A stretch of DNA of 64,000 bases. It comes from Myrmaecium sp. VS I D KN 1 (lineage: Eukaryota > Ascomycota > Dothideomycetes > Valsariales > Valsariaceae). A program made the position numbers and the translations under genes. Positions within the stretch are counted from its first letter, which is position 1. Every line of letters begins with the position of its first letter. This document shows positions 1 through 64,000 of this stretch, in pieces. The notes beneath the pieces are model-generated. The model had not been told where the DNA came from and did no database searches. It worked only from the letters and a program-made list of their open reading frames with translations. Location of the stretch: NCBI GenBank assembly GCA_019775845.1, contig JADQAV010000002.1, forward strand, positions 2,604,001 to 2,668,000, given 5' to 3'.

Positions 1-159
1 ACGGTATAAATAGATTCTTATATACGGCGTTAATTACAAGGCGGCTATTCTTTAAAAGCGATTTTGAATTTATATAGCGGTACGGACTTCCCCCTCCCTA
101 ACCCCCCTCCTTACCACCACCACCATTAATACTACGACACTGGTGAGGGCCTCTACTCA

Positions 160-730
160 CAGGGGCTACCAGAAGGCCTGCGTGGCTTCCACCTGATGCC
201 ATTTTTAATGGTTGAAAATGGCCCTCAGGGGCTCTCAGGGGGCCCTCAGGGAGGCCCTCAGGGAGGCCCTCAGGGAGGCCTCAGAGGCACTTAAGGGCCT
301 GCAAACGAGCCTGCGAGGAAGCCTGCGAAAGGGCCTGCGAGGGGGCCTGAGGGCTCTTCAAGGGCCTGCGAACGAGCCTGCAAAAGGGCCTGCGTGGAAG
401 CCTGAGGGCGCTCTAAGGGCCTACGAGCGAGCCTGCGAAAGGGCCTACGAGCAAGCCTTAAGAGGCTGCGGCAGGCTTATGAGCGTTCTATATAGGCCTC
501 AGGGGCTGCGGTAGGCTTCTATCTGATATCCTTCCTGGTGGTTATAAACGGCTCTGCGAGGGGCCTGCGTAAGAGCCTGCGTGAGGGCCTGCGTGAGGGC
601 CTGCGTGAGGGCCTGCGTGAGGGCCTGCGTGAGGGCCGGTCTGCGAGGCGGCTTACTAAGCGGCTGCGACCGGGCTTGCGAGGAAGCCCGCGAGAAAGCC
701 TGCGAAAGAACCTGTGAAAAAGCCTCTTAA
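160..730. repeat. 12-bp GC-rich minisatellite array
   Basis: A tandem array built on a 12-bp unit of the form GCCTGCGTGAGG and variants such as GGCCCTCAGGGA and GCCTGCGAAAGG. Five perfect copies of GCCTGCGTGAGG occupy 575-634, with diverged copies on both sides. A longer segment is also duplicated: the non-minisatellite stretch near 172-222 (GGCTTCCACCTGATGCC then ATGG) reappears diverged near 506-552 (GGCTTCTATCTGATATCC then GTGG), giving a higher-order unit of about 330 bp. Because 12 is a multiple of 3, the array stays open in several frames and gives repetitive Arg/Glu/Ala/Leu or Arg/Pro/Ser peptides. There is no sign that these are real proteins. Confidence 0.85.
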
Positions 731-799
731 ACACGCGTATTAATTAGTAGAAATCTGATCAAATATAGTATAGAGTAAGCGCTTTAAATCTATATAAAA

Positions 800-1080
800 A
801 GTAGTAAAAAATACGCCGTGGTTACTACGCTGAATTTCTTGAAAAACCACGCCTTCTTTACTATAGAAAGGCGTCCTCGCCGCTATACAAAATAGCGCCA
901 AAGTCTCTCAGACCCCGATTGGCATCGGGGTGCCTTACGCAGTAACGACAACCCTGATTGGCTAGCCAGGGCGCAGCCCTGATTGGCAACAATCGTTCGT
1001 CTGAGTTTAACTGAGGTAAATAGCGCCCAGCACCGGGTTTGCGGATATACACAACGTCCTGATTATCAATCTATCGGTTG
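800..1080. repeat. Cluster of short palindromic repeats around CTGATTGGC
   Basis: Between about 915 and 990 the motif C(C/T)GATTGGC occurs three times, twice inside a small inverted repeat (CCCCGATTGGCATCGGGG, and CCCTGATTGGCTAGCCAGGG). CGTGGTT and AACCACG form a further inverted pair near 815-850, and AAATAGCGCC appears near 890 and again near 1018. No coding potential was seen. It resembles the end of a repetitive element, but the family cannot be named. Confidence 0.45.
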
Positions 1081-2253
1081 GATCTTCAAGGAGGGGGGCA
1101 AGGGAGGTTGGTCGTCCGGGGTTCAGGGAAAAAGGGGACCAAAGAACTGAAGAAATCAAAAGAAGCAAGCAAAGTCCGATAAGGCAACGACATGGCGCGG
1201 CGCAGCCAATCGTACGAGAGGATCGTGTACTCCGTAGATGCCAGCCTTACCGTATCCTGAGGCAGTAGGTGGAAGCTTGAACGGATTACCAAGCAAAACC
1301 CGAAAATGGAGGTATCCATTTTTTGCGCAATTGGACCGACGGGAATTTTTTCGTGCATGTTTGTCCGACGACGCCGGCGTTAGAGACCCTCTCTCCATTG
1401 TAAACTCCGTGGGGGCGGGTACGGGGTGGGGTTGCTGGTGGAACGGACTGGGTCGAGGAGCACTGGACGGTCACTGGGCGGACTCATGCAAACTCACCTT
1501 GGGCCGGAATGCGTTATCATCACCCATCTGAGTTTGGCACGTGTCGATGGGACGTGATATCTTAGATACTCAGGTACCAAGTATACAGGCTGGTAGTAGT
1601 ATGATGAATGGTGAGTGGTGGTGAGTCGGGATGAGTAATACCTGATCGGGAGAATGGCGAGTACCGAGTACGGAGTCGGGACGTGGAGGAGGACGACGGC
1701 GGACTGGTCAGGTACGCTTGTTCGCGATAGCCCGTCCGAGTCAGCGCGGTGTCCCCGTCCGTCCCACTATCCCGCGCGTTCGGGTTGGTCTCCGACGGGG
1801 CACCTCCACCGCTCAACAGCCCCCCAGAAACCTTCCATCCCTTCTATTTCTTCCATTTTGCCATTGCTATTGCCGTAATAGCCTTAAAACCTCCCCCCAC
1901 CCAACGCCGACGGACTTTTCGGCATTAGAAAAAGTTCCGCGAGCTCTTGGCACGGGATCCTTCTGCTTCTGTCGAGTCCCTTATTATCATCTCCTTCTGC
2001 CCCAGCTCCCTGTGCCCCAGGAGTCCGGACTTCCTCCAAATTTCTCCCCTTCGACCTTTGCCGAATCGCTCTGCTTTTTTTTTGTCTGTCCCTCTCTTCA
2101 GACTCGCTTCCAGGTCCTTATTACTATCTGGTACATATCAGGAGATATCCCCTAATAGCCCACATTTTTAATCCCATCTCATTCCGGAGATAAGCGCGGG
2201 TACAGTAGCTTCAGGCTCCCACTACCAAAAAATCGACCCGCGCCAAGATTTCG
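1081..2253 (+). other. Intergenic region, upstream of the ABC transporter
   Basis: About 1.2 kb between the left repeats and the ABC transporter. It becomes rich in C/T tracts from about 1790 (for example 1840-2110), as is common in fungal promoters and 5' leaders. No convincing gene, RNA gene or named operator was recognised. Confidence 0.5.
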
Positions 2254-5200
2254 ATGAACGATCCCAACGCCCCTCACGGGGCTCCAGAGCAGCGCGATGC
2301 TCTCGCCGCTGGGCACGCCCGGGAAATCGTGCACGGCGGGTCGTCGTCTCCTGAATCCGAGAAGGGCCACTACTCCCCCATCCACCCTGCCGGCCATGGT
2401 GAGTCGGCGCCGAACGTCTTCGGCCACGTTTCCGTGGCGGAGGCGGAGCACGATTTTGCGGAGCTGAACCGTGAACTTTCTCGGGTCAGTCGGGCATCGA
2501 GGCGGATCTCGCGTGTCCCCAGCCGCAAGAGTGTGGCCGACGTCGCGGACGAAGAGAAAGCTGGTGTTGCTAGCTCCGATGGATCGACTGCGGATGACAC
2601 TGGCTCATTCGACCTCGAGCAAACGCTGAGAGGGAACAAGCAGCTGGAGGAAGAGTCCGGGATCAAGGATAAGAGAATCGGCGTGCTATGGGAGGGTTTG
2701 ACCGTCCGGGGGTTGGGAGGAGTCAAGCATTACGTGAAGACGTTCCCCCATGCTTTCGTATCCTTTTTCAACGTGTATGAGACCGCCGTCAACCTCCTTG
2801 GCTTGGGAAAGAAGGGCAAGGAATTCGAGATTCTGAAGAACTTCAAAGGTCTTGTGCAACCTGGAGAGATGGTCCTGGTGCTTGGGCGGCCTGGATCCGG
2901 ATGTACCACCTTCCTAAAGGTGGCCAGCAATCAGCGGTATGGATACACCAGCATCGACGGCGAAGTCATGTACGGTCCCTTCAACGCCGGGGAATTCGGC
3001 AAGCGTTACCGGGGAGAGGCCGTTTACTGTGAGGAGGACGACATCCATCACCCTACCCTGACCGTCGGCCAGACATTGGACTTCGCGCTGGAGACCAAGG
3101 TGCCCGGGAAACGCCCCGCAGGCCTGTCGAGGAAAGATTTCAAGGAACGGGTTATCGACATGCTGCTGAAGATGTTCAAGATGGAGCATACCAAAAACAC
3201 CATCGTCGGTAACCAGTTCGTTCGTGGTGTGTCCGGCGGTGAACGTAAGCGTGTTTCGATCGCCGAGGCGATGATCACTGGTGCCGCAATCTACTCCTGG
3301 GATAACTCTACTCGTGGCTTGGACGCTTCGACAGCTCTCGACTACGCCAAATCCCTCCGCGTACTCACCAACATCTACCAAACGACCACATTTGTTTCTC
3401 TCTACCAGGCTTCTGAATCCATCTACCGACTTTTCGACAAGGTGATGGTCATCGACAGCGGCCGGCAGGTGTTCTTTGGCAACGCCATGGAGGCGCGGCA
3501 GTACTTCGAGGGGCTGGGTTTCCTTCCCAAGCCTCGCATGACTACTCCCGACTACCTCACCGGCTGCACGGACCCTTTCGAGCGGGAATACCAGCCGGGC
3601 CGCAGTGAGAAAGATGTACCTAGCGACCCCGATGCTTTGGTGGAGGCCTTCAACAAGTCGGAACATGCTGCTCGCCTCGAGCAAGAAATCTCCGAGTACA
3701 AGTCGCGCATGGAGCAAGAGAGGCACGTCTACGACGACTTCCAGCAGGCGGTTCGCGAGAGCAAGCGTCATGCTTCCAAGCGCTCCGTCTACTCGATCCC
3801 ATTTTACCTCCAGGTCTGGGCACTCATGCGTCGTCAGTTCCTGTTGAAGTGGCAGGACAAGTTCTCCCTCGTCGTCTCCTGGATCACCTCAATCGTTGTC
3901 GCCATCATACTTGGTACCGTCTGGCTCAATCAACCCAAAACTAGCGCTGGCGCGTTCACTCGTGGTGGCCTCCTTTTCGTCTCCCTGCTCTTCAACGCTT
4001 TCCAGGCGTTCTCCGAACTCGCATCTACCATGATTGGTCGGCCGATCGTGAACAAGCATCGCGCATACACCTTCCATCGTCCGTCGGCGCTCTGGATCGC
4101 GCAGATCATCATCGATCTCATCTTCGCGGCCGTGCAGATCCTCGTGTTCAGCATCATGGTTTACTTTATGTGTGGTCTCGTCCGTGACGCAGGGGCTTTC
4201 TTCACCTTCTACTTAATGATCGTCTCCGGCTACCTGGCCATCACCTTGTTCTTCCGTACCGTCGGCTGTCTCTGTCCTGACTTCGACGTGGCCATCCGTC
4301 TTGCATCCACCGTCATCACCTTCTACGTCGTCACTTCCGGTTATCTCATCCAGTGGGCTAACGCTCAAGTGTGGCTCCGATGGATCTTCTACATCAACGC
4401 TCTCGGTCTTGCGTTTTCCTCGCTCATGATGAACGAGTTCAAGCGCTTGACCATGACGTGCAGCGGCAGCTATCTGATTCCCTACGGTGCCGGCTACAGT
4501 GATCTCGAACACCAGACCTGTACCCTGGCGGGTAGCAAAGCGGGCACAAATCAGGTATCCGGCACGGACTACATCATCACTAGCTTCCAGTATGATCCGA
4601 AACACCTTTGGCGCAACTGGGGAATCATCGTCGTTCTCATTGCTGCCTTCCTCTTCGCCAACACCATGTTGGGAGAGTACGTCAAGTGGGGTGCGGGTGG
4701 AAAGACGGTCACTTTCTACGCCAAGGAAACAAAGGAGACCCAGCCATTGAATGCGAAGCTCAAGGAGAATAGGGAAAAGCGATCTCGGAAGGGCGGCGAC
4801 GTTGAGGAGGCCGGGTCCGGCCTGAAGATCACTTCTAAGGCTATCCTCACGTGGGAGGACCTCTGCTACGACGTGCCCGTTCCCGGTGGCCAGCTTCGTC
4901 TTCTGAACAACATTTACGGTTATGTCAAGCCCGGTCAGCTCACTGCTCTTATGGGCGCGTCCGGTGCCGGTAAGACCACGCTCCTGGATGTCTTGGCTTC
5001 CCGAAAGAATATCGGTGTGATCACTGGGGACAAGCTCGTGGACGGTGTTGCACCTGGCATCGCGTTCCAGAGAGGCACGTGCTACGCCGAGCAGCTTGAT
5101 GTTCATGAGCCCACCCAAACGGTTCGCGAGGCCTTGAGGTTCTCGGCGGATCTTCGCCAGCCGTACGAGACGCCCCAGGAAGAGAAGTATGCCTATGTCG

Positions 5201-6714
5201 AGGAAGTCATCGCGCTTCTGGAGATGGAGGATATCGCCGACGCTATCATTGGCGAACCCGAGACTGGTTTGAGTGTCGAACAGCGCAAGCGTGTGACCAT
5301 CGGAGTTGAGCTCTCGGCCAAGCCTGAACTACTGTTGTTCTTGGACGAACCCACGTCCGGTTTGGACAGCCAGTCCGCTTTCAACATCGTCAGGTTCCTC
5401 CGCAAGCTTGCGGCAGCCGGACAGGCCATCCTCTGCACCATCCACCAGCCTAACTCCGCTCTTTTCGAGAACTTCGACCGGTTGCTCCTGCTTCAGCGCG
5501 GCGGCCACTGCGTGTATTTTGGCGACATCGGAAAGGACGCTCATGATCTACGCGGTTACTTCCAGAAGCGTGGCGCTGAATGCCCTCCGGATGCCAACCC
5601 GGCAGAATGGATGATCGATCTCGTCGCCCAGGGTGACCGTGACTGGGCCGAGGTGTGGAGGAACTCCCCTGAATTCACGCAGATCAAGGAGGATATCGTT
5701 CGCATGAAGCGAGAGCGCATCGCCGAGGTTGGCTCCGCTCCGCCGGTCGACCAGAAGGAATACGCCACTCCTCTGTGGAACCAATTCAAGGTTGTCAACA
5801 AGCGCACCCATCTCAGCTTCTGGCGTACTCCCAACTACGGCTTCACCCGCCTGTTTAACCACGTCATCATCGCCTTGATCACGGGTTTGATGTTTTTGCA
5901 ACTCGACGATTCCCGGACCTCGCTCCAGTACCGCATTTTCGTAATCTTCCAGGTCACCGTCCTCCCGGCGTTGATTCTGGCCCAGGTCGAGCCCCGCTAC
6001 GCCATCTCTCGGATGATCAGCTATCGTGAGCAGGCTTCGAAAGCATACAAGGCCCTCCCCTTCGCCGTCACCCAGATCCTCGCCGAGATGCCGTACAGCG
6101 TCCTGTGCGCGGTCGCCTTCTGGCTGCCTCTGTACTACATCCCCGGCATGCAGTCGGCCAGCTCCCGCGCGGGCTACCAGTTCTTCATCGTGCTGATCTG
6201 CGAGATCTTCTCGGTTACGCTCGCACAGATGATCGCGGCGCTGACGCCGTCGCCCTTCATCGCCGCCCTGGTCAACCCGTTCATCATCATCGTCTTCGCC
6301 CTCTTCTGCGGCGTCACCATCCCCAAGCCGCAGATCCCGGGCTTCTGGCGCGCCTGGCTCTACCAGCTCGACCCCTTCACCCGCCTCATCGGCGGCATGG
6401 TCGTCACCGAGCTGCACGACCTGCCCGTCCGCTGCACGGACGTCGAGTACAACAGCTTCACGGCCCCGGCCGGCCAGACGTGCGGCGAGTACATGAGCGC
6501 CTTCTTCGCCGCCGGCGGGCCGGGATACCTGCGCAGCAACGACACCAGCAGCTGCGAGTACTGTGCGTACAAGGTCGGCGATGAGTTCTACACCCCACTG
6601 GGATACGACTTCGCCAACCGCTGGCGCGACCTTGGCATTTTCATCGCTTTTATCGGCAGCAACCTTATCATCCTCTTGGTCGCTGCGCGCTATCTTAACT
6701 TTAACCGTCGCTGA
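2254..6714 (+). CDS. PDR-type (ABCG) full-size ABC drug efflux transporter
   Basis: Intronless, 1486 residues, the normal length for fungal Pdr5/Cdr1-type pumps that expel drugs and lipids at the plasma membrane. The order is the reverse ABC half-transporter arrangement (NBD-TMD)x2. NBD1 has the degenerate fungal PDR Walker A GRPGSGCTT (about residue 213), the signature VSGGERKRVS (about 326) and the altered Walker B SWDNSTRGLD. A membrane block follows at about 525-780, with the PDR/CDR linker at about 790-840. NBD2 has the canonical Walker A GASGAGKTT (about 903), the degenerate signature LSVEQRKRV and Walker B LLFLDEPTSGLD (about 1027), then a second membrane block at about 1200-1480. One degenerate and one canonical composite ATP site is normal for the family. 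The acidic, Ser-rich N-terminus fits the ABC_trans_N extension. GC content rises over the last ~600 bp. The substrate cannot be predicted. Confidence 0.96.
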   Translation: MNDPNAPHGAPEQRDALAAGHAREIVHGGSSSPESEKGHYSPIHPAGHGESAPNVFGHVSVAEAEHDFAELNRELSRVSRASRRISRVPSRKSVADVADEEKAGVASSDGSTADDTGSFDLEQTLRGNKQLEEESGIKDKRIGVLWEGLTVRGLGGVKHYVKTFPHAFVSFFNVYETAVNLLGLGKKGKEFEILKNFKGLVQPGEMVLVLGRPGSGCTTFLKVASNQRYGYTSIDGEVMYGPFNAGEFGKRYRGEAVYCEEDDIHHPTLTVGQTLDFALETKVPGKRPAGLSRKDFKERVIDMLLKMFKMEHTKNTIVGNQFVRGVSGGERKRVSIAEAMITGAAIYSWDNSTRGLDASTALDYAKSLRVLTNIYQTTTFVSLYQASESIYRLFDKVMVIDSGRQVFFGNAMEARQYFEGLGFLPKPRMTTPDYLTGCTDPFEREYQPGRSEKDVPSDPDALVEAFNKSEHAARLEQEISEYKSRMEQERHVYDDFQQAVRESKRHASKRSVYSIPFYLQVWALMRRQFLLKWQDKFSLVVSWITSIVVAIILGTVWLNQPKTSAGAFTRGGLLFVSLLFNAFQAFSELASTMIGRPIVNKHRAYTFHRPSALWIAQIIIDLIFAAVQILVFSIMVYFMCGLVRDAGAFFTFYLMIVSGYLAITLFFRTVGCLCPDFDVAIRLASTVITFYVVTSGYLIQWANAQVWLRWIFYINALGLAFSSLMMNEFKRLTMTCSGSYLIPYGAGYSDLEHQTCTLAGSKAGTNQVSGTDYIITSFQYDPKHLWRNWGIIVVLIAAFLFANTMLGEYVKWGAGGKTVTFYAKETKETQPLNAKLKENREKRSRKGGDVEEAGSGLKITSKAILTWEDLCYDVPVPGGQLRLLNNIYGYVKPGQLTALMGASGAGKTTLLDVLASRKNIGVITGDKLVDGVAPGIAFQRGTCYAEQLDVHEPTQTVREALRFSADLRQPYETPQEEKYAYVEEVIALLEMEDIADAIIGEPETGLSVEQRKRVTIGVELSAKPELLLFLDEPTSGLDSQSAFNIVRFLRKLAAAGQAILCTIHQPNSALFENFDRLLLLQRGGHCVYFGDIGKDAHDLRGYFQKRGAECPPDANPAEWMIDLVAQGDRDWAEVWRNSPEFTQIKEDIVRMKRERIAEVGSAPPVDQKEYATPLWNQFKVVNKRTHLSFWRTPNYGFTRLFNHVIIALITGLMFLQLDDSRTSLQYRIFVIFQVTVLPALILAQVEPRYAISRMISYREQASKAYKALPFAVTQILAEMPYSVLCAVAFWLPLYYIPGMQSASSRAGYQFFIVLICEIFSVTLAQMIAALTPSPFIAALVNPFIIIVFALFCGVTIPKPQIPGFWRAWLYQLDPFTRLIGGMVVTELHDLPVRCTDVEYNSFTAPAGQTCGEYMSAFFAAGGPGYLRSNDTSSCEYCAYKVGDEFYTPLGYDFANRWRDLGIFIAFIGSNLIILLVAARYLNFNRR

Positions 6715-7410
6715 GAGCGGAAAGTCCGAAAAGTTAAGGGGCTGAGGGGAATCCACCATTTCCCGGTCTCCTACATTATGGTTATTTTTTCATTCTTTCT
6801 TTATACATATCTTCGTTTATTTCTCTTGTATATATTCCCTTTCCGATGGAAAGGGGGGAAGGATATATAGACGACATCGCTATTTTATAGTAGGATTTCT
6901 AATTGGTCTTTGGGGGATGTATCTCTTTCTTTTTTTTGGCTTGGGATGAACCGTACGTAGTATGGGTTGGATTGATCTGATCAAGGATTTGGATGAGAGA
7001 AGGAAAGCACGAAAGGATAGAGAGCGTGCTGGCGGCTTGGATTATCTATGCTGTCTAGATGCGTTACGACGCGGTGATATAGAGGAACGGTTTATAAATG
7101 GTTATCGAGGTTTGGACAAAAGGATTTCGCTTGACTCGAGCATGTATGGAGTATTTCTGGCTTCTTTAATGTGCTTAATAGCAAGTGCTGATGTCTCATC
7201 GGGCAGTTGGGTGCCTTACCCTTCAGCCTTCAGCCTTGCTTACCTCATCCACCCACGCATTAAAAGTTCCTTGAACGTCACCCAAGCTTATCTCAGTGGC
7301 TCAGACCCTCGTTGTCGCCAGTGGTGGTGGTAGTGGTGGTAAGTGCTATAAATCGTGGCCGCGCTTTCCCTAAGTAGGCCCTAGCGGCTGATTTTATAAA
7401 AGCTGTACGA
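6715..7410. other. 3' flank of the ABC transporter up to the AT island
   Basis: T-rich 3' flank of the transporter (6775-6940), probably its 3' UTR and polyadenylation region, followed by unremarkable sequence. The 123-codon open frame at 6962-7333 has no recognisable domain and is not called a gene. A TGG-rich tract lies at 7318-7340. A 12-bp inverted repeat, TCAGACCCTCGT at 7301-7312 and ACGAGGGTCTGA at 7407-7418, brackets about 95 bp just before the AT island. Confidence 0.5.
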
Positions 7411-7512
7411 GGGTCTGAGGGTAAATAGTCGCTAGTTTTTCCCTTACTAAAATCTTAAAAGTTATTAGAGTACCTAAGTTAATACCTTATTTTTAAACCA
7501 ATACTTTAATAT

Positions 7513-7520
7513 TAAATTAA
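7513..7520. repeat. Target-site duplication, left copy
   Basis: TAAATTAA directly outside the left inverted repeat. The same 8 bp occur at 10045-10052 outside the right one. The match stops exactly at the element ends on both sides. Confidence 0.85.
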
Positions 7521-7615
7521 GGGAATTACTATCTATATATATAGGTTTTACTAAAAAATATAATCTTATTAGATTAATCTTATTAATAAGTTATTTTAGG
7601 GTCTAACTCTATTAA
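7521..7615 (+). repeat. Left terminal inverted repeat of the MULE
   Basis: 95 bp starting GGGAATTACTAT. It matches the reverse complement of 9950-10044 except at three sites, all C/T differences, which is the expected result of independent RIP on the two ends. Confidence 0.93.
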
Positions 7616-7899
7616 TACTAAAATATTATCCAGTCTACTCTATACTATATATACTAAGCTGTATCAGCTCTATAATACTATATATCCGTATAAGGAAGCT
7701 CTTAAAATTTATTTTAGTATATCTTTTAACTCCTATAATAGACCTACCTTTAGATTATATTTATATAAGCTATAAGGAGGCCCTATAAGCAGCTAAAGAT
7801 TAAGCTTAAGTATATAGATATAGTATTACAACTAGAAGTACTTAGAAAATACTAAAGAAACTAAATAGTAGTAGTAGAATAGTAAATAAAGTACTTCTT

Positions 7900-9350
7900 A
7901 CTTATAATAAAGGAGAATTACGCGAATCTGTTACTTTTTACTATTAAATAAATACTTATAAGAAAGACTGCCCTTTTAAAGCTACTATAAAGCTCTTAGT
8001 TAACGTTAATAATTAGTAGCTTTTATAAATAGTTAATCCTTACTATAACTACCTCTCTATCTTTATTAATAGGACGCTACCTACCTATTATATATTAATA
8101 AATAATAATAAGAAGCTAATTTATACGCTTACTACTATAAGAGTTAAGCTAAAAGAGATTAAGATAGCTCTTTTTTAATAAGATTTAATAAAGCTTATTA
8201 TCCGTAAGGATATCTATAATAAGATACTAAAGATAAAGAAGGAATATCTTAGTAGCTTATTACTAATATAGGTAATATAGCTAGCTCTATATAAATATAA
8301 TAAGGAGAGTAATTAATAATATATATCTAAATAGAATAGTAATAGTAAGAGCCGCGTTAATTATTTCTTCTAAGCTTATCCTTTATTAATTAAGCTTCTT
8401 AAGTAGTATCCTAACGTCCTTCTTATTAACGGTACGTATAAGATAAATTAATATAATATACCTCTTATCTACGTTATAGGCGTTACTAGTATAGGCCTTA
8501 TATTTAATATAGTATATACTCTTCTTATTAGGGAGAAAGAAGTAAACTACGCCTTATTTATAACCTATCTAAGCTAACCTTTATAGGGAAATTCTATATA
8601 AAAGCTATCTATCTTAGCTATAAATAAGGAGAGGGCTTTAAAAAACTATTTTTAACGTAGTAATTTCTTCTATATAGTACTATAGATCCTATACCTCTAG
8701 TATATTAATAAGAATATTAACGGCTAGAGTAAGAAGTACTAGGATTATAAAAAAAGCTATTTTAATAAGTAAGAGAAGAAGTAGCTATAAGAAGAGTATT
8801 AATAATTTAATACTAAATAAAAGAGGAATTTACTACTTACTAGCTTTACTTTAAAGAAGACTATACTAAATAGCCTACCTTATTATCTTACTTTAAAAAG
8901 AAGTAGCTAAATAAGTAGAAAGAAGAGTTTATTAATATCTATCTTAATAAGCTAAGGTACTTTAGTATTAGGTAAGTCTTTAATAATACTATATAAAGCT
9001 AGTTTATTAGATAACTATATTAGGACTACTTCTACTAATAAGGGCGCTTATATATACCTTAAGCTATATCTTAACGGCTCTTAGGGTAATCTTCTATCTC
9101 TTCTTAATATTATATATACTAAACTTATTACTTAAGCTTACTAGATTTATTATAGAATAGTAGTAGTAATAAAGCGACGTTCTACTAATATAAATAAAGT
9201 CTTCTTTATAAATATTATTAATCTAATTATTCCTTAGGCTCTACGCTTTATAAGTAACTACTTATAACTTCTTAATACTAGAAAGATTAGCCTTAATTAC
9301 TATATAGGCGTACTTATAGCTATAATAGAAGTTTTATATAGTTATAGGGT
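7900..9350 (+). pseudogene. Decayed MULE transposase
   Basis: Transposase relic on the same strand as the element. Recognisable pieces in order are a FAR1/MULE-type zinc-binding motif (7960-8050), an alpha-helical K-E-Y-L-S region near 8230-8260, and the start of the RNase-H-like catalytic core (8415-8560). The downstream part is too eroded to follow. Tryptophan codons appear as stops and histidine as tyrosine, which is what RIP does. Confidence 0.7.
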
Positions 9351-9949
9351 AGTTAAGTACCGCTTAACCGGTACTAGATTTAGTAAGGAGAACTTTAATA
9401 CTTATTAATAGTTTAATTAATCCGGTTAATTACCTATACTAGCTATATAAATAACGGACTTTATAATTATACTATTAGTAATTAATACCTCTACCGTAAT
9501 TATAAATCTTAAGGGTAGGCCTAAGAATCGCTATTAATTATTTACTTTTAAACTCCCTACCTCTCGTAGTATTATAGGAGTAAGAAATAGAGTAATACTA
9601 GCTAGCTAAATAACTTAAGTATTAACTTAAGTATTTATTAACTCTTCTTTAACGCTACTAACGTTAGATATACTATATATATTTAATTTAAGTACTCTTT
9701 CTAATATTAGAAGTATTTCTAGCTTATAGAGCTTATAGCTAGTAGCCTTATAAATAAGGCGAAAGTATAGGTAACTTAAAGAGTTTAAAAATAAACTAAA
9801 GGTATATATAGAGACTTTAATTATTAATAAGGAAACTAGTAAATATATAAAGCTCTTAAATATAATTAAGGTAGAGTAATAAAGTAAGAAAGCTTTCTAA
9901 TTTATATACTTTTTTATAGCTAAGTAACTACTTAAATAGTATTATAATT

Positions 9950-10044
9950 TTAATAGGGTTAGACCCTAAAATAGCTTATTAATAAGATTAATCTAATAAG
10001 ATTATATTTTTTAGTAAAACCTATATATATAAATAGTAATTCCC
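9950..10044 (-). repeat. Right terminal inverted repeat of the MULE
   Basis: Reverse-complement partner of 7521-7615 with 92 of 95 positions identical by eye. The outer end reads ATAGTAATTCCC. Confidence 0.93.
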
Positions 10045-10052
10045 TAAATTAA
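10045..10052. repeat. Target-site duplication, right copy
   Basis: TAAATTAA immediately after the right inverted repeat, identical to 7513-7520. Confidence 0.85.
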
Positions 10053-10230
10053 GCCTACAGGTTCTTTTAACTTATATATATACAAACTTTATATTCTAGA
10101 GATTTAAATATATCCGTAATTACTTTAAATAAGATATTAGGCCTAATATAAGACGCCTAAGAGTATTAGAAAAAGTATCTTAGTTATTTAAGTACTACTA
10201 AAACTACGACTATTTACTCTTAGACGCCCC

Positions 10231-10491
10231 TATGATAGTTTTTAGTTTTCTACTAGATGGGGTCTAGTGTCTGCAGAATACTACTGTCGGTAAAGGGGAG
10301 TCTGATCATCATGAGATAAACCCAAGCCATTTCCCGTTAACTTCTTCTGTCATTTTCTTCTTTCTCTCCTCCACAAACGTCCAAGTTTATCGTCAGTCCT
10401 ATTTGCTTTTCGCTTCAAATGTTCCAACTGGCGGCTGTCGTTCACGGGCGCGTGGTACGACGTACTGCGGACATGCACCCCCTTCTCGTTC

Positions 10492-10527
<36 letters not shown>

Positions 10528-10721
10528 CGCGCGAAGGTCGCACCTGCGTCCGATAACACGGCGACGACGACCACCATTGCTCTACCTAGTAGGTAACTTT
10601 CAAGATGTGGTGAGTACCTGATTACATATTCCTTCTCGGATGGAACATTCTATCCAGCATCATCATCATCATCATTATTCTTCTCCTTCGACCATCACGA
10701 CGCACCTTCGCTCGCCGTCTG
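10231..10721. other. Upstream region of the transcription-factor-like gene
   Basis: Normal composition returns at about 10230. A (CTG)n tract at 10497-10525 and a CAT repeat at 10656-10675 are present. No Cys6 zinc-cluster exon could be found here that would join the gene at 10722. Confidence 0.5.
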
Positions 10722-12900
10722 GTGCGTATCTCCCCGTTGACGATGACTTCCTCACCGTCACACAGACACAGACGCAGCCGCACGCAACGCAATCAACCCC
10801 CCGCGCACAACGACGGCAAAAAGATGTCTGCCGGACAGCCGCCGCTGAAGAAGCAAAGGAGAACGAAGGAGGAGGAGGTGGGCGCACCGGTGTCGGCGCC
10901 AGCCTTCGTCCAGCAGGATCCGGTGGCGTGGGATGCAGGTGCTTCTTTCTCTTCTCCTGCAACTGCAGACTACGATTTTGGAGCTTTTCCGGTTCTTGAT
11001 CCCGCTGTGGAGGCATGGATGGGTGTTGATGATGATGTTATTGCTGCTGCTGCTGCTGCACAACAGCTACCGCAACCACAGATGGCGTGGCCAGACCTTG
11101 CGATCCTGGACCAGTATTTCGACACTCCTCCGAACTATGAGAGTTATGGCGATGCGTCCCTTGACCAGCCATTCGGTCAAGGCATTAACATTCTCAACAA
11201 GAAAACCGATCAGCCACAGCAACAGTCACAGCAACAGCAACCACAAATGGCTTGGTCAAACCTTGCGATGCCGGACCAGTTTTCTAGCACTCCTCCGAAC
11301 TATGAGGCTCAACGCAATCCGTCGCGTCTTCACCCTGTCTGTCGTGGCATTGGCCTCTCTGATGAGCAAGTCGAACGGCTATTCGCAAGGTGAGTCCTTC
11401 TCTTTCCCCCTTCGCTCACGAGACTACCTACTCACCTGACTACCTACTTACCTCCGCTTGTCACCAGCTTTTGGGCCAACCAGCACATCTTCGTCCCCTT
11501 CCTAGACACCACCATAAGCGTAGCCGAGTACGAACGCCGCTCGCCGCTAGTGTTCTTATGCATCATCACCGTGGCCGCGCGCCGCCAGAAAGAGTTCGCA
11601 CACCTACTCGGCGCCCTGACTGCGGACCTGCCCACCATAGTCTGGAATGCACTCTGCCGCCAGCCCTGCTCCTTCGACGCCCTACAAGCCCTCATCCTGC
11701 TTATCCTTTGGCCACCCCCCACCGCCAGTACCGCCTCGGACATCTCCACCCTTTGGGCAGCGATGGCGTGGCAAATTGCCGTCGGGCTGGGTGTGAACCG
11801 GCCCGTCGATCTGCCGACGTCTCCGAACGAATGGGCCCGGATTAGGCTGACCGAGCGCCTATACCGTCGGGCAACGTGGGATGCGGTGCGGGTTGCGGTG
11901 ACCAGGTACGTCCTTTCTTCAGATCCGTGTAGCCGGGTTCACTCTAACAGTGAGACTTTCCAGCGTAAGCGTCGGTTTCGGGCTGCGATCCCCCATCTTG
12001 TTCGACGAGGACGATTTCGTGTTCGTCCCTCCCTATCGGAAATTTGACCCGACCCGTCAGGTGGCGCTGCACGCCATCATCGAGTTCTACCGCGCTTCGC
12101 CCATCCATAAGTCACTCCTCCCGGGCGCAGCAGCACCGTTGTGGAGCGTTGCGGGACAGACGGCAGGAGACCTGCTCGAATTGATGGACCGCACGGCCGA
12201 AAAGCTCGGCGGCTTCATCGAGGTCGCTGTCCCAGTTTCTCCTACACCGACAGATGACTTACTCTACTACTACCTCTGCGCAGCGCAACTCCATCTCCGG
12301 AGCTTCTCCCTCTTCGGCGACTCGCGCAGCCCCGCCTTCGACACGCAGATCCTAAAGCTCTTCGACGTTGCGGCCGCGCTGCTGCGCCGCGCCGTCACGC
12401 CGGTGTTTCCCTTGTACGTCCTGAACGGCCCGGCCTTCGTCGGCCAGACCCTCTTCTGCGCCGCCTTCACCGTCTACCACGTTTGGTCGAATGTCCACTT
12501 CGGCCAGCTGCTCGCCGCCCACCGGAACGACGAGACCCACCGGCTCCTCCTCGACGCCGTCGCCGCCTTCAAGCAGATGTCCCTCGTCCCGCACGACGTC
12601 CCCAGCCGCATGGCCGCCGTGCTCAACTACTTTCTCTCCTCGCACCTGGCCGCTACCGAGGCCAAGAGGAACGCCAACAATGACGACGATAACGACGACG
12701 CTGCCGCCGCCGCCGACGTGCGTCCCCGCATCAGCTGCCGCAGCAGCATGTCCCTCGTTTACGACCTCCTCCTTCGCTGGCGCAACCACATGCTCGCACT
12801 CGCCGGCCAACCTCCCACCGCCCCCGGGGTCTTTGACTCCTTCGGCTCGATCAATCTGTTTGAGGGCTTGGATTGGTTTTTTACTCCACCCTCGATTTGA
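10722..12900 (+). CDS. Fungal transcription factor (middle homology region), no zinc cluster seen
   Basis: Three exons, 10722-11389, 11468-11905 and 11964-12900 (introns of 78 and 58 bp), give 680 residues. From about residue 215 the protein reads like the fungal transcription-factor middle homology region (cd12148/Fungal_trans-like). It has LSDEQVERLFASFWANQHIF, a helix ending PTIVWNALC, a WQIAVGLGVNRP element, and across the second splice VSVGFGLRSPILFDEDDF, which resembles the family's LGRPxxIxDED motif. The N-terminus has a basic, nuclear-signal-like PPLKKQRRTK but no Cys6 cluster. It also carries a duplicated block, QPQMAWPDLAILDQ...TPPNYE and QPQMAWSNLAMPDQ...TPPNYE, separated by a Gln-rich stretch. 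The start could also be 10743 or 10824. Its targets are unknown. Confidence 0.8.
11078..11308 (+). repeat. Internal tandem duplication in the transcription-factor-like gene
   Basis: Two related ~66-bp segments at about 11078-11143 and 11243-11308 encode near-identical peptides (PQMAW...LDQ/PDQ...TPPNYE), separated by a CAG/CAA-rich linker at 11214-11242. Confidence 0.8.
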
Positions 12901-13399
12901 TCGGGGCGATGGTGGTGGTGGTGGTGGTGACAGGGGTTGAGCGTTTTTTTCTGGCGTGCGTTGCTGTTTGTTCTTTCCCTTGGGCATTGGGGTTTGTATG
13001 CTCTCTGTTGGCCTCGTGTTGGATGTTTCTTACGGGGATGGAAAGGGGTGTTGTGCGTTTCTGTCTTTGGCGAGGCTACCATATTACTGACTGCTTTGAG
13101 TTTATATCAGACATCGTGGCTCGGTGGCTGCACTGTCGGTAGGTTATATGTGCTTGACAGCCACTGTCACAACATTAATGAAATCAAACCCTGTCTAACC
13201 AATTCGACAGGAAGAATAAATATCTTATCAAACCAAACTTTTCTTTTCTTGAAAAGAAAGGAAAGAAATGAACCGAAGGAAAAGAAGTGTCCATATCACA
13301 TCTTATAATTTCAGAAAAGAACAGTCTCAGTACTCGCACACAGATCCACACACAGTCAACATAAATGAAACAACAAAAGGACAACAATCCCACCTTCCA
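12901..13399. other. Convergent intergenic region
   Basis: Lies between the 3' ends of the transcription-factor-like gene (+) and the Argonaute gene (-). It holds a GGT repeat at 12909-12928 and AT-rich, poly-A-like tracts at 13210-13320. No gene seen. Confidence 0.6.
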
Positions 13400-16300
13400 T
13401 CACAGCCAAAACATATGCCCGTCGAAATCCCGATGCCACGGGTTCTTCCGCGTCGACGTCGTCGGGGGCTTGGCGGCGGCGGCGGCGACCGCCTCGAGCG
13501 AGCGGACGTCGCCGTGCTCGGCGACGTGCTCGGCGCCGGCGAGGGCGAGGGCCTCGCGGGTGAGGTCGGCGGCGCCGGGGATGTCGATGGCGCGGGCGCC
13601 GGTCTGCCAGGGGCGGGTGTAGCAGCGGGCGCGCTCGCAGAGCCGGTCGGCCAGGTAGGCGGGCGCGACGTAGGAGACGCCCTTGGTGGCGCGGGGGTAG
13701 GCGTAGCAGAGGGCGTGGGTCTGGGAGAGGGTGTGAGTGGGAGGGGGGAACGGATGATGGTGAGGGGAGGAGAGAAAGGGGGGGAAACTCACAATGCTCT
13801 GGATCTGGTCGGCTTTCAGCTTCATCTCGTTGTGCAGGAGGAAGTAGTGGGCGGGGCGGGCGGTGCCCTGGATGGCCTGGTGGGACTGCAGGAAGAAGCT
13901 GAAGAAGGTCGGGTGGGTGATGACCCGATCGACGACGAGGCCGGGGGGCAGGTTCCCGTTCGCGGTGGAGCGCTCCGTCTGCCGGGCGAAGAGGCGGGTG
14001 TGGTGGCGCTTGGTGACGACGACGAAGGTGATCTTGACCTCGGCCGGCTTCTTCTTCTTCGCCGCCGCCGCCGCCCCCGCGGGCTGGTACCGCTTGTTCG
14101 CGAACGCGGCCAGTCAGCCCTTCAGGATGGCCTCGCGCTCCTTGGACCGGATCTCGGCGTACTGCGACTCGCTGACGCCGTCGCGATAGAAGAGGATCTT
14201 GCTGGGCAGCGCGGGTTGCTTCTTCTCCTTCAGCCGCCGCTCCGCGTACGCTTCGATGCGCTCTTTGACCATGTCGGCCAACTCTTCGATTCGCTGTTTT
14301 TTCCTGTCAGCTTGGGTGATCGCATGGCGGCACCCCCCTGGTGCTCCACTGTGGACCTGTACTCACCTCCTGACGACCTGCCTCATCCGGATCGAGCCCG
14401 AGAAGTTCACGTAGTCCTCGTCGACGCTGCCGACCACCCCCGCGATGGACGGGCAGCCTTCCGACGCACCTTTGCCTGGGTGCGTGACGTCGGCGCCGAG
14501 GATGATGGTGTCCTTCAAAGCCTTCAGGTGCATGTTCTCGAGCCGGTGCTTCGTGCCTTCGGCCTTGAGGTTGACCTTCAGCGCCAGGTTGGAGCAGAAC
14601 CGTTCTTGAGCTGGCGAGGGGGCGCTGAAGTTCAAGCCCACCAGCTTCTCCTCGACGCAGCAGATGGTCCGGACGCCTTTCCGGTCGCCCGCGGTCTTGA
14701 TTGCCGCGTATATATTGAGGTCCTTCCTTGGTAGGATAAAGACGACGATCACCTTGTCCCGGCCGTTGTTCTCGTCAATTTCCTTGGGTGCGGCGCCGAC
14801 CAATACAGCCTTCGGCACTATTTTCACCTCGAAGCCGGTATGTTTCGTGATCTGCTGCCGCAGGACCCGGGAAAACGCGTTACAATGCTCGGGGGTTAGA
14901 TCTGATGTGGGATTCGCGCCTTTTGCGGGAGGAAACATCACTTTGACAACCTTGAGCTCGAAGGCCATTTGACCGAAGGGACGCGGCGTGCGCGCGAATT
15001 TGAGGGCCTGAAGGTTCCAGGAAGCATCCTGCGGAACGGCGGTGGTATTGGCCAGGTATTTGATCGAGGGCGGTGGGAGGATGCGAGCTGGAATGTTGAT
15101 CAACTTGTCGCCGATGAGCACTCCCAGCTTGGCCTAGATGATGGATTAGCGGTGGTGAAGTTGAAAGGGGTGACCCACTACTTACAAGGCCAGCAGTGTC
15201 ATCTTTGATGCCCAGACGCTTTAAACCTTCTTCGACGATCAAATTGGCGTTCATCCATGGCGTTCGCATGGCAGCGGCGATCAAGCTGGTCGTCTGAACG
15301 GCGTTCAATGGCTTGGTGAATGGGCAATTCGAGTCTAGCTGCAGGAACTCCGGCGGTATCATCACAGGGGCTTTTGGGATGCCGACATTGATACACGGAA
15401 GGGTCAAGTTCTTGATGGGCAGTCTGAGCGTGGTCATGTAATAGTCTTGCACGCTTGTGCCCTGGCCTCCACCGCCAACGAACCTCTCGTCATTGGGAAA
15501 TTTGCCAACGCCAACAATCGTCTTCTGGCGGGCTTCCTCCGAATTACGATCGACATTGTTGCTGTTGCCGCGTGAATAGATCATGCGGACCCGGACACCT
15601 CTCAGAGTGCTCACGATGTCTTTTTGAGGGAACCCCTTTTTGATATACGCGAGGATGAACTCGGAGACGAGAATGGGCCGGAAGAAGATGCCAGTGACGG
15701 TGTACGTTGAGGAAGATCTGATCGACCCCGGGCCGGACCGAGGTGAAGTAACCGCGGACCGCGTTCAGGGTGTCGTCGAGGCCGTGGTAGCCTCCCTTGA
15801 CGTACCACTTGTTGGCACCAACTTGGACGTGATCATGATGCTTGGACAGGGCCCATCCCTGCACTATCGCGTTGAGAGCCCGAGTGATTGCAGCCGGGTT
15901 TTTGTCCGTGCTATCCGATTCATCTGATTCCACCAGCATGTCGGGTTTGTCTGATATAGAGAGCTTAGCGCGCCTCGTAATGGTGACCAGCGGAATTGTA
16001 TCAGAGACCCCAGATTGCTTGGTATATTCGACGTCTTGCAAGATAAGCCGATTCTCGTCGTCCTCAAAGAGCGGCTTCAACGTCCATACCGTCGTGTAAT
16101 CCGTGAACAGCTCGAAGTCGTCGGGTATGCCGAGTCTCGAACGAATTCCAGCAAACGCCAGTTTCTTCTCGCTGATCCGGCTGATCTTCCTGCTCCTTGG
16201 AGCGGATGGATCGAGGCTGAGCGCTCCGGTCTCGATCGTCTCGATCACATACTCATAGATCACTTCCAGTTTTTTCTGGATGGACAAGGTGACATAGTTG

Positions 16301-16521
16301 GCCGCAACACGGCATTCCTTCCCGTCTGTGCCGTAATTCGTGAATTTACGGAGAGTAGGATTTTCTTGGGATTCGTCGGACGAAGACTTGGACTTGTCTT
16401 TAGACTTAGACTCGTCTTTGGTGTTGACGATCGTGGTTTCGCCCTCGAAGACCGCATTTGCGTGGGCAGGAGGCGTGATCTGCTTCGGAAGAGGCAGCAG
16501 CTCACATGGAGGTGCAGACAT
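13400..16521 (-). pseudogene. Argonaute (QDE-2 family), with a frameshift and an in-frame stop
   Basis: Reads as a complete Argonaute of about 978 codons (RNA interference; guide-RNA binding and target slicing): N domain and linkers at 16521-15703, PAZ at about 15590-15186, and MID/PIWI to the C-terminus NPWHRDFDGHMFWL, typical of filamentous fungi. Introns are 15134-15185, 14304-14366 and 13721-13792. PIWI landmarks are LGADVTHPG, KILFYRDGVSES, KRHHTR and GTARPAHYFLL. Two lesions stand out. After IFLNV the frame shifts near 15701-15705 (net +1 or -2) in the conserved stretch leading to TGIFFRPIL. A TGA at 14114-14116 then sits where other Argonautes have Cys, between EAILKG and LAAFANKRYQP. 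The glutamate-finger position next to the first PIWI intron is not clearly Glu. It is either a decaying gene or has sequence errors; a cryptic intron over the TGA is possible but would delete conserved residues. Confidence 0.85.
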
Positions 16522-17405
16522 GCTGATTTCGTAGTTCTGTGAAGTCGGGACAGAAGAAGGCTCTAAGGTTGATGCAACGGGACTGAGAGCTCATATGAAA
16601 AGGAGCTGCGCCTGTTTGGTCCCGGGAAACGGAGGCAGCACAGTGTACCATTGCAAACAGGAGATGCGGCGTTCGAGCGCTCAATATTTATAGGCATAGA
16701 GGTCGAAGCGACACGGCATGATCAAAGCAGTCGAAGGAGCCCCAAGGGAAGAGATGCACGTATGCATGTCAGGAGGTGATCGGTATGATCAGCTGTCCTA
16801 CAGGAGGTAGCGCAATGACCTGGTTCAGCGACTTTGTCAGTACAAAGAATGGCGCAGCGGAAGCAGACAAACCATTCAAATATATCAGAAGCCACTGGAA
16901 AAGATCGTGTATATGTGACTTCGACATGGAAGGGCGTATCACCCATTTGATCATGGATCTGGGGAGATACTGCAAAACGAATAGCACACTGGGAACATTC
17001 CAGGAGGAAGGGCGTTCGGTCACCGTAGAGCGATGAATGGGCCAGGGAGAATTGATACGCAAGAGTAACTGACCCGGAGTCTAGCGCATGATTGATGCTC
17101 TCATTCGGAGCCCTCACGTTCACGTCAGGCAACGGCGGTGGCAATGTGACAGAGAAAGAACAAAGAAGGTAGTGGTATCATGCCTGAAACATCAAAGCTT
17201 TTTGTCGTGAAACTCGGTCTTTTCCAACCTTCATTCCTTGACCTGAGCCGACGAACTCGGTCCTGTCGGCCCTATTCGTACAGACGCCATTCCAGTTCCA
17301 ATATTTAGAACTTAAAAATTGCACCAGGAAATGCAGTCCAGATCCCTCAAGCCGACCCAGAATGGTATTCGTATTGAAAATTATCGTTCCAGAGTACCAG
17401 ACAGT
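16522..17405. other. Upstream region of Argonaute / 3' flank of rps19
   Basis: About 0.9 kb between two minus-strand genes: the Argonaute promoter plus the rps19 3' UTR. A 140-codon minus-strand open frame at 16722-17144 has no recognisable domain and is not called. Confidence 0.5.
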
Positions 17406-18136
17406 TTACTCCTCGTCCTCCTCGGCCTCGATGGTGGACATGGCAATGCGGTCCAAGTCACGCTGGCCGGACTGGGTGATGCGGCGGCCACCCTTCTCCT
17501 CATCCTGCTCGAGGACGCCGATCTTCTCGAGAGCCTGGAGGACCTTGCGGTCAACGGAGCCGGAAGCGTCGACGTGGTGGCTGGGGCGGGAGCCGCGGTT
17601 CTTGGTGCTACCGTGGGCCTTGCGGAGACGGCCGACACCGACGGTCTTGCGGACGTAAATGTGGCGAGCGACGGCAGCAGCACGGACGTAGAACCTGGGA
17701 GCATCCATTAACCACACGTCCATCTCCAGTCGCAGGTCGGTTCCCCTTACCAGTCAATGTCCTGAGGAGGAAGCTCCTTGGCGTGGCTCGTCTTGACAGT
17801 GTCTACCCAGCCTGTAGATAGAGACGCCTTGGTCAGCAAGCTGAATTTTGAGCGATCACCATATCCCCCAGTTACGGGATTCAGGCTGCGGCGGATTATT
17901 TACGAACCTGGGCTGGTGGAGAGTCAGATGATGTCCCAGAGTGAGTTTGCCGAGTGCATAAGAGACTTACATGGGGAGCTTTCCCTGACGCTTCAAGAAC
18001 TGAGCGTAGTTCTGGATGAACTTCTGGGCCTATTGATAACATCCTTGTCAGCCCTCCTGCCTCTCCTTCCACATAACGACTGCGATTGCATGCGGCGCAA
18101 ACGTACATCGACATCGCGAACGGAAACACCACCCAT
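17406..18136 (-). CDS. rps19: 40S ribosomal protein S19 (eS19)
   Basis: Small-subunit ribosomal protein required for 18S rRNA maturation, acting in the nucleolus and cytosol. Five coding exons are needed to give the conserved 147-residue protein: 18107-18136, 17971-18029, 17908-17912, 17751-17811 and 17406-17694. They encode MGGVSVRDVD, AQKFIQNYAQFLKRQGKLP, I-P-G across the micro-exon, WVDTVKTSHAKELPPQDIDW, then FYVRAAAVARHIYVRK to the acidic C-terminus EAEEDEE. The third exon is only 5 nt (CCCAG). Without it the frame from KLP into GWVDTVKT breaks. It is preceded by a CTGAC branch site and CACCAG, followed by GTTCGT, and the next intron has GCTGAC and CTACAG. The many small 5' exons are typical of fungal ribosomal protein genes. 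Confidence 0.93.
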
Positions 18137-18688
18137 TTTGGCTGATTGTTGAGGGATGGACGGAAAAGAGGATGGGTCGGTTGTCGAAGGTTGGGCGGCT
18201 CTCGGTCGGTCGTGGAATTGAGGGTGGAATTCGCGAAAGGCTTTTTGGTGTTGTTGCGCTCGCTTGTGGGTCGGAACAAAGAATTGTTCCGTGCGACTGT
18301 GCGCCAAGCCGCAACCTACCCGGCATTTTGCCAAGAACGCCGTTGTGATGTGCGCTTTAAGCGAGCGACACGCGAAGCGCAAAGCGTGTCAATGGAGTGA
18401 ATGGCTGCAGCGGAGTCAAACACAGCACGGAATATCGAGCGCATGCAATTCACAGTAATTAGGCAGAAAGGCAGTCAACGGCAAGAGAAGTATAATATAA
18501 TATGAAATTGGCGAAACTTCAAACCCTATGGTATACCAGCCGCGTTACTCCTCTCTATCCATATTGTATACCCTCGCCGAGCATACTCCAAACCCCGTGA
18601 CCGACATCCCAATCGCGAACTCCTCTCCATAGTGATTATGTCCATCAGGTAAGAAATAATCGAAGTACAAAGGAAAAAGCCCATCATC
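18137..18688. other. Upstream region of rps19 / 3' flank of the hydrolase-phosphatase
   Basis: About 550 bp. The first 250 bp upstream of the rps19 start should hold its promoter; no specific element was identified with confidence. AT-rich sequence at 18470-18540 may be the 3' end region of the next gene. Confidence 0.5.
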
Positions 18689-21009
18689 TTACAGCGTCGG
18701 GGCCTTCTTTAAACCGACGCAGTATCGAACATAAAGTGTATCGATGAAATGGTCGTGACGAATGCCGGGAGGTCGCTTGGTCCGGAACTCCTCGATGGCA
18801 TCCTGTAGCCTGTAACCAAGCCTCTCTACGAGGTAGGAAACGATGAAAAAGCCGGTCCGATTGAAGCCATAATGGCAGTGCACTCCGATGAGCGGCCTGT
18901 CACCAGCCTTCTCCGTGTCGACACCCTCTTGCGAAGCTTGCAGAGAGTCGATCAGCGCGATGAAGCTCTTCACCTCATCTACAGATGGCGGTAGTTTCGA
19001 CACGGTAGGGAATTTCCGGTACGCAATCCCGCCTGCTTCAAGACCTTTTGGGTCATAAACAGGGCTTTCGTGGCTGATGTCAACCACCGCCCGAATCCTG
19101 CCCTTCCACTCCTGAACAAAGATCTTCGGGGAATGCCGGTCATCCACTTCTCGAAGCGTCTTCATTGCACGGAAGGTCCCAGCAATCGGTTCTGAGACGG
19201 GCTGCACAGCTTGCCACTTGGCTAGGTTCTTCACATCCCATTTCCCCTCGGTAGACAGGTACTGCAGCTGCCAACCGAGCGAGAGTCGTTTGTCGATATG
19301 GTCAGCAAGAAAAGTACCGATAAGCCCCGCGAGGATGCGCGACGTTGATGGCGCATAAAGCAGCGCATGTGAAGCGGGCGCTGGGAGAATGGTGGATTTG
19401 AGAAGACGGCGCCGTGGATAGGGGCCAGGCACGTCCGAGATAGGTCGTTTGTCAGTATTCTCCTCGGACGATGACAGAGACGATTCGCTTTCAATGATGG
19501 ATTTGGCGGCGTCAAGATCTTTCTTGTCATCCTCCAGCCCTGCAGCGGCTTCGCCGCTGAGAGACATGTCCACAGGCGCAGCAGAATCCGGGATCGTCTC
19601 CGCCGTTTTGGGCTTACGGGCAACTGCTTTCCCTAGGTATTCAGCGATCTTGAATAACTCGCTGGGAGGTGTGATCGGGTCGGATTCGCCAGCTGCAAGA
19701 AAGATTGGAACATCAAGTCCTGCCCACGTTTCCTTTCCGGGAAGCCCGCCCGATGGAGAGCCACTTGAATAGTCCGGCAATGTCCCCGCTGCCATTCGTC
19801 TCCAGACAGGAGTCCTGCTCTGCGCATTGAAACGCAGCTGCAATTTCTTGGTTTCCTCCTCGGCATTGGGTCCAGTGAACCGCTTTATGCTGGCGCTGTC
19901 CAATCCACCCCTCCGGTCCCAGCGGCGCCAGATATCGAAGATGGGTCCGGGGATCGCAAGCAGCCTCCTGAACTTGGCAACCTCCATAGCATGAGGCGGC
20001 GCCGCCTTCGGACATATCCCAACTAGACCGAGAACATGACGAGAAATCAGATGTGAATACCGCGATGTTGAAGACGCCAACAGAGCCGCGAGAGAACAGC
20101 CCATACTGTGTCCAATCAGTACCACACCCTGGCCATGGGCGCCGTCTCGATGCTCCTCAATGACTACCGCAAGTAGCTGCGCAAGAGCATCGACAGTATA
20201 TGCTTCCCAAGCTTTTGGAGAGAATTCTGAAAGACCACAGCCGGGCAAGTCAATACTGAGACAGGGAGCGAGGTTGACAAGGCTGATAAGAATAGGATGG
20301 AACTGCGCGACCGATCCGCCGAGGCCATGGACGAAGACAAGCAGTGGCACCGGTGCGGGATCCGATGGGAGCTTATCTCCTTGAGGATGCGGACGATAGA
20401 AGGTGCGAATGGCCGGGTAGGTATAGCCTGTCCCCGGGACAGTGTAGGATCTGACCGTAGAGTGCTTTTTGAGCAACCCAGGGTCTGTAGCTGCGGCGTC
20501 TGGCTCGCGATTAGCTTATCACTGTAGCATAGTACCTACACCGTAGCCTTCCCGTAGGATTCACTAGCATATCGCGGTGGTTTGAAAAAAGGAGACATAA
20601 AATGGCTTGGTTACTTACCCGTGCCAGAGTTGACGGAACCGTCGCTTGTGGATGCAATCGAGGCGGAGCTGCTGCCCTTTTGCTGCTTGTGCTTCTTTCT
20701 CAGAAACAACAAGCCCGGAACCAGGCCACATGTTCCCATCAACGTCACCATGTCCCAAAGTGTGGGTTGATACCAGCGGGCAAGGCTGAGATGACCAGAT
20801 AGACGCTGAAGAGGAAGCACAACGGAAGAGAACAACGCTTCGTGGAGAGATGAGGCGTTGAACAGCGCGGCGCGGCTGGTGAGGTTGGTAGCATGCTCGG
20901 AGGTAGACTCAGTGATCTCAGCAGAAGCAACCGCGGCTAAGAGAAGCAGCGATAGCCCAAAAGATGAGGCACGGCAGAAGCCATGGCCGTGCGAATGAGA
21001 CTGCATCAC
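18689..21009 (-). CDS. Alpha/beta hydrolase fused to a dual-specificity phosphatase, with N-terminal signal and membrane segments
   Basis: Two exons, 20619-21009 and 18689-20484 (intron 20485-20618; CAG at 20492-20494 is an alternative acceptor), give about 728 residues. The N-terminus has a signal-like hydrophobic run (SFGLSLLLLAAVASAE) and, near residue 95, a second one (LMGTCGLVPGLLFL) followed by basic residues. An alpha/beta hydrolase fold follows: oxyanion-type HGLGG, the nucleophile elbow GHSMG near residue 254, and AAGESDPITPP carrying the likely acid Asp. The C-terminal quarter is a dual-specificity/tyrosine phosphatase with the P-loop HCHYGFNRTG (Cys-x5-Arg) near residue 665 and a conserved PPGIRHDHFI region. 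A linker rich in Ser, Glu and Asp (about 430-480) joins the two. Hydrolase-phosphatase fusions are found in other filamentous ascomycetes; the substrate of either half is unknown. Confidence 0.88.
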
Positions 21010-22601
21010 TGAGCTCCGTGGGGAAGCTTGTCTATCTATATCGACCGCTTCCCAGCCGGAGGGTTATGGTCCGGGACGGCTGCGGAGGGTTAGGAGCTAT
21101 CGACCAATGACCGCTGAGAGCGAGAGGCGTGCGATTACGGCTGGCAAGAATGCGACGAGGATGCTCGCGAAAATTACAGCAGAAGGCGCGGCTAGGTGCA
21201 ACTCGAAAAGCGTCAACAATGCGAAAGAGTGCCTTTGACCTCAGACGCTTCCCTGCGCACTCCGGGAAGTCTCAGCACGCCTCGGAGATGGAAGGATTCG
21301 GCGTGCGACTCGGGGCCGTAGGGTAGCTTCTTGCGACTGTGGTCGGGCAGCGACGACGAGAAGACCGTACTGACTGGCCTGCAGCGGAGTCGAGATGAGC
21401 GCGCAACGTCTGGCTTTCTACCTATCGTACAACCATTGTCGGAGGCTTAACTCCGATCAAGACTGCAGCGCGTCTTGCCTGTCCACGTATGCCCTGGTGT
21501 CTTCGTGTTGTTTCGACGGCTGGCTGGCAGGACCGTCTGGTTCCTTTCAAGTCCTTCATGCGATGACCTCATGTCTGACTAAGCCCCACCCGTGTCTTGG
21601 CGCGTTCTCTTCCATCTTTGGAATCAATGAAATTTGCGTAACATAGGAAATCAGATAGGCGGATTAGCTTGACTGTCTGGCCAGTCCTGTGATGATTGGA
21701 ATGGGGTTGGACTTCCCCTGCGGCGAAATTGACAGCCAGTGAGTACAACAGCCCTTTCCATCACGGACTTGAGCAAGCCTTGCTAGGCAACCATGGTCGT
21801 TTTCCAGCTTTAACTAGGTACTATACAGTCGCTGTAGATGTGCACAGGCACGTCGTAGATATATAATTGTAGTTATACGCATATACAGATCGACTATCCC
21901 GTGTCTAACAACCTAAACGATTATCTTCCCAGCCAGCCACAGGTTCGTCCTCCACTCGGGAAGACGGGGGCTTTCAGTTGGACCTCCCGTCCCGTCTGCC
22001 GGGCGCCCCGCGGACACCTGCAGATCCGGGGCCCGGCCCATCATTTCCCCGAGATTGCCGGGGGCGGGTTCGCGGCGGGGGTCCCCGCGCCTGCCCGGAC
22101 ACCTCAGGCTTCCACCGACGACTCACAACCTAACCGAAAGGTCGCCGGCGGGATGCGGAGAGATGCGGAGAGATCCATGGCGGCGGGAAAAAGAAGGGAC
22201 CAGGAGGAGCACCAGGAGGAACTGTGCCTAATGCAAACAAGCGATAGTGGGGCATCGGGACCGCCAACTGGCCTCTCAGCGCGCTCTTGATCGTAAGCGC
22301 CGTCGGCTTCTGAACTGTCATCGGCAAACGACAGACGGCAGACGGCAGACGGCAGACAAGCAGTCCACTGCCTCTCGGATGAGGGGTTGCCCTTTTTTCT
22401 CAAGTAGGCTATAATTGCAATCTTCAATAGCACCTCTTGTCTTCCTCAGACCCTTCTCATTTCACTTCACCTCTCTTCTCTCGCCGTGCTCCTGTCAACC
22501 TATCATCCGTCAACTGTCGTCCGATATCTGTCGTCCGATATCCGTCATCCATTATTCTTTCCCTACGTAAGGTAGCTTCGTACTAAGAAGAAACTATCAT
22601 C
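21010..22601. other. Divergent intergenic region (1.6 kb)
   Basis: Lies between the minus-strand hydrolase-phosphatase and the plus-strand dehydratase, so it carries both promoters. GACGGCA is repeated about four times at 22330-22358. The stretch 22512-22552 holds three copies of a GTCGTCCGATATC-like unit just before the dehydratase start. No convincing coding sequence; a 129-codon open frame at 21901-22290 is not supported. Confidence 0.55.
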
Positions 22602-24570
22602 ATGGCTTCCACCAACTCGGAGGAGTTGCCACAAGCTGAGGGAGCCCGTTATCTTAACTTCCCTCACTTGCCGGACGATGCTACTATCGATGGAAAGCCA
22701 GCATTAAACAAGTATTCACACACTCTCACTCAAGGCCATGCCTTCCCCGGTGCCCAGGCAATGCTTTATGCCGCTGGCGTACCAAACCGGGAGGCCATGA
22801 AGAAGTCGCCCCATGTCGGCGTGGCTTCAGTTTGGTGGGAAGGCAATCCGTGCAAGTAAGTCGAGCAGCTCTCTCTTGCAAGATACATAGCCGCTGACAC
22901 CCCCCAAGCACTCACTGTAAGCGTCGGCATTGCCCGTGTTGGCCACATACTGACGGCCACGGCTAAGTGCTTAATCTTGGGAAGATCGTCAAGGATTCTG
23001 TCATGAAGCAAGATATGCTAGCATGGCAGTACAACACGATCGGAGTTTCCGACGGAATCACGATGGGCGGTGACGGTCCGTTAAAAGTACCAATGCAATC
23101 AGTCCGTCCGCTAACACAGCAACAGGAATGAGATTTTCGTTGCAGACTCGCGAGATTATCGCAGACAGCATAGAAACGGTGACCTGTGCTCAACATCACG
23201 ATGCCTGCGTTGCCATTGCGGGTTGTGACAAGAATATGCCGGGAACTGTGATGGCGTTCGCGCGCCACAACCGGCCGTCCATCATGATATATGGCGGTAC
23301 GATCATGCCGGGTTATAGCGAGAAGCTCAAGAGGCCAATCAACATCAGCACCTGTTATGAAGCGCACGGCGCCTACATCTATAAGACGCTCACCAGTCCT
23401 GATGGCAAGGCTACGCCCGACGAGATCATGGAGGACATCGAAAAGAATGCGTGCCCCGGTGCGGGAGCCTGCGGTGGCATGTACACGGCGAACACTATGG
23501 CCACGGCAATCGAAGCAATGGGCCTGACTCTTCCCGGGTCATCAAGCACACCAGCCACAGTTCCTGCGAAGCAGCGGGAGTGTGTCAAAGCGGCGGATGC
23601 CATCAGGACGTGCATGGAGAAGAACATTCGGCCGCGTGATCTGATTACGAAACAAGCCTTCGAAAATGCCCTCGTCATGATGATGGCTCTGGGTGGCTCT
23701 ACTAACGGCGTGCTTCACTACCTAGCCATGGCGGGCACGGCGGGGGTCGACTTGACCTTGAAGGACATCCAGCGCGTCAGCGACAAGATCCCCTTCATTG
23801 CGGACCTTGCGCCGAGTGGGAAGTACTACATGGCCGATCTGTACGAGATCGGCGGGACGCCCTCGGTCATGAAGCTACTCGTCGCAGCCGGTCTCCTGGA
23901 CGGTTCGATCCCGACCGTGACCGGCAAGACCCTCGCCGAGAACATCGAGCCGTTCCCCTCACTTCCCGCCGACCAGGTCATCATTCGGCCCCTGGACAAC
24001 CCCATCAAGCCCACCGGCCACATCGAGATCCTGTACGGCAACCTCGCCCCCGGCGGCGCCGTCGCAAAGATCACCGGCAAAGAAGGCACGCGCTTCACCG
24101 GCCGCGCCCGCGTTTTCAACAAAGAACACGAGCTGGCCGCGGCGCTGGCGCGCAACGAGATCACCCGGGAGGGCCGGCACGTGCTTTGCGTGCGGTACGA
24201 GGGGCCCAAGGGCGGGCCCGGCATGCCGGAGCAGCTGCAGGCCAGCGCCGCCATCATGGGCGCCGGCCTGACCAACGTCGCCCTCGTCACCGACGGCCGC
24301 TACAGCGGCGCGAGCCACGGCTTCATCGTCGGCCACGTCGTGCCCGAGGCCGCCGTCGGCGGGCCCCTCGCCCTCGTCCACGACGGCGACACCATCACCA
24401 TCGACGCCGAGCGCAATCGCCTCACCCTTGACGATGTGGATGAGGCGGAGATGCTGGCCCGTCGCCGCGCTTGGTCACCCCCCGCCCCCACCGTCACCCG
24501 CGGCGTCCTGGCGAAGTATGCACGCCTTGTTGGTGACGCGAGTCATGGCGCCATGACTGATTTGTTCTGA
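22602..24570 (+). CDS. ILV3: Dihydroxy-acid dehydratase
   Basis: Makes 2-keto acids from dihydroxy acids in branched-chain amino acid synthesis. Exons 22602-22855, 22909-22916, 22968-23075 and 23126-24570 give 604 residues. Iron-sulphur and active-site motifs are intact: GCDKNMPG, CPGAGACGGMYTANTMA, GGSTNG and TDGRYSGASHGF. The second exon is only 8 nt (CACTCACT). With it the protein reads NPCNTHLLNLGKIVKDSV, close to the family's CNMHLLDLG; both flanking introns have CTGAC branch sites. The N-terminus (MASTNSEELPQAEG) is short and lacks an obvious mitochondrial presequence, so this may be an additional paralogue rather than the main mitochondrial enzyme. The third intron starts GTCCGT, a weak donor. 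Codon use becomes very GC3-rich toward the 3' end. Confidence 0.93.
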
Positions 24571-25291
24571 GCGGTGCCGTCGCAAGAAACAAGAACACTA
24601 TTACTGGATTTCGTGCTTTTCGCGCATCAAATTAAAACAGGCCGAGAGGAGAATGAGTACTCGACGATCTACAATAACCCCGGAGTATTTGCATCAGATG
24701 GGGAACTGGGCCCTGAGGGGCGACAGAAAGGATCATACCGCTTATATTTCTTTATTCTCCCACGCTATTAACTGGTGATGGTCGTGTGCCCTGGTGAACC
24801 GGGACAAGAGGTCAAAAAAGGATGTCGGTCCATTTTGCGCTTCATATCAGTTTGGTCGCATCAGACACGGGAGGAGTCTGGTATGGCTGGATAGTCGGAT
24901 GGCAGGTATGACATGGGATGGGAAACGACGAACCAGATGGGAGTCCCCCTTTGCTTTGCTCCTGCTGCCGTTCCCTGCGGTTAGCATTCCCCTCCTCGCT
25001 TAAACAGAAAAAGGAACTCGAATCGAGTCGGATCGAAGGATCGAAGGATCGGATCATAGCTGAATATTCCAGATTCAATTCTTTCCTTCCTCCGCCTAAA
25101 GTCCGGTATAAGGAAAACTGAAACATATTTACCTTTTCTCCAAAATCTAATCATGATATCCATCCATACATACATACACGAAAAAGTGAGAAGAGAACCT
25201 CTGAGTGATCATCATCCGACATTAACAACCCCCTTTCCCCCCTTAACCCCCGTGACCATCTCTTTTCCCCTCCCTCTCCTCCTCGCATCCC
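24571..25291. other. Convergent intergenic region
   Basis: Shared 3' flank of the dehydratase (+) and the sterol dehydrogenase (-). It contains a direct repeat GGATCGAAGGATCGAAGGATC near 25028-25050 (quoted in part) and pyrimidine-rich tracts at 25215-25300. No gene seen. Confidence 0.55.
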
Positions 25292-26539
25292 CTACTGTGT
25301 CTTCTTCTCCCCCGCCCTCCGCTCATTCTCCAACGCCGACGCCGCCGCCCGCCTAACCCCCTCCTCCAACTCCACAATCGGCCTGTAGCCGAGTCTCCGC
25401 TTCGCCTTATCAATACAAAAGTAGCGCGTCATGCAGCTATAGCGTGCCTGCTGGCGGGTGAGATTCGGCGTGCGGCCGCGCAGGCGGAACAGGGCCTCGA
25501 GCACGGCGCCGATGGCGAAGGCGGTCCCTTCGCTCAGATGCCAGATGTGCTGCAGGTGCAGGTCGGTGGCGCCGAAGGCGACCCAGGCGGCGCGGGTGAA
25601 GTCCCAGAAGTAGACGGGCTGGTCGTTGGTGATGAAGAAGGCTTCGCCGTGGACGCGGGTGGTGGTGGGGTCATCTAGGGAGGTGGTGGGATTGGAGGTG
25701 GTGAGCTGGGAGTGGGCGCGGAGCAGGGCGGCGAGGGCGAGCAGGTGGCCGTGGGCGACGTTGCCGACGTAGGTGAAGTCGAAGAGGTTGGTGTTGTCGC
25801 CGAGCTGGAAGCGGTGCTGCCCCTTGCGGTACGCGGTTAGGAATTTGGGGAACATCTGCACGTCGTTCTCGCCGAAGATGCCGGCGGGTCGGATGGCGGC
25901 GGTGAGGAAGGGGGTTGGGGTGCCGGTGGGCGCGTTGGCTTCGAGGACGGCCATTTCGGCCCATGCCTATGGACGAAGATGGGGGGTCAGTTTTTTCTCG
26001 CTCAGTCTGGGACAATCGCTCCTTTCTCTCTCTTGACGGACCTTGGTGCTGGTGTAGTACTCGGGCTGGTCCTTGCCAGCCACAACGGGCCAGCGCTCGT
26101 CAACGTGAACGAGGCCGGTGGTGGAGTCGAAGACGACGCTGGCGGAGCTGGTGTAGACGAACGCCTTAACGCCAGCCTCGCGGGCGGCCGTCAGCAGGTT
26201 CCGCGTCCCGTCGACGTTGACGGCGTGGAGGACGGGGGCGGGGGCGTTGAAGTGCGGGCTGGCGGTGTGGATGACGGCGTCGGGGCGGAGGCGGGCGAAG
26301 AGCGTTTGCATGGCGGCCAGGTCGGTGATGTCGCCGTCGTGGTAGCTCACCGACGGGCTCGGGTGGCGGTTGAGGTTGGTGCGCAGGTCGAGGACGGAGA
26401 CGGTGGTGGCCGGGTGTCGGTCCAGCAGGAGGTTGACGATGTGGTGGCCGAGGAAGCCGCAGCCGCCCGTGATGAGGACGTGGCCGAGCGAGGGGATCGC
26501 CTGCTGCTGTTGCTGCTGCTGCTGCTGGGCGGCGGACAT
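25292..26539 (-). CDS. erg26: Sterol-4-alpha-carboxylate 3-dehydrogenase (Erg26-like)
   Basis: NAD(P)-dependent 3-beta-HSD/isomerase family enzyme; Erg26 removes the C4 carboxyl group during ergosterol synthesis in the ER. Exons 26042-26539 and 25292-25966 (75-bp intron with donor GTCCGT) give 390 residues, close to other fungal Erg26 proteins. The Rossmann motif is TGGCGFLG (about residue 25), the catalytic pair sits in YYTSTK at the end of exon 1, and the C-terminus reads RYFCIDKAKRRLGYRP as in the family. A hydrophobic stretch near HLSEGTAFAIGAVLEALF fits membrane association. The first 14 residues include a run of nine glutamines encoded by CAG repeats. A start 66 nt upstream at 26605 is also in frame, but the Met before the poly-Gln is preferred because the upstream residues are Ser/Thr/His low complexity. 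Confidence 0.82.
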
Positions 26540-26605
26540 GGCGGCGGTGGGGGAGGGAGGGAGGGAGATTCGGTGTGAATGTGTCGATGTGGATGTCGAG
26601 GTCAA

Positions 26606-26925
26606 CGTTCACAAGGGGGTCGGCTGTTTACCCGTCCACCGCTCGCGAGCTGCAGGGGTCCTTGGCGTGCCTGATCACCCCCGCATTTTCTCCGCAGCCC
26701 ATCATTTCGCGTGCCTGAGACGCCTGAGACCCACGCGAGAACAGGTCCGGTAGCTCTATAGGGCGGTTCAGTGAATCCACGCTGTCACTCCCACACACAG
26801 ACTCGTGGCGATGTTCATGCCCAAGTCATGTATATACCCGGGAGACAGACGAACAAAAGAAAAGCCGCAATGGAGAAGAACAATGCGACATCCATCTAGG
26901 GTATCACAGAATAAATATTTGATTT
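26606..26925. other. Promoter of the Erg26-like gene / 3' flank of dom34
   Basis: About 320 bp between two minus-strand genes. Nothing specific recognised. Confidence 0.5.
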
Positions 26926-28197
26926 TCATGATCGCTGCGCTTTCGCATCCTCTCCCTCCTTTTCCACCTTCCCATCCTCCCCTTCTCCCTCTCCCTTCTC
27001 CTCCTCCTCCTCCTCATCCAAATCCTCCAACGGAAACGTCAAAATCGCCGCCACATTGCCCAACGCCTCCAGGCGCTTCCCACTCTCATGCAGCGAGCTC
27101 AGCACGCGGACCTCGCCCCCCTCCACATCCCGCACGCGATCCACCAGCCGCACCCAGCGCTTCCGCTCCGCCACGTCGGGGGCGCGAAACAGCGCGTTGC
27201 TGATGAGCAGGACGCCGCCGCCGGGGCCGACGGCGCCCTTGGCGACCGCGCGCTCCACCTCCCGGGGCCCGTACCAGGCCCGGCCGTCGTCCCGACGCAG
27301 CAACTCCATGAACCGGTCCATCAGCGCCGTCTCGCGGGCGTACTTGGTGTCGGCCAGCTTGCTCGCCACCGCCGGGCTGGCCAGGACCTCGGTCAGGGCG
27401 TGCAGGTAGCCCGAGCTCGCGTGCGCGACCAGGACCCGCGGCACCAGCGCCCGGAGCGGCTTGCTGTTCGTGCTCGTCGCCTGCTCCTTCATGTACGTCA
27501 GGAAGCCGGTCGCCGTGAAGCCCGGGCTGGCCAGCAGCAGCGGCGCCTCCCCGCCCGCGGCCGCGGACGTCGACGTCGACGTGTTGCCCAGGTCCATCTG
27601 CCGGATCAGCGTCTGCAGGGTCGTGTCGAAGAACTTGGTGAGGGCCTTCTGGTGGGCTTCGATGCCGCCCCGGCGCTTGCGCGGGATGGACACCTCCACC
27701 TTCTGGCGCAGGATGGTCTGGTGCTGGGTGATGAGGCAGATGTGCGCCAGCCCTTCCTGCATCACGACGGCCCACAGCTCGACCTTGCGCCGGGGGTCGG
27801 TGGCCTCGCGGAGGATCTCCAACGCCACGCTGTCCCACCCCCCCTCCCCGCCCTTCTCGATCGTGAACGCGCGGTGGAGCTCGAGGTCGAGGGTGTGGAA
27901 GCCGCCCAGCTTGACCAGGTCGTTCTCGGCCGCCACCCGGCCCGCCACGTGCAGCTCCGCCGCGCCCGCGTCGAAGTCCGTCCCCGTCACCCGGATCGTC
28001 AGAGTCGTGTGCACCCGCCGCCCCACCGTGCTGCCCGTCCCCGTCGTCTCCGTCACCCGCCGCACGGCCGGCCCCCGCACCAGGTCGCCCGGCTGGATCA
28101 GGTTGTACGCGTGCCACATGTCCTCCGGCTCCTCCGGCAGCAGCGTCGCGAACCCGGACCCGTCCTTGCTGTCGATCGATTGTTTGGTGAGCCGCAT
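26926..28197 (-). CDS. dom34: Dom34/Pelota ribosome-rescue factor
   Basis: With Hbs1 it splits stalled ribosomes in no-go and non-stop mRNA decay in the cytosol. Intronless, 423 residues. The start MRLTKQSIDSKDGSGFATLLPEEPEDMWHAYNLI (first 20 residues are diagnostic of the Sm-like N domain) is followed by eRF1-like domain 2, with ELWAVVMQEGLAHICLI and the basic loop PRKRRGG, and domain 3, with LLISNALFRA, VRVLSSLHESGKRL and the terminal AAILTFPL. As expected for Pelota there is no GGQ motif. A Glu/Lys-rich tail of about 25 residues ends the protein. Very GC-rich coding sequence keeps long shadow frames open on both strands here. Confidence 0.95.
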   Translation of the reverse strand: MRLTKQSIDSKDGSGFATLLPEEPEDMWHAYNLIQPGDLVRGPAVRRVTETTGTGSTVGRRVHTTLTIRVTGTDFDAGAAELHVAGRVAAENDLVKLGGFHTLDLELHRAFTIEKGGEGGWDSVALEILREATDPRRKVELWAVVMQEGLAHICLITQHQTILRQKVEVSIPRKRRGGIEAHQKALTKFFDTTLQTLIRQMDLGNTSTSTSAAAGGEAPLLLASPGFTATGFLTYMKEQATSTNSKPLRALVPRVLVAHASSGYLHALTEVLASPAVASKLADTKYARETALMDRFMELLRRDDGRAWYGPREVERAVAKGAVGPGGGVLLISNALFRAPDVAERKRWVRLVDRVRDVEGGEVRVLSSLHESGKRLEALGNVAAILTFPLEDLDEEEEEEKGEGEGEDGKVEKEGEDAKAQRS

Positions 28198-28595
28198 TGC
28201 GATTGACGATGACGCTGATGGTTTTCTATATCGGTTCGTATGCAGTCGTTGATGGGGGAGCGCAGTGGTAGTTCTCTTGTCGCGTAAGGAAGCGCGGAGG
28301 CTGAGCAGGCCTGGATGTCGGGTGCGTGCGTGTTGTGAGTGAGTAGTAATGGTGGGGATATGAGAGGCTCGGATGATGTCGTTGGAAGATCTTTGATGCC
28401 CGGCGCGCAGTGCAGTGACGTGGTGGGGTCCGATAAGATAACAAGGAGCGGGGCGGTATTCCTCACGCCGTGTCCTCAGGCTCCCAACTGGTAGAAAGAC
28501 CTCCTGCCACCTCGAGATCTATCATAACTAAATATTATTTTTTACTCTGTATACAGAATACATATCCTCCCCCACAATCCCCTCACAATCGTAGG
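28198..28595. other. Promoter of dom34 / 3' flank of the GH89 gene
   Basis: About 400 bp between two minus-strand genes; nothing specific recognised beyond an AT-rich patch at 28515-28560 that probably belongs to the GH89 3' end. Confidence 0.5.
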
Positions 28596-30980
28596 CTACC
28601 ACTTCCCCACCAACCCCCCCACAACCTCCCTCAACTCACGCTCCATTCCCATCCCCGTCGCCTCACCCCCATCCTCCACAGTCCCATTCCCCCACTGCCA
28701 CCCCTCCTCAAACACCCCCAGCTCACCCTCCAGTTCCGTCTCATTATACGCCCATACACCCACGCGCTCGAGGTACCCCAGAAAGATCCGCCAGCGAGGG
28801 CGGTAGTACCCGCTCACCAAGCCAGCCCAGCTCTTGGACGCGTAGTCGCTGATCTCGCCGTCGGGGCCCCAGAGGGTGATTTGGTTGCGGGCGTTGTAGG
28901 TGTACAGGTCGGTGGTGGTGGTGGTGTGGGCGGCGTTGTCGTTGTCGCTGCCAGCCCAGGCTCGCGCGGCCGCGAGCCAGGTGTCGAGCCGGAACGCCGG
29001 GTTGGTGGCGAGTACGGCGTCGAGGTCGGTGAGGAGGTCGAGGAGTTTGGTTCCGTGGGCGTGGAGGGTAGTGGTGGTGGTGGTAGTGGTGGAGTTGGAG
29101 TTGGACGTTGTTTCGGAGCCGTTGTATAGCTGGACGAGGTCAGTGTAGAGGGCCACGAAGACGTTGGAGAGCACCTGGCGGGTGACGTCCACGAGATCGT
29201 ATGCGTATGCTGGGTTGGCGTAGAGGGTGCCGTCGGCGCCGCCTGCGGCGATGAGGTGCTCCCATGCTTGCCGCAGCAGCGCCGGGTCGTAGGGGATGTT
29301 GGTCGGGTGGTGGCCGGTGCGGTCGACGAGTCCTGAGAGCCGCGGGGACAGCTCGAAGATGGACTTGTACACCGCGAGCGCGGTCGTCAGGTTGGTGTTG
29401 TTGTAGGCGGTGACGCGGAGGATGTCCCATGCGGCGTAGAGATCGGCGGAGGGGGTGTTGTTGGCGTAACGCCGGGTCACCCAGTCGTGGAAGTACGTTT
29501 CGACGTCGATGGGAGAACCCGACCACGCTTGATCCAGAAGCAGATCGTACACGATCTCGTTGCCCTCCTGCCCTTCCATCGTCAACCCGAACCCCACCAG
29601 CGAGCTCGAATTCCCCAAGGCCTTGATCGGGTTTTTGGTGATGTTCTCCACCTGGCCATACAGCCCCATGTTCCCGCCGTAGTCATGCAGCTGGCACCAG
29701 ATCCATGGCTTGCCGAAGTAAGAATTCGTTCGCTGCCACTGCGGTTGCGATTCGGAGAAGAGGTCCAAGATCAGGAAGTCATCGGGCTCCTCGACCCCGC
29801 TCAGGTAGGCCTCAATCCGTTCATTCGTCCAGAAATCCTCGCTGCTGAAGAAGAGCCAACCCTGCATGACCCACACAGCGTCCTCATCGGCAGCCTTGAG
29901 GCTTTGGTGGGTGTTGTAAGTGACGTTGCGGAGATACTCGAGGTCTCCCGAGGCAGGATCATTCTCGTTGTACTGATCCAAGGCGTAGAAATGCGTAACG
30001 TTTCCGTACGCCTGGATCTGCTTCTTGATGAAGCTCTCTTGGAGCTGTGAAAACAGGGGGTCTGTCGGTTCGAGGAAGGTATCGTTGGTATACCGCTCGG
30101 GGAAGCCATTCCACTGCGACGCTCTAACCGTGGTAGCATTCGGAGCCACCCGCGAAATGGCCTGTGGAACAAAGCCAGTAAACGCGGGAAGGATGGGCGT
30201 CATGCCCAACTCCACCATCCGACGGACGATCTTCTTCTGCAGCTCGAACTGGCCCTCGACCCACGCCTTCGGAAGGTCACCGCCCCAGGACCCTTGGATG
30301 TTCCCCAGCCGGTTCCAGGCCTGGAAAGCCGGACCGCTGAGGAAGGCGTAGATCTCCGGCTCCGTCAGCCCGATCTCGGTGAAGACGTCGATCAGGATCT
30401 TCTCCATCCCCACCCAGGCCAGCGGGAGATTGACTCCGCGCAGGGCGAGCCAGTCCAGCTCCAGTTCCCACTCTTCCCACGTCCACCAGGCGGTTGTGTA
30501 GGAGAAGGTGACTTGGTCATTCTCAGTATACGAATTTGAACCCACGTAGGGACCATGAAGCGCATCGAACATACCGGTATTGAAATGGTACCTCCACGGC
30601 ACCACACTCTTGCCCTCGATCGGCGTCACTACCGGCGGGAGCACCGCCGGCGCCAGGTGCAGACGACTCCCCACGCTCCACCAGATGTCGACATGCGCCA
30701 CATCCGTGAGATAGCGATGCAGACCGCTCGCCAGCGCGCTGAGGGAATTGCCCTCGATCTTCACGACGCCGTTGTCGTCAGAAACGGCGTACTCGTCTAA
30801 GGTAGTGTCGCTCGTCGCGGAAGCGTTCCGCAGCTCGAACGCGAACTGATCCGCATGTTGCGGCAGCCGCCTCTGCACTAGGTCGAGGATGCCTTGGACA
30901 GAGCAATCTGCAGCGGCCGCGGAGGATAGGACCGCAAGGACAAACAGGAATAGTGGGATAAATATGGACGGATAGCGCAT
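28596..30980 (-). CDS. Alpha-N-acetylglucosaminidase (GH89)
   Basis: Secreted or vacuolar glycosidase that removes terminal alpha-linked N-acetylglucosamine, related to human NAGLU. Intronless, 794 residues from the chosen Met. That start opens directly with a signal peptide (MRYPSIFIPLFLFVLAVLSS then AAAADC); an in-frame Met 17 codons earlier would put polar sequence in front of it. Domains are an N-terminal alpha/beta domain (about 25-110), a TIM barrel (about 110-450) with GVNLPLAWVGMEKI, GSWGGDLP and ALDQYNEND, then a helical C-terminal domain. The two catalytic glutamates expected for GH89 are present, in YNEN and in GLTMEGQEGNEIVYDLL. Several Asn-x-Ser/Thr sites and a Thr/Asn repeat (about residue 635) are visible. 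Confidence 0.93.
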   Translation of the reverse strand: MRYPSIFIPLFLFVLAVLSSAAAADCSVQGILDLVQRRLPQHADQFAFELRNASATSDTTLDEYAVSDDNGVVKIEGNSLSALASGLHRYLTDVAHVDIWWSVGSRLHLAPAVLPPVVTPIEGKSVVPWRYHFNTGMFDALHGPYVGSNSYTENDQVTFSYTTAWWTWEEWELELDWLALRGVNLPLAWVGMEKILIDVFTEIGLTEPEIYAFLSGPAFQAWNRLGNIQGSWGGDLPKAWVEGQFELQKKIVRRMVELGMTPILPAFTGFVPQAISRVAPNATTVRASQWNGFPERYTNDTFLEPTDPLFSQLQESFIKKQIQAYGNVTHFYALDQYNENDPASGDLEYLRNVTYNTHQSLKAADEDAVWVMQGWLFFSSEDFWTNERIEAYLSGVEEPDDFLILDLFSESQPQWQRTNSYFGKPWIWCQLHDYGGNMGLYGQVENITKNPIKALGNSSSLVGFGLTMEGQEGNEIVYDLLLDQAWSGSPIDVETYFHDWVTRRYANNTPSADLYAAWDILRVTAYNNTNLTTALAVYKSIFELSPRLSGLVDRTGHHPTNIPYDPALLRQAWEHLIAAGGADGTLYANPAYAYDLVDVTRQVLSNVFVALYTDLVQLYNGSETTSNSNSTTTTTTTTLHAHGTKLLDLLTDLDAVLATNPAFRLDTWLAAARAWAGSDNDNAAHTTTTTDLYTYNARNQITLWGPDGEISDYASKSWAGLVSGYYRPRWRIFLGYLERVGVWAYNETELEGELGVFEEGWQWGNGTVEDGGEATGMGMERELREVVGGLVGKW

Positions 30981-32111
30981 GATTGTGGACGAAAGCGAAC
31001 ACCTCGAACGGAGAGAGAATAAGCAATCCACTATTCAAACGTTTGATGAAGATGGCGGGGGGAGTAAGTATACATGCGTTACCGCACAGCTGGGGATGTG
31101 AGATGAAAAGAAGAGCAGCATGTTCGCTCGCTGCGTTCTCATTCGTCTCTTTTCCTCGTTCTCCTCATCCTTCCCCTCTTTCCACTCCCCCTCTGCCCTG
31201 GCAGGACGGGAAGCTGCAGGTCGCAGACGTCAACGATCGTCCTTGCTCGCGATTGACCGTCCCCCGACTTGGCGAACGCGGACTGGCCAGCGACGTTGCG
31301 GGCGTGCGGGGCGGACCGATAAGCCAAGCTTGCATGGATCCATGCATGGCAACATTAATGAAATCAGAGTATCTGTGGGCCATCATGGCACATCTCAGCT
31401 CGCTCCGCCGGGGTCAGTAATCATATGTACAATACCTCTATAAATCTATACATACCCACGAGCATTCGACCTGGTGAGTAGATCAGGGGCGAGGGTCCAG
31501 TGGCTAGTAGATATAGTAGTACCCCCCGCTGCCGGAGTGCGACTGCAAGGTCACATGGAATGGAAGAGGGGTTCTAAGGTTAGTAATCAGCTCGCGGGAA
31601 TCAGTGATCATTCCCCTCTCGTAAATACGATGAACGAGGGGACATATCCGTCGGCCGACCGAGCCGGAGTGCGGAGTTGACGGAGTAAGTTCACGGAGTA
31701 ACACCCCGCTTTATCTGATCCTTCCGCTCCGATGTCACCATCAGATAAGGATGAGGCCCCAAAGCAGCCTTGCAGTCCCTCCCAGCCGCCAATCACACAT
31801 CCTGCTGTCCTAGGCATCCGCTGAGAAAGGCAAGGGAAAAGAGTCAAGACGACCCGGGATCCGAATCGGTGCCTGTACTCCGCGCAATGGATCCTTCTCT
31901 GACTAGAACGAGTCCCGCTCTGTCTTGCCTGGGAGGATTCTGAGTAACATTCGATATGGATGTGGATGTGGATGTTTGCATATATCTGTGCCTGTCCCTT
32001 CTTCTTCTTCTCTTTTCTTCCCCTCTTCGCTATGACTCTCACGGTCCAATCGTGACACTTCGGTGAACTATTTTTTTCTTTTCCCCTTTATTCTTGTGTC
32101 GACCTCCAGCG
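30981..32111. other. Divergent intergenic region (1.1 kb)
   Basis: Carries the promoters of the GH89 gene (-) and the MFS gene (+). A TC-rich stretch at 31140-31200 and a C/T leader at 31998-32095 precede the two genes. GATGTGGATGTGGATGTTT forms a short tandem repeat near 31955-31977. No gene seen. Confidence 0.5.
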
Positions 32112-33872
32112 ATGAGGATGGATGCCATGAACGAAAAGAAAGGCGGTGATCTCGAGGAAGCAATTCCGTTGGATTTTCTCGATGCTCCACTTGACGAAGA
32201 GAAGGAGAAGGAAAGCGAACAGCACCCTTCTCCCGCTTCAGAAAAGGATAAGCAGCAGGACGCGACGGTAAGTCACCCCTCTCGTCTCAATCTCGCGTCC
32301 TTCCCATCCAGTCACCAGGTCCAAGACCCAGCGGAGGCCAGTCCTCTCAAAACAATGCTAACAGAACCCCCAGCAGACGGAAGACGACGATAACTGGGCC
32401 CACTCACCCACCAACCCACTCAACTGGCCGCTCGTCCGCCGCCTCCCCATCACCATCCTCCTCTCCTTCGGCAGCCTCGTGACGCTCATGTCAGCCAGCA
32501 TGACGGCGCCGGCCCTGAGCACCATCGGCACCGACCTGCGCTTCTCCGCCGCCACCACGCAGCTCAGCATGTCCATCTACATCCTCGCGCTCGCCTTCGG
32601 CCCGCTCCTCATCGCGCCCCTCTCGGAGCTGTACGGGCGGAAGTGGGTCTACCTCGGCGCGCACGCCTGGTACGTCCTCTGGAACGCGCTGTGCGGCCTT
32701 CGCCGCGAGCGGGGCCTGCTGGTCGCCGGCCGCTTTCTGGCTGGGCTGGGGAGCAGCGTTGGGCTTGCCGTACGTTCGCGATCTCATCTTCCCTTCCCTC
32801 TCTTCTTCTCGCGGCGTGCCTCGCTTTTGGATCGAACTTCCGCTGACCAGAGATACGGAACGCGCAGTTGCTGGGCCCGATGATGGTCGACATGTGGCGC
32901 GTCGAGGTGCGCGGGACCGCCGTGGCCATCTCCGGCCTGGTGCCCTATCTGGGGCCGGCCTTGGGTCCCATCCTCGGCGGCGTCATCACCCAGGAGACCA
33001 GCTGGACGTGGATCTTCTGGGTGCTCTCCATCTTCGACGGCGCCCTCATCCTCGTCGGCGTCCTCGTCGTCAAGGAGTCGTACGGACCGATTCTGCGGCA
33101 GCGCCAACGTCGTCGCCACCTGGCCAAGGAAGTCGCTGCCACCGCGACTACTCCGGCAAAAACCCCCTTGTCAGCCATTGCGAGCAAGATCGCGTCCTCC
33201 CTCGCGCGGCCGCTGAAGCTGCTTTTCACGCGGCCCATCATCGTCCTCCTTTCCCTGACCATGGCCTACACCTTCGGCGTCTACACCCTAGCCCTCTCCA
33301 CCTTCGGCACCATGTGGCAAGACCATTACGGCCTCTCGATCACCGACTCCGGGCTGCACTACATCGCCATCGCCCTGGGCTACTCGCTCGCCACCCAGCT
33401 GGGCGGTCCCTCCGCCGACCGCCTCCGCAAGCACCTCATCGCCAAATCGCCCACCGGCGCCAGCGTGCCGGAGCACCGCGTCCCGCTACTACTGCCGCCC
33501 ATCCTCCTCACGCCGGGCGGGCTGCTCCTGTACGGCTGGGCGGTGGAGAAGCACCTCCACTGGGCCGCCGTCGACGTCGGCGTCATGCTCTTCGCCTGCG
33601 GCAACGGCCTCGGCGGCCAGATCCTGCTCCTGTACCTGTACGACGAGTTCACGGTGCTGTCGGCGAGTGCGGGCGCGGCGGCGCGCCTGCTGAGCAATGT
33701 CGCCGGCTTTGCCTTTCCCATCTTCGCTCCCGCCCTCTACGACGGGCTCGGGTACGGCTGGGGTAATAGCGTGCTGGCGTTGCTGTATCTGTGTGTCGGT
33801 GTGCCGGTGCCGATTATCTTGTGGAAGTGGGGTGAGAGGATTAGAAAGGTGGGAAGGCGCGTGGAGGAGTAG
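32112..33872 (+). CDS. MFS drug:H+ antiporter-like transporter (DHA1 type)
   Basis: Exons 32112-32267, 32374-32769 and 32868-33872 give 518 residues (acceptor 32377 is also possible for exon 2). An acidic cytosolic N-terminus (about 60 residues) leads into NPLNWPLVRR, the usual lead-in to the first membrane helix, then about 12 helices. The helix 2-3 loop APLSELYGRKWVY matches the DHA1 signature, and SWTWIFWVLSIFDG follows helix 6 as in this family. A basic central loop (about 255-290) separates the halves. The family includes Flr1/polyamine-type exporters; the substrate cannot be read from sequence. The donor of intron 2 (GTACGT) and both acceptors are standard. Confidence 0.88.
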
Positions 33873-34636
33873 GATATGAAGCTGTAGAAGGAGGGGGGGA
33901 TTGTGAATGCGGTTTCTGATGCCGTTGCATATTACGACGTCTGTCGGAAGTCTGGTGGAAGGAACTGTTCCGCCAGGGGTTCACAAGGGTCGCCTGTTGC
34001 TCGTCCGTCATGACCTCGTCCGTCGAAGGGTTCCGTGGTATACTCAACAGCACTGTCCTCCAACGGTCCATAAAAGCGCGAGCGGTTATAAGGGTGCAGC
34101 CTAACATCTTTGAGCCTCTCCCTGACAAGGCTGAGCCACCACCGTCAAACCATAGAACAAGCCTCGCTTGTCTCCACGGATCCCAGCAGCCGAACCAACC
34201 TCCGTCTGACAGACTCCCAGAGCGGAAAGCGGAAGCGAGCCTCGGCGGGACGTTGTGACTCCAGTACAACGTCAGTCTCGACCGTAACTCTTATCGTCCG
34301 ACGGCCACCTTTCGACATGTCATCCCCCTTAACGCAGGCACAATCTCGACGAGTCGCTCGGGAGTGCGCTATCATTTGCGGTAGGGGGGTCATCAGGCTG
34401 ACCGGCATCCCGCCCCCGAGAGCAATCATGGTTCAGCCGCACATGGCGTTTTCGGCAGGTCGTGATAGGCGTGCCCAGCGCTTCCGGCTTCAACTCGCAT
34501 GCAACACGAGAGGCTTGGCTGAGGACTCATCTCTGGTCTTATTTCTGTCAGCTTGCCGCCTGAGTTTTTCCCCTCTTCTTTCGTTCTTTCTCCCCTTTTT
34601 TTCCTTCCCTCGGAGCGACATCACTTTCCTCCCACC
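33873..34636. other. Intergenic region upstream of the CFEM gene
   Basis: About 760 bp. Ends in a strong C/T-rich leader (34555-34635) directly before the CFEM start codon (CACCATG context). No gene seen. Confidence 0.5.
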
Positions 34637-35655
34637 ATGTGGCCGTCGCATCGCTTCATCCCAATCGTGCTCGCCATCACGCACGCCGTGCTCGTCGTCT
34701 CCGACGCCACCGTGTCCATCGACGGGCAGCCCGGGTGGAGCGAGCAGCGGACCTGCGCGCTGAACTGCCTCGACCTGAGCACGTACCCGGGCTACCTGAT
34801 CGCCGAAGCGCTCTCCTGCACCGACACCACCCCGCCCAACAACGACTGCTTCTGCCGGCCGGACCTCCAGGCCGAGGCGGACGCCTACATCGCCAGCTGC
34901 GTGAACCGGGCCTGCGAGCGCAACGCCCGCGACGTCGCCACCGCCACCAGCTTGTACGACGCCTACTGCACCAGCGCCGGCTACACCCGGGAGGCCGTCC
35001 TGCTGACGACGACGACGTCGACCACCTCCAGCTCAGGTGCGTGGCCGCAATCCACCCTCCTCGCCGGCGAAGCGCGTCGGCATTTTGGGGCCGACGCCGG
35101 CGTCGTCGACCAGCGCGCGTTGGCGGCGGGGATCCTGGCCGCGTTGACGGGCGCCCTGGCCGTCGCGTTGTAAGAGTTGGAAGAAGAGAATGAAAACGCA
35201 AAAGGTCACGTCAGGTCTGAGACCCTCTCTTTTTCTTCACAGGTACCTCCACCTCTGCCACGACCGTGGCGTCACCGGAGCCAACCGTGTCTGCAGGCAC
35301 CTCGACGACCGCGTCGGCCGCATCGCCTCCTTTGACCTCGTTGGCGACTTCGGCATCTACGCAGCAGACCTCGCAGACGGCGGCGGTGAAGGGTTCATCA
35401 GACGGATCGTCGACCTCGTCGTCGTCCGGCAACAACGACGACGGAAACGGCGGCGGGGACGACCTGGGAGCCGGGGAGATTGTCGGTATCGTCGTGGGCA
35501 TCCTGGCCCTCCTAGTCGCCGTCATCACCCTGGTGATCAACTGGAAGAGCTTCCGGGAGATGTTAAGGAGTCGGTGGCAGCACGAGCGACCCGTCAGCCA
35601 TCCGCCGTCCGCGGTGTGGAGGGGCGGGGGGGAGTATGGGTCGGGGTATCGCTAG
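34637..35655 (+). CDS. CFEM-like cysteine-rich surface protein with single membrane span
   Basis: Exons 34637-35036 and 35243-35655 give 270 residues. A signal peptide (MWPSHRFIPIVLAITHAVLV) precedes a domain with eight cysteines: CALNC, LSC, DCFC, SC, AC and YC. The pattern resembles CFEM domains (heme or surface roles in fungi). A Ser/Thr-rich stalk, a Gly/Asp segment, a strong transmembrane helix (GEIVGIVVGILALLVAVITL) and a 35-residue basic tail follow. The intron (206 bp) is about three times longer than its neighbours. If retained it stays in frame and ends the protein at 35173 after a hydrophobic tail, RALAAGILAALTGALAVAL, that looks like a GPI-anchor signal (178 residues in total). 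Both forms look biologically sensible. Function is unknown; signalling or wall sensing would be speculation. Confidence 0.82.
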
Positions 35656-36095
35656 CTGTTTGCGTGTTGATTTACTTTTGTTTCCTTTCTTTTTTTAATC
35701 GTCCGTATGTACTGTATCGGTCGTATGTATATATTATACCCTGCTTGTGTTCGATGATCAAAACAGCTCGCTCTTCGTTTTCCTGGAAGCTCATGTTGTT
35801 AACTTTGTATGCCGGAGGAGCAAAAGCGGCCACTCACCCCGTTGTAGTCCCGCCGCGCTTGCGGCTGCGGCGGCCGTTGCCATGCCGGCCGGCCCCCCCC
35901 GACCCAGAGCTCCGAAACTCCCCTCTTTTTAGCTGCAGAAGTCTCCGTTATCGATAAAAAGGGCGGGGCCGTCGTGCTGTCGTCATGTCCTGGAGCGAGC
36001 GAGAGCTCCTCACACTTTCTCCCATCATCCCACCATCCCACCATCCTCCCCTCCTCTCCATCCTCAACCCTCCCAATCCTCCAAACAGACGAACC
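35656..36095. other. Intergenic region
   Basis: 440 bp between the CFEM gene and the oxidoreductase. An AT-rich probable 3' UTR at 35670-35750, then a CCATCC-rich leader at 36025-36065 just before the next start. Confidence 0.5.
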
Positions 36096-37302
36096 ATGGC
36101 GCCCATCAAAGTCGGCATCCTCGGCGCCGGCGAAGTCGCCCAAGTCATCCACCTCCCCACCCTCGCCCTGCTCCCACACCTCTACACCGTGACCTCCATC
36201 AGCGACGTCTCCGCGACCCGGGCCGCGCACTGCGCCACCAAATTCCACATCCCCCACCACACCACCGACTCCCACGCCACCATCGCCCACCCAGATGTCT
36301 CGCTCGTCTTCGTCCTGACGTCGGACGACTCGCACGCCGCCCTCGCCATCGCCGCCCTGGAGGCCGGCAAGGACGTCTTCCTCGAGAAGCCCGTGACGCT
36401 GAGCCTGCCGGCCGCGCAACGCATCCTGGATGCCGAGCGCCGGTCCGGCGGCCGCCGCGTGTTTGTCGGGTACATGCGGCGTTATGCCCCGTCCTTCGTG
36501 CAGGCGTTTAAGCGGGAGGTGGCGAGCATCCCGCGCGTGCTGTACGCCCGCTGTCGCGACTTCAGCGGGCCGAACGCGACGTTCGTTTCTCAGTCGGGGA
36601 CGTTCCCGCTTCCGGCGGCGGCGGCGGCGGCGGGTGATGTGCCGGCGGAGGTGGGCCGGGAGAGCGAGCGGGCGATGGGGGAGTTGTTGGCGGAGGCGTG
36701 GGGCGGGAAGGAGGTGACGGAGGAGCGGAGGAGGTATACGCGGTTCTTGGGCAGCTTGGGGAGTCATGATATTAGTTTGATGCGGGAGGTGAGTTCTTAC
36801 CTACTACCTTAGCGACGGACCTCCTCCGTTCGGTGAATTTGGGTAAGGTAGTTGACCGTCGCGCCAGGTTCTCGGCACCCCCGAATCCGTCGCCGGCGTC
36901 TCCGTCCACGACCCCTTCTACACCGCCATCTTCACCTACCGCAACCAAACCAGCAGCGGCGAGCCCTTCGCCGTGACCTATGAAAGCGGCATCGACGGCG
37001 TGCCCTCATTCGACGCGCACCTGGCCATCTACGGCGAGCGCAAGCGCGTCGCCATCCACTACGACTCCCCCTACGTCAAGGGCCTGCCCATCCTCGTCCG
37101 CGTGGAGGAGCTGAACGAGCACGGCGAGTTCCAGACCCGCGAGGTGCGCGCCTCGTACGAGGATGCGTATACGGCGGAGTTGCGGGAGATGCATCGGGGC
37201 TTGACGGAGGGACTGCCGTTTAAGACCACCGTGGCGGATGCGATGGAGGATTTGAGGGTGTATGAGATGATGTATCGGAGGTTTGAGGAGGGGAGGTCGT
37301 GA
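36096..37302 (+). CDS. Gfo/Idh/MocA-family oxidoreductase
   Basis: Exons 36096-36788 and 36868-37302 (79-bp intron, donor GTGAGT) give 375 residues. The N-terminal Rossmann domain starts MAPIKVGILGAGEVAQ, and DVFLEKPVT carries the EKP motif whose Lys usually takes part in catalysis. The C-terminal alpha/beta domain includes GSLGSHDISLMRE, interrupted by the intron, and ESGIDGVPSFDAHLAIYGE. Members oxidise sugars or cyclitols using NAD(P); the substrate here is unknown. The start Met is in good context (ACCATGG). An Ala-rich insert (about residues 170-178) is encoded by a GCG repeat. Confidence 0.9.
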
Positions 37303-38711
37303 GTGCTGGAGTTGGAGGGCGGCGGAGGTGGCTGGAGCGGGTCTTGTCCTTGAGATCGTTGGCATATGAGTAGGATAGATAAAGGTCAAGCGGCATCTTA
37401 GGAGTCCAGTCAAGCGAGCAATGCTGGTGACGAGTGCACTGGCTCGTTTCCAGCCTTCCCTGTCTTCGCCGTTGTCATTTTCCTCTTCTCCTGTGAAGCG
37501 CAACGCCCCTGTCTGTTCACAGCATCTCCTCCAGAGCAGTCGACATCCAAGCACAGATAGCTTGTGCATACGCAGTAGACCAGCATGTTGTGGAAATCAC
37601 GTCGAAGATGAATGGAAGACGAATTGAAAATATGGCGTTCGACACGCGGCGTCCTTAGTGGTCGCCGCATATCTCATTCTAAATAGCTGTTTTATAGATA
37701 GATAGATAGTAGTAGTAGTAGTAGTAGTAGTGATAGTAACAGTAGTAAGTGGTAAGTGGTATATGCTGTTGTTTTTTCGGGAATGAAGAAGAAGAAATCG
37801 ACAGGTCGCCTAATATCGGCTTGAGAGGAAGATAAAGGTAGTAGGTAAGGTAGCGAGGCACCCTGTACATAGCAAAAAGGTTCGCTATGCCACGGTGTGT
37901 TGCTGGTGTTGATCTCCTCCTGCGTTCGCCGATCCAGAAGATGCGCTGGACAGGGGATGGATGGATGGATGGAGAAACCCCCACCCTCAGTCGGATGTGT
38001 GGTGAAGTTCCCCCCTCTAGGATGAGGGGGATCTCCGGAAAAAAATGAATGTGTTTCTCCTCCTGCGTCCTCTCAGGGTGCGATAATAGCCGCGGCCCGA
38101 AAACGGACAATTTGGATGTGGATGTGAAAATGTAGGATGAGTGTGGTGAGACAAGGAAAAGATAACAAAGAAGAAAAAAAAAAAGGTAGCAAGCGCCAGG
38201 CTCAGCTCCACATTGTCTGAGCCCGATACCAAAAACATGGGATGTTCGGAGAAGCGAAGAAAAGATTATCGGAAAGAAAGGTAGAAAAGCAAGAACAAAC
38301 AAGAGAAAAAAAAAAGTCAAGAAAAGAAAAATGGACTGCCTTACCCAACGCTATGACCATTGACCTTTGACTTGACTTTGACTTTGAAATGCGGACAAAA
38401 GATGCTTTGATGAGAGTATGTTTTCCAATTCGTTCAACGAAGGAGATTTTCGATGCTGGAAGAGTCGATGCCGATTTGCGAATGCAAAACGCGCATGACG
38501 ATTGATGAAAGTGGATGTCGGAAAGCGGTGCTTTTGTGCGGGATACCAGATTGTGCTGAAGTTGACGGAAATGAAGGGACCGAACCTGAACCAGATGCAG
38601 GAAGAACTCCGGGAAAGAAATGCAGGGAACGTGTAACGCCTGAGAGAACCGAGTGGGGAATCTTGAAACGGAACGCGAGGTCCTTGGAAAGGGTGCGAAG
38701 GGAAAAGTCGA
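37303..38711. other. Convergent intergenic region with microsatellites
   Basis: 1.4 kb between the oxidoreductase (+) and the bestrophin (-). It holds a TAG trinucleotide microsatellite near 37706-37731, a GGAT tetranucleotide run near 37957-37977 and poly-A-rich tracts at 38168-38340. Open frames at 37679-38320 and 38351-38719 (-) are low-complexity and not called genes. Confidence 0.6.
37706..37731. repeat. TAG trinucleotide microsatellite
   Basis: Eight uninterrupted TAG units in AT-rich DNA preceded by a short GATA run. Confidence 0.85.
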
Positions 38712-40340
38712 TTAGGCACAGTCCGCCCCTTCGGGAAGGCTGCCTCGCTTTTCCCGCTGCGCGCTCACGCTCGGCCTCGATGCCGCCGAGCTGAACGTGA
38801 TGTTGAGGTTGGCGTTCGTCTTGGTCATAAGCGCCTCGCGGATGTCCCGCTCCGTCCGCTGCATCCAGTCTTGCTTGCTCTTGTGGGAGAGCGGATACAG
38901 GACGAGATTGTTAGGCCGGGAGAAGTTGTCATCCAAGTTGGGCGGCGGCATGGCGGTCATCACGTCGATGTCGCGGGCGATCTCCTCGCAGTAGGTATCG
39001 AGAGGGAGATCATTGACGTCGTTGCCGAACGGGTTCTCGATTTCACGGCCGATCGCGGCGAGACCAAGGACGATATACGCGGCGACTGTCGCTGTTAGCT
39101 CAGCTCCTCTCTATCCGCAGGCATCCCCAACTTACACATGGTTCCCGGAATCGTGATGTACTTCAACGACGGCCAGAGCTGGAAGGGCAGCAGCATGACG
39201 TAGACCCAGGTGATCTGAGAGATCGCGATGCTGTAGGCGATCGGAAGAGGAGTGTTCAGAACACGCTCGGTACCGACCATGATATCGTTCAGCACAGCAA
39301 TGTTGTTCACTACTGCGGGTTAGCCATGGTTTGACGGGTTTCGTAGCTGGAACATACCCAAATGCGTCTGGTAGATCGCTACATTGAGCGTGCCGTTCGA
39401 GATGACCTTGTCGCTGTAGGCCGAGATGTACTTGAGGATCTCCAACGGAAGGTTTCCGATCGGCTTCTGCGAGCGCTTGACCAGTTTCCTGGGGTTGCTC
39501 TCCGCAAACGAGACGCCGAGATATTCACCAGTAACTTTCCACGGGCTCTTCGGTCCGGGCCTGATGATACCATCCTCGGCGGCCTTGGCAAAAGTGTCGA
39601 GGTGATCCACAAGGTCCTGCAGGTCCTCGTAACCAACCCCGGGCTCAAAGCGGAGCTTATGCTTGAGCGACACAGCGAAGGCGACGAGGAGGTTGAGGCA
39701 CGAGCTGCGAGATACGGTTAGCAGCGCAACGCGTGCGTGAAGAACGTGAGCGACCTACAGCTTGGCCAGGAGATCCTCCTTTCCTTGCTCGCCCGGACGT
39801 TCTCGAACATGGACCCACACCAAACGGGAGATGCTTTGGGTGGTGAGGACCAGCTGAGCCCAGTACTTGCGGCCTTCGGTATATCTGTCGGACAAGTTAG
39901 GATCCGTTGCGGTTGGCTTGCGGATTACTAGGAAACAATACTACATACCTCTCATAGGCGCTGGAACTGCGGAAGGACAAGGTCAAGGAGACGACGAAAC
40001 CCAAGACGGTAAGCAACAGGTTGTTCACACCCAGCCCGTAGATGAACTGCGAGATGAGGGTGACGCAGGTGGCCCAGAGTCCGACGAAGAAGATGGGCAG
40101 GACCATCTTGGGGAGGACGCTGCCGTGCATGCGCAGGAAGTAGGGCCACTTGGAATGGCGGTCCATGTTCCGGGGCCCGACGAACAGGTCGTCAAGGTCG
40201 ATACTGACATGGCTGGGAGCCCGACGGGGCGTCGGGGTTATCCATGAATTGGCGGTTTTCTGGCTACCCTTGGACTCATGGCTGCCGTTGGACCTGATCT
40301 GGCTCAGGTTCGGCGACAGTCTGGTATTGTCTCCGGCCAT
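38712..40340 (-). CDS. Bestrophin-like anion channel (UPF0187 family)
   Basis: Exons 39949-40340, 39759-39884, 39358-39704, 39136-39309 and 38712-39085 give 470 residues with all frames joining cleanly. Conserved features are the membrane-entry segment MHGSVLPKMVLPIFFVGLWA, then LGFVVSLTLSFRSSSAYERY, the GRKYWAQLV segment, LPLEILKYISAY, the bestrophin-type helix ending LLPFQLWPSL, and the strongly conserved AAIGREIENPFG. Fungal members are presumed chloride channels in plasma or internal membranes; direct evidence is limited. Introns are 50-64 bp apart from the 48-bp one at 39310-39357. Confidence 0.9.
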
Positions 40341-43300
40341 GGCGTTGGGTTGGCTCGTTGGGTAAGGAGCGGCGAAGGGTTGGAGAAGAAAAAAAAAGAG
40401 AAGAGAAAAGGTGAGTGAGGGCCAACTGGATAGTTAAGAAGCTCTGGGTGAGGAAGCTAGGACGTGGCTAGACTGCAGGGATCGGGGACCAAAACTGGGG
40501 TAGGGCTAGAAGGCCAAGTGGGCGGGGACCCATTGCGCGTACCAGCGTTTGCCAATGGGAGCACGGGGGGAAGGGGGCCTCGACGGGTCTTCACTCAAGG
40601 CGCGGTGAAGGGAGATGGTGAGGGAGCGCAGGAGGGAGCGTGACCAAGCAACTTGAAGTACGAGGAGGATGGCCGGGGGAACGTGCGGCTTAAAGGCAAC
40701 GTGGGAAGAAAAAAAAAGGTCACAGAAGAGAAAACAGGATCGAACTGCGCCGAGCAAAACAAATGAACGAGCGGACGAACGCCGTTTCACGCCCCAACAA
40801 TGTTGGTGATGATCTCTGAACCGTGAGCTGTGAACAACCTCCCTTCATGTTCTCAACCCCCAGCTTGCTACGTCAATGTACTACCTACTTACTTCAGCGT
40901 CAGTGGTCAGTGACTACCTGAGGTACGTACCGCGTCGCATTACATAATGTACACACAGTTCTGTCCTGGTGAGAGAGTCAGGAGTCGGACAGACGGCATC
41001 GGTCTCACTCGATTGGATCGCGCCGCGTTTCGAAGAGTCCGGGTACCTGCGCACCACCAACGCCCGGCATCATGCCTGCATGCGCATAGGTAACAGCATG
41101 TGAACACCTCCTCGGCACAGTTACTGTACTGAGCACCTACTAAGGCGGAGGAGGTATGTTCCTGGGTTTGTGAGATGAGTAGGAAGAACGTATGTAGTTT
41201 AGCATGACGAGCATGATTGACATGCCATTTTTGGTCGCAATGTGAAAGCCGGACTTGGCTACATGAAGTCAAAGTCGGTCATAAGGTAGTAGGATGACGG
41301 GCCACCACACGCATGCGAGGGTGAGCGTGCCAGGAGAGCGCGAGCATGAGCGTGAGCGTGGATCGAGCAGAGGATCACGATCTGCCGTTTGGTGGTCCAG
41401 CGCATTGAAAGGGCCCCCTTCTTCGCATCCGCGGCCGGTGCGTGGAAGAGTCATCGAAGGCGAAAAGAACCTTGACGTCTCCTTTTCCTGCTCCTGTTCC
41501 AGCGTTCCCTCTTCTGCCACACGCCGGCCGGGACCTCCTGTTTCACCATGCGGTACCTTACCGCTCTGGTGCCGTACCTGCAGCCGTTGACCAGCATCAT
41601 CCTTCATGCCATCCATCCAGGATTCTTCCACCCCTCGATCCGTCCATCCGGCCGCGTCCATCTGCCACCGACCTGCCCAGCTCAGCACGCAAGCCCCAAC
41701 GCAAGCATCATACATCGTGCCGCGGTATTGCGGCTCCAAACCGTTCCAATCATAGCCCCGGCTGTGCCCGTGCTGGGTTTGTCTTGGCCACGCGTGCTAG
41801 CTTGTCGTGCTTGTCGTGCTTGTGTTGCTGCTGCCTGGACTGCTGTCGTGCCCCTTTCCCGGGCGTCGACCTAGTGCCGCCACTAACGGTTCCGTTGTTG
41901 CAGCCCCCGGCCACTCAGAATAGCCCGCCATCTACCCGGGTCGATCCGCTCGCAGGAGGATGCCTTAAGGTTTCTAGGGTTTGCACACCCTTGAAATATC
42001 TGAATATTGCAGTTGTACGGGTAAACGGCTTGTAGTGCAAACCAAATGGAATTCTCCGAGGTTGAAGTATGTAAACCTGAGGCAACCATGGGACGAAACC
42101 GGATTCGGATTCCAGCTGGGCATGCCCCTTCCTTCCTTTCCCGTCGACCTCCGCAGACAGACCGAAGGCACCAACGTCACTCCATATGGCTGACAACTTA
42201 AGCATCCAACGCACTCTCAACATCGCCCGAGCGAAGATGTATCTCCCTTCATCGTCAGGACCGATCAGACCTCCTGGGTCGAGACTCTCCCAACAAACAC
42301 TTCACCATCATCCTGACGGACCGATTCGGCTGGTTGTGACGGCCTGCCGGCCGCCCACTGGCACGAGCGGCGCCTCGAATCGAACAAAACCCGTCAAGCG
42401 ACACCGTCATGGTCATCGGCCGAACCTGTCCAGAGCACAGAGCTCACGGAGCTCTCTCACGGCCCTCGACTCATGAAGACGTTTTAAGCCTGTTCTTCCG
42501 CATCCCGGCCGGTCTCATCTGCTGCTTGAGCGGCCGGGTAAAGAGCCTATGTCCATCGCGTGATCATTGCGGCACCGCTCCCTCAATTTCTGTCTGGCAG
42601 CAGAGGTAGGTATACGAGACAGTCCTTCTCCCCTCCCCAAACAAGCTCGATGCATCTTCCGTTCCACCTTGCTTCGAAACCGTTCTGCCATTGTTTCAAT
42701 CTGCCCGCGACATATCAAACATCCCCATCAAACGCCTATGCGTCCCCGCCTTCATTCTTCCCCCTCACTGCATACTCCACAGCCAGTTCAACAATCAACC
42801 CCAAACATGTTTTCCCACCTCTCCGCACTCCCCGCACTCTCACACCGCCCGGCTGCGCATCGAGACCTTCATGCGTCCTCATCGCTCCGCCCACCCGCAT
42901 CTCCTTCAAACCAACTCCTGCTCCCCCTTCATTGGCCTCCAGAAATCGGTATGTCCCCACACCAATCACCGTCGCCGTCGCCGTCTTCCCGGTCCGCTCC
43001 GCTCAGCTCACCCGCCTGCCAGCAGCAGCAGCAGCAGCAGCAGCTCAGGCGGGGATGGGCCGCGACGGGACGGGACGGCGTGTGAGCTGCTGCGCGGTTC
43101 ATGACGGAGCACCTGGACGCAGGTGCCCTTCTAACCCGCCGCGAGACCATCCCGCACGGCGAGAGCGGCGTGGTGCGGTTCTGCGGTCTGTATGCGCGTC
43201 CGCATCACCCAGACGGACAGAGGGCGGCGAGAAGCAGACACAGATGACAGAAGTCTTTCGGGGTAAGTCATTGATTGGACGACATCTCAAAGAAGGCATC

Positions 43301-43488
43301 TGCGATCATGGAAAAAGAGCGACCTTTGATTATTAAACATTACTTTGTACGCCCGCCCTTGAAACCGATCGCCGCTCTCCCAGGGGTATACGTCATACGC
43401 ATGCCTAGTGACCACGAATGAAAAACAAACAGTCCTCTCGGCATGTTTTGACAAGAAACGAGAATACACACGAGGACATGGACAAAGC
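40341..43488. other. Long intergenic region (3.1 kb)
   Basis: No gene could be supported. Contents: the promoter of the bestrophin gene, with a poly-A tract at 40388-40400; a CAG-type repeat at 43020-43045; GAGCGTGAGCGTG-like short repeats near 41325-41360; and C/T-rich tracts at 42600-42800. Open frames of up to 258 codons are low-complexity and lack recognisable domains. It may hide non-coding RNAs or a diverged gene. Confidence 0.5.
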
Positions 43489-46469
43489 CTAGAACAGAAT
43501 GGTAAACAGAGGCAGCAGCAGATGCCCACCGACCTGGTTCGCCAAAGGAACGATGCTGGTGAAGCCGTCGATGCGCCAGCCCTTGGGCGCGCCCTGGGCG
43601 AGGTAGATCATCCCCGCCATCACCAGGCCGATCCAGATGATGACCCACTTGAACACCGTCCAGACGCGGTTCATGGAGACGAAGAAGCCGGCGCCGTCGA
43701 GCTCCTTGGCCGTGCTGCCCCACTCGATCGGCAGGCAAAACAGGTGGGCGAGGAGGGAGTAGCTGACGTGCCAGGAGAGGCCGCCAAAGAAGACGGCGAA
43801 GAAGGGGAGCCACTTGAAGGCCTCGAAGGCGGCCAGGAAGAAGTTTCGCTCCCCGATCCGGTGCCGGAACCAGGCGAAGGCGAGCGGAGAGACGCCCAGG
43901 AAGACAAAGAGGGTGCCGCAAAGCATGTCCCAGGAGGGCAGATAGGAGTGGTCGAGCGTGTCGGCGTACCAGCCGGTGAGGAGGTAGTTGATGATGGAGA
44001 GGGGCAGGGCCGCGCCGATGGCGTAGTAGGTGCCGATGTACCCCAGGATCGTGAACTTGGCCGAGATCTTCATGTTCGACCAGAGAAAGCGGCGGAAGAG
44101 CTCCGTGAAGGGGCCGCGCCAGATCCATTGGTAGACCGGGTGGAAGATAAGCTCGCTGCAGCCGTACGAGTACTTCTCCCATCGGAGGAGCTCGTCGAAC
44201 ACCGTGAGCGAGACGCCTTCTTTGAACTCGCCCTTGTCGTATGCCGCCAGACGCACGACGAATCCGGCGCACTGCAGCCGCAGGGACATATCGAAGTCTT
44301 CTGACACGTGGGACTCGGACCAGAACTTCTCGACGCCGTTCTCCATGAACGAGATAGACTGGATAGCCTTCCATCTCAGGAAAGCATTGTGGCCGACGAA
44401 CGGAGCACAGTCTCCACTGCCGACCGAGAAGCGGATGAGGAGATAGATGAGGTTCGTGAAGTAGGTGACTATACGGAGTCAGAATGCGCGATGCTGGAGT
44501 GGAAGCGCTACACTTACTGGCATTTTCAAAGACCGAGTGGATGACCTGCATCACACCAGACGCGTGCTGGATGATCGCGACTTCCGGGCTCTCCGCCATT
44601 TCCATTGCACCCAGCGAGAGGCAGTCAACGGGCTAGAGAGGCTGTTAGCAACAACGCAATGTATCGACCGATGCACGGGTTATGAACTCACCACACGGGT
44701 ATCGGAGTCGATGATCAAGATGATCTCGCCCATGCGGACATTCCCGGCAGCCATGGTACGTCCTTCATCGCCCTCGACTATGGTCTGCATCGCAAGCTCA
44801 TACATCTCGTTCTCGTCCTCGACGGAGATGTCATCCACCGTACATCCTCTGCGGTCCGCCTCCGCGTGCATCAATCGCAACAGCTCGTCCTCGACCTTCA
44901 AGCTGAAGCTCAAGCAGTAGTTCATGTTGCTCGCTTTCTTGAACTTACCCGCACGGACGAAACCATCCTTGCCATGCGCGGGCCGGGCGCACCAGCCGAT
45001 GTTGTTGGCAGCATAGAAGCGTTGTCTGGCTGCCGCAACCTCCGGTTTAACAGCTTGCATGCCGTCTTCGTTGACGTAGATGGATGCCGTCCCTCCTTGC
45101 TGCTCGTAGTGGCGGATGGCAGCCATGAGAGAGGTAATGGTGGGGATGATGACACCCTTCAAACCCTCTTTGTAGACAGGCATTTGGATGGTGATGTGAG
45201 GAAACTCAATGCCAACATGGCGCTTGCGCTCTGGTGCCCGAGCGGAATAGAAACGGCTGTTGCCGGTCTTGACGTCCCCAATGGGACCGAGGACCTGAAA
45301 CAGAGTGCCAACCACGACAATGGTGAAGAAGAGAGTGAAGAACATGAAGATGGGAAGGGTGATCAGCAAAGCCAGGCGAGGAAGTGCTGGTGTGCCAAGG
45401 GACTTGACCTCGATGACAATGAGACGGGCAGCCAAGCATTCGATAACGACGAGTAGACCCATAGCAAGACCAACAAGGACGCTGTGGGTCAGGAGAAAGG
45501 GCCTTGGGGGGACCTTGAGGGAGTCCTCCTGATCGATATCGAGGTCACTGGCGTTGATGACGACACCCTGCTTCTCGGCCATGTCCTCGAAGCTTGAGCT
45601 TTCATCGATGACACTGGCCCTTACCGAGTCCGGACGCATAGTACGGCGATACGACATGTGAGATGCCGGAACGGAAACTACGGACATCGGGCGCGAGTGC
45701 GAATGATACATGGAGTGGCGAGGACGTTCAGGGATTGCTGCTCCCCAGATCTGACATTCGTTAGCTTGCGGGAAACGAGAGCCTTCGGCCTGTTAAGCTT
45801 ACAGTGCTCATCAACTTCGATTCGACATCGGAAGCTTGCACCAGGAGGTCATCAGCAGAATGACTCCAGACAAGCACGACTCTCTCCTGCCGCACGAGAC
45901 AAACGAAGTCACGTCGACGCACCCCATCATCAACTGTGGCAAGCTCCTCTAGGGAGTTTACAACAGGGACGGTGATGTTGTTGGGGGCTAGGGTCACCTC
46001 AGTGTCGGCTGGGGAAAGGTTAGAAAAGATGGGGCCGGTAACATCTGCCGACATAGTGAACACCACAGCGAGCTTGAGCCTCTCGGCTATCTTAGCAAGG
46101 TGGGGATGGACATTGTCCGGCTCGGCAATGTAAGTGACACAGCTGCCGTCGTCGATCCGCATCGCAACACCCAAGGGCCACTTATCCCCATACGTGCCGT
46201 CTGAATCTGGCGCTAACCATCCCTGTTCTTGAAGACGGCGATGTAGGAACCGAGCCATCTGTGGAGCGGACTACTGGTTAGTAGAACGCTATGGCAGGTC
46301 GAGACTTCCCCAGAAGACATACCATTCGGCTCCTGGCCATCAAGTCCAGTTCTGCAGAGCCCTTCAAGGCTGAGGCCGGGCGATGGGTCGACTCGAAACT
46401 CGGATTCCTGGACACCGCTCCCCATGATTGACGAGGGAACTCGTGTAAAGGTGAGATTGTGTCCTCCAT
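43489..46469 (-). CDS. Family 2 glycosyltransferase, cellulose/mixed-linkage glucan synthase-like
   Basis: Five exons, 46323-46469, 45803-46258, 44692-45750, 44518-44632 and 43489-44468, give 918 residues. A hydrophilic N-terminal third leads to two membrane helices (near 265-320). The GT2 catalytic domain follows, with MPVYKEG, the first Asp in YVNEDGMQ, the DxD motif IIDSDTRV at the third exon end, SEDFDMSLRLQ, and LLRWEKYSYG in the Q/RxxRW position. Several C-terminal helices, as in processive synthases, complete it. It resembles fungal CelA/Tft1-type proteins, of which Tft1 of Aspergillus fumigatus is reported to make beta-1,3;1,4-glucan. The polymer made here is inferred, not shown. Probably a plasma-membrane wall synthase. 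Confidence 0.87.
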
Positions 46470-48844
46470 CGCAGTGATGTATGAGGCACCGAGATGTGGG
46501 GGAATGAAGGAAAATGAGGAGAAATGGAAAGAGAGTTTGGGGACGAGGCTCCCAAGAGCACGGAGGTCAAAGAAGGAGGTTTATACGGAGAAATGATGGA
46601 GTCTTTTGCTGCAGAGCTTGGAGATGAAGAAGCATGAGCATGGGGATGACCGACAGAGGATTTAAGCATGACGGCAGAAGCTCGAGCACCTCCGGATTCT
46701 GCAGAAACTTCCTCGTTGAAGATGCTAGGCCGCATCCTTCTGTTGAGCAAGGCCGTCATGTTCTGGATCCCAATTGGAGCTCAGGGTGCTGCCATACTGA
46801 GAAGTCTCCCGTGCCGCTCTGAAGGGTTTTCTTCAGGGAGCGGAGCGTGGATATCGCGATTAACCCAAACCGGGCGTGCTGCGAAGATATCAAAAGCCAC
46901 GGAGCTCGGGTCACTGGCGGCAGAGCAGCCTAGAGCGGATATACATCGCACAGGATGCATGAAAATGCGGGAAGGGGTCAAGAGAACCTCGGAACCACGC
47001 AGAAAGATTGGATGCAGGCCTCTACCAAGCGGACGGGCTCACGGATAACGACCTACTAGACGAACATCGAGTGGAGACATTATAGGAACCAGAAGCCAAG
47101 AACGCAAGGCTGGATTGATGTTTTGTGGACACGTGCGGAAGCTTGTTCAGAGCTCGACCCGGAAGTTTGGTACGCTTCGATGGACCGGTCTCATGATGCA
47201 CGCCTATAACGGCTGTCAGTAAGGCGGCTTGACGGAGCAACCTGGACAGACCCACACGAGAAATGGCATGTTCGGTACAGCCGTGCCAGGAACATCCTTG
47301 GGGATCACTGGGCCTACTGGTGGACGAGGAACCGGTGGGGTTTGACATAAGAGAAAGCGAGAAACAAGACGTTGACGCCGATTGGATCCATCGGGGAAAA
47401 AGAAAGAATCCGAGTGTCAGGCTACGAATGATTTAGGACCGGTGCGCTTAGATGAGCAATGACGCAGGGATGAAGAAAGGAAAGAGGCCGGCGGAGAACA
47501 ACGGAAAAGCTCAAGTAAATAACTCCTTAGGAGATCGGATATATCCGTCCACCGAGGTGATCGTTCCCCCTGGCGGCAGACGTCTTTGGCATGGGAAGGA
47601 TCTGGGCCGAAGGAATCGTGAATGAAACCCGGCGGAGACGGTTCGCGGAGTTAAGCCAAAGAGGTGAAGGGGAAGTTTCGGAGGAAAGGGGAGGGCAGAC
47701 GTCATATGAACAACTGCCCGACTGATCCATGTCGTCGAGGATCGGACGAGAAAGCCCAGCCGGAAGGATCGTTCGTGAGAGCGGATCGACCTGCATGTGG
47801 CGCACCGTGAAGACTGGCGTTTTGTGGCTGGTTAACGGACGCCTGACATGACCGGTAGCGCCTTGGCGCCTGAAGAGATCCCTTCGGGAACCACCACATT
47901 CCGACGTTCGAGATACGTAGAGGGGCCTCAAGGCCTTCTCCTCGGCCTCTCCGGTTCTCGGCTCGCTGTGCATCCGAAAAGCGAATCTGTTTTTTCTAAT
48001 AGCAGACTCGAGGCTCAAGCGGCCACCTCAATACTTATGACAGGTACAGCATTGGACATGGCACCGCGACCTGCCTTATAAAGGAGAGTCTCGGCACGCA
48101 ACCCTCATTCTGGGAAACTGTGAATCTGAGGAGACCGCACATGTCAGGAGAAATCACCTTGCTTGTGAATGTCGAATAATCCTCCTTGTGCTCCTCTGTT
48201 CTCTCCACTTCTCAGGGTGCTCATAGGGCTGCTAGTGCGTCGTCTCTAGTGCACGCAGAGTTCTCAGCCCTACGGTGCCCGCTAATATAGCCTCATCTGC
48301 CACGTTCCGACATCCCGCGCTAGCATTGTCTGTGGCTTGAACTATCTTGGAAAATGTCTCCGCCCCACGTCCGCATCGGCCCTATGTTTGCTCGAGCGAA
48401 CGACTAACGGCCGAATTAGCCTCGGAGACAGATTCCGAATGAGCACATTCTCGAGATGCATCCCGATCAGCGTATCGGAAGGGGCTCAATTGTCGATGCT
48501 GCCTCTTGTCACCTCCCAGAGACCCTGATATCGATTTGAGGCCGAGCACCGTCGTCGAGCCTCCGGAGGGTTCGTCGAGCGCGGGATGGTGTTAGCCATC
48601 GTCAGTTCTAGCCCTCCGCCGCAATTTTTTCTATCCTTTCTCCGCTATGTCGGCAAGGCTACCTGCTGGCACCGTCTCCGCATTGAAAACCTGTCGCTCG
48701 GACACCTTGATGTGGCTCTCTGTGTTTTTTCATTCCGAGCTCTTGGTTTATTCCTTCTTTTATCACATCAACTTCTCCTACTCTGTTAACCTCAACCGCG
48801 GAGAATAAGATCATACTCCTGCGAATCTCTTAGGGGCCCTCAAT
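46470..48844. other. Divergent intergenic region (2.4 kb)
   Basis: Lies between the GT2 synthase (-) and the GH16 glucanase (+), which may share control since both act on wall glucans. No gene supported; open frames at 46668-47048 and 47527-48018 (-) lack domains. A pyrimidine-rich leader at 48610-48790 precedes the GH16 start. Confidence 0.5.
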
Positions 48845-50439
48845 ATGAGCAGTGAAAAGGACTTTACCATGCTGGAGAGCTCCAGTCTTGAGTCCAGCGT
48901 TGAGGACCCACGGCCGGCTTCCGTTCAGGAGGTTGATCCGCAGACACCAATGGATATGGCTCGATCCGAGATATTCTCATTGGCGGGGACAGGTATATTC
49001 ATCCCGCTGGAAATGCTTGGAAAATATCATTAATTCAGTTTTCCAGAACTAAGGCAGCCTCTCCGGCAACGGAAGTTCAAGAGTGCTAGGCTTGTCGGGG
49101 AATATGAAAAGCCCTGGACGGCCAAGAAGGATCCGCGTATGGTGTGGGACAAAGTATTCTTCTGGGGTCTGGCGGCCGTAGGTGCCTGCATAGGTGCCTA
49201 CATCATTTATAGTGGATGGGCCTCCGTCGACAACCCTGACTACTGCCTCATCTTCGAAGATGACTTCCAAAATGGCATATCCTCGGATGATTGGAACCAC
49301 GAGGTTCAGCTGAACGGGTTTGGAAGCGGTGCGTTTGACTGGACCACCACGGATGAGAAAAACGCATATACCGATGCGGAGGGGCTGCACATCGTGCCAA
49401 CGTTCACGACTGAAACTACGGACATCACCTCAGCAGAGCTGCTTGACAACTATGTCCTCAATCTCACATCTGCTGGCGACGACAGCTGTACGAGCACCTC
49501 GGCGCATCCCGGTGCTGCTTGCTCAACGAAGAGCAACAAGACGACCGGTGTCATCATCAACCCCGTCCGCAGTGCTCGTCTGAACACCAAGGGCAAGCAC
49601 AGCATCACGTACGGAAAGATCGAAGTTGTAGCGAAGCTGCCTCGAGGTAACTGGCTATGTAAGTTGTCTGCTTTCCAAACCCCTACTAAACAGTACCAGG
49701 CCTAACCTCGAAATGTCAGGGCCCGCAATCTGGATGATGCCGGTAGAAGATCGCTATGGCGCATGGCCGGCATCTGGCGAGATAGACATCATGGAATCAA
49801 AAGGCAACGACGGCGACAGCTACGCTGGTGGGCGCAACCAGGTCTCGAGTACCCTTCATTGGGGACCGACCAGCGATCTGAACCAATATTGGAGGACCAA
49901 TGCCGCGCGCACTTTGCAGCGGAAGGACTACTCCGATTCTTTCCATACTTTCGGGATTGAATGGACGGAAAACTACATCTTCACCTACGTGAACTCTAGA
50001 TTAGCTGTAAGTCATCGCGCCACACCCTCCTACACGCGAGAGATAAAAGCATTATGCTGATGTTCGCTTCTCCGTGCAGCAAACCCTCTACGTCCCCTTC
50101 GGCAAGAAGTACGGGACCATGTACGAGCGCGGCAACCTTGCCGACACCTCGGTCAACGGCTCCGTGCCTGCGGATCCGTGGGCCAGCACCGGCCGTTACA
50201 ACACTCCGTTCGACGCGTCCTTCTACCTCATCCTCAACGTCGCCGTCGGGGCCAACAACGGCTACTTCGAAGACGGCGTCGGCGGCAAGCCCTGGATAGA
50301 CGACAGCGACGTGGCCATGCGGGACTTCTGGGCTGCGAGGACCGCGTGGAACGAGACGTGGGGCGAGGGTGCTAAGAAGGGCATGACGGTGAAGAGCGTG
50401 AAGATGTGGAGGGAAGGGAAGTGCGCGACGAGCGCGTGA
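48845..50439 (+). CDS. GH16 beta-glucan-active membrane protein
   Basis: Exons 48845-48992, 49047-49658, 49720-50006 and 50080-50439 give 468 residues. A 75-residue cytosolic N-terminus is followed by one signal-anchor helix (VFFWGLAAVGACIGAYIIYS, about residue 85), so the enzyme is a type II membrane protein with its GH16 domain outside or in the secretory lumen. The catalytic signature GEIDIMES (nucleophile and acid/base Glu in ExDxxE) lies near residue 271. FHTFGIEWTENYIFTYVNSRL and FYLILNVAVG are further GH16 landmarks. It belongs to the group that includes fungal glucan endo-hydrolases and Kre6/Skn1-like relatives; whether it hydrolyses or transfers beta-1,3(4)- or 1,6-glucan is not known. 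The last exon shows the high-GC3 style seen elsewhere. Confidence 0.92.
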
Positions 50440-50865
50440 TGATGGATGGATTTGACAATCTCGGATGGCTGGTCCCCTACTTAATACCTTGGAGGCTTTC
50501 AGGCACCTTGGAAAACCAATATAGCTAAAATAACACGACAATTTAGATACCCGCTCACCTTTTCGTCTTATGTCTCATAACCTGCAGCAATAAACTCTCA
50601 TGGATCCATGAAACGAAATCAATACACAATTCATGCAGGGAGTGAATCTTACTAGCATGTCGTCATACAGCCGGGTGCTTTGAATTTGCTAACCCAACCA
50701 AGGGATTTTCGCATATGCGGAAATGACTTTATTGGAATAAATCTAAGTATACTTCGATTCTAGATGTCTATCTGATCTTGGAGTCCGGCCCTTCGGTAGC
50801 AAGGTACGAATCACCATCTTAAGAACTCCAAAACCCCGAGCTAAACCAATGCAAGAAAGAACGGT
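50440..50865. other. Convergent intergenic region
   Basis: AT-rich shared 3' flank of the GH16 gene and the phosphoesterase; candidate poly(A) signals AATAAA occur near 50590 and AATAAAT near 50736. Confidence 0.55.
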
Positions 50866-52035
50866 TCAAATCCACACTTCTATCGCACCTCTCTGGCCCT
50901 TCCTCCTCCGATCGCCAGGATACGCCGCATTGACGAACAACGTGCCCTCCCCCGACCCTTCCGCACCCGTGATCCGTTCCCAAACCCACACGATCCACGC
51001 CCACAGGAGCATCAGCAGCAGCCACAGCATGTTGCCCAGCCCCTCCCCCTCCCTTCGCGCCCCTTCGTACGCCCGCTGCAGCCCGTCCCACCGGACGTAC
51101 TCGACCCCGCGACTCTCGTGGATGTGGCCGAAGACGTGCAGTTTCGGCTTCCGCCGCAACCGCCACAGCTCGGCCAGCAAGCCGTCGCAGCCAAACGCGG
51201 CGCCGTCCAGATGGAACCGCGGCGGGCAGTGCGTCACCACCACGTCCACCGGCCGTTCGCCCGTCTCCCCCTTCTTCTTCTCCTCCGCCCCGAACACCGC
51301 CCGCCAAAACTTCCCGCCTTCGTGCCGCGGATACTGGAACGCACCCGCGCCGTGCGCCGGCGAGTGCGGCGAGCCAAAGACGCGCAGGCGCCGCCGCCGC
51401 TGCCGGGTGTCCGCCTCCTCCCCGTGCACGTGCACGTCGATATCGACGTCCACGCTGTCGTTCTCCAGGTAGACGAGCGATGAGCCCCAGCGCAGGTCCT
51501 CCTTGCGCCGCGGCGCGCCGCGGACGAGGCGTTGGTCCGCCGCCGACGCCAACGTCGAGGCAAGCAGCGCCCGCGCCTGCCAGTTGTCGTGCGGGCGCGG
51601 GTCGATTAGGGAATCATGGTTGCCGGCGACGAGGAGCGCGCGCGGGTGCGGCAGGGCATCTAACCAGTCGAGGGCGGCCTGCAGCTCGGCGGCCGTGCCG
51701 GCGTCGGTCAGGTCGCCCGCGTGGATCAGCAGGTCCCCGGCTGGCACGGCGGCTGCTGCCCCCTTGTTGTGCGTGTCGGAGATGCAGACCATTTTGATGG
51801 CGTCCGGTCGGTCCCGCCTCCTCCGCCAGCTGCTGGGCGGCTTCCGGTGTGGGCGGAGGTTCCAGAGTTGCTGTGCGCGTATCTCTAGGCCGTTGCGGAA
51901 TGAGGGGAGCGGGAGGGATAGATGTCGCCATTTTGAATCGCGGCGGTGCAGCAGCAGCAGGCGCGCGAAGAAGCTGTCATTGTTGTGGTTGTTGCTGCTG
52001 CTACTGCTGCCCTTATCGTCCTTCCATGCGAACAT
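50866..52035 (-). CDS. Calcineurin-like metallophosphoesterase
   Basis: Intronless, 389 residues. The five metal-binding motifs of the superfamily are present in order: SDTHN, GDLTDAG, GNHD, VVTHCPP and GHIHES. The arrangement fits the MPPED/239FB-like branch (two-metal phosphodiesterases). The N-terminal 80 residues are Ser/Asn- and Arg-rich with no known domain. A hydrophobic stretch (NMLWLLLMLLWAWIVWVW) lies between GHIHES and the final FVNAAYPG motif; it may be a membrane-associated insert and is unusual for a soluble phosphoesterase. Substrate unknown. Confidence 0.92.
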   Translation of the reverse strand: MFAWKDDKGSSSSSNNHNNDSFFARLLLLHRRDSKWRHLSLPLPSFRNGLEIRAQQLWNLRPHRKPPSSWRRRRDRPDAIKMVCISDTHNKGAAAAVPAGDLLIHAGDLTDAGTAAELQAALDWLDALPHPRALLVAGNHDSLIDPRPHDNWQARALLASTLASAADQRLVRGAPRRKEDLRWGSSLVYLENDSVDVDIDVHVHGEEADTRQRRRRLRVFGSPHSPAHGAGAFQYPRHEGGKFWRAVFGAEEKKKGETGERPVDVVVTHCPPRFHLDGAAFGCDGLLAELWRLRRKPKLHVFGHIHESRGVEYVRWDGLQRAYEGARREGEGLGNMLWLLLMLLWAWIVWVWERITGAEGSGEGTLFVNAAYPGDRRRKGQRGAIEVWI

Positions 52036-52630
52036 GTTTCCCCTTCTCTCCCTTCCTCTCCCCTGCGCTCTTGGTGAAAGAAGGATTCTTTCCTCCTGGG
52101 TGAAAAAGAAACCACGTTCCCCTTCTTACGCGAAAAAGAAAACGTCCCAGGGATTCGGCAGGTAGGTACTGGTTAGTAGGTGACGCTGTTCAATATCCGG
52201 TTAAAAAAACAGGGGTTGGGGCATTTGCGGGAGCCTGGGGGTGGAGAAAGGGAAATAGGTTCCGGGTTTTCCGCATCGAAGAAGTTGAGTGATGATGTCG
52301 CCGTTCTTATCGCTCGCAAGGCTGGGGCGGTGTGGGAGGTTTGCCTGGTCCGAGCTTTTCCCCTTTTTTCCCCCATCCAGCCGTTGGGTAGGGCTGAGAC
52401 TTCAACTCAGAGTTCGCGTGTATGAGGAAAGTAACGTATGAGAAAAAAAGGACCGATGAGTGAGCGATGAGGGACCTCATAAGGTCCGAAGCAAGGCGAT
52501 CCAGCTATCCAGATACTCAGTACCAAAGTGATAAACATGTGAGAGAGATTTGTATTTATATATGTAAAAGTTTGAATGATACTGTAGGTAATCACTAGGG
52601 TATAGCACCTATGCATCTCCATTCTACTGT
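52036..52630. other. Intergenic region
   Basis: About 600 bp holding the promoter of the phosphoesterase (-) and the 3' flank of rad4 (-). AT-rich at 52530-52600. No gene seen. Confidence 0.5.
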
Positions 52631-55600
52631 TCATCTCACCGATGCACCCCCTCCTCCCCGCCTCGGCCGTCCTCGTCTCCCTCTCCCAGAAGACGACGCC
52701 TTCACAACCTCCTCAGCCTCGCTCTCACTCTCGTCCGGGCTCGCGAAGTAATGGCTCCGCACCGCCGTCGCACTCTTGCGCGCGGCTTGTCGCTGGGGCC
52801 GTCGGCGAACGTTAACAGTTGTCGGGGCCTCCTCTCCTTCATTCCGGGCGGGACGCTCGTCTGCGTCTGTAGCGTGAGGAGGGTCATCGGAGGGATCGGA
52901 CGAGGCTGAGGGAGTTGGGCTCTTGCCGCGCCTGCGGCGAGCTGATGCCGTGGCGGCTTGTCGTCCGCGCGTCGAAGGCGTGCTGGTTGTCTTTCCTCGT
53001 CTGCTGGATGGTCGCCCGGCGCTTTTGGTGTTTGTCACTGCTGTGGTACCGGGCGCCTCGGTCTCGGAATCCAGATCTTGCGGGTCTCCTGGCGAGGTGT
53101 TCTGGCGAGACGCTTGTAGCGAGATGGGCGTCCGTATCGATGCGTCCGGGAGAGCGCTCTCCGCCTTGGGAGCGTCGTGGTCATCCCTTTCGAGCCGGAA
53201 GCGGCCGCTATCCGCATCACTACGGTCTTCATCTTCCTCATCGTCATGATCGAGGAGGAAACCCCCGCCGTATGCGGTATCTGCCGTGCCATCCTCATCT
53301 CTCATGAAACCGCCTTCTAGCTCCTCCTCCTCCTGCTCTTCGTTGCTGGGAGGGAGGAAGCCACCAGCGGCAGCGAACGGGTCATCATCCGCAACGCCGC
53401 CCTCAGGCAAGAAACCACCGGCCATGTCTTCCGCCGTGGACGCTTCTGGTTCGCTTCGTCGAGATGGCCCACCACTTTCAGGTTCCTGTTCTTCAGCGCC
53501 AGCCCCATAATCAGCTTTCACACGCGCCAAGATCTTCAACCCGGTCAACATCCTCTTCCACATGTGAAGCGCAGCCGCAACCCGTTTCGCCTCCTCCTTG
53601 CGCTTCCGGATCTCCTCCGCCTCGCGCCACGCGTCCCGCACCAGCCGCGCGTTCTCCTCCGCCACGACGACGCCGGTGAGCACCGGCACGGCCCGCTGCT
53701 TGCCGAATTCGAAGCCCGTGCAGGCCTCGGCGAAGTTGACGCCGAGCTTCTTGCAGATCTTCGCGGAGCCCTTGAGCGGGAGGTGGACGGCGCCCCGCGG
53801 CACCATGGACGGCACGTACACGTCGATGTTGCCGAAGGCGTTGCGCGGGATCCGGCCGTCGACGATGGGGTCCGGCACGATCCAGTCGGTTTGGAACTCG
53901 GCGTACAGCCCTTGCAGCAGCTTCTGGCCGGCGTTCTCCCGCTGCTGCTCCTCGATCTCGCGCTTCCGGTTGAGGGTCACGGCCCGGGCCGGCACCATCT
54001 TCAGCGGCTGCTCGCCCACCCGCACCTCCCGCCCTTCCTTGTGCCACGACTCGACCGTCTTGCAGGTCACCACGTCCTTGCGGAGGTAGACCGGTTCGTC
54101 CTTGAAGGTCCGGACTGGCTTTGCTGTTCGCAGGAGCGCCTCCTCCCGCCGCAGGTGACGCTCGAGCACGTAGTCGGCCGACACCTTGTAGCCTGCCAAT
54201 GTCTGCGGTATCTCTTCCACCCCAGGTTTGCCGGTCCCTTTCTTGAGCTGAAACGGCACCAAGTCACCCTCGTCCTCCAGACGGTCCGCGGTCGTGCGCC
54301 GGTTATCCGGCCGCGCGTACATGGACATGGCGAACTTGAACCAGTCATAGTGCTCATACCGCTTGACCTTCCCCCTCTTGTTGCGCACCGGGACTTTCTC
54401 GACCGGCATCCGGAAGCCCTTGGTTTTACCGGGGAGCATGTGTCGCTTCAGATAGCGCACGGTAACGTCCTTGGCCGTGTTGTCCGACGCGTACGCGATC
54501 ATGTAGGCGATGACTTGCTTAGCCTTCTCCGCCGGCTTACCGCGGGGTTCGAACGCGCTGAAGTCTCCCACCGTCGTCGAGGCGATCAGGGAGGGTGATG
54601 CGCCGACGGATTGGGTGGAGACGGCGATTGGAGCGTTCGTGATGGGCGAGATCACTTCGGTCCAGTAAGTAGGGTAGGGAGGATCTTGCTCGTAGGGGTT
54701 TTTAGGCGGGGCGGGTTGGCTGGGAGGAAGAGAAAGCATGGAGTCGTCGGAATCCGAAGGGGGATCGCTAAGGTCGCTTGTAGAGCTCTCGTCCAAATCA
54801 ATGGGAGCCATCCGTGACCCGCGAGGGGTGGTGTCCTTCTTAGATGGCGTCGTGATTGGCTTGACCGGCGCCCCGAAGGCTGCCGTTTCATGTTTACCAG
54901 GACGTGTAGTATCTGGCGGAGCCGCCTGGGGCCTACGAGCTGCCTTTTTCGCGGTACTCGTGGCCGTTCGAATCTTTCCTTCCTCAGCCTTGCTCCATCC
55001 GAAACCGAGCGGCTGGAGACTAGCCACGAGCCTTGCCTCGACCCCTAAACCCCTGAGAAGCGCGGTGAAGAGCTGCGCCGCGAGATCTCTACTCCCTTCG
55101 CACTTCCTCGCGGCCTCTCTGAACGCGGCCAGGTTTTCGATTCGTTCCCCAAACCGGTCGATGTCTGATTTATCCGCGTGGTACGCTTTCATCTCTGCCC
55201 GGACCGCTGCAAGCGGTATGTAGCCTCGCTTGCGAAGACTGGGCGCGGTGATCCGAAAGCGTTTCTTCCAGTATGTGGAGAGATACTTGAGCAGGCGCAG
55301 AGTCGGATCTCCTTGGCTCAGGTTCGGGGTGCCCGCCGGCTCTGTGTGAGCGGAGGCAGGTCCCCAGTCGCGCTGTGATCTCGATGACTTCGCTTGAGAA
55401 GACTCCTTTGCATTGCCCTTGCCCTTGCCCTTACTACTAGATGAGGCCTTTCCTTTGGCAGCATTCTTTGTCCTCTTACCATCCGAAGTAGGTGCTTCAC
55501 GGGGCAGAAGGCCAACGTCCTTCTTCCACCTCTCCACCTCCTTCCGGCAACCCTCGCTCAGCTGCCCGACCAAGATTTCCTGCACCTGCTTATCGTTCAG

Positions 55601-56170
55601 CCAAGCGTTCCGCACGAAGTTGTGCCACAACAGGAACTGCACATGTAGACAGTGTGCCGCGATGCGCATCCGCCGTTCCTTCTTCGTCGGTCCCTTCTTC
55701 CCCAGGAGCGTCCGGGCGGTCTCGTAGTCCGGCTGGAGGCCTTGCTCGAGCGTGACGACGATGTCGCCCTGCGGCGGCCGAGCTAATGCGGAAGGGAGCG
55801 CGGAGACGAATGGTTCATCGGGTGCCAGTGCATCCTCCCAGTCTTGTTCTTCCTCATCCTCCTCATCCTCGTCCGACTCGACATCTCTCACCCCCGGCAC
55901 ATCCTCGAACTCATCCTCGTCGTCGTCGTCGCTACTGCCCTTATCCTCTCCGCTCTCATCATCCGAAGTCCCATCAGCTTGCGCCTCAAGGAAGGCCTGG
56001 TTCTCCTCCACCGTCGCGCCCGGCTTCGTCGCCACATCCAGAGTAGGCGCGGTCCTGCGAGTCGCGCTCAAGCTGCCATGGACTGCCCGAGGCGGCGTGA
56101 CTACGGTGCGCTTCCGCGGCGGCGGCGGGGAATCGGAGAGCTTTCGCTTGCGCGCGACGAAGGGGGGCAT
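52631..56170 (-). CDS. rad4: Rad4/XPC nucleotide-excision-repair damage sensor
   Basis: Intronless, 1179 residues. With Rad23 it recognises helix-distorting lesions in the nucleus and recruits repair factors. Layout: an acidic low-complexity N-terminus (Glu/Asp/Ser runs about 85-125); a transglutaminase-like domain (about 190-610) containing HCLHVQFLLWHNFVRNAWL and FTALLRGLGVEARLVASLQP, with a long disordered insert, and YWTEVISP; then beta-hairpin domains BHD1 (about 665-715, RHLRREEALL...VESWHKEGREV), BHD2 (about 715-770, WIVPDPIVDGRIP) and BHD3 (about 770-850, GNIDVYVPSMVPRGAVHLP, then GVNFAEACTGFEF). The last 300 residues are disordered with GGFL(P/L) repeats and basic C-terminal patches. 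Longer than yeast Rad4 mainly through these disordered parts. Confidence 0.95.
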   Translation of the reverse strand: MPPFVARKRKLSDSPPPPRKRTVVTPPRAVHGSLSATRRTAPTLDVATKPGATVEENQAFLEAQADGTSDDESGEDKGSSDDDDEDEFEDVPGVRDVESDEDEEDEEEQDWEDALAPDEPFVSALPSALARPPQGDIVVTLEQGLQPDYETARTLLGKKGPTKKERRMRIAAHCLHVQFLLWHNFVRNAWLNDKQVQEILVGQLSEGCRKEVERWKKDVGLLPREAPTSDGKRTKNAAKGKASSSSKGKGKGNAKESSQAKSSRSQRDWGPASAHTEPAGTPNLSQGDPTLRLLKYLSTYWKKRFRITAPSLRKRGYIPLAAVRAEMKAYHADKSDIDRFGERIENLAAFREAARKCEGSRDLAAQLFTALLRGLGVEARLVASLQPLGFGWSKAEEGKIRTATSTAKKAARRPQAAPPDTTRPGKHETAAFGAPVKPITTPSKKDTTPRGSRMAPIDLDESSTSDLSDPPSDSDDSMLSLPPSQPAPPKNPYEQDPPYPTYWTEVISPITNAPIAVSTQSVGASPSLIASTTVGDFSAFEPRGKPAEKAKQVIAYMIAYASDNTAKDVTVRYLKRHMLPGKTKGFRMPVEKVPVRNKRGKVKRYEHYDWFKFAMSMYARPDNRRTTADRLEDEGDLVPFQLKKGTGKPGVEEIPQTLAGYKVSADYVLERHLRREEALLRTAKPVRTFKDEPVYLRKDVVTCKTVESWHKEGREVRVGEQPLKMVPARAVTLNRKREIEEQQRENAGQKLLQGLYAEFQTDWIVPDPIVDGRIPRNAFGNIDVYVPSMVPRGAVHLPLKGSAKICKKLGVNFAEACTGFEFGKQRAVPVLTGVVVAEENARLVRDAWREAEEIRKRKEEAKRVAAALHMWKRMLTGLKILARVKADYGAGAEEQEPESGGPSRRSEPEASTAEDMAGGFLPEGGVADDDPFAAAGGFLPPSNEEQEEEELEGGFMRDEDGTADTAYGGGFLLDHDDEEDEDRSDADSGRFRLERDDHDAPKAESALPDASIRTPISLQASRQNTSPGDPQDLDSETEAPGTTAVTNTKSAGRPSSRRGKTTSTPSTRGRQAATASARRRRGKSPTPSASSDPSDDPPHATDADERPARNEGEEAPTTVNVRRRPQRQAARKSATAVRSHYFASPDESESEAEEVVKASSSGRGRRGRPRRGGGGASVR

Positions 56171-56651
56171 GTCCGAAGGTGAAGGAGTGTCGTCGGTGCT
56201 GGTGGCGATGGCGCGATGGAGATTCGCGGCTTCATAAGGAACTCGAACGTGGGGAAGAGGCGGTGTGTGCTTGCGGGTTGATTCACAAGTGAATGCTGAA
56301 TGCTAGGAGTAACTGCTAAGGTACTGTACCTACTGTAGTACCATGGTCGCAAGGAAGACGGGACGGGATGCGGTTCGCTGACGGATGTAGATGGTGCCTG
56401 AGGATCGTGGCTGGCTTGGCTGCGTCATGACTTTCCAAGTGCCGACCTTAAATCCGTGTAAACCCCGGCCCGTTCCCAGATCGCCTCGGATCGATCCGAC
56501 GACGGACCGGGTAAGGCTGAAGGAAAGCAAGGCAAGTGGAGCACATCCGAAACCGAACAACAAAGATCACCTACTAAAGTCCACCTCGGGTTATATCAAC
56601 ATCATCAGCATCCACTGATCCTCTCACCTTATCAGCATCATAATCATCATA
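56171..56651. promoter_or_regulatory. Short divergent promoter between rad4 and the lipocalin-like gene
   Basis: 480 bp between divergent starts, so the two genes probably share control sequences. ATCATCAGCATCCAC- and AGCATCATAATCATCATA-type short repeats lie just upstream of the plus-strand start (56598-56650). No specific factor site can be named. Confidence 0.45.
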
Positions 56652-57314
56652 ATGGACCGCATCACCCTCTACGCGCCCGGCTCGCAACCGCCCTCAGACG
56701 CTCCGCCTGCCTCCCTGCTCGCGGGCACCTGGCACGTCACCCACAGCACCTTGCCCATGTGGAAGAAAGCTCAGAACGTGCGCATCACATACACGGCCCT
56801 GCCAGATACCTCTGCAGGAACCGCCTCCGCCTCCACACCTCCAGCGCTGGACGATCTGGTCGAGTATCAACCGCGCGGATCGAGTCGGTGGAAGACGGTC
56901 CGTGGTATCGACCGACCCGCCGCGCCTCCTGCCGCTGCCGATGCCAATCAGCCAACCGCCGCCGTGGCAGCGCAGCAGCCCGGAGCATGGAGCTGGAACT
57001 GGCGCGGGCGCGGCTGGCTCATGATCGTCTCCTCGCAATGGCAGATCCTAGGGTACGGCATCAAACCGCCCGCTTCCTCCTCGAGCGCAGCAGCATCAGC
57101 GGAGAAGCAGGAGGAGAAGCAAAACATGTGGGCGGTGACCTTCTTCGAGCGGACCATCTTCACGCCCGCGGGCGTGGACGTGTACTCCCGCGACCCGGCC
57201 GGTCTGCGCGGCGAGACGGTCGAGGCGATCCGGGCGGCGCTTCGGCGGATCGAGGGGCTGGAGACGCTGTCGGAGGGTTTGTTTGAGGTGCCGCGGGTTC
57301 GGGAAGAGGTGTGA
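56652..57314 (+). CDS. Hypothetical protein, lipocalin-like fold suspected
   Basis: Intronless, 220 residues, in ATAATGG start context. The pattern GTWHVTHSTLPMWKKAQNV near the N-terminus, then regularly spaced strand-like segments (VRITYTALP, WSWNWRGRGWLMIVSSQWQI, MWAVTFFERTIFTPAGVDVY) and a C-terminal helix, resembles fungal lipocalin/calycin-like proteins of unknown function. Trp residues in GTWHVT and the strand after the loop fit that fold. No signal peptide. Ala/Pro-rich loops interrupt the strands. The fold assignment is an inference. Confidence 0.8.
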   Translation: MDRITLYAPGSQPPSDAPPASLLAGTWHVTHSTLPMWKKAQNVRITYTALPDTSAGTASASTPPALDDLVEYQPRGSSRWKTVRGIDRPAAPPAAADANQPTAAVAAQQPGAWSWNWRGRGWLMIVSSQWQILGYGIKPPASSSSAAASAEKQEEKQNMWAVTFFERTIFTPAGVDVYSRDPAGLRGETVEAIRAALRRIEGLETLSEGLFEVPRVREEV

Positions 57315-57943
57315 ATTTCCCTCCTAGGCTTTGCGCGTGATAGGCGCTGCGGGCAGCGCATGCGTGGAGGAGAAGGGCGGGATTACGAAGTCCTATGTTT
57401 ACGCACATGAAGAGCCTATTATTGGTAGCATCCCAGCAAACAAGCAGTCTGAGACTGGCCATTTCTCCCTGACATTCATTCCGGCGTGGTGGAACGCAAT
57501 GGCTGGATGCAAAAAGAGGTGAAACTAAAAGAGGAGTAAAAAGAGAACTGATGCGATTCGGCATGGTGGCAGACCCAAGAGCGGAGAGCTGAAACTTGAA
57601 AAGAACACAATCACCCACACATGGGGAACCTCCCCCCTTTGCCCCCCTCCCAATATTTACATATACCAACACGAAAAAAGCAGATCCCTCCGCCGGGATC
57701 GCCAACTCCGTAGCTGTATAACGATACCCCCTCCCGAGAATATAAAACCCAAATACCTTACTCGCAGTGATCATGTACAAGGACGTCTGGTCCGTTGTTG
57801 TCTCGTGTCGGAGGATAAAAAAAAAGAAAGAAGAAAAAGAACGCCGACTCTAATGCATGACCTGCATCGAGCTCCGAGCTCGGATTTTTAAGGTGCGATG
57901 CGATATGGTGTGATAAATGCAATCCAGGCGCGTGATCAGCCCT
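57315..57943. other. Convergent intergenic region
   Basis: Shared 3' flank of the lipocalin-like gene (+) and Lon (-). Purine-rich patches at 57500-57545 and an A-rich tract at 57817-57840. No gene supported. Confidence 0.5.
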
Positions 57944-60900
57944 TCAATCGTCTTCCTCCTTGTGCTTCTCCTCCTTCTCAGGCTTCTGAAGCTCCTTCTC
58001 CCACCTCTTGTTCGCTTTCGCGTGATCGAGATTCGGGAAGACGATGTCGAAGACCTCCGAGTACCAGCTGACCGGCTTGCCTTCGATGTTTTCCTTGATA
58101 TTCTAGGGGGACAGTTAGTAACTCATCTACTAAATTATAGAAATCAAGATTATACGTACCTCAGGCAGTTCTAACCAGTCGCTCAGGTTGTCCTGGGGGA
58201 ATATGATCGTCTTCGCACCGGCCCTCCTTGCGGCCACGGTCTTCTCCCTCAAACCTCCAATGCGCAACACCTTGCCGGTGACAGTCAATTCGCCGGTCAT
58301 CGCAATGGTCGGGTCGAGCGGTTCGTCCAGGGCCAGCGAAAGCAGACTGGTGGCCATCGTAATACCTGCAGAGGGTCCATCCTTCGGCACGGCACCCTCG
58401 GGGCAGTGCAAATGGATCCTGGCATGCTCGAAGAAGCGGTTTTCGGGGAACTGCTTGGCCGCCACTGATTTCGCGAAGCTATAGGCGATGGAGGTGGACT
58501 CCTTCATGACAGCTTGTAGGTTGCCCGTGCGCTCAAACCCAGGGCGAGAGGAATGGGTCAAGGCGTTCTCCAGGATCGACTCAACGTACAGTGCTGCGCC
58601 ACCCAATTGTGTCCAGGCTAGACCCATGGCCACACCGGGGGGCGTGACATCGTACAGGCGGTCCGCGGTGAAGACTGGCGGTCCGACATAATCCTTGAGA
58701 TTGTCCTTGGTGATCTTGACGTGTACGGTCTCCGGCACCTTCAGTGCTAGACGAGGTACTTCGGTCCGCTCCTGCTCGATGTTTTGAGGGGTCTCCTTGA
58801 CATCCGTCTTATCTTGTGCCGCAACCTTCTGGGCCTGCTTGCCCTCTTCGGTGAGAGCTTTCTCTTCCGATAGGACATCCTCACCCAGGTCCTGGATGAT
58901 CTTCAGTGCTGCTTTTCTGTAGACCTTCTCGATCTGCTTCTTAAGATTACGGACACCACTCTCCCGACAGTACTTGTTGATGAGTTCGGCGATGGCATCT
59001 TTTTCAAGCGCTACATCGACATCCTTCAAGCCGCTCAGTTCCTTGGCAGCCGGAGCAAGATAGCGCTCAGCAATCGCCATCTTCTCATCCGCCACATAGC
59101 CAGAAAGCTCGATCATCTCCATGCGATCCAACAGAGGGCGAGGGATCGTGTCTGTCATGTTGGCAGTGCAGACAAACAGCACCTTCGACAGGTCAACCGG
59201 AACATCCATGTAATGATCAAGGAAGGAGCTGTTTTGTTCCGGGTCCAAAAGTTCCAGCAAAGCCGATGAAGGGTCTCCCTGGTGTCCCCGGCCGATTTTG
59301 TCCACCTCGTCGATCAAAATCAGGGGGTTTTCGGTTTGACACTTCTTGAGAGCCTGGATAATTCTACCCGGGAGAGCGCCGACGTAGGTCCTCCGGTGAC
59401 CTTTGATCTCCGCCACATCAGTCAGGCCACCAACACTGAAGCGGTAGTATTGCCTGTTCAAAGCCCGAGCGATCGATTTGCCGATACTTGTCTTTCCCAC
59501 ACCTGGCGGTCCAACCATACACAAGATCTTGCCCTCCACAGTACCGCGGAGCTTGCCGACTGCAATGAACTCAAGAATACGGTCCTTCACATCCTTAAGG
59601 CCATGGTGATCCTCATCCAACACAGTCATGGCATTCTTGATGCCGAAGTTCTCCGCACTGCGTTGGCCCCAGGGAATCTGTGTTAACCAGTCCAGGTAGT
59701 TCCGTGTAACATTGAATTCGGATGCTGCAGGCTCCAGGTGAGCGAGTTTGTTGAGCTCCTCCTCAAACACCTTCTTCACGGCCTCCGGCATGGCAAGCTT
59801 GGCAGCCTTGTCTTTGAACTTCTCCACGAGCTTCTCCTTTCCATCCGATTCCAGGCCAAGCTCCCGTTGAATGCCCTTCAACTGTTCCCTCAAGAAGTAT
59901 TGCCGTTGATTCTTGAGGATCTTGCTCTCCACATCCTTACTGATCTTGGACTGAAGCTGAGCATTCATAAGCTCCTTCTTGAGCACGGAGAGGGCCTTGT
60001 TCAGCCGGTCCTCGATGCTCATACACTCCAGGGCCTCTTGGAGCTCGAAAGATTCGCCTTGAGCCACGGCCGCAGCGAAGTCAGCCAGCTTTGAGGGGTC
60101 ATCTGCAACGTTGGTGTTCCCGCTCATTTGGAACGTAGAGATCTGGTCACGGAACAAGGGGTTTATAGACGCAACCTCCTTGAACGTGTTGATGATCTCG
60201 CTGATGAGAGCGCGTATGGTGGGGTTCTTCTTGTCGAAGGGCTCCTCGACGATGTTTTCGACGTTGACGAGGCTCACATCGAATTTCTTTAAAAATGAGG
60301 TAGGTTCGTACTGCTTCGCATCCTTGCCGTCCTTCTGGGCCTTGGGGTGCTCCACCTGTGCCGTCTCTTCGAAGCTGGCCACGACGTCGCCCTTCTTCTC
60401 CAGAGTCTCCTCTTCCACAACTGGCTCTTCCTCTGCGCTAACATCTGCAACAGCAGCGCTAGACTCTCCTGTACCATCCTCTGCATTCTTATTGTGAAGC
60501 GAAGTCATCCTGATTCGACGGTGGGGATACAGCACAGCGGTCATGGTGGGCTCGTCTCCAGCCTGCACGGGGAATGCGCTGGTAATCTGGCAGAATGTGC
60601 CCACCGGGTACACCTCGTCCATGCTGTCGATGGTATCCTTGTCGGAAGTGTCATCCTTCAGCAGGAATGCTCCAATGTAAGGCTGACCCCTCTTCATCAT
60701 CTCATGGATCGCAGCAACGACATCCTTGTCCTTGATCGTGATGGCCTTGTAGAACCCGGGAAACAGAGGGCGCTTCCCGATCGGTATCGCCATGACTTGC
60801 GGGTAGATCTCCGGTATCGCCGGTTTCGTCAACGACCGTTCTGCCGCGCCTTTTCGCCTTTTCCCGCCACCTTCTCCTCCGCCGGAGCCAGAGTCGCCGC

Positions 60901-61291
60901 CGCCTTGAGCCCCAGCCGAGCCCCGTCCATCTGCATCTTTCTTGCTGCTGGGAATCGGTTCCGGCACCTTGACGCCCGCATCCGATGGCTCCTCCTGCTC
61001 CGTCTGATCTACCTCCTTCGGCCGCTCCTTATCCTCGCTAGGCTTCTCGCTCTTCTCCTTCTGTGTCCCCCTCGGTTCGGGCGGGGTGTCTGGTGCCTTC
61101 TCTTTAAGCCTGAGGGCGGAAGACGAAAAGGTGCGGGTGGCGATGGGGCAAATGTAGGATCCGTGAACGCGCAGCGACGGCGGCCTCCGCTGAGGCGAGA
61201 TTCCGAGTCGTGCCCCGGATACTGAGCGAGGAATCGCGGTGCCGGCGAGGCATGTTCGCGTGCGCGACGCTTGCAAAGCCACTCTCCTCAT
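57944..61291 (-). CDS. pim1: Mitochondrial Lon protease
   Basis: ATP-dependent matrix protease that degrades damaged proteins. Exons 58160-61291 and 57944-58102 (57-bp intron) give 1096 residues. The Arg/Ser-rich N-terminus (MRRVALQASRTRTCLAGTAI to TRTFSSSALRL) is a mitochondrial presequence. A charged low-complexity stretch (about 65-150) follows, then the LON N domain with PLFPGFYKAI, a coiled helical region, and the AAA+ module with Walker A GPPGVGKTS (about residue 594), VGALPGRIIQALKK and Walker B LILIDEVDKIG. The proteolytic domain has the catalytic Ser in PKDGPSAG (about 972) and Lys in GGLREKTVAARRAG. The second exon adds the usual C-terminus (NIKENIEGKPVSWYSEVFD...). The length fits fungal PIM1. 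Confidence 0.96.
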
Positions 61292-61879
61292 GCTGTGAAG
61301 AGCTGTATGACGGAAACGCCAGGTAAGCTGCGGCCTATGCTGCAGAGGGCAACACCTAAAGATGGGAAAAAGAAAGTATGGATTAATACAAGCGCCCAGA
61401 TGCCTAAGCTGACACGAAGCAGCCTGATGGTTAGAGGCGTGTAAGTGAATGAAATGTAGGGATGAGGATACAAGTTATGGTCTCAGTTGTTGTCTTACCA
61501 ATCACCAATGATGAGCGCAACTCACGTTTGCCGCAGCTTGCTCGGCGATTTCGGTCGGAGAACGGAGAAGCTTCCACGCCAAGAGATATGACACATTTCA
61601 TACCCGATAATACGGCATTCACAGTACAAAAACATTCTAATGCTTAATCACCATGCCCCTAGAGATTCCATGATTGTTTGTATATCTGTAATTACATCGC
61701 GTACACATAAACATCGGTAACCATTGGTTCCCCTTTGGGCATAACTCCTTCACGATTCACAGTAGAGGCAAATGCACAGACGGTCCACCCGAAAGACAAT
61801 CTTTGCCGATGAACGCGATAGCACAGAAACGCCAACTATGTGAACATAGACCGCGATTGAAGCCGAAACGTTGGTATAA
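61292..61879. other. Intergenic region
   Basis: About 590 bp: Lon promoter and bro1 3' flank, both minus-strand genes. AT-rich at 61640-61760. No gene seen. Confidence 0.5.
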
Positions 61880-64000
61880 CTATCTCCAAGCATTAAGCCC
61901 GGCCCAAGGGTCATTCGAGCTCGATACTTGCGGCTGCGATTGACTGTTCCTGGGGTTATGCGCATATCCCCCAGGGCCGGAGGGATAAGGGGACGTCAAG
62001 TGGGAATAGTCCTGCTGTTGCGAGGGTGGCGGACCAGGTGGCGGTGGCGGTGGCACGTATCCTGCCGGCATATATTGCTGACTTTGCGGTTGGGGCGTAG
62101 CGGACTGCGGATATGATGATTGCGGAAACCCACTATAAGGCTGATTCTGTGAAAAATATTGCTGTTGAGCTGGCGGAGATACCGGACCATATGCGTTGGG
62201 GTTGTAGGATTCACGGCGCTGTGGCTGCTGTAATGGTTGACTCGATTGGAATGAGCCATTGGCGACAGTTTGGCCGTAAGTCTGACCAGGCGGTGGTGAA
62301 TGTATGCCATAGGAGGTTGTAGTAGCGCTGACCGGAGGATATCGAGGAGTAATTGGAGGAGATGCTGCAGGATTGTAGGCAGGATGATAACCTGGAGTCT
62401 GGATCGGTGATGGTTTCTGCGATTTCTTTGGAGGCGATGCTGGAGTGGTTGATGGATTCATGGACATACGATCCATCAAGTCGCTCAGTCTGTCACGCTC
62501 ACGGTCCGCTTGTAGGCCGCCCGCGCTGGCCTTCATGCTTTCGATTTGACTCAACAACTCAGCTCCTTCGAAACGGCGATTGTTAACGAATGATTCAACG
62601 TTCTTCTGTAAACTTTCGACGGTCTCCTTCATCTCGGAGTAGAAACTCTGCGCACGCAAAAGGCCGGCGACCAGATCATTGAAGGACTGGTAGACCTTGC
62701 GGTACTTGTTCATGACGGCGTTTCGCTGCCTTGAGAAGGCTTCGTATTTGCTCTGTTCCGCGCGTACGCGCTTGTCTTGAAGCAGATTGTTATACGTTCT
62801 TGTAAGCTCCTTCATCAGGGAAACCTGCTTGTGGTTCGCTTGCAATAGACGGGTTTGGTGGGGCCGGAACTTCTCGAGTTCTGCCTGGAAGAGCTGGTTC
62901 TCTTGGTTGGGAATTGCCCTCTTGTTGAGAATGAGGACGTTTGAGATGTCATCGTTGTGGACCTAGATATGTCGTTAGCTTGGATATCACAGGTCTAGTG
63001 AGTATACCTACTTTGTCCTTTAGATCCTTTAGCACTTGCATCCTCTCCCTCTTAACAAGATTCAGTTTCCTCAGCAATTCTTCCACGGCAGCAATCTGTT
63101 CGGCGACACTTGGACTTCCTTCGAAATCATCATCGAGCAGTGAGCCTTCTGCGCCAGCAGACATAGGGCTATTCACATCTTTCCCGTGGGATCTCCCAGC
63201 ACCCGCCTTGATAATGGCCCTTTGATATAACACGTCTGCTTCGTCGGTTTCACCCGCCGACCGCATCTCGTCAAAATCGGACTCATACTGTCGAAACGTG
63301 TTGTAAAGCTGGGCATCACTGTTGCTAGCTTCATCAATAGCATCGCGATAGTTCCGAATATCGCTCCTGAGAGTTGCTGTCAGCCTCGAGCTCGGCTGTT
63401 GGGTCCAGTCCGCCCCGTATTTGCTGCGCATCTTCTCGCACACGCTCTCTTCCATGTCCAGCTGCTTCTGGCATTGGTCCAAGATTGCAGTTACTTCCGA
63501 TTTATCTGTACCGAGCTGCTCGAAAGCATGAGTAAAGGGTTCGTGGCCAGCCAGCTCCTCGCACCATCTTCTGAAGTCCTCATCCACCCTCATCTCCTGA
63601 TCTGTGCCCCCTTTCAGTATGTTCAAGCTCTCCGGCAGTTTCAGATAATCCAGACTAGCAGCCATCTCGTCGTTTGCAACTTCGACCTTTTCCGTTTCTG
63701 CCCGGATCAATTTGGCCTTTTCTTCATCGTACAGGCTTGCTGACTCGGTCACGGACATAGGCACAATCTTCTGGAATATGTCCGGGCCGATTATCCTCTG
63801 GATATCTTGGCCCTGGTACAGTTCGCTCACGGGGATTGCTTTGGCAGCAGGGAGCTTTGGGATCGCAGAAAGTGTTGCCTCGGCGGGAATTGTTTGGTGA
63901 TAAATGAAGTCGTTGTCCTTGACGAACTCAGCAACTCGTTCCTGGACGTTCGCCAGATGTCGTTTGGTCATGTCAGCAAGTATCGTCCCAGTTTCTGAAG
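61880..64000 (-). CDS. bro1: Bro1 ESCRT-associated protein (3' part; gene runs off the window)
   Basis: Bro1/ALIX-family endosomal sorting factor that works with ESCRT-III and the ubiquitin-removal step in multivesicular-body formation. Exons 63012-64000+ and 61880-62962 (49-bp intron 62963-63011) give about 690 residues; the N-terminal part, including most of the Bro1 domain, lies beyond 64000. Visible are the junction KRHLANVQERVAEFVKDNDF, the V domain with long helices (KIVPMSVTESASLYDEEKA to NDLVAGLLRAQSFYSEMKE), and a Pro/Gln/Tyr-rich tail (PPPPPPGPPP) ending DPWAGLNAWR, the usual fungal Bro1 C-terminus. The frame is open to the right edge, with the first codon there incomplete. Confidence 0.94.

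Follow-up and report, generated by a model that had tools for sequence, protein, structure and literature searches.

Extra Argonautes that are truncated or dispensable have published precedents in other ascomycetes, as the consulted passages of the sources cited here attest. In Zymoseptoria tritici, two of the four candidate AGO genes (Mycgr3G90232 and Mycgr3G25632) encode truncated, very weakly expressed proteins (passages of PMC6620828). In Cryphonectria parasitica, which likewise has four Argonautes (agl1-4), antiviral silencing needs agl2 only (passages of PMC4182546), and its extra Argonautes are on record as truncated or dispensable (passages of PMC4182546; PMC7763443), while the transcripts of its rdr4 contain premature stops (passages of PMC4182546). 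Fungal Argonaute loss is also described for Cryptococcus gattii VGII, where both AGO1 and AGO2 are absent (passages of PMC4556806).

The gene considered here lies in a stretch of 64,000 nt, hereafter the window (G000:C10:2604001-2668000), of a genome of 25.66 Mb in 66 contigs. It differs from each of the above systems. In Z. tritici the N-terminal domains are missing, whereas here the full length is present and is broken by point lesions; for C. parasitica, the consulted passages of PMC4182546 do not present agl1, agl3 and agl4 as broken genes; and in place of the absence of both genes in C. gattii VGII, one of four is broken here. The Neurospora crassa protein QDE-2 is the nearest solved relative of one of the other Argonautes of this genome (L001, QDE-2-like, E 7e-102), a match that makes the fungus probably an ascomycete; exon 2 of the broken gene, too, finds its best PDB match in QDE-2 (E 7.5e-16). 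The broken gene nevertheless represents a diverged second class: over MID-PIWI it shares 33% identity with L001, and the part that follows the stop codon gives better scores with plant AGO10 and human AGO2 than with QDE-2. No description of this gene was found in the portions surveyed of the published work on Argonaute pseudogenes, frameshifts and premature stops, RNAi loss, readthrough and selenocysteine.

Organization of the Argonaute locus

An earlier note on this DNA had reported an Argonaute gene with a frame break and an in-frame TGA, and both lesions are found where it had placed them (Table 1).

Table 1. Features of the Argonaute locus (window coordinates) and the evidence for each
Feature	Positions	Strand	Evidence and remarks
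Degenerate Argonaute gene	13400..16521	-	Start ATG 16521-16519, terminal stop 13402-13400; Piwi family match from whole-genome search
Exon 1, first frame: N-terminal region and linker 1 (ArgoL1)	15703..16521	-	Pfam ArgoL1 E 2.5e-5; BLASTP L001 E 6e-8, L003 E 6e-6, both stopping at '..NV'
Frame break, net -2 or +1	15699..15705	-	Different-frame homology either side; codon-usage switch; gene-structure program at 12 and 18 bits
Exon 1 continued, second frame: PAZ	15186..15701	-	Pfam PAZ E 1.7e-9; BLASTP L003 E 9e-10
Intron 1, 52 nt, GTAAGT..TAG	15134..15185	-	GT-AG, in phase
Exon 2: linker 2, MID, start of PIWI (ADVTHP)	14367..15133	-	Pfam Piwi E 3.4e-13; ArgoL2 below cut-off; PDB QDE-2 and AGO2 matches
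Intron 2	14294..14366	-	Canonical donor 14366 and branch-supported acceptor 14294 give 73 nt, out of frame
Exon 3: PIWI, YRDGVSE, in-frame TGA	13793..14303	-	Starts at 14303 with 63-nt splice, else 14293; Pfam Piwi before TGA E 5e-9, after E 1e-25
In-frame TGA, then CTG G	14114..14116	-	Sequence inspection, paralogue alignment
Intron 3, 72 nt, GTGAGT..CAG	13721..13792	-	GT-AG, in phase; no in-frame stops inside
Exon 4: PIWI end and C-terminus, Asp in fourth tetrad place (AYLADRL)	13400..13720	-	Pfam Piwi positions 267-300, E 0.034, below cut-off; paralogue alignment

The PIWI domain is recognised by Pfam in four of the six pieces of the gene, above the cut-off in three of them, and the whole-genome search matches it at E 1.2e-55. 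PAZ and ArgoL1 are likewise recognised, while ArgoL2 (E 2.9e-5) stays under the curated cut-off. ArgoN is recognised in all three paralogues and goes unrecognised by Pfam in the broken gene, where a BLASTP match to L003 nevertheless spans residues 42-273. With ArgoN unrecognised and the catalytic Glu absent from its column, the statement in the earlier note that the whole architecture and the key PIWI motifs are present was too strong. The codon statistics are normal: in a codon-preference scan trained on six neighbouring genes, the bits per codon are positive in all six segments, with GC3 at 0.67-0.97. GC3 starts at 0.67 in exon 1 and rises along the gene until it reaches 0.97 in the part of exon 3 past the TGA, a value higher than in any of the six measured neighbours (0.67-0.86). 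Among the other genes of the window, those for an eRF1-domain protein and an alpha-N-acetylglucosaminidase (NAGLU) stand in tandem on the minus strand at 26929-31034, their open frames about 80 bases apart.

Frame break, stop codon and second intron

The frame break, between the N-terminal linker and PAZ, is borne out by both homology and codon usage. In BLASTP, the alignment of the upstream frame with L001 and L003 stops precisely at '..LNV', the last codon of which ends at 15703, and the same frame extended past this point finds no match better than E 1.4; the downstream protein, read in another frame, matches L003 from '..FF' (~15686) into PAZ and L001 at E 2e-9. Since L003 has six residues between 'NV' and 'FY', the net change amounts to minus two or, equivalently, plus one. 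Independently of homology, the codon-usage scan switches frame between the 90-nt windows starting at 15801 and 15741, and a purpose-written gene-structure program sets a frame step at 15705 when a lesion is made to cost 12 or 18 bits.

The TGA, too, is in frame, and coding goes on beyond it: 237 open codons follow (24 of them being intron 3), and Piwi homology and high coding scores flank it on either side. At the aligned position L001 and N. crassa QDE-2 have Cys, whereas L002 has Trp and L003 has Phe. Cys is the likely ancestral residue judging by this alignment, though other ancestors are possible.

A third lesion probably lies at the junction of intron 2. This intron has one canonical donor (GTGAGT at 14366). 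From its CTGAC branch motif it is 3 nt to the end of the in-frame acceptor (14304) and 13 nt to the end of the AG that follows (14294). Such a motif is present in 21 of 28 introns inferred from coding frames alone (a pool of the window, further stretches and selected loci, which contains this gene and some overlapping loci), and its distance is 9-19 nt in 17 of the 21, the others being at 3, 6, 22 and 60. A chaperonin gene on contig C28, inspected by eye, splices not at the AG that lies 4 nt beyond its branch A but at the one 12 nt beyond. This preference for distance, together with the same choice in the chaperonin gene, makes 14294 the best-supported acceptor, and the resulting intron of 73 nt joins the exons out of frame at the very place of the PIWI tetrad Glu. 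The in-frame alternatives are 14366-14304 (63 nt), 14374-14294 and 14377-14294, of which the latter two (81 and 84 nt) rely on the weak donors GTCAGG and GTCGTC. The catalytic tetrad of slicer-type Argonautes is D-E-D-H/D, and the Glu is present in its column in L001, L002 and L003. In the broken gene, the first Asp (ADVTHP), the second Asp (YRDG) and the Asp in the fourth place are kept and the Glu is missing: in the alignment with the paralogues the column holds Gln with the 63-nt splice, by inspection it holds Val or Gln with the 81- and 84-nt splices, and it falls out of frame with the 73-nt one. On the splice-site preference of the 28 introns, the out-of-frame junction is a probable lesion.

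The locus is, in our judgement, probably a pseudogene of recent origin, belonging to a set of four Argonaute paralogues in a filamentous fungus that has RNAi parts elsewhere in its genome. It would have been inactivated by no fewer than two small mutations independent of each other, the frame break and the TGA, with the intron 2 junction as a probable third, and redundancy among the other Argonautes may have relaxed the selection upon it. Translation would proceed for about 273 residues in frame and, having lost the frame, would end about 50 residues later at the stop codon 15546-15544 (about 325 in total), and the predicted product, devoid of PAZ, MID and PIWI, would be non-functional. The lesions would then belong to the organism and not to its assembly. 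That the coding statistics are still normal in every segment and that there are only two or three lesions points to recent damage. Indels arise at about a tenth of the rate of substitutions, and 3.3% of single substitutions in this gene create a stop; one stop and one or two indels would accordingly suggest a neutral divergence since inactivation of roughly 1%, with several-fold uncertainty. The coding signal is fully kept on both sides of the lesions, as recoding or sequence error also predict.

Sequence error, splicing and recoding as alternatives

The gene could instead be intact in the organism, the frame break, the TGA and the intron 2 mismatch being artefacts of assembly or base-calling in the draft. 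This alternative, which the earlier note had voiced as two sequence errors, is possible but disfavoured, and we rate it as unlikely. It would account for coding signal and conserved residues that are intact right up to and beyond each lesion; the surroundings of the TGA are GC-rich (~65%), where base-calling may be worse; and an RdRP gene of the same genome (on C8, see below) also shows a lone unexplained frame break, making occasional errors conceivable. Against it, there is no long homopolymer run at the frame break or the TGA, the TGA would require a substitution error, and the two or three errors would have fallen within 2.9 kb of coding sequence, when the remaining coding sequence that was modelled, about 52 kb, shows no supportable break.

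This background sample comprised the window and five 10-kb stretches of other contigs, placed at five of 40 positions drawn at random on nine contigs of known length. At a lesion cost of 18 bits the program made three lesion calls in 55,221 modelled coding bases, namely the 15705 break and calls at 35427 and 53026; in this run the program closed a gene at the TGA and opened another one behind it. The call at 53026 falls inside an open Rad4 reading frame, and that at 35427, examined by eye, in a gene with an open frame and no Pfam match. The latter gene (34637-35655, with the program's frame step at 35427) encodes a small, secreted-looking, cysteine-rich membrane protein, which by eye we take to be CFEM-like. 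When the cost was lowered to 12 bits there were 12 calls in 54,057 bases, the frame break and the TGA both included; at 25 bits only the call at 35427 was left, the 15705 break having been dropped as splitting the gene was cheaper; and at 35 bits there were none. These counts come from a weak lesion detector of limited sensitivity, for which six genes of the window are also the training set. Five suspicious junctions picked for inspection from the chaperonin and tRNA-synthetase match tables (22 and 13 matches) proved by eye to be clean introns one and all. With so few other breaks in the background and such clean junctions, two or three breaks within a single gene are more simply accounted for by mutation, and error is the less likely cause. 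In the assembly of a single strain, error and strain polymorphism would look the same as fixed loss.

A different possibility, to which we give very little credence, is that introns hide both lesions and that a shorter functional protein is made. Splices that leave an open frame do exist on paper: six join the two frames across the break if the first anchor is taken and 29 if a later one is, and 49 remove the TGA in frame (with GT, GC or AT donors). However, every one of the six and of the 29 would sacrifice either the last part of linker 1 or the segment TGIFF..VSE. The TGA can be skipped in frame from a single GT donor, 14176, at the loss of everything from after YRDG to at least 14093; GC-AG or AT-AC splices would sacrifice as few as 11 residues, but at non-consensus sites. 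Thus, no enumerated GT-AG splice clears the frame break or the TGA without losing conserved residues; a GTACGT donor at 15805, considered as a GT-AG rescue of the break, was rejected on the splice enumeration and the gene models. The intron proposed in the earlier note fares no better: its GTACGC donor, given as near 14173, is actually at 14162, and with the acceptor TACCAG (14084) it would span 79 nt, which is not a multiple of three and shifts the frame, even though its sites score a passable 0.0 on a crude scheme that gives -4.0 to both 14366-14304 and intron 3. The accompanying warning that gene callers may hide the TGA as an intron is right in general, if not for the intron named. When forced to a single gene, an ab initio model adopts false introns at 15705-15660 and 14176-14084, the second of which removes the PIWI residues directly after YRDG.

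Equally hard to credit is a functional gene with recoding, in which TGA readthrough and a ribosomal frame change at 15705 would yield some full-length Argonaute. The sequence TGA CTG G does match the context of the UGA CU core readthrough motif, and in Ustilago maydis UGA CU suffices for efficient readthrough, with G at +4 in many cases (passages of PMC4207609). Yet codons beginning with CT make up 7.0% of the gene (68/975; 415/5678 in the six neighbours), and so the context is unsurprising; nor does readthrough of the TGA repair the upstream frame break or the intron 2 mismatch. An Rfam scan of the 64,000-nt window at gathering scores gave no match, and relatives were seen in none of the scanned viral contigs, while 12 pattern hits in prokaryote contigs included none that was confirmed. 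Repeat-induced point mutation (RIP) raises TpA/ApT and lowers (CpA+TpG)/(ApC+GpT), and it was rejected as the cause because these indices are 0.45 and 1.14 in the gene versus 0.73 and 1.12 in the window. Selenocysteine at the TGA was likewise rejected, there being no tRNA-Sec and no SepSecS match in the genome (the positive controls of both searches were prokaryotic), in keeping with the lack of selenoprotein machinery in fungi stated by the U. maydis authors (passages of PMC4207609).

RNAi genes elsewhere in the genome

The young pseudogene, as we probably have it here, stands amidst a retained set of silencing genes. The whole-genome search finds three other Piwi genes (L001, L002 and L003) without a stop inside their matches, together with RdRP matches at four loci and Dicer-dimer matches at three. 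Hence, of the recent loss of an RNAi component that the earlier note suggested, the recent inactivation remains the best reading, and what is lost is one of four paralogues and not RNAi. On contig C34, L001 is about 6 kb away from a Dicer-dimer match on the opposite strand; this Argonaute, on the plus strand, and the Dicer gene, on the minus strand, are arranged head to head at G000:C34 ~9,800-19,600 (L049, L001, L011) and are possibly a co-regulated pair. L002 (G000:C29:457142-461119) is a strongly diverged Argonaute with a lysine-rich C-terminal stretch and His, not Asp, in the fourth tetrad place.

The RdRP gene on C8 (L052 near 5283; G000:C8 ~1143282; the same gene as L006) has a frame break in its C-terminal part. 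Homology to L007 lies in different frames on either side, the down-frame matching at E 3e-7 and the continued frame nothing better than E 2.1. Of the 32 splices available on paper (GT or GC donors), those of at least 41 nt that delete little have GTTGTG or GTGGCT as donor, and none makes a convincing intron. A TGA within the same RdRP match was rejected as a lesion, since by eye a probable intron contains it. The idea that the C29 RdRP is broken was rejected as well, the five stops within its match looking, by eye only, like ordinary exon/intron change. Running the program over nine RNAi loci, two of them overlapping and the C29 RdRP left out, gave a single lesion, that of the C8 RdRP, in 33,573 coding bases at 18 bits; at 12 bits the count was four in 33,837. 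Frame breaks in two of 11 Argonaute, RdRP and Dicer-dimer loci are suggestive, though they come from one assembly and uneven inspection.

The pairing of a broken Argonaute and a broken C8 RdRP with an open QDE-2-like Argonaute and neighbouring Dicer invites the speculation, which we consider decidedly improbable, that one silencing branch is being dismantled or is regulated at decoding, where the leakiness of UGA-CU could give traces of product; taken furthest, it would have two RNAi parts that cooperate co-decaying (or being co-recoded) in one lineage. If the break in the C8 RdRP is real, the two genes would offer a testable case of the stepwise loss of one silencing branch. For the Argonaute itself, a young pseudogene would represent loss at the level of a paralogue within a retained RNAi system, caught early enough for its lesions to be counted, and it illustrates how automatic gene models could conceal a broken gene.
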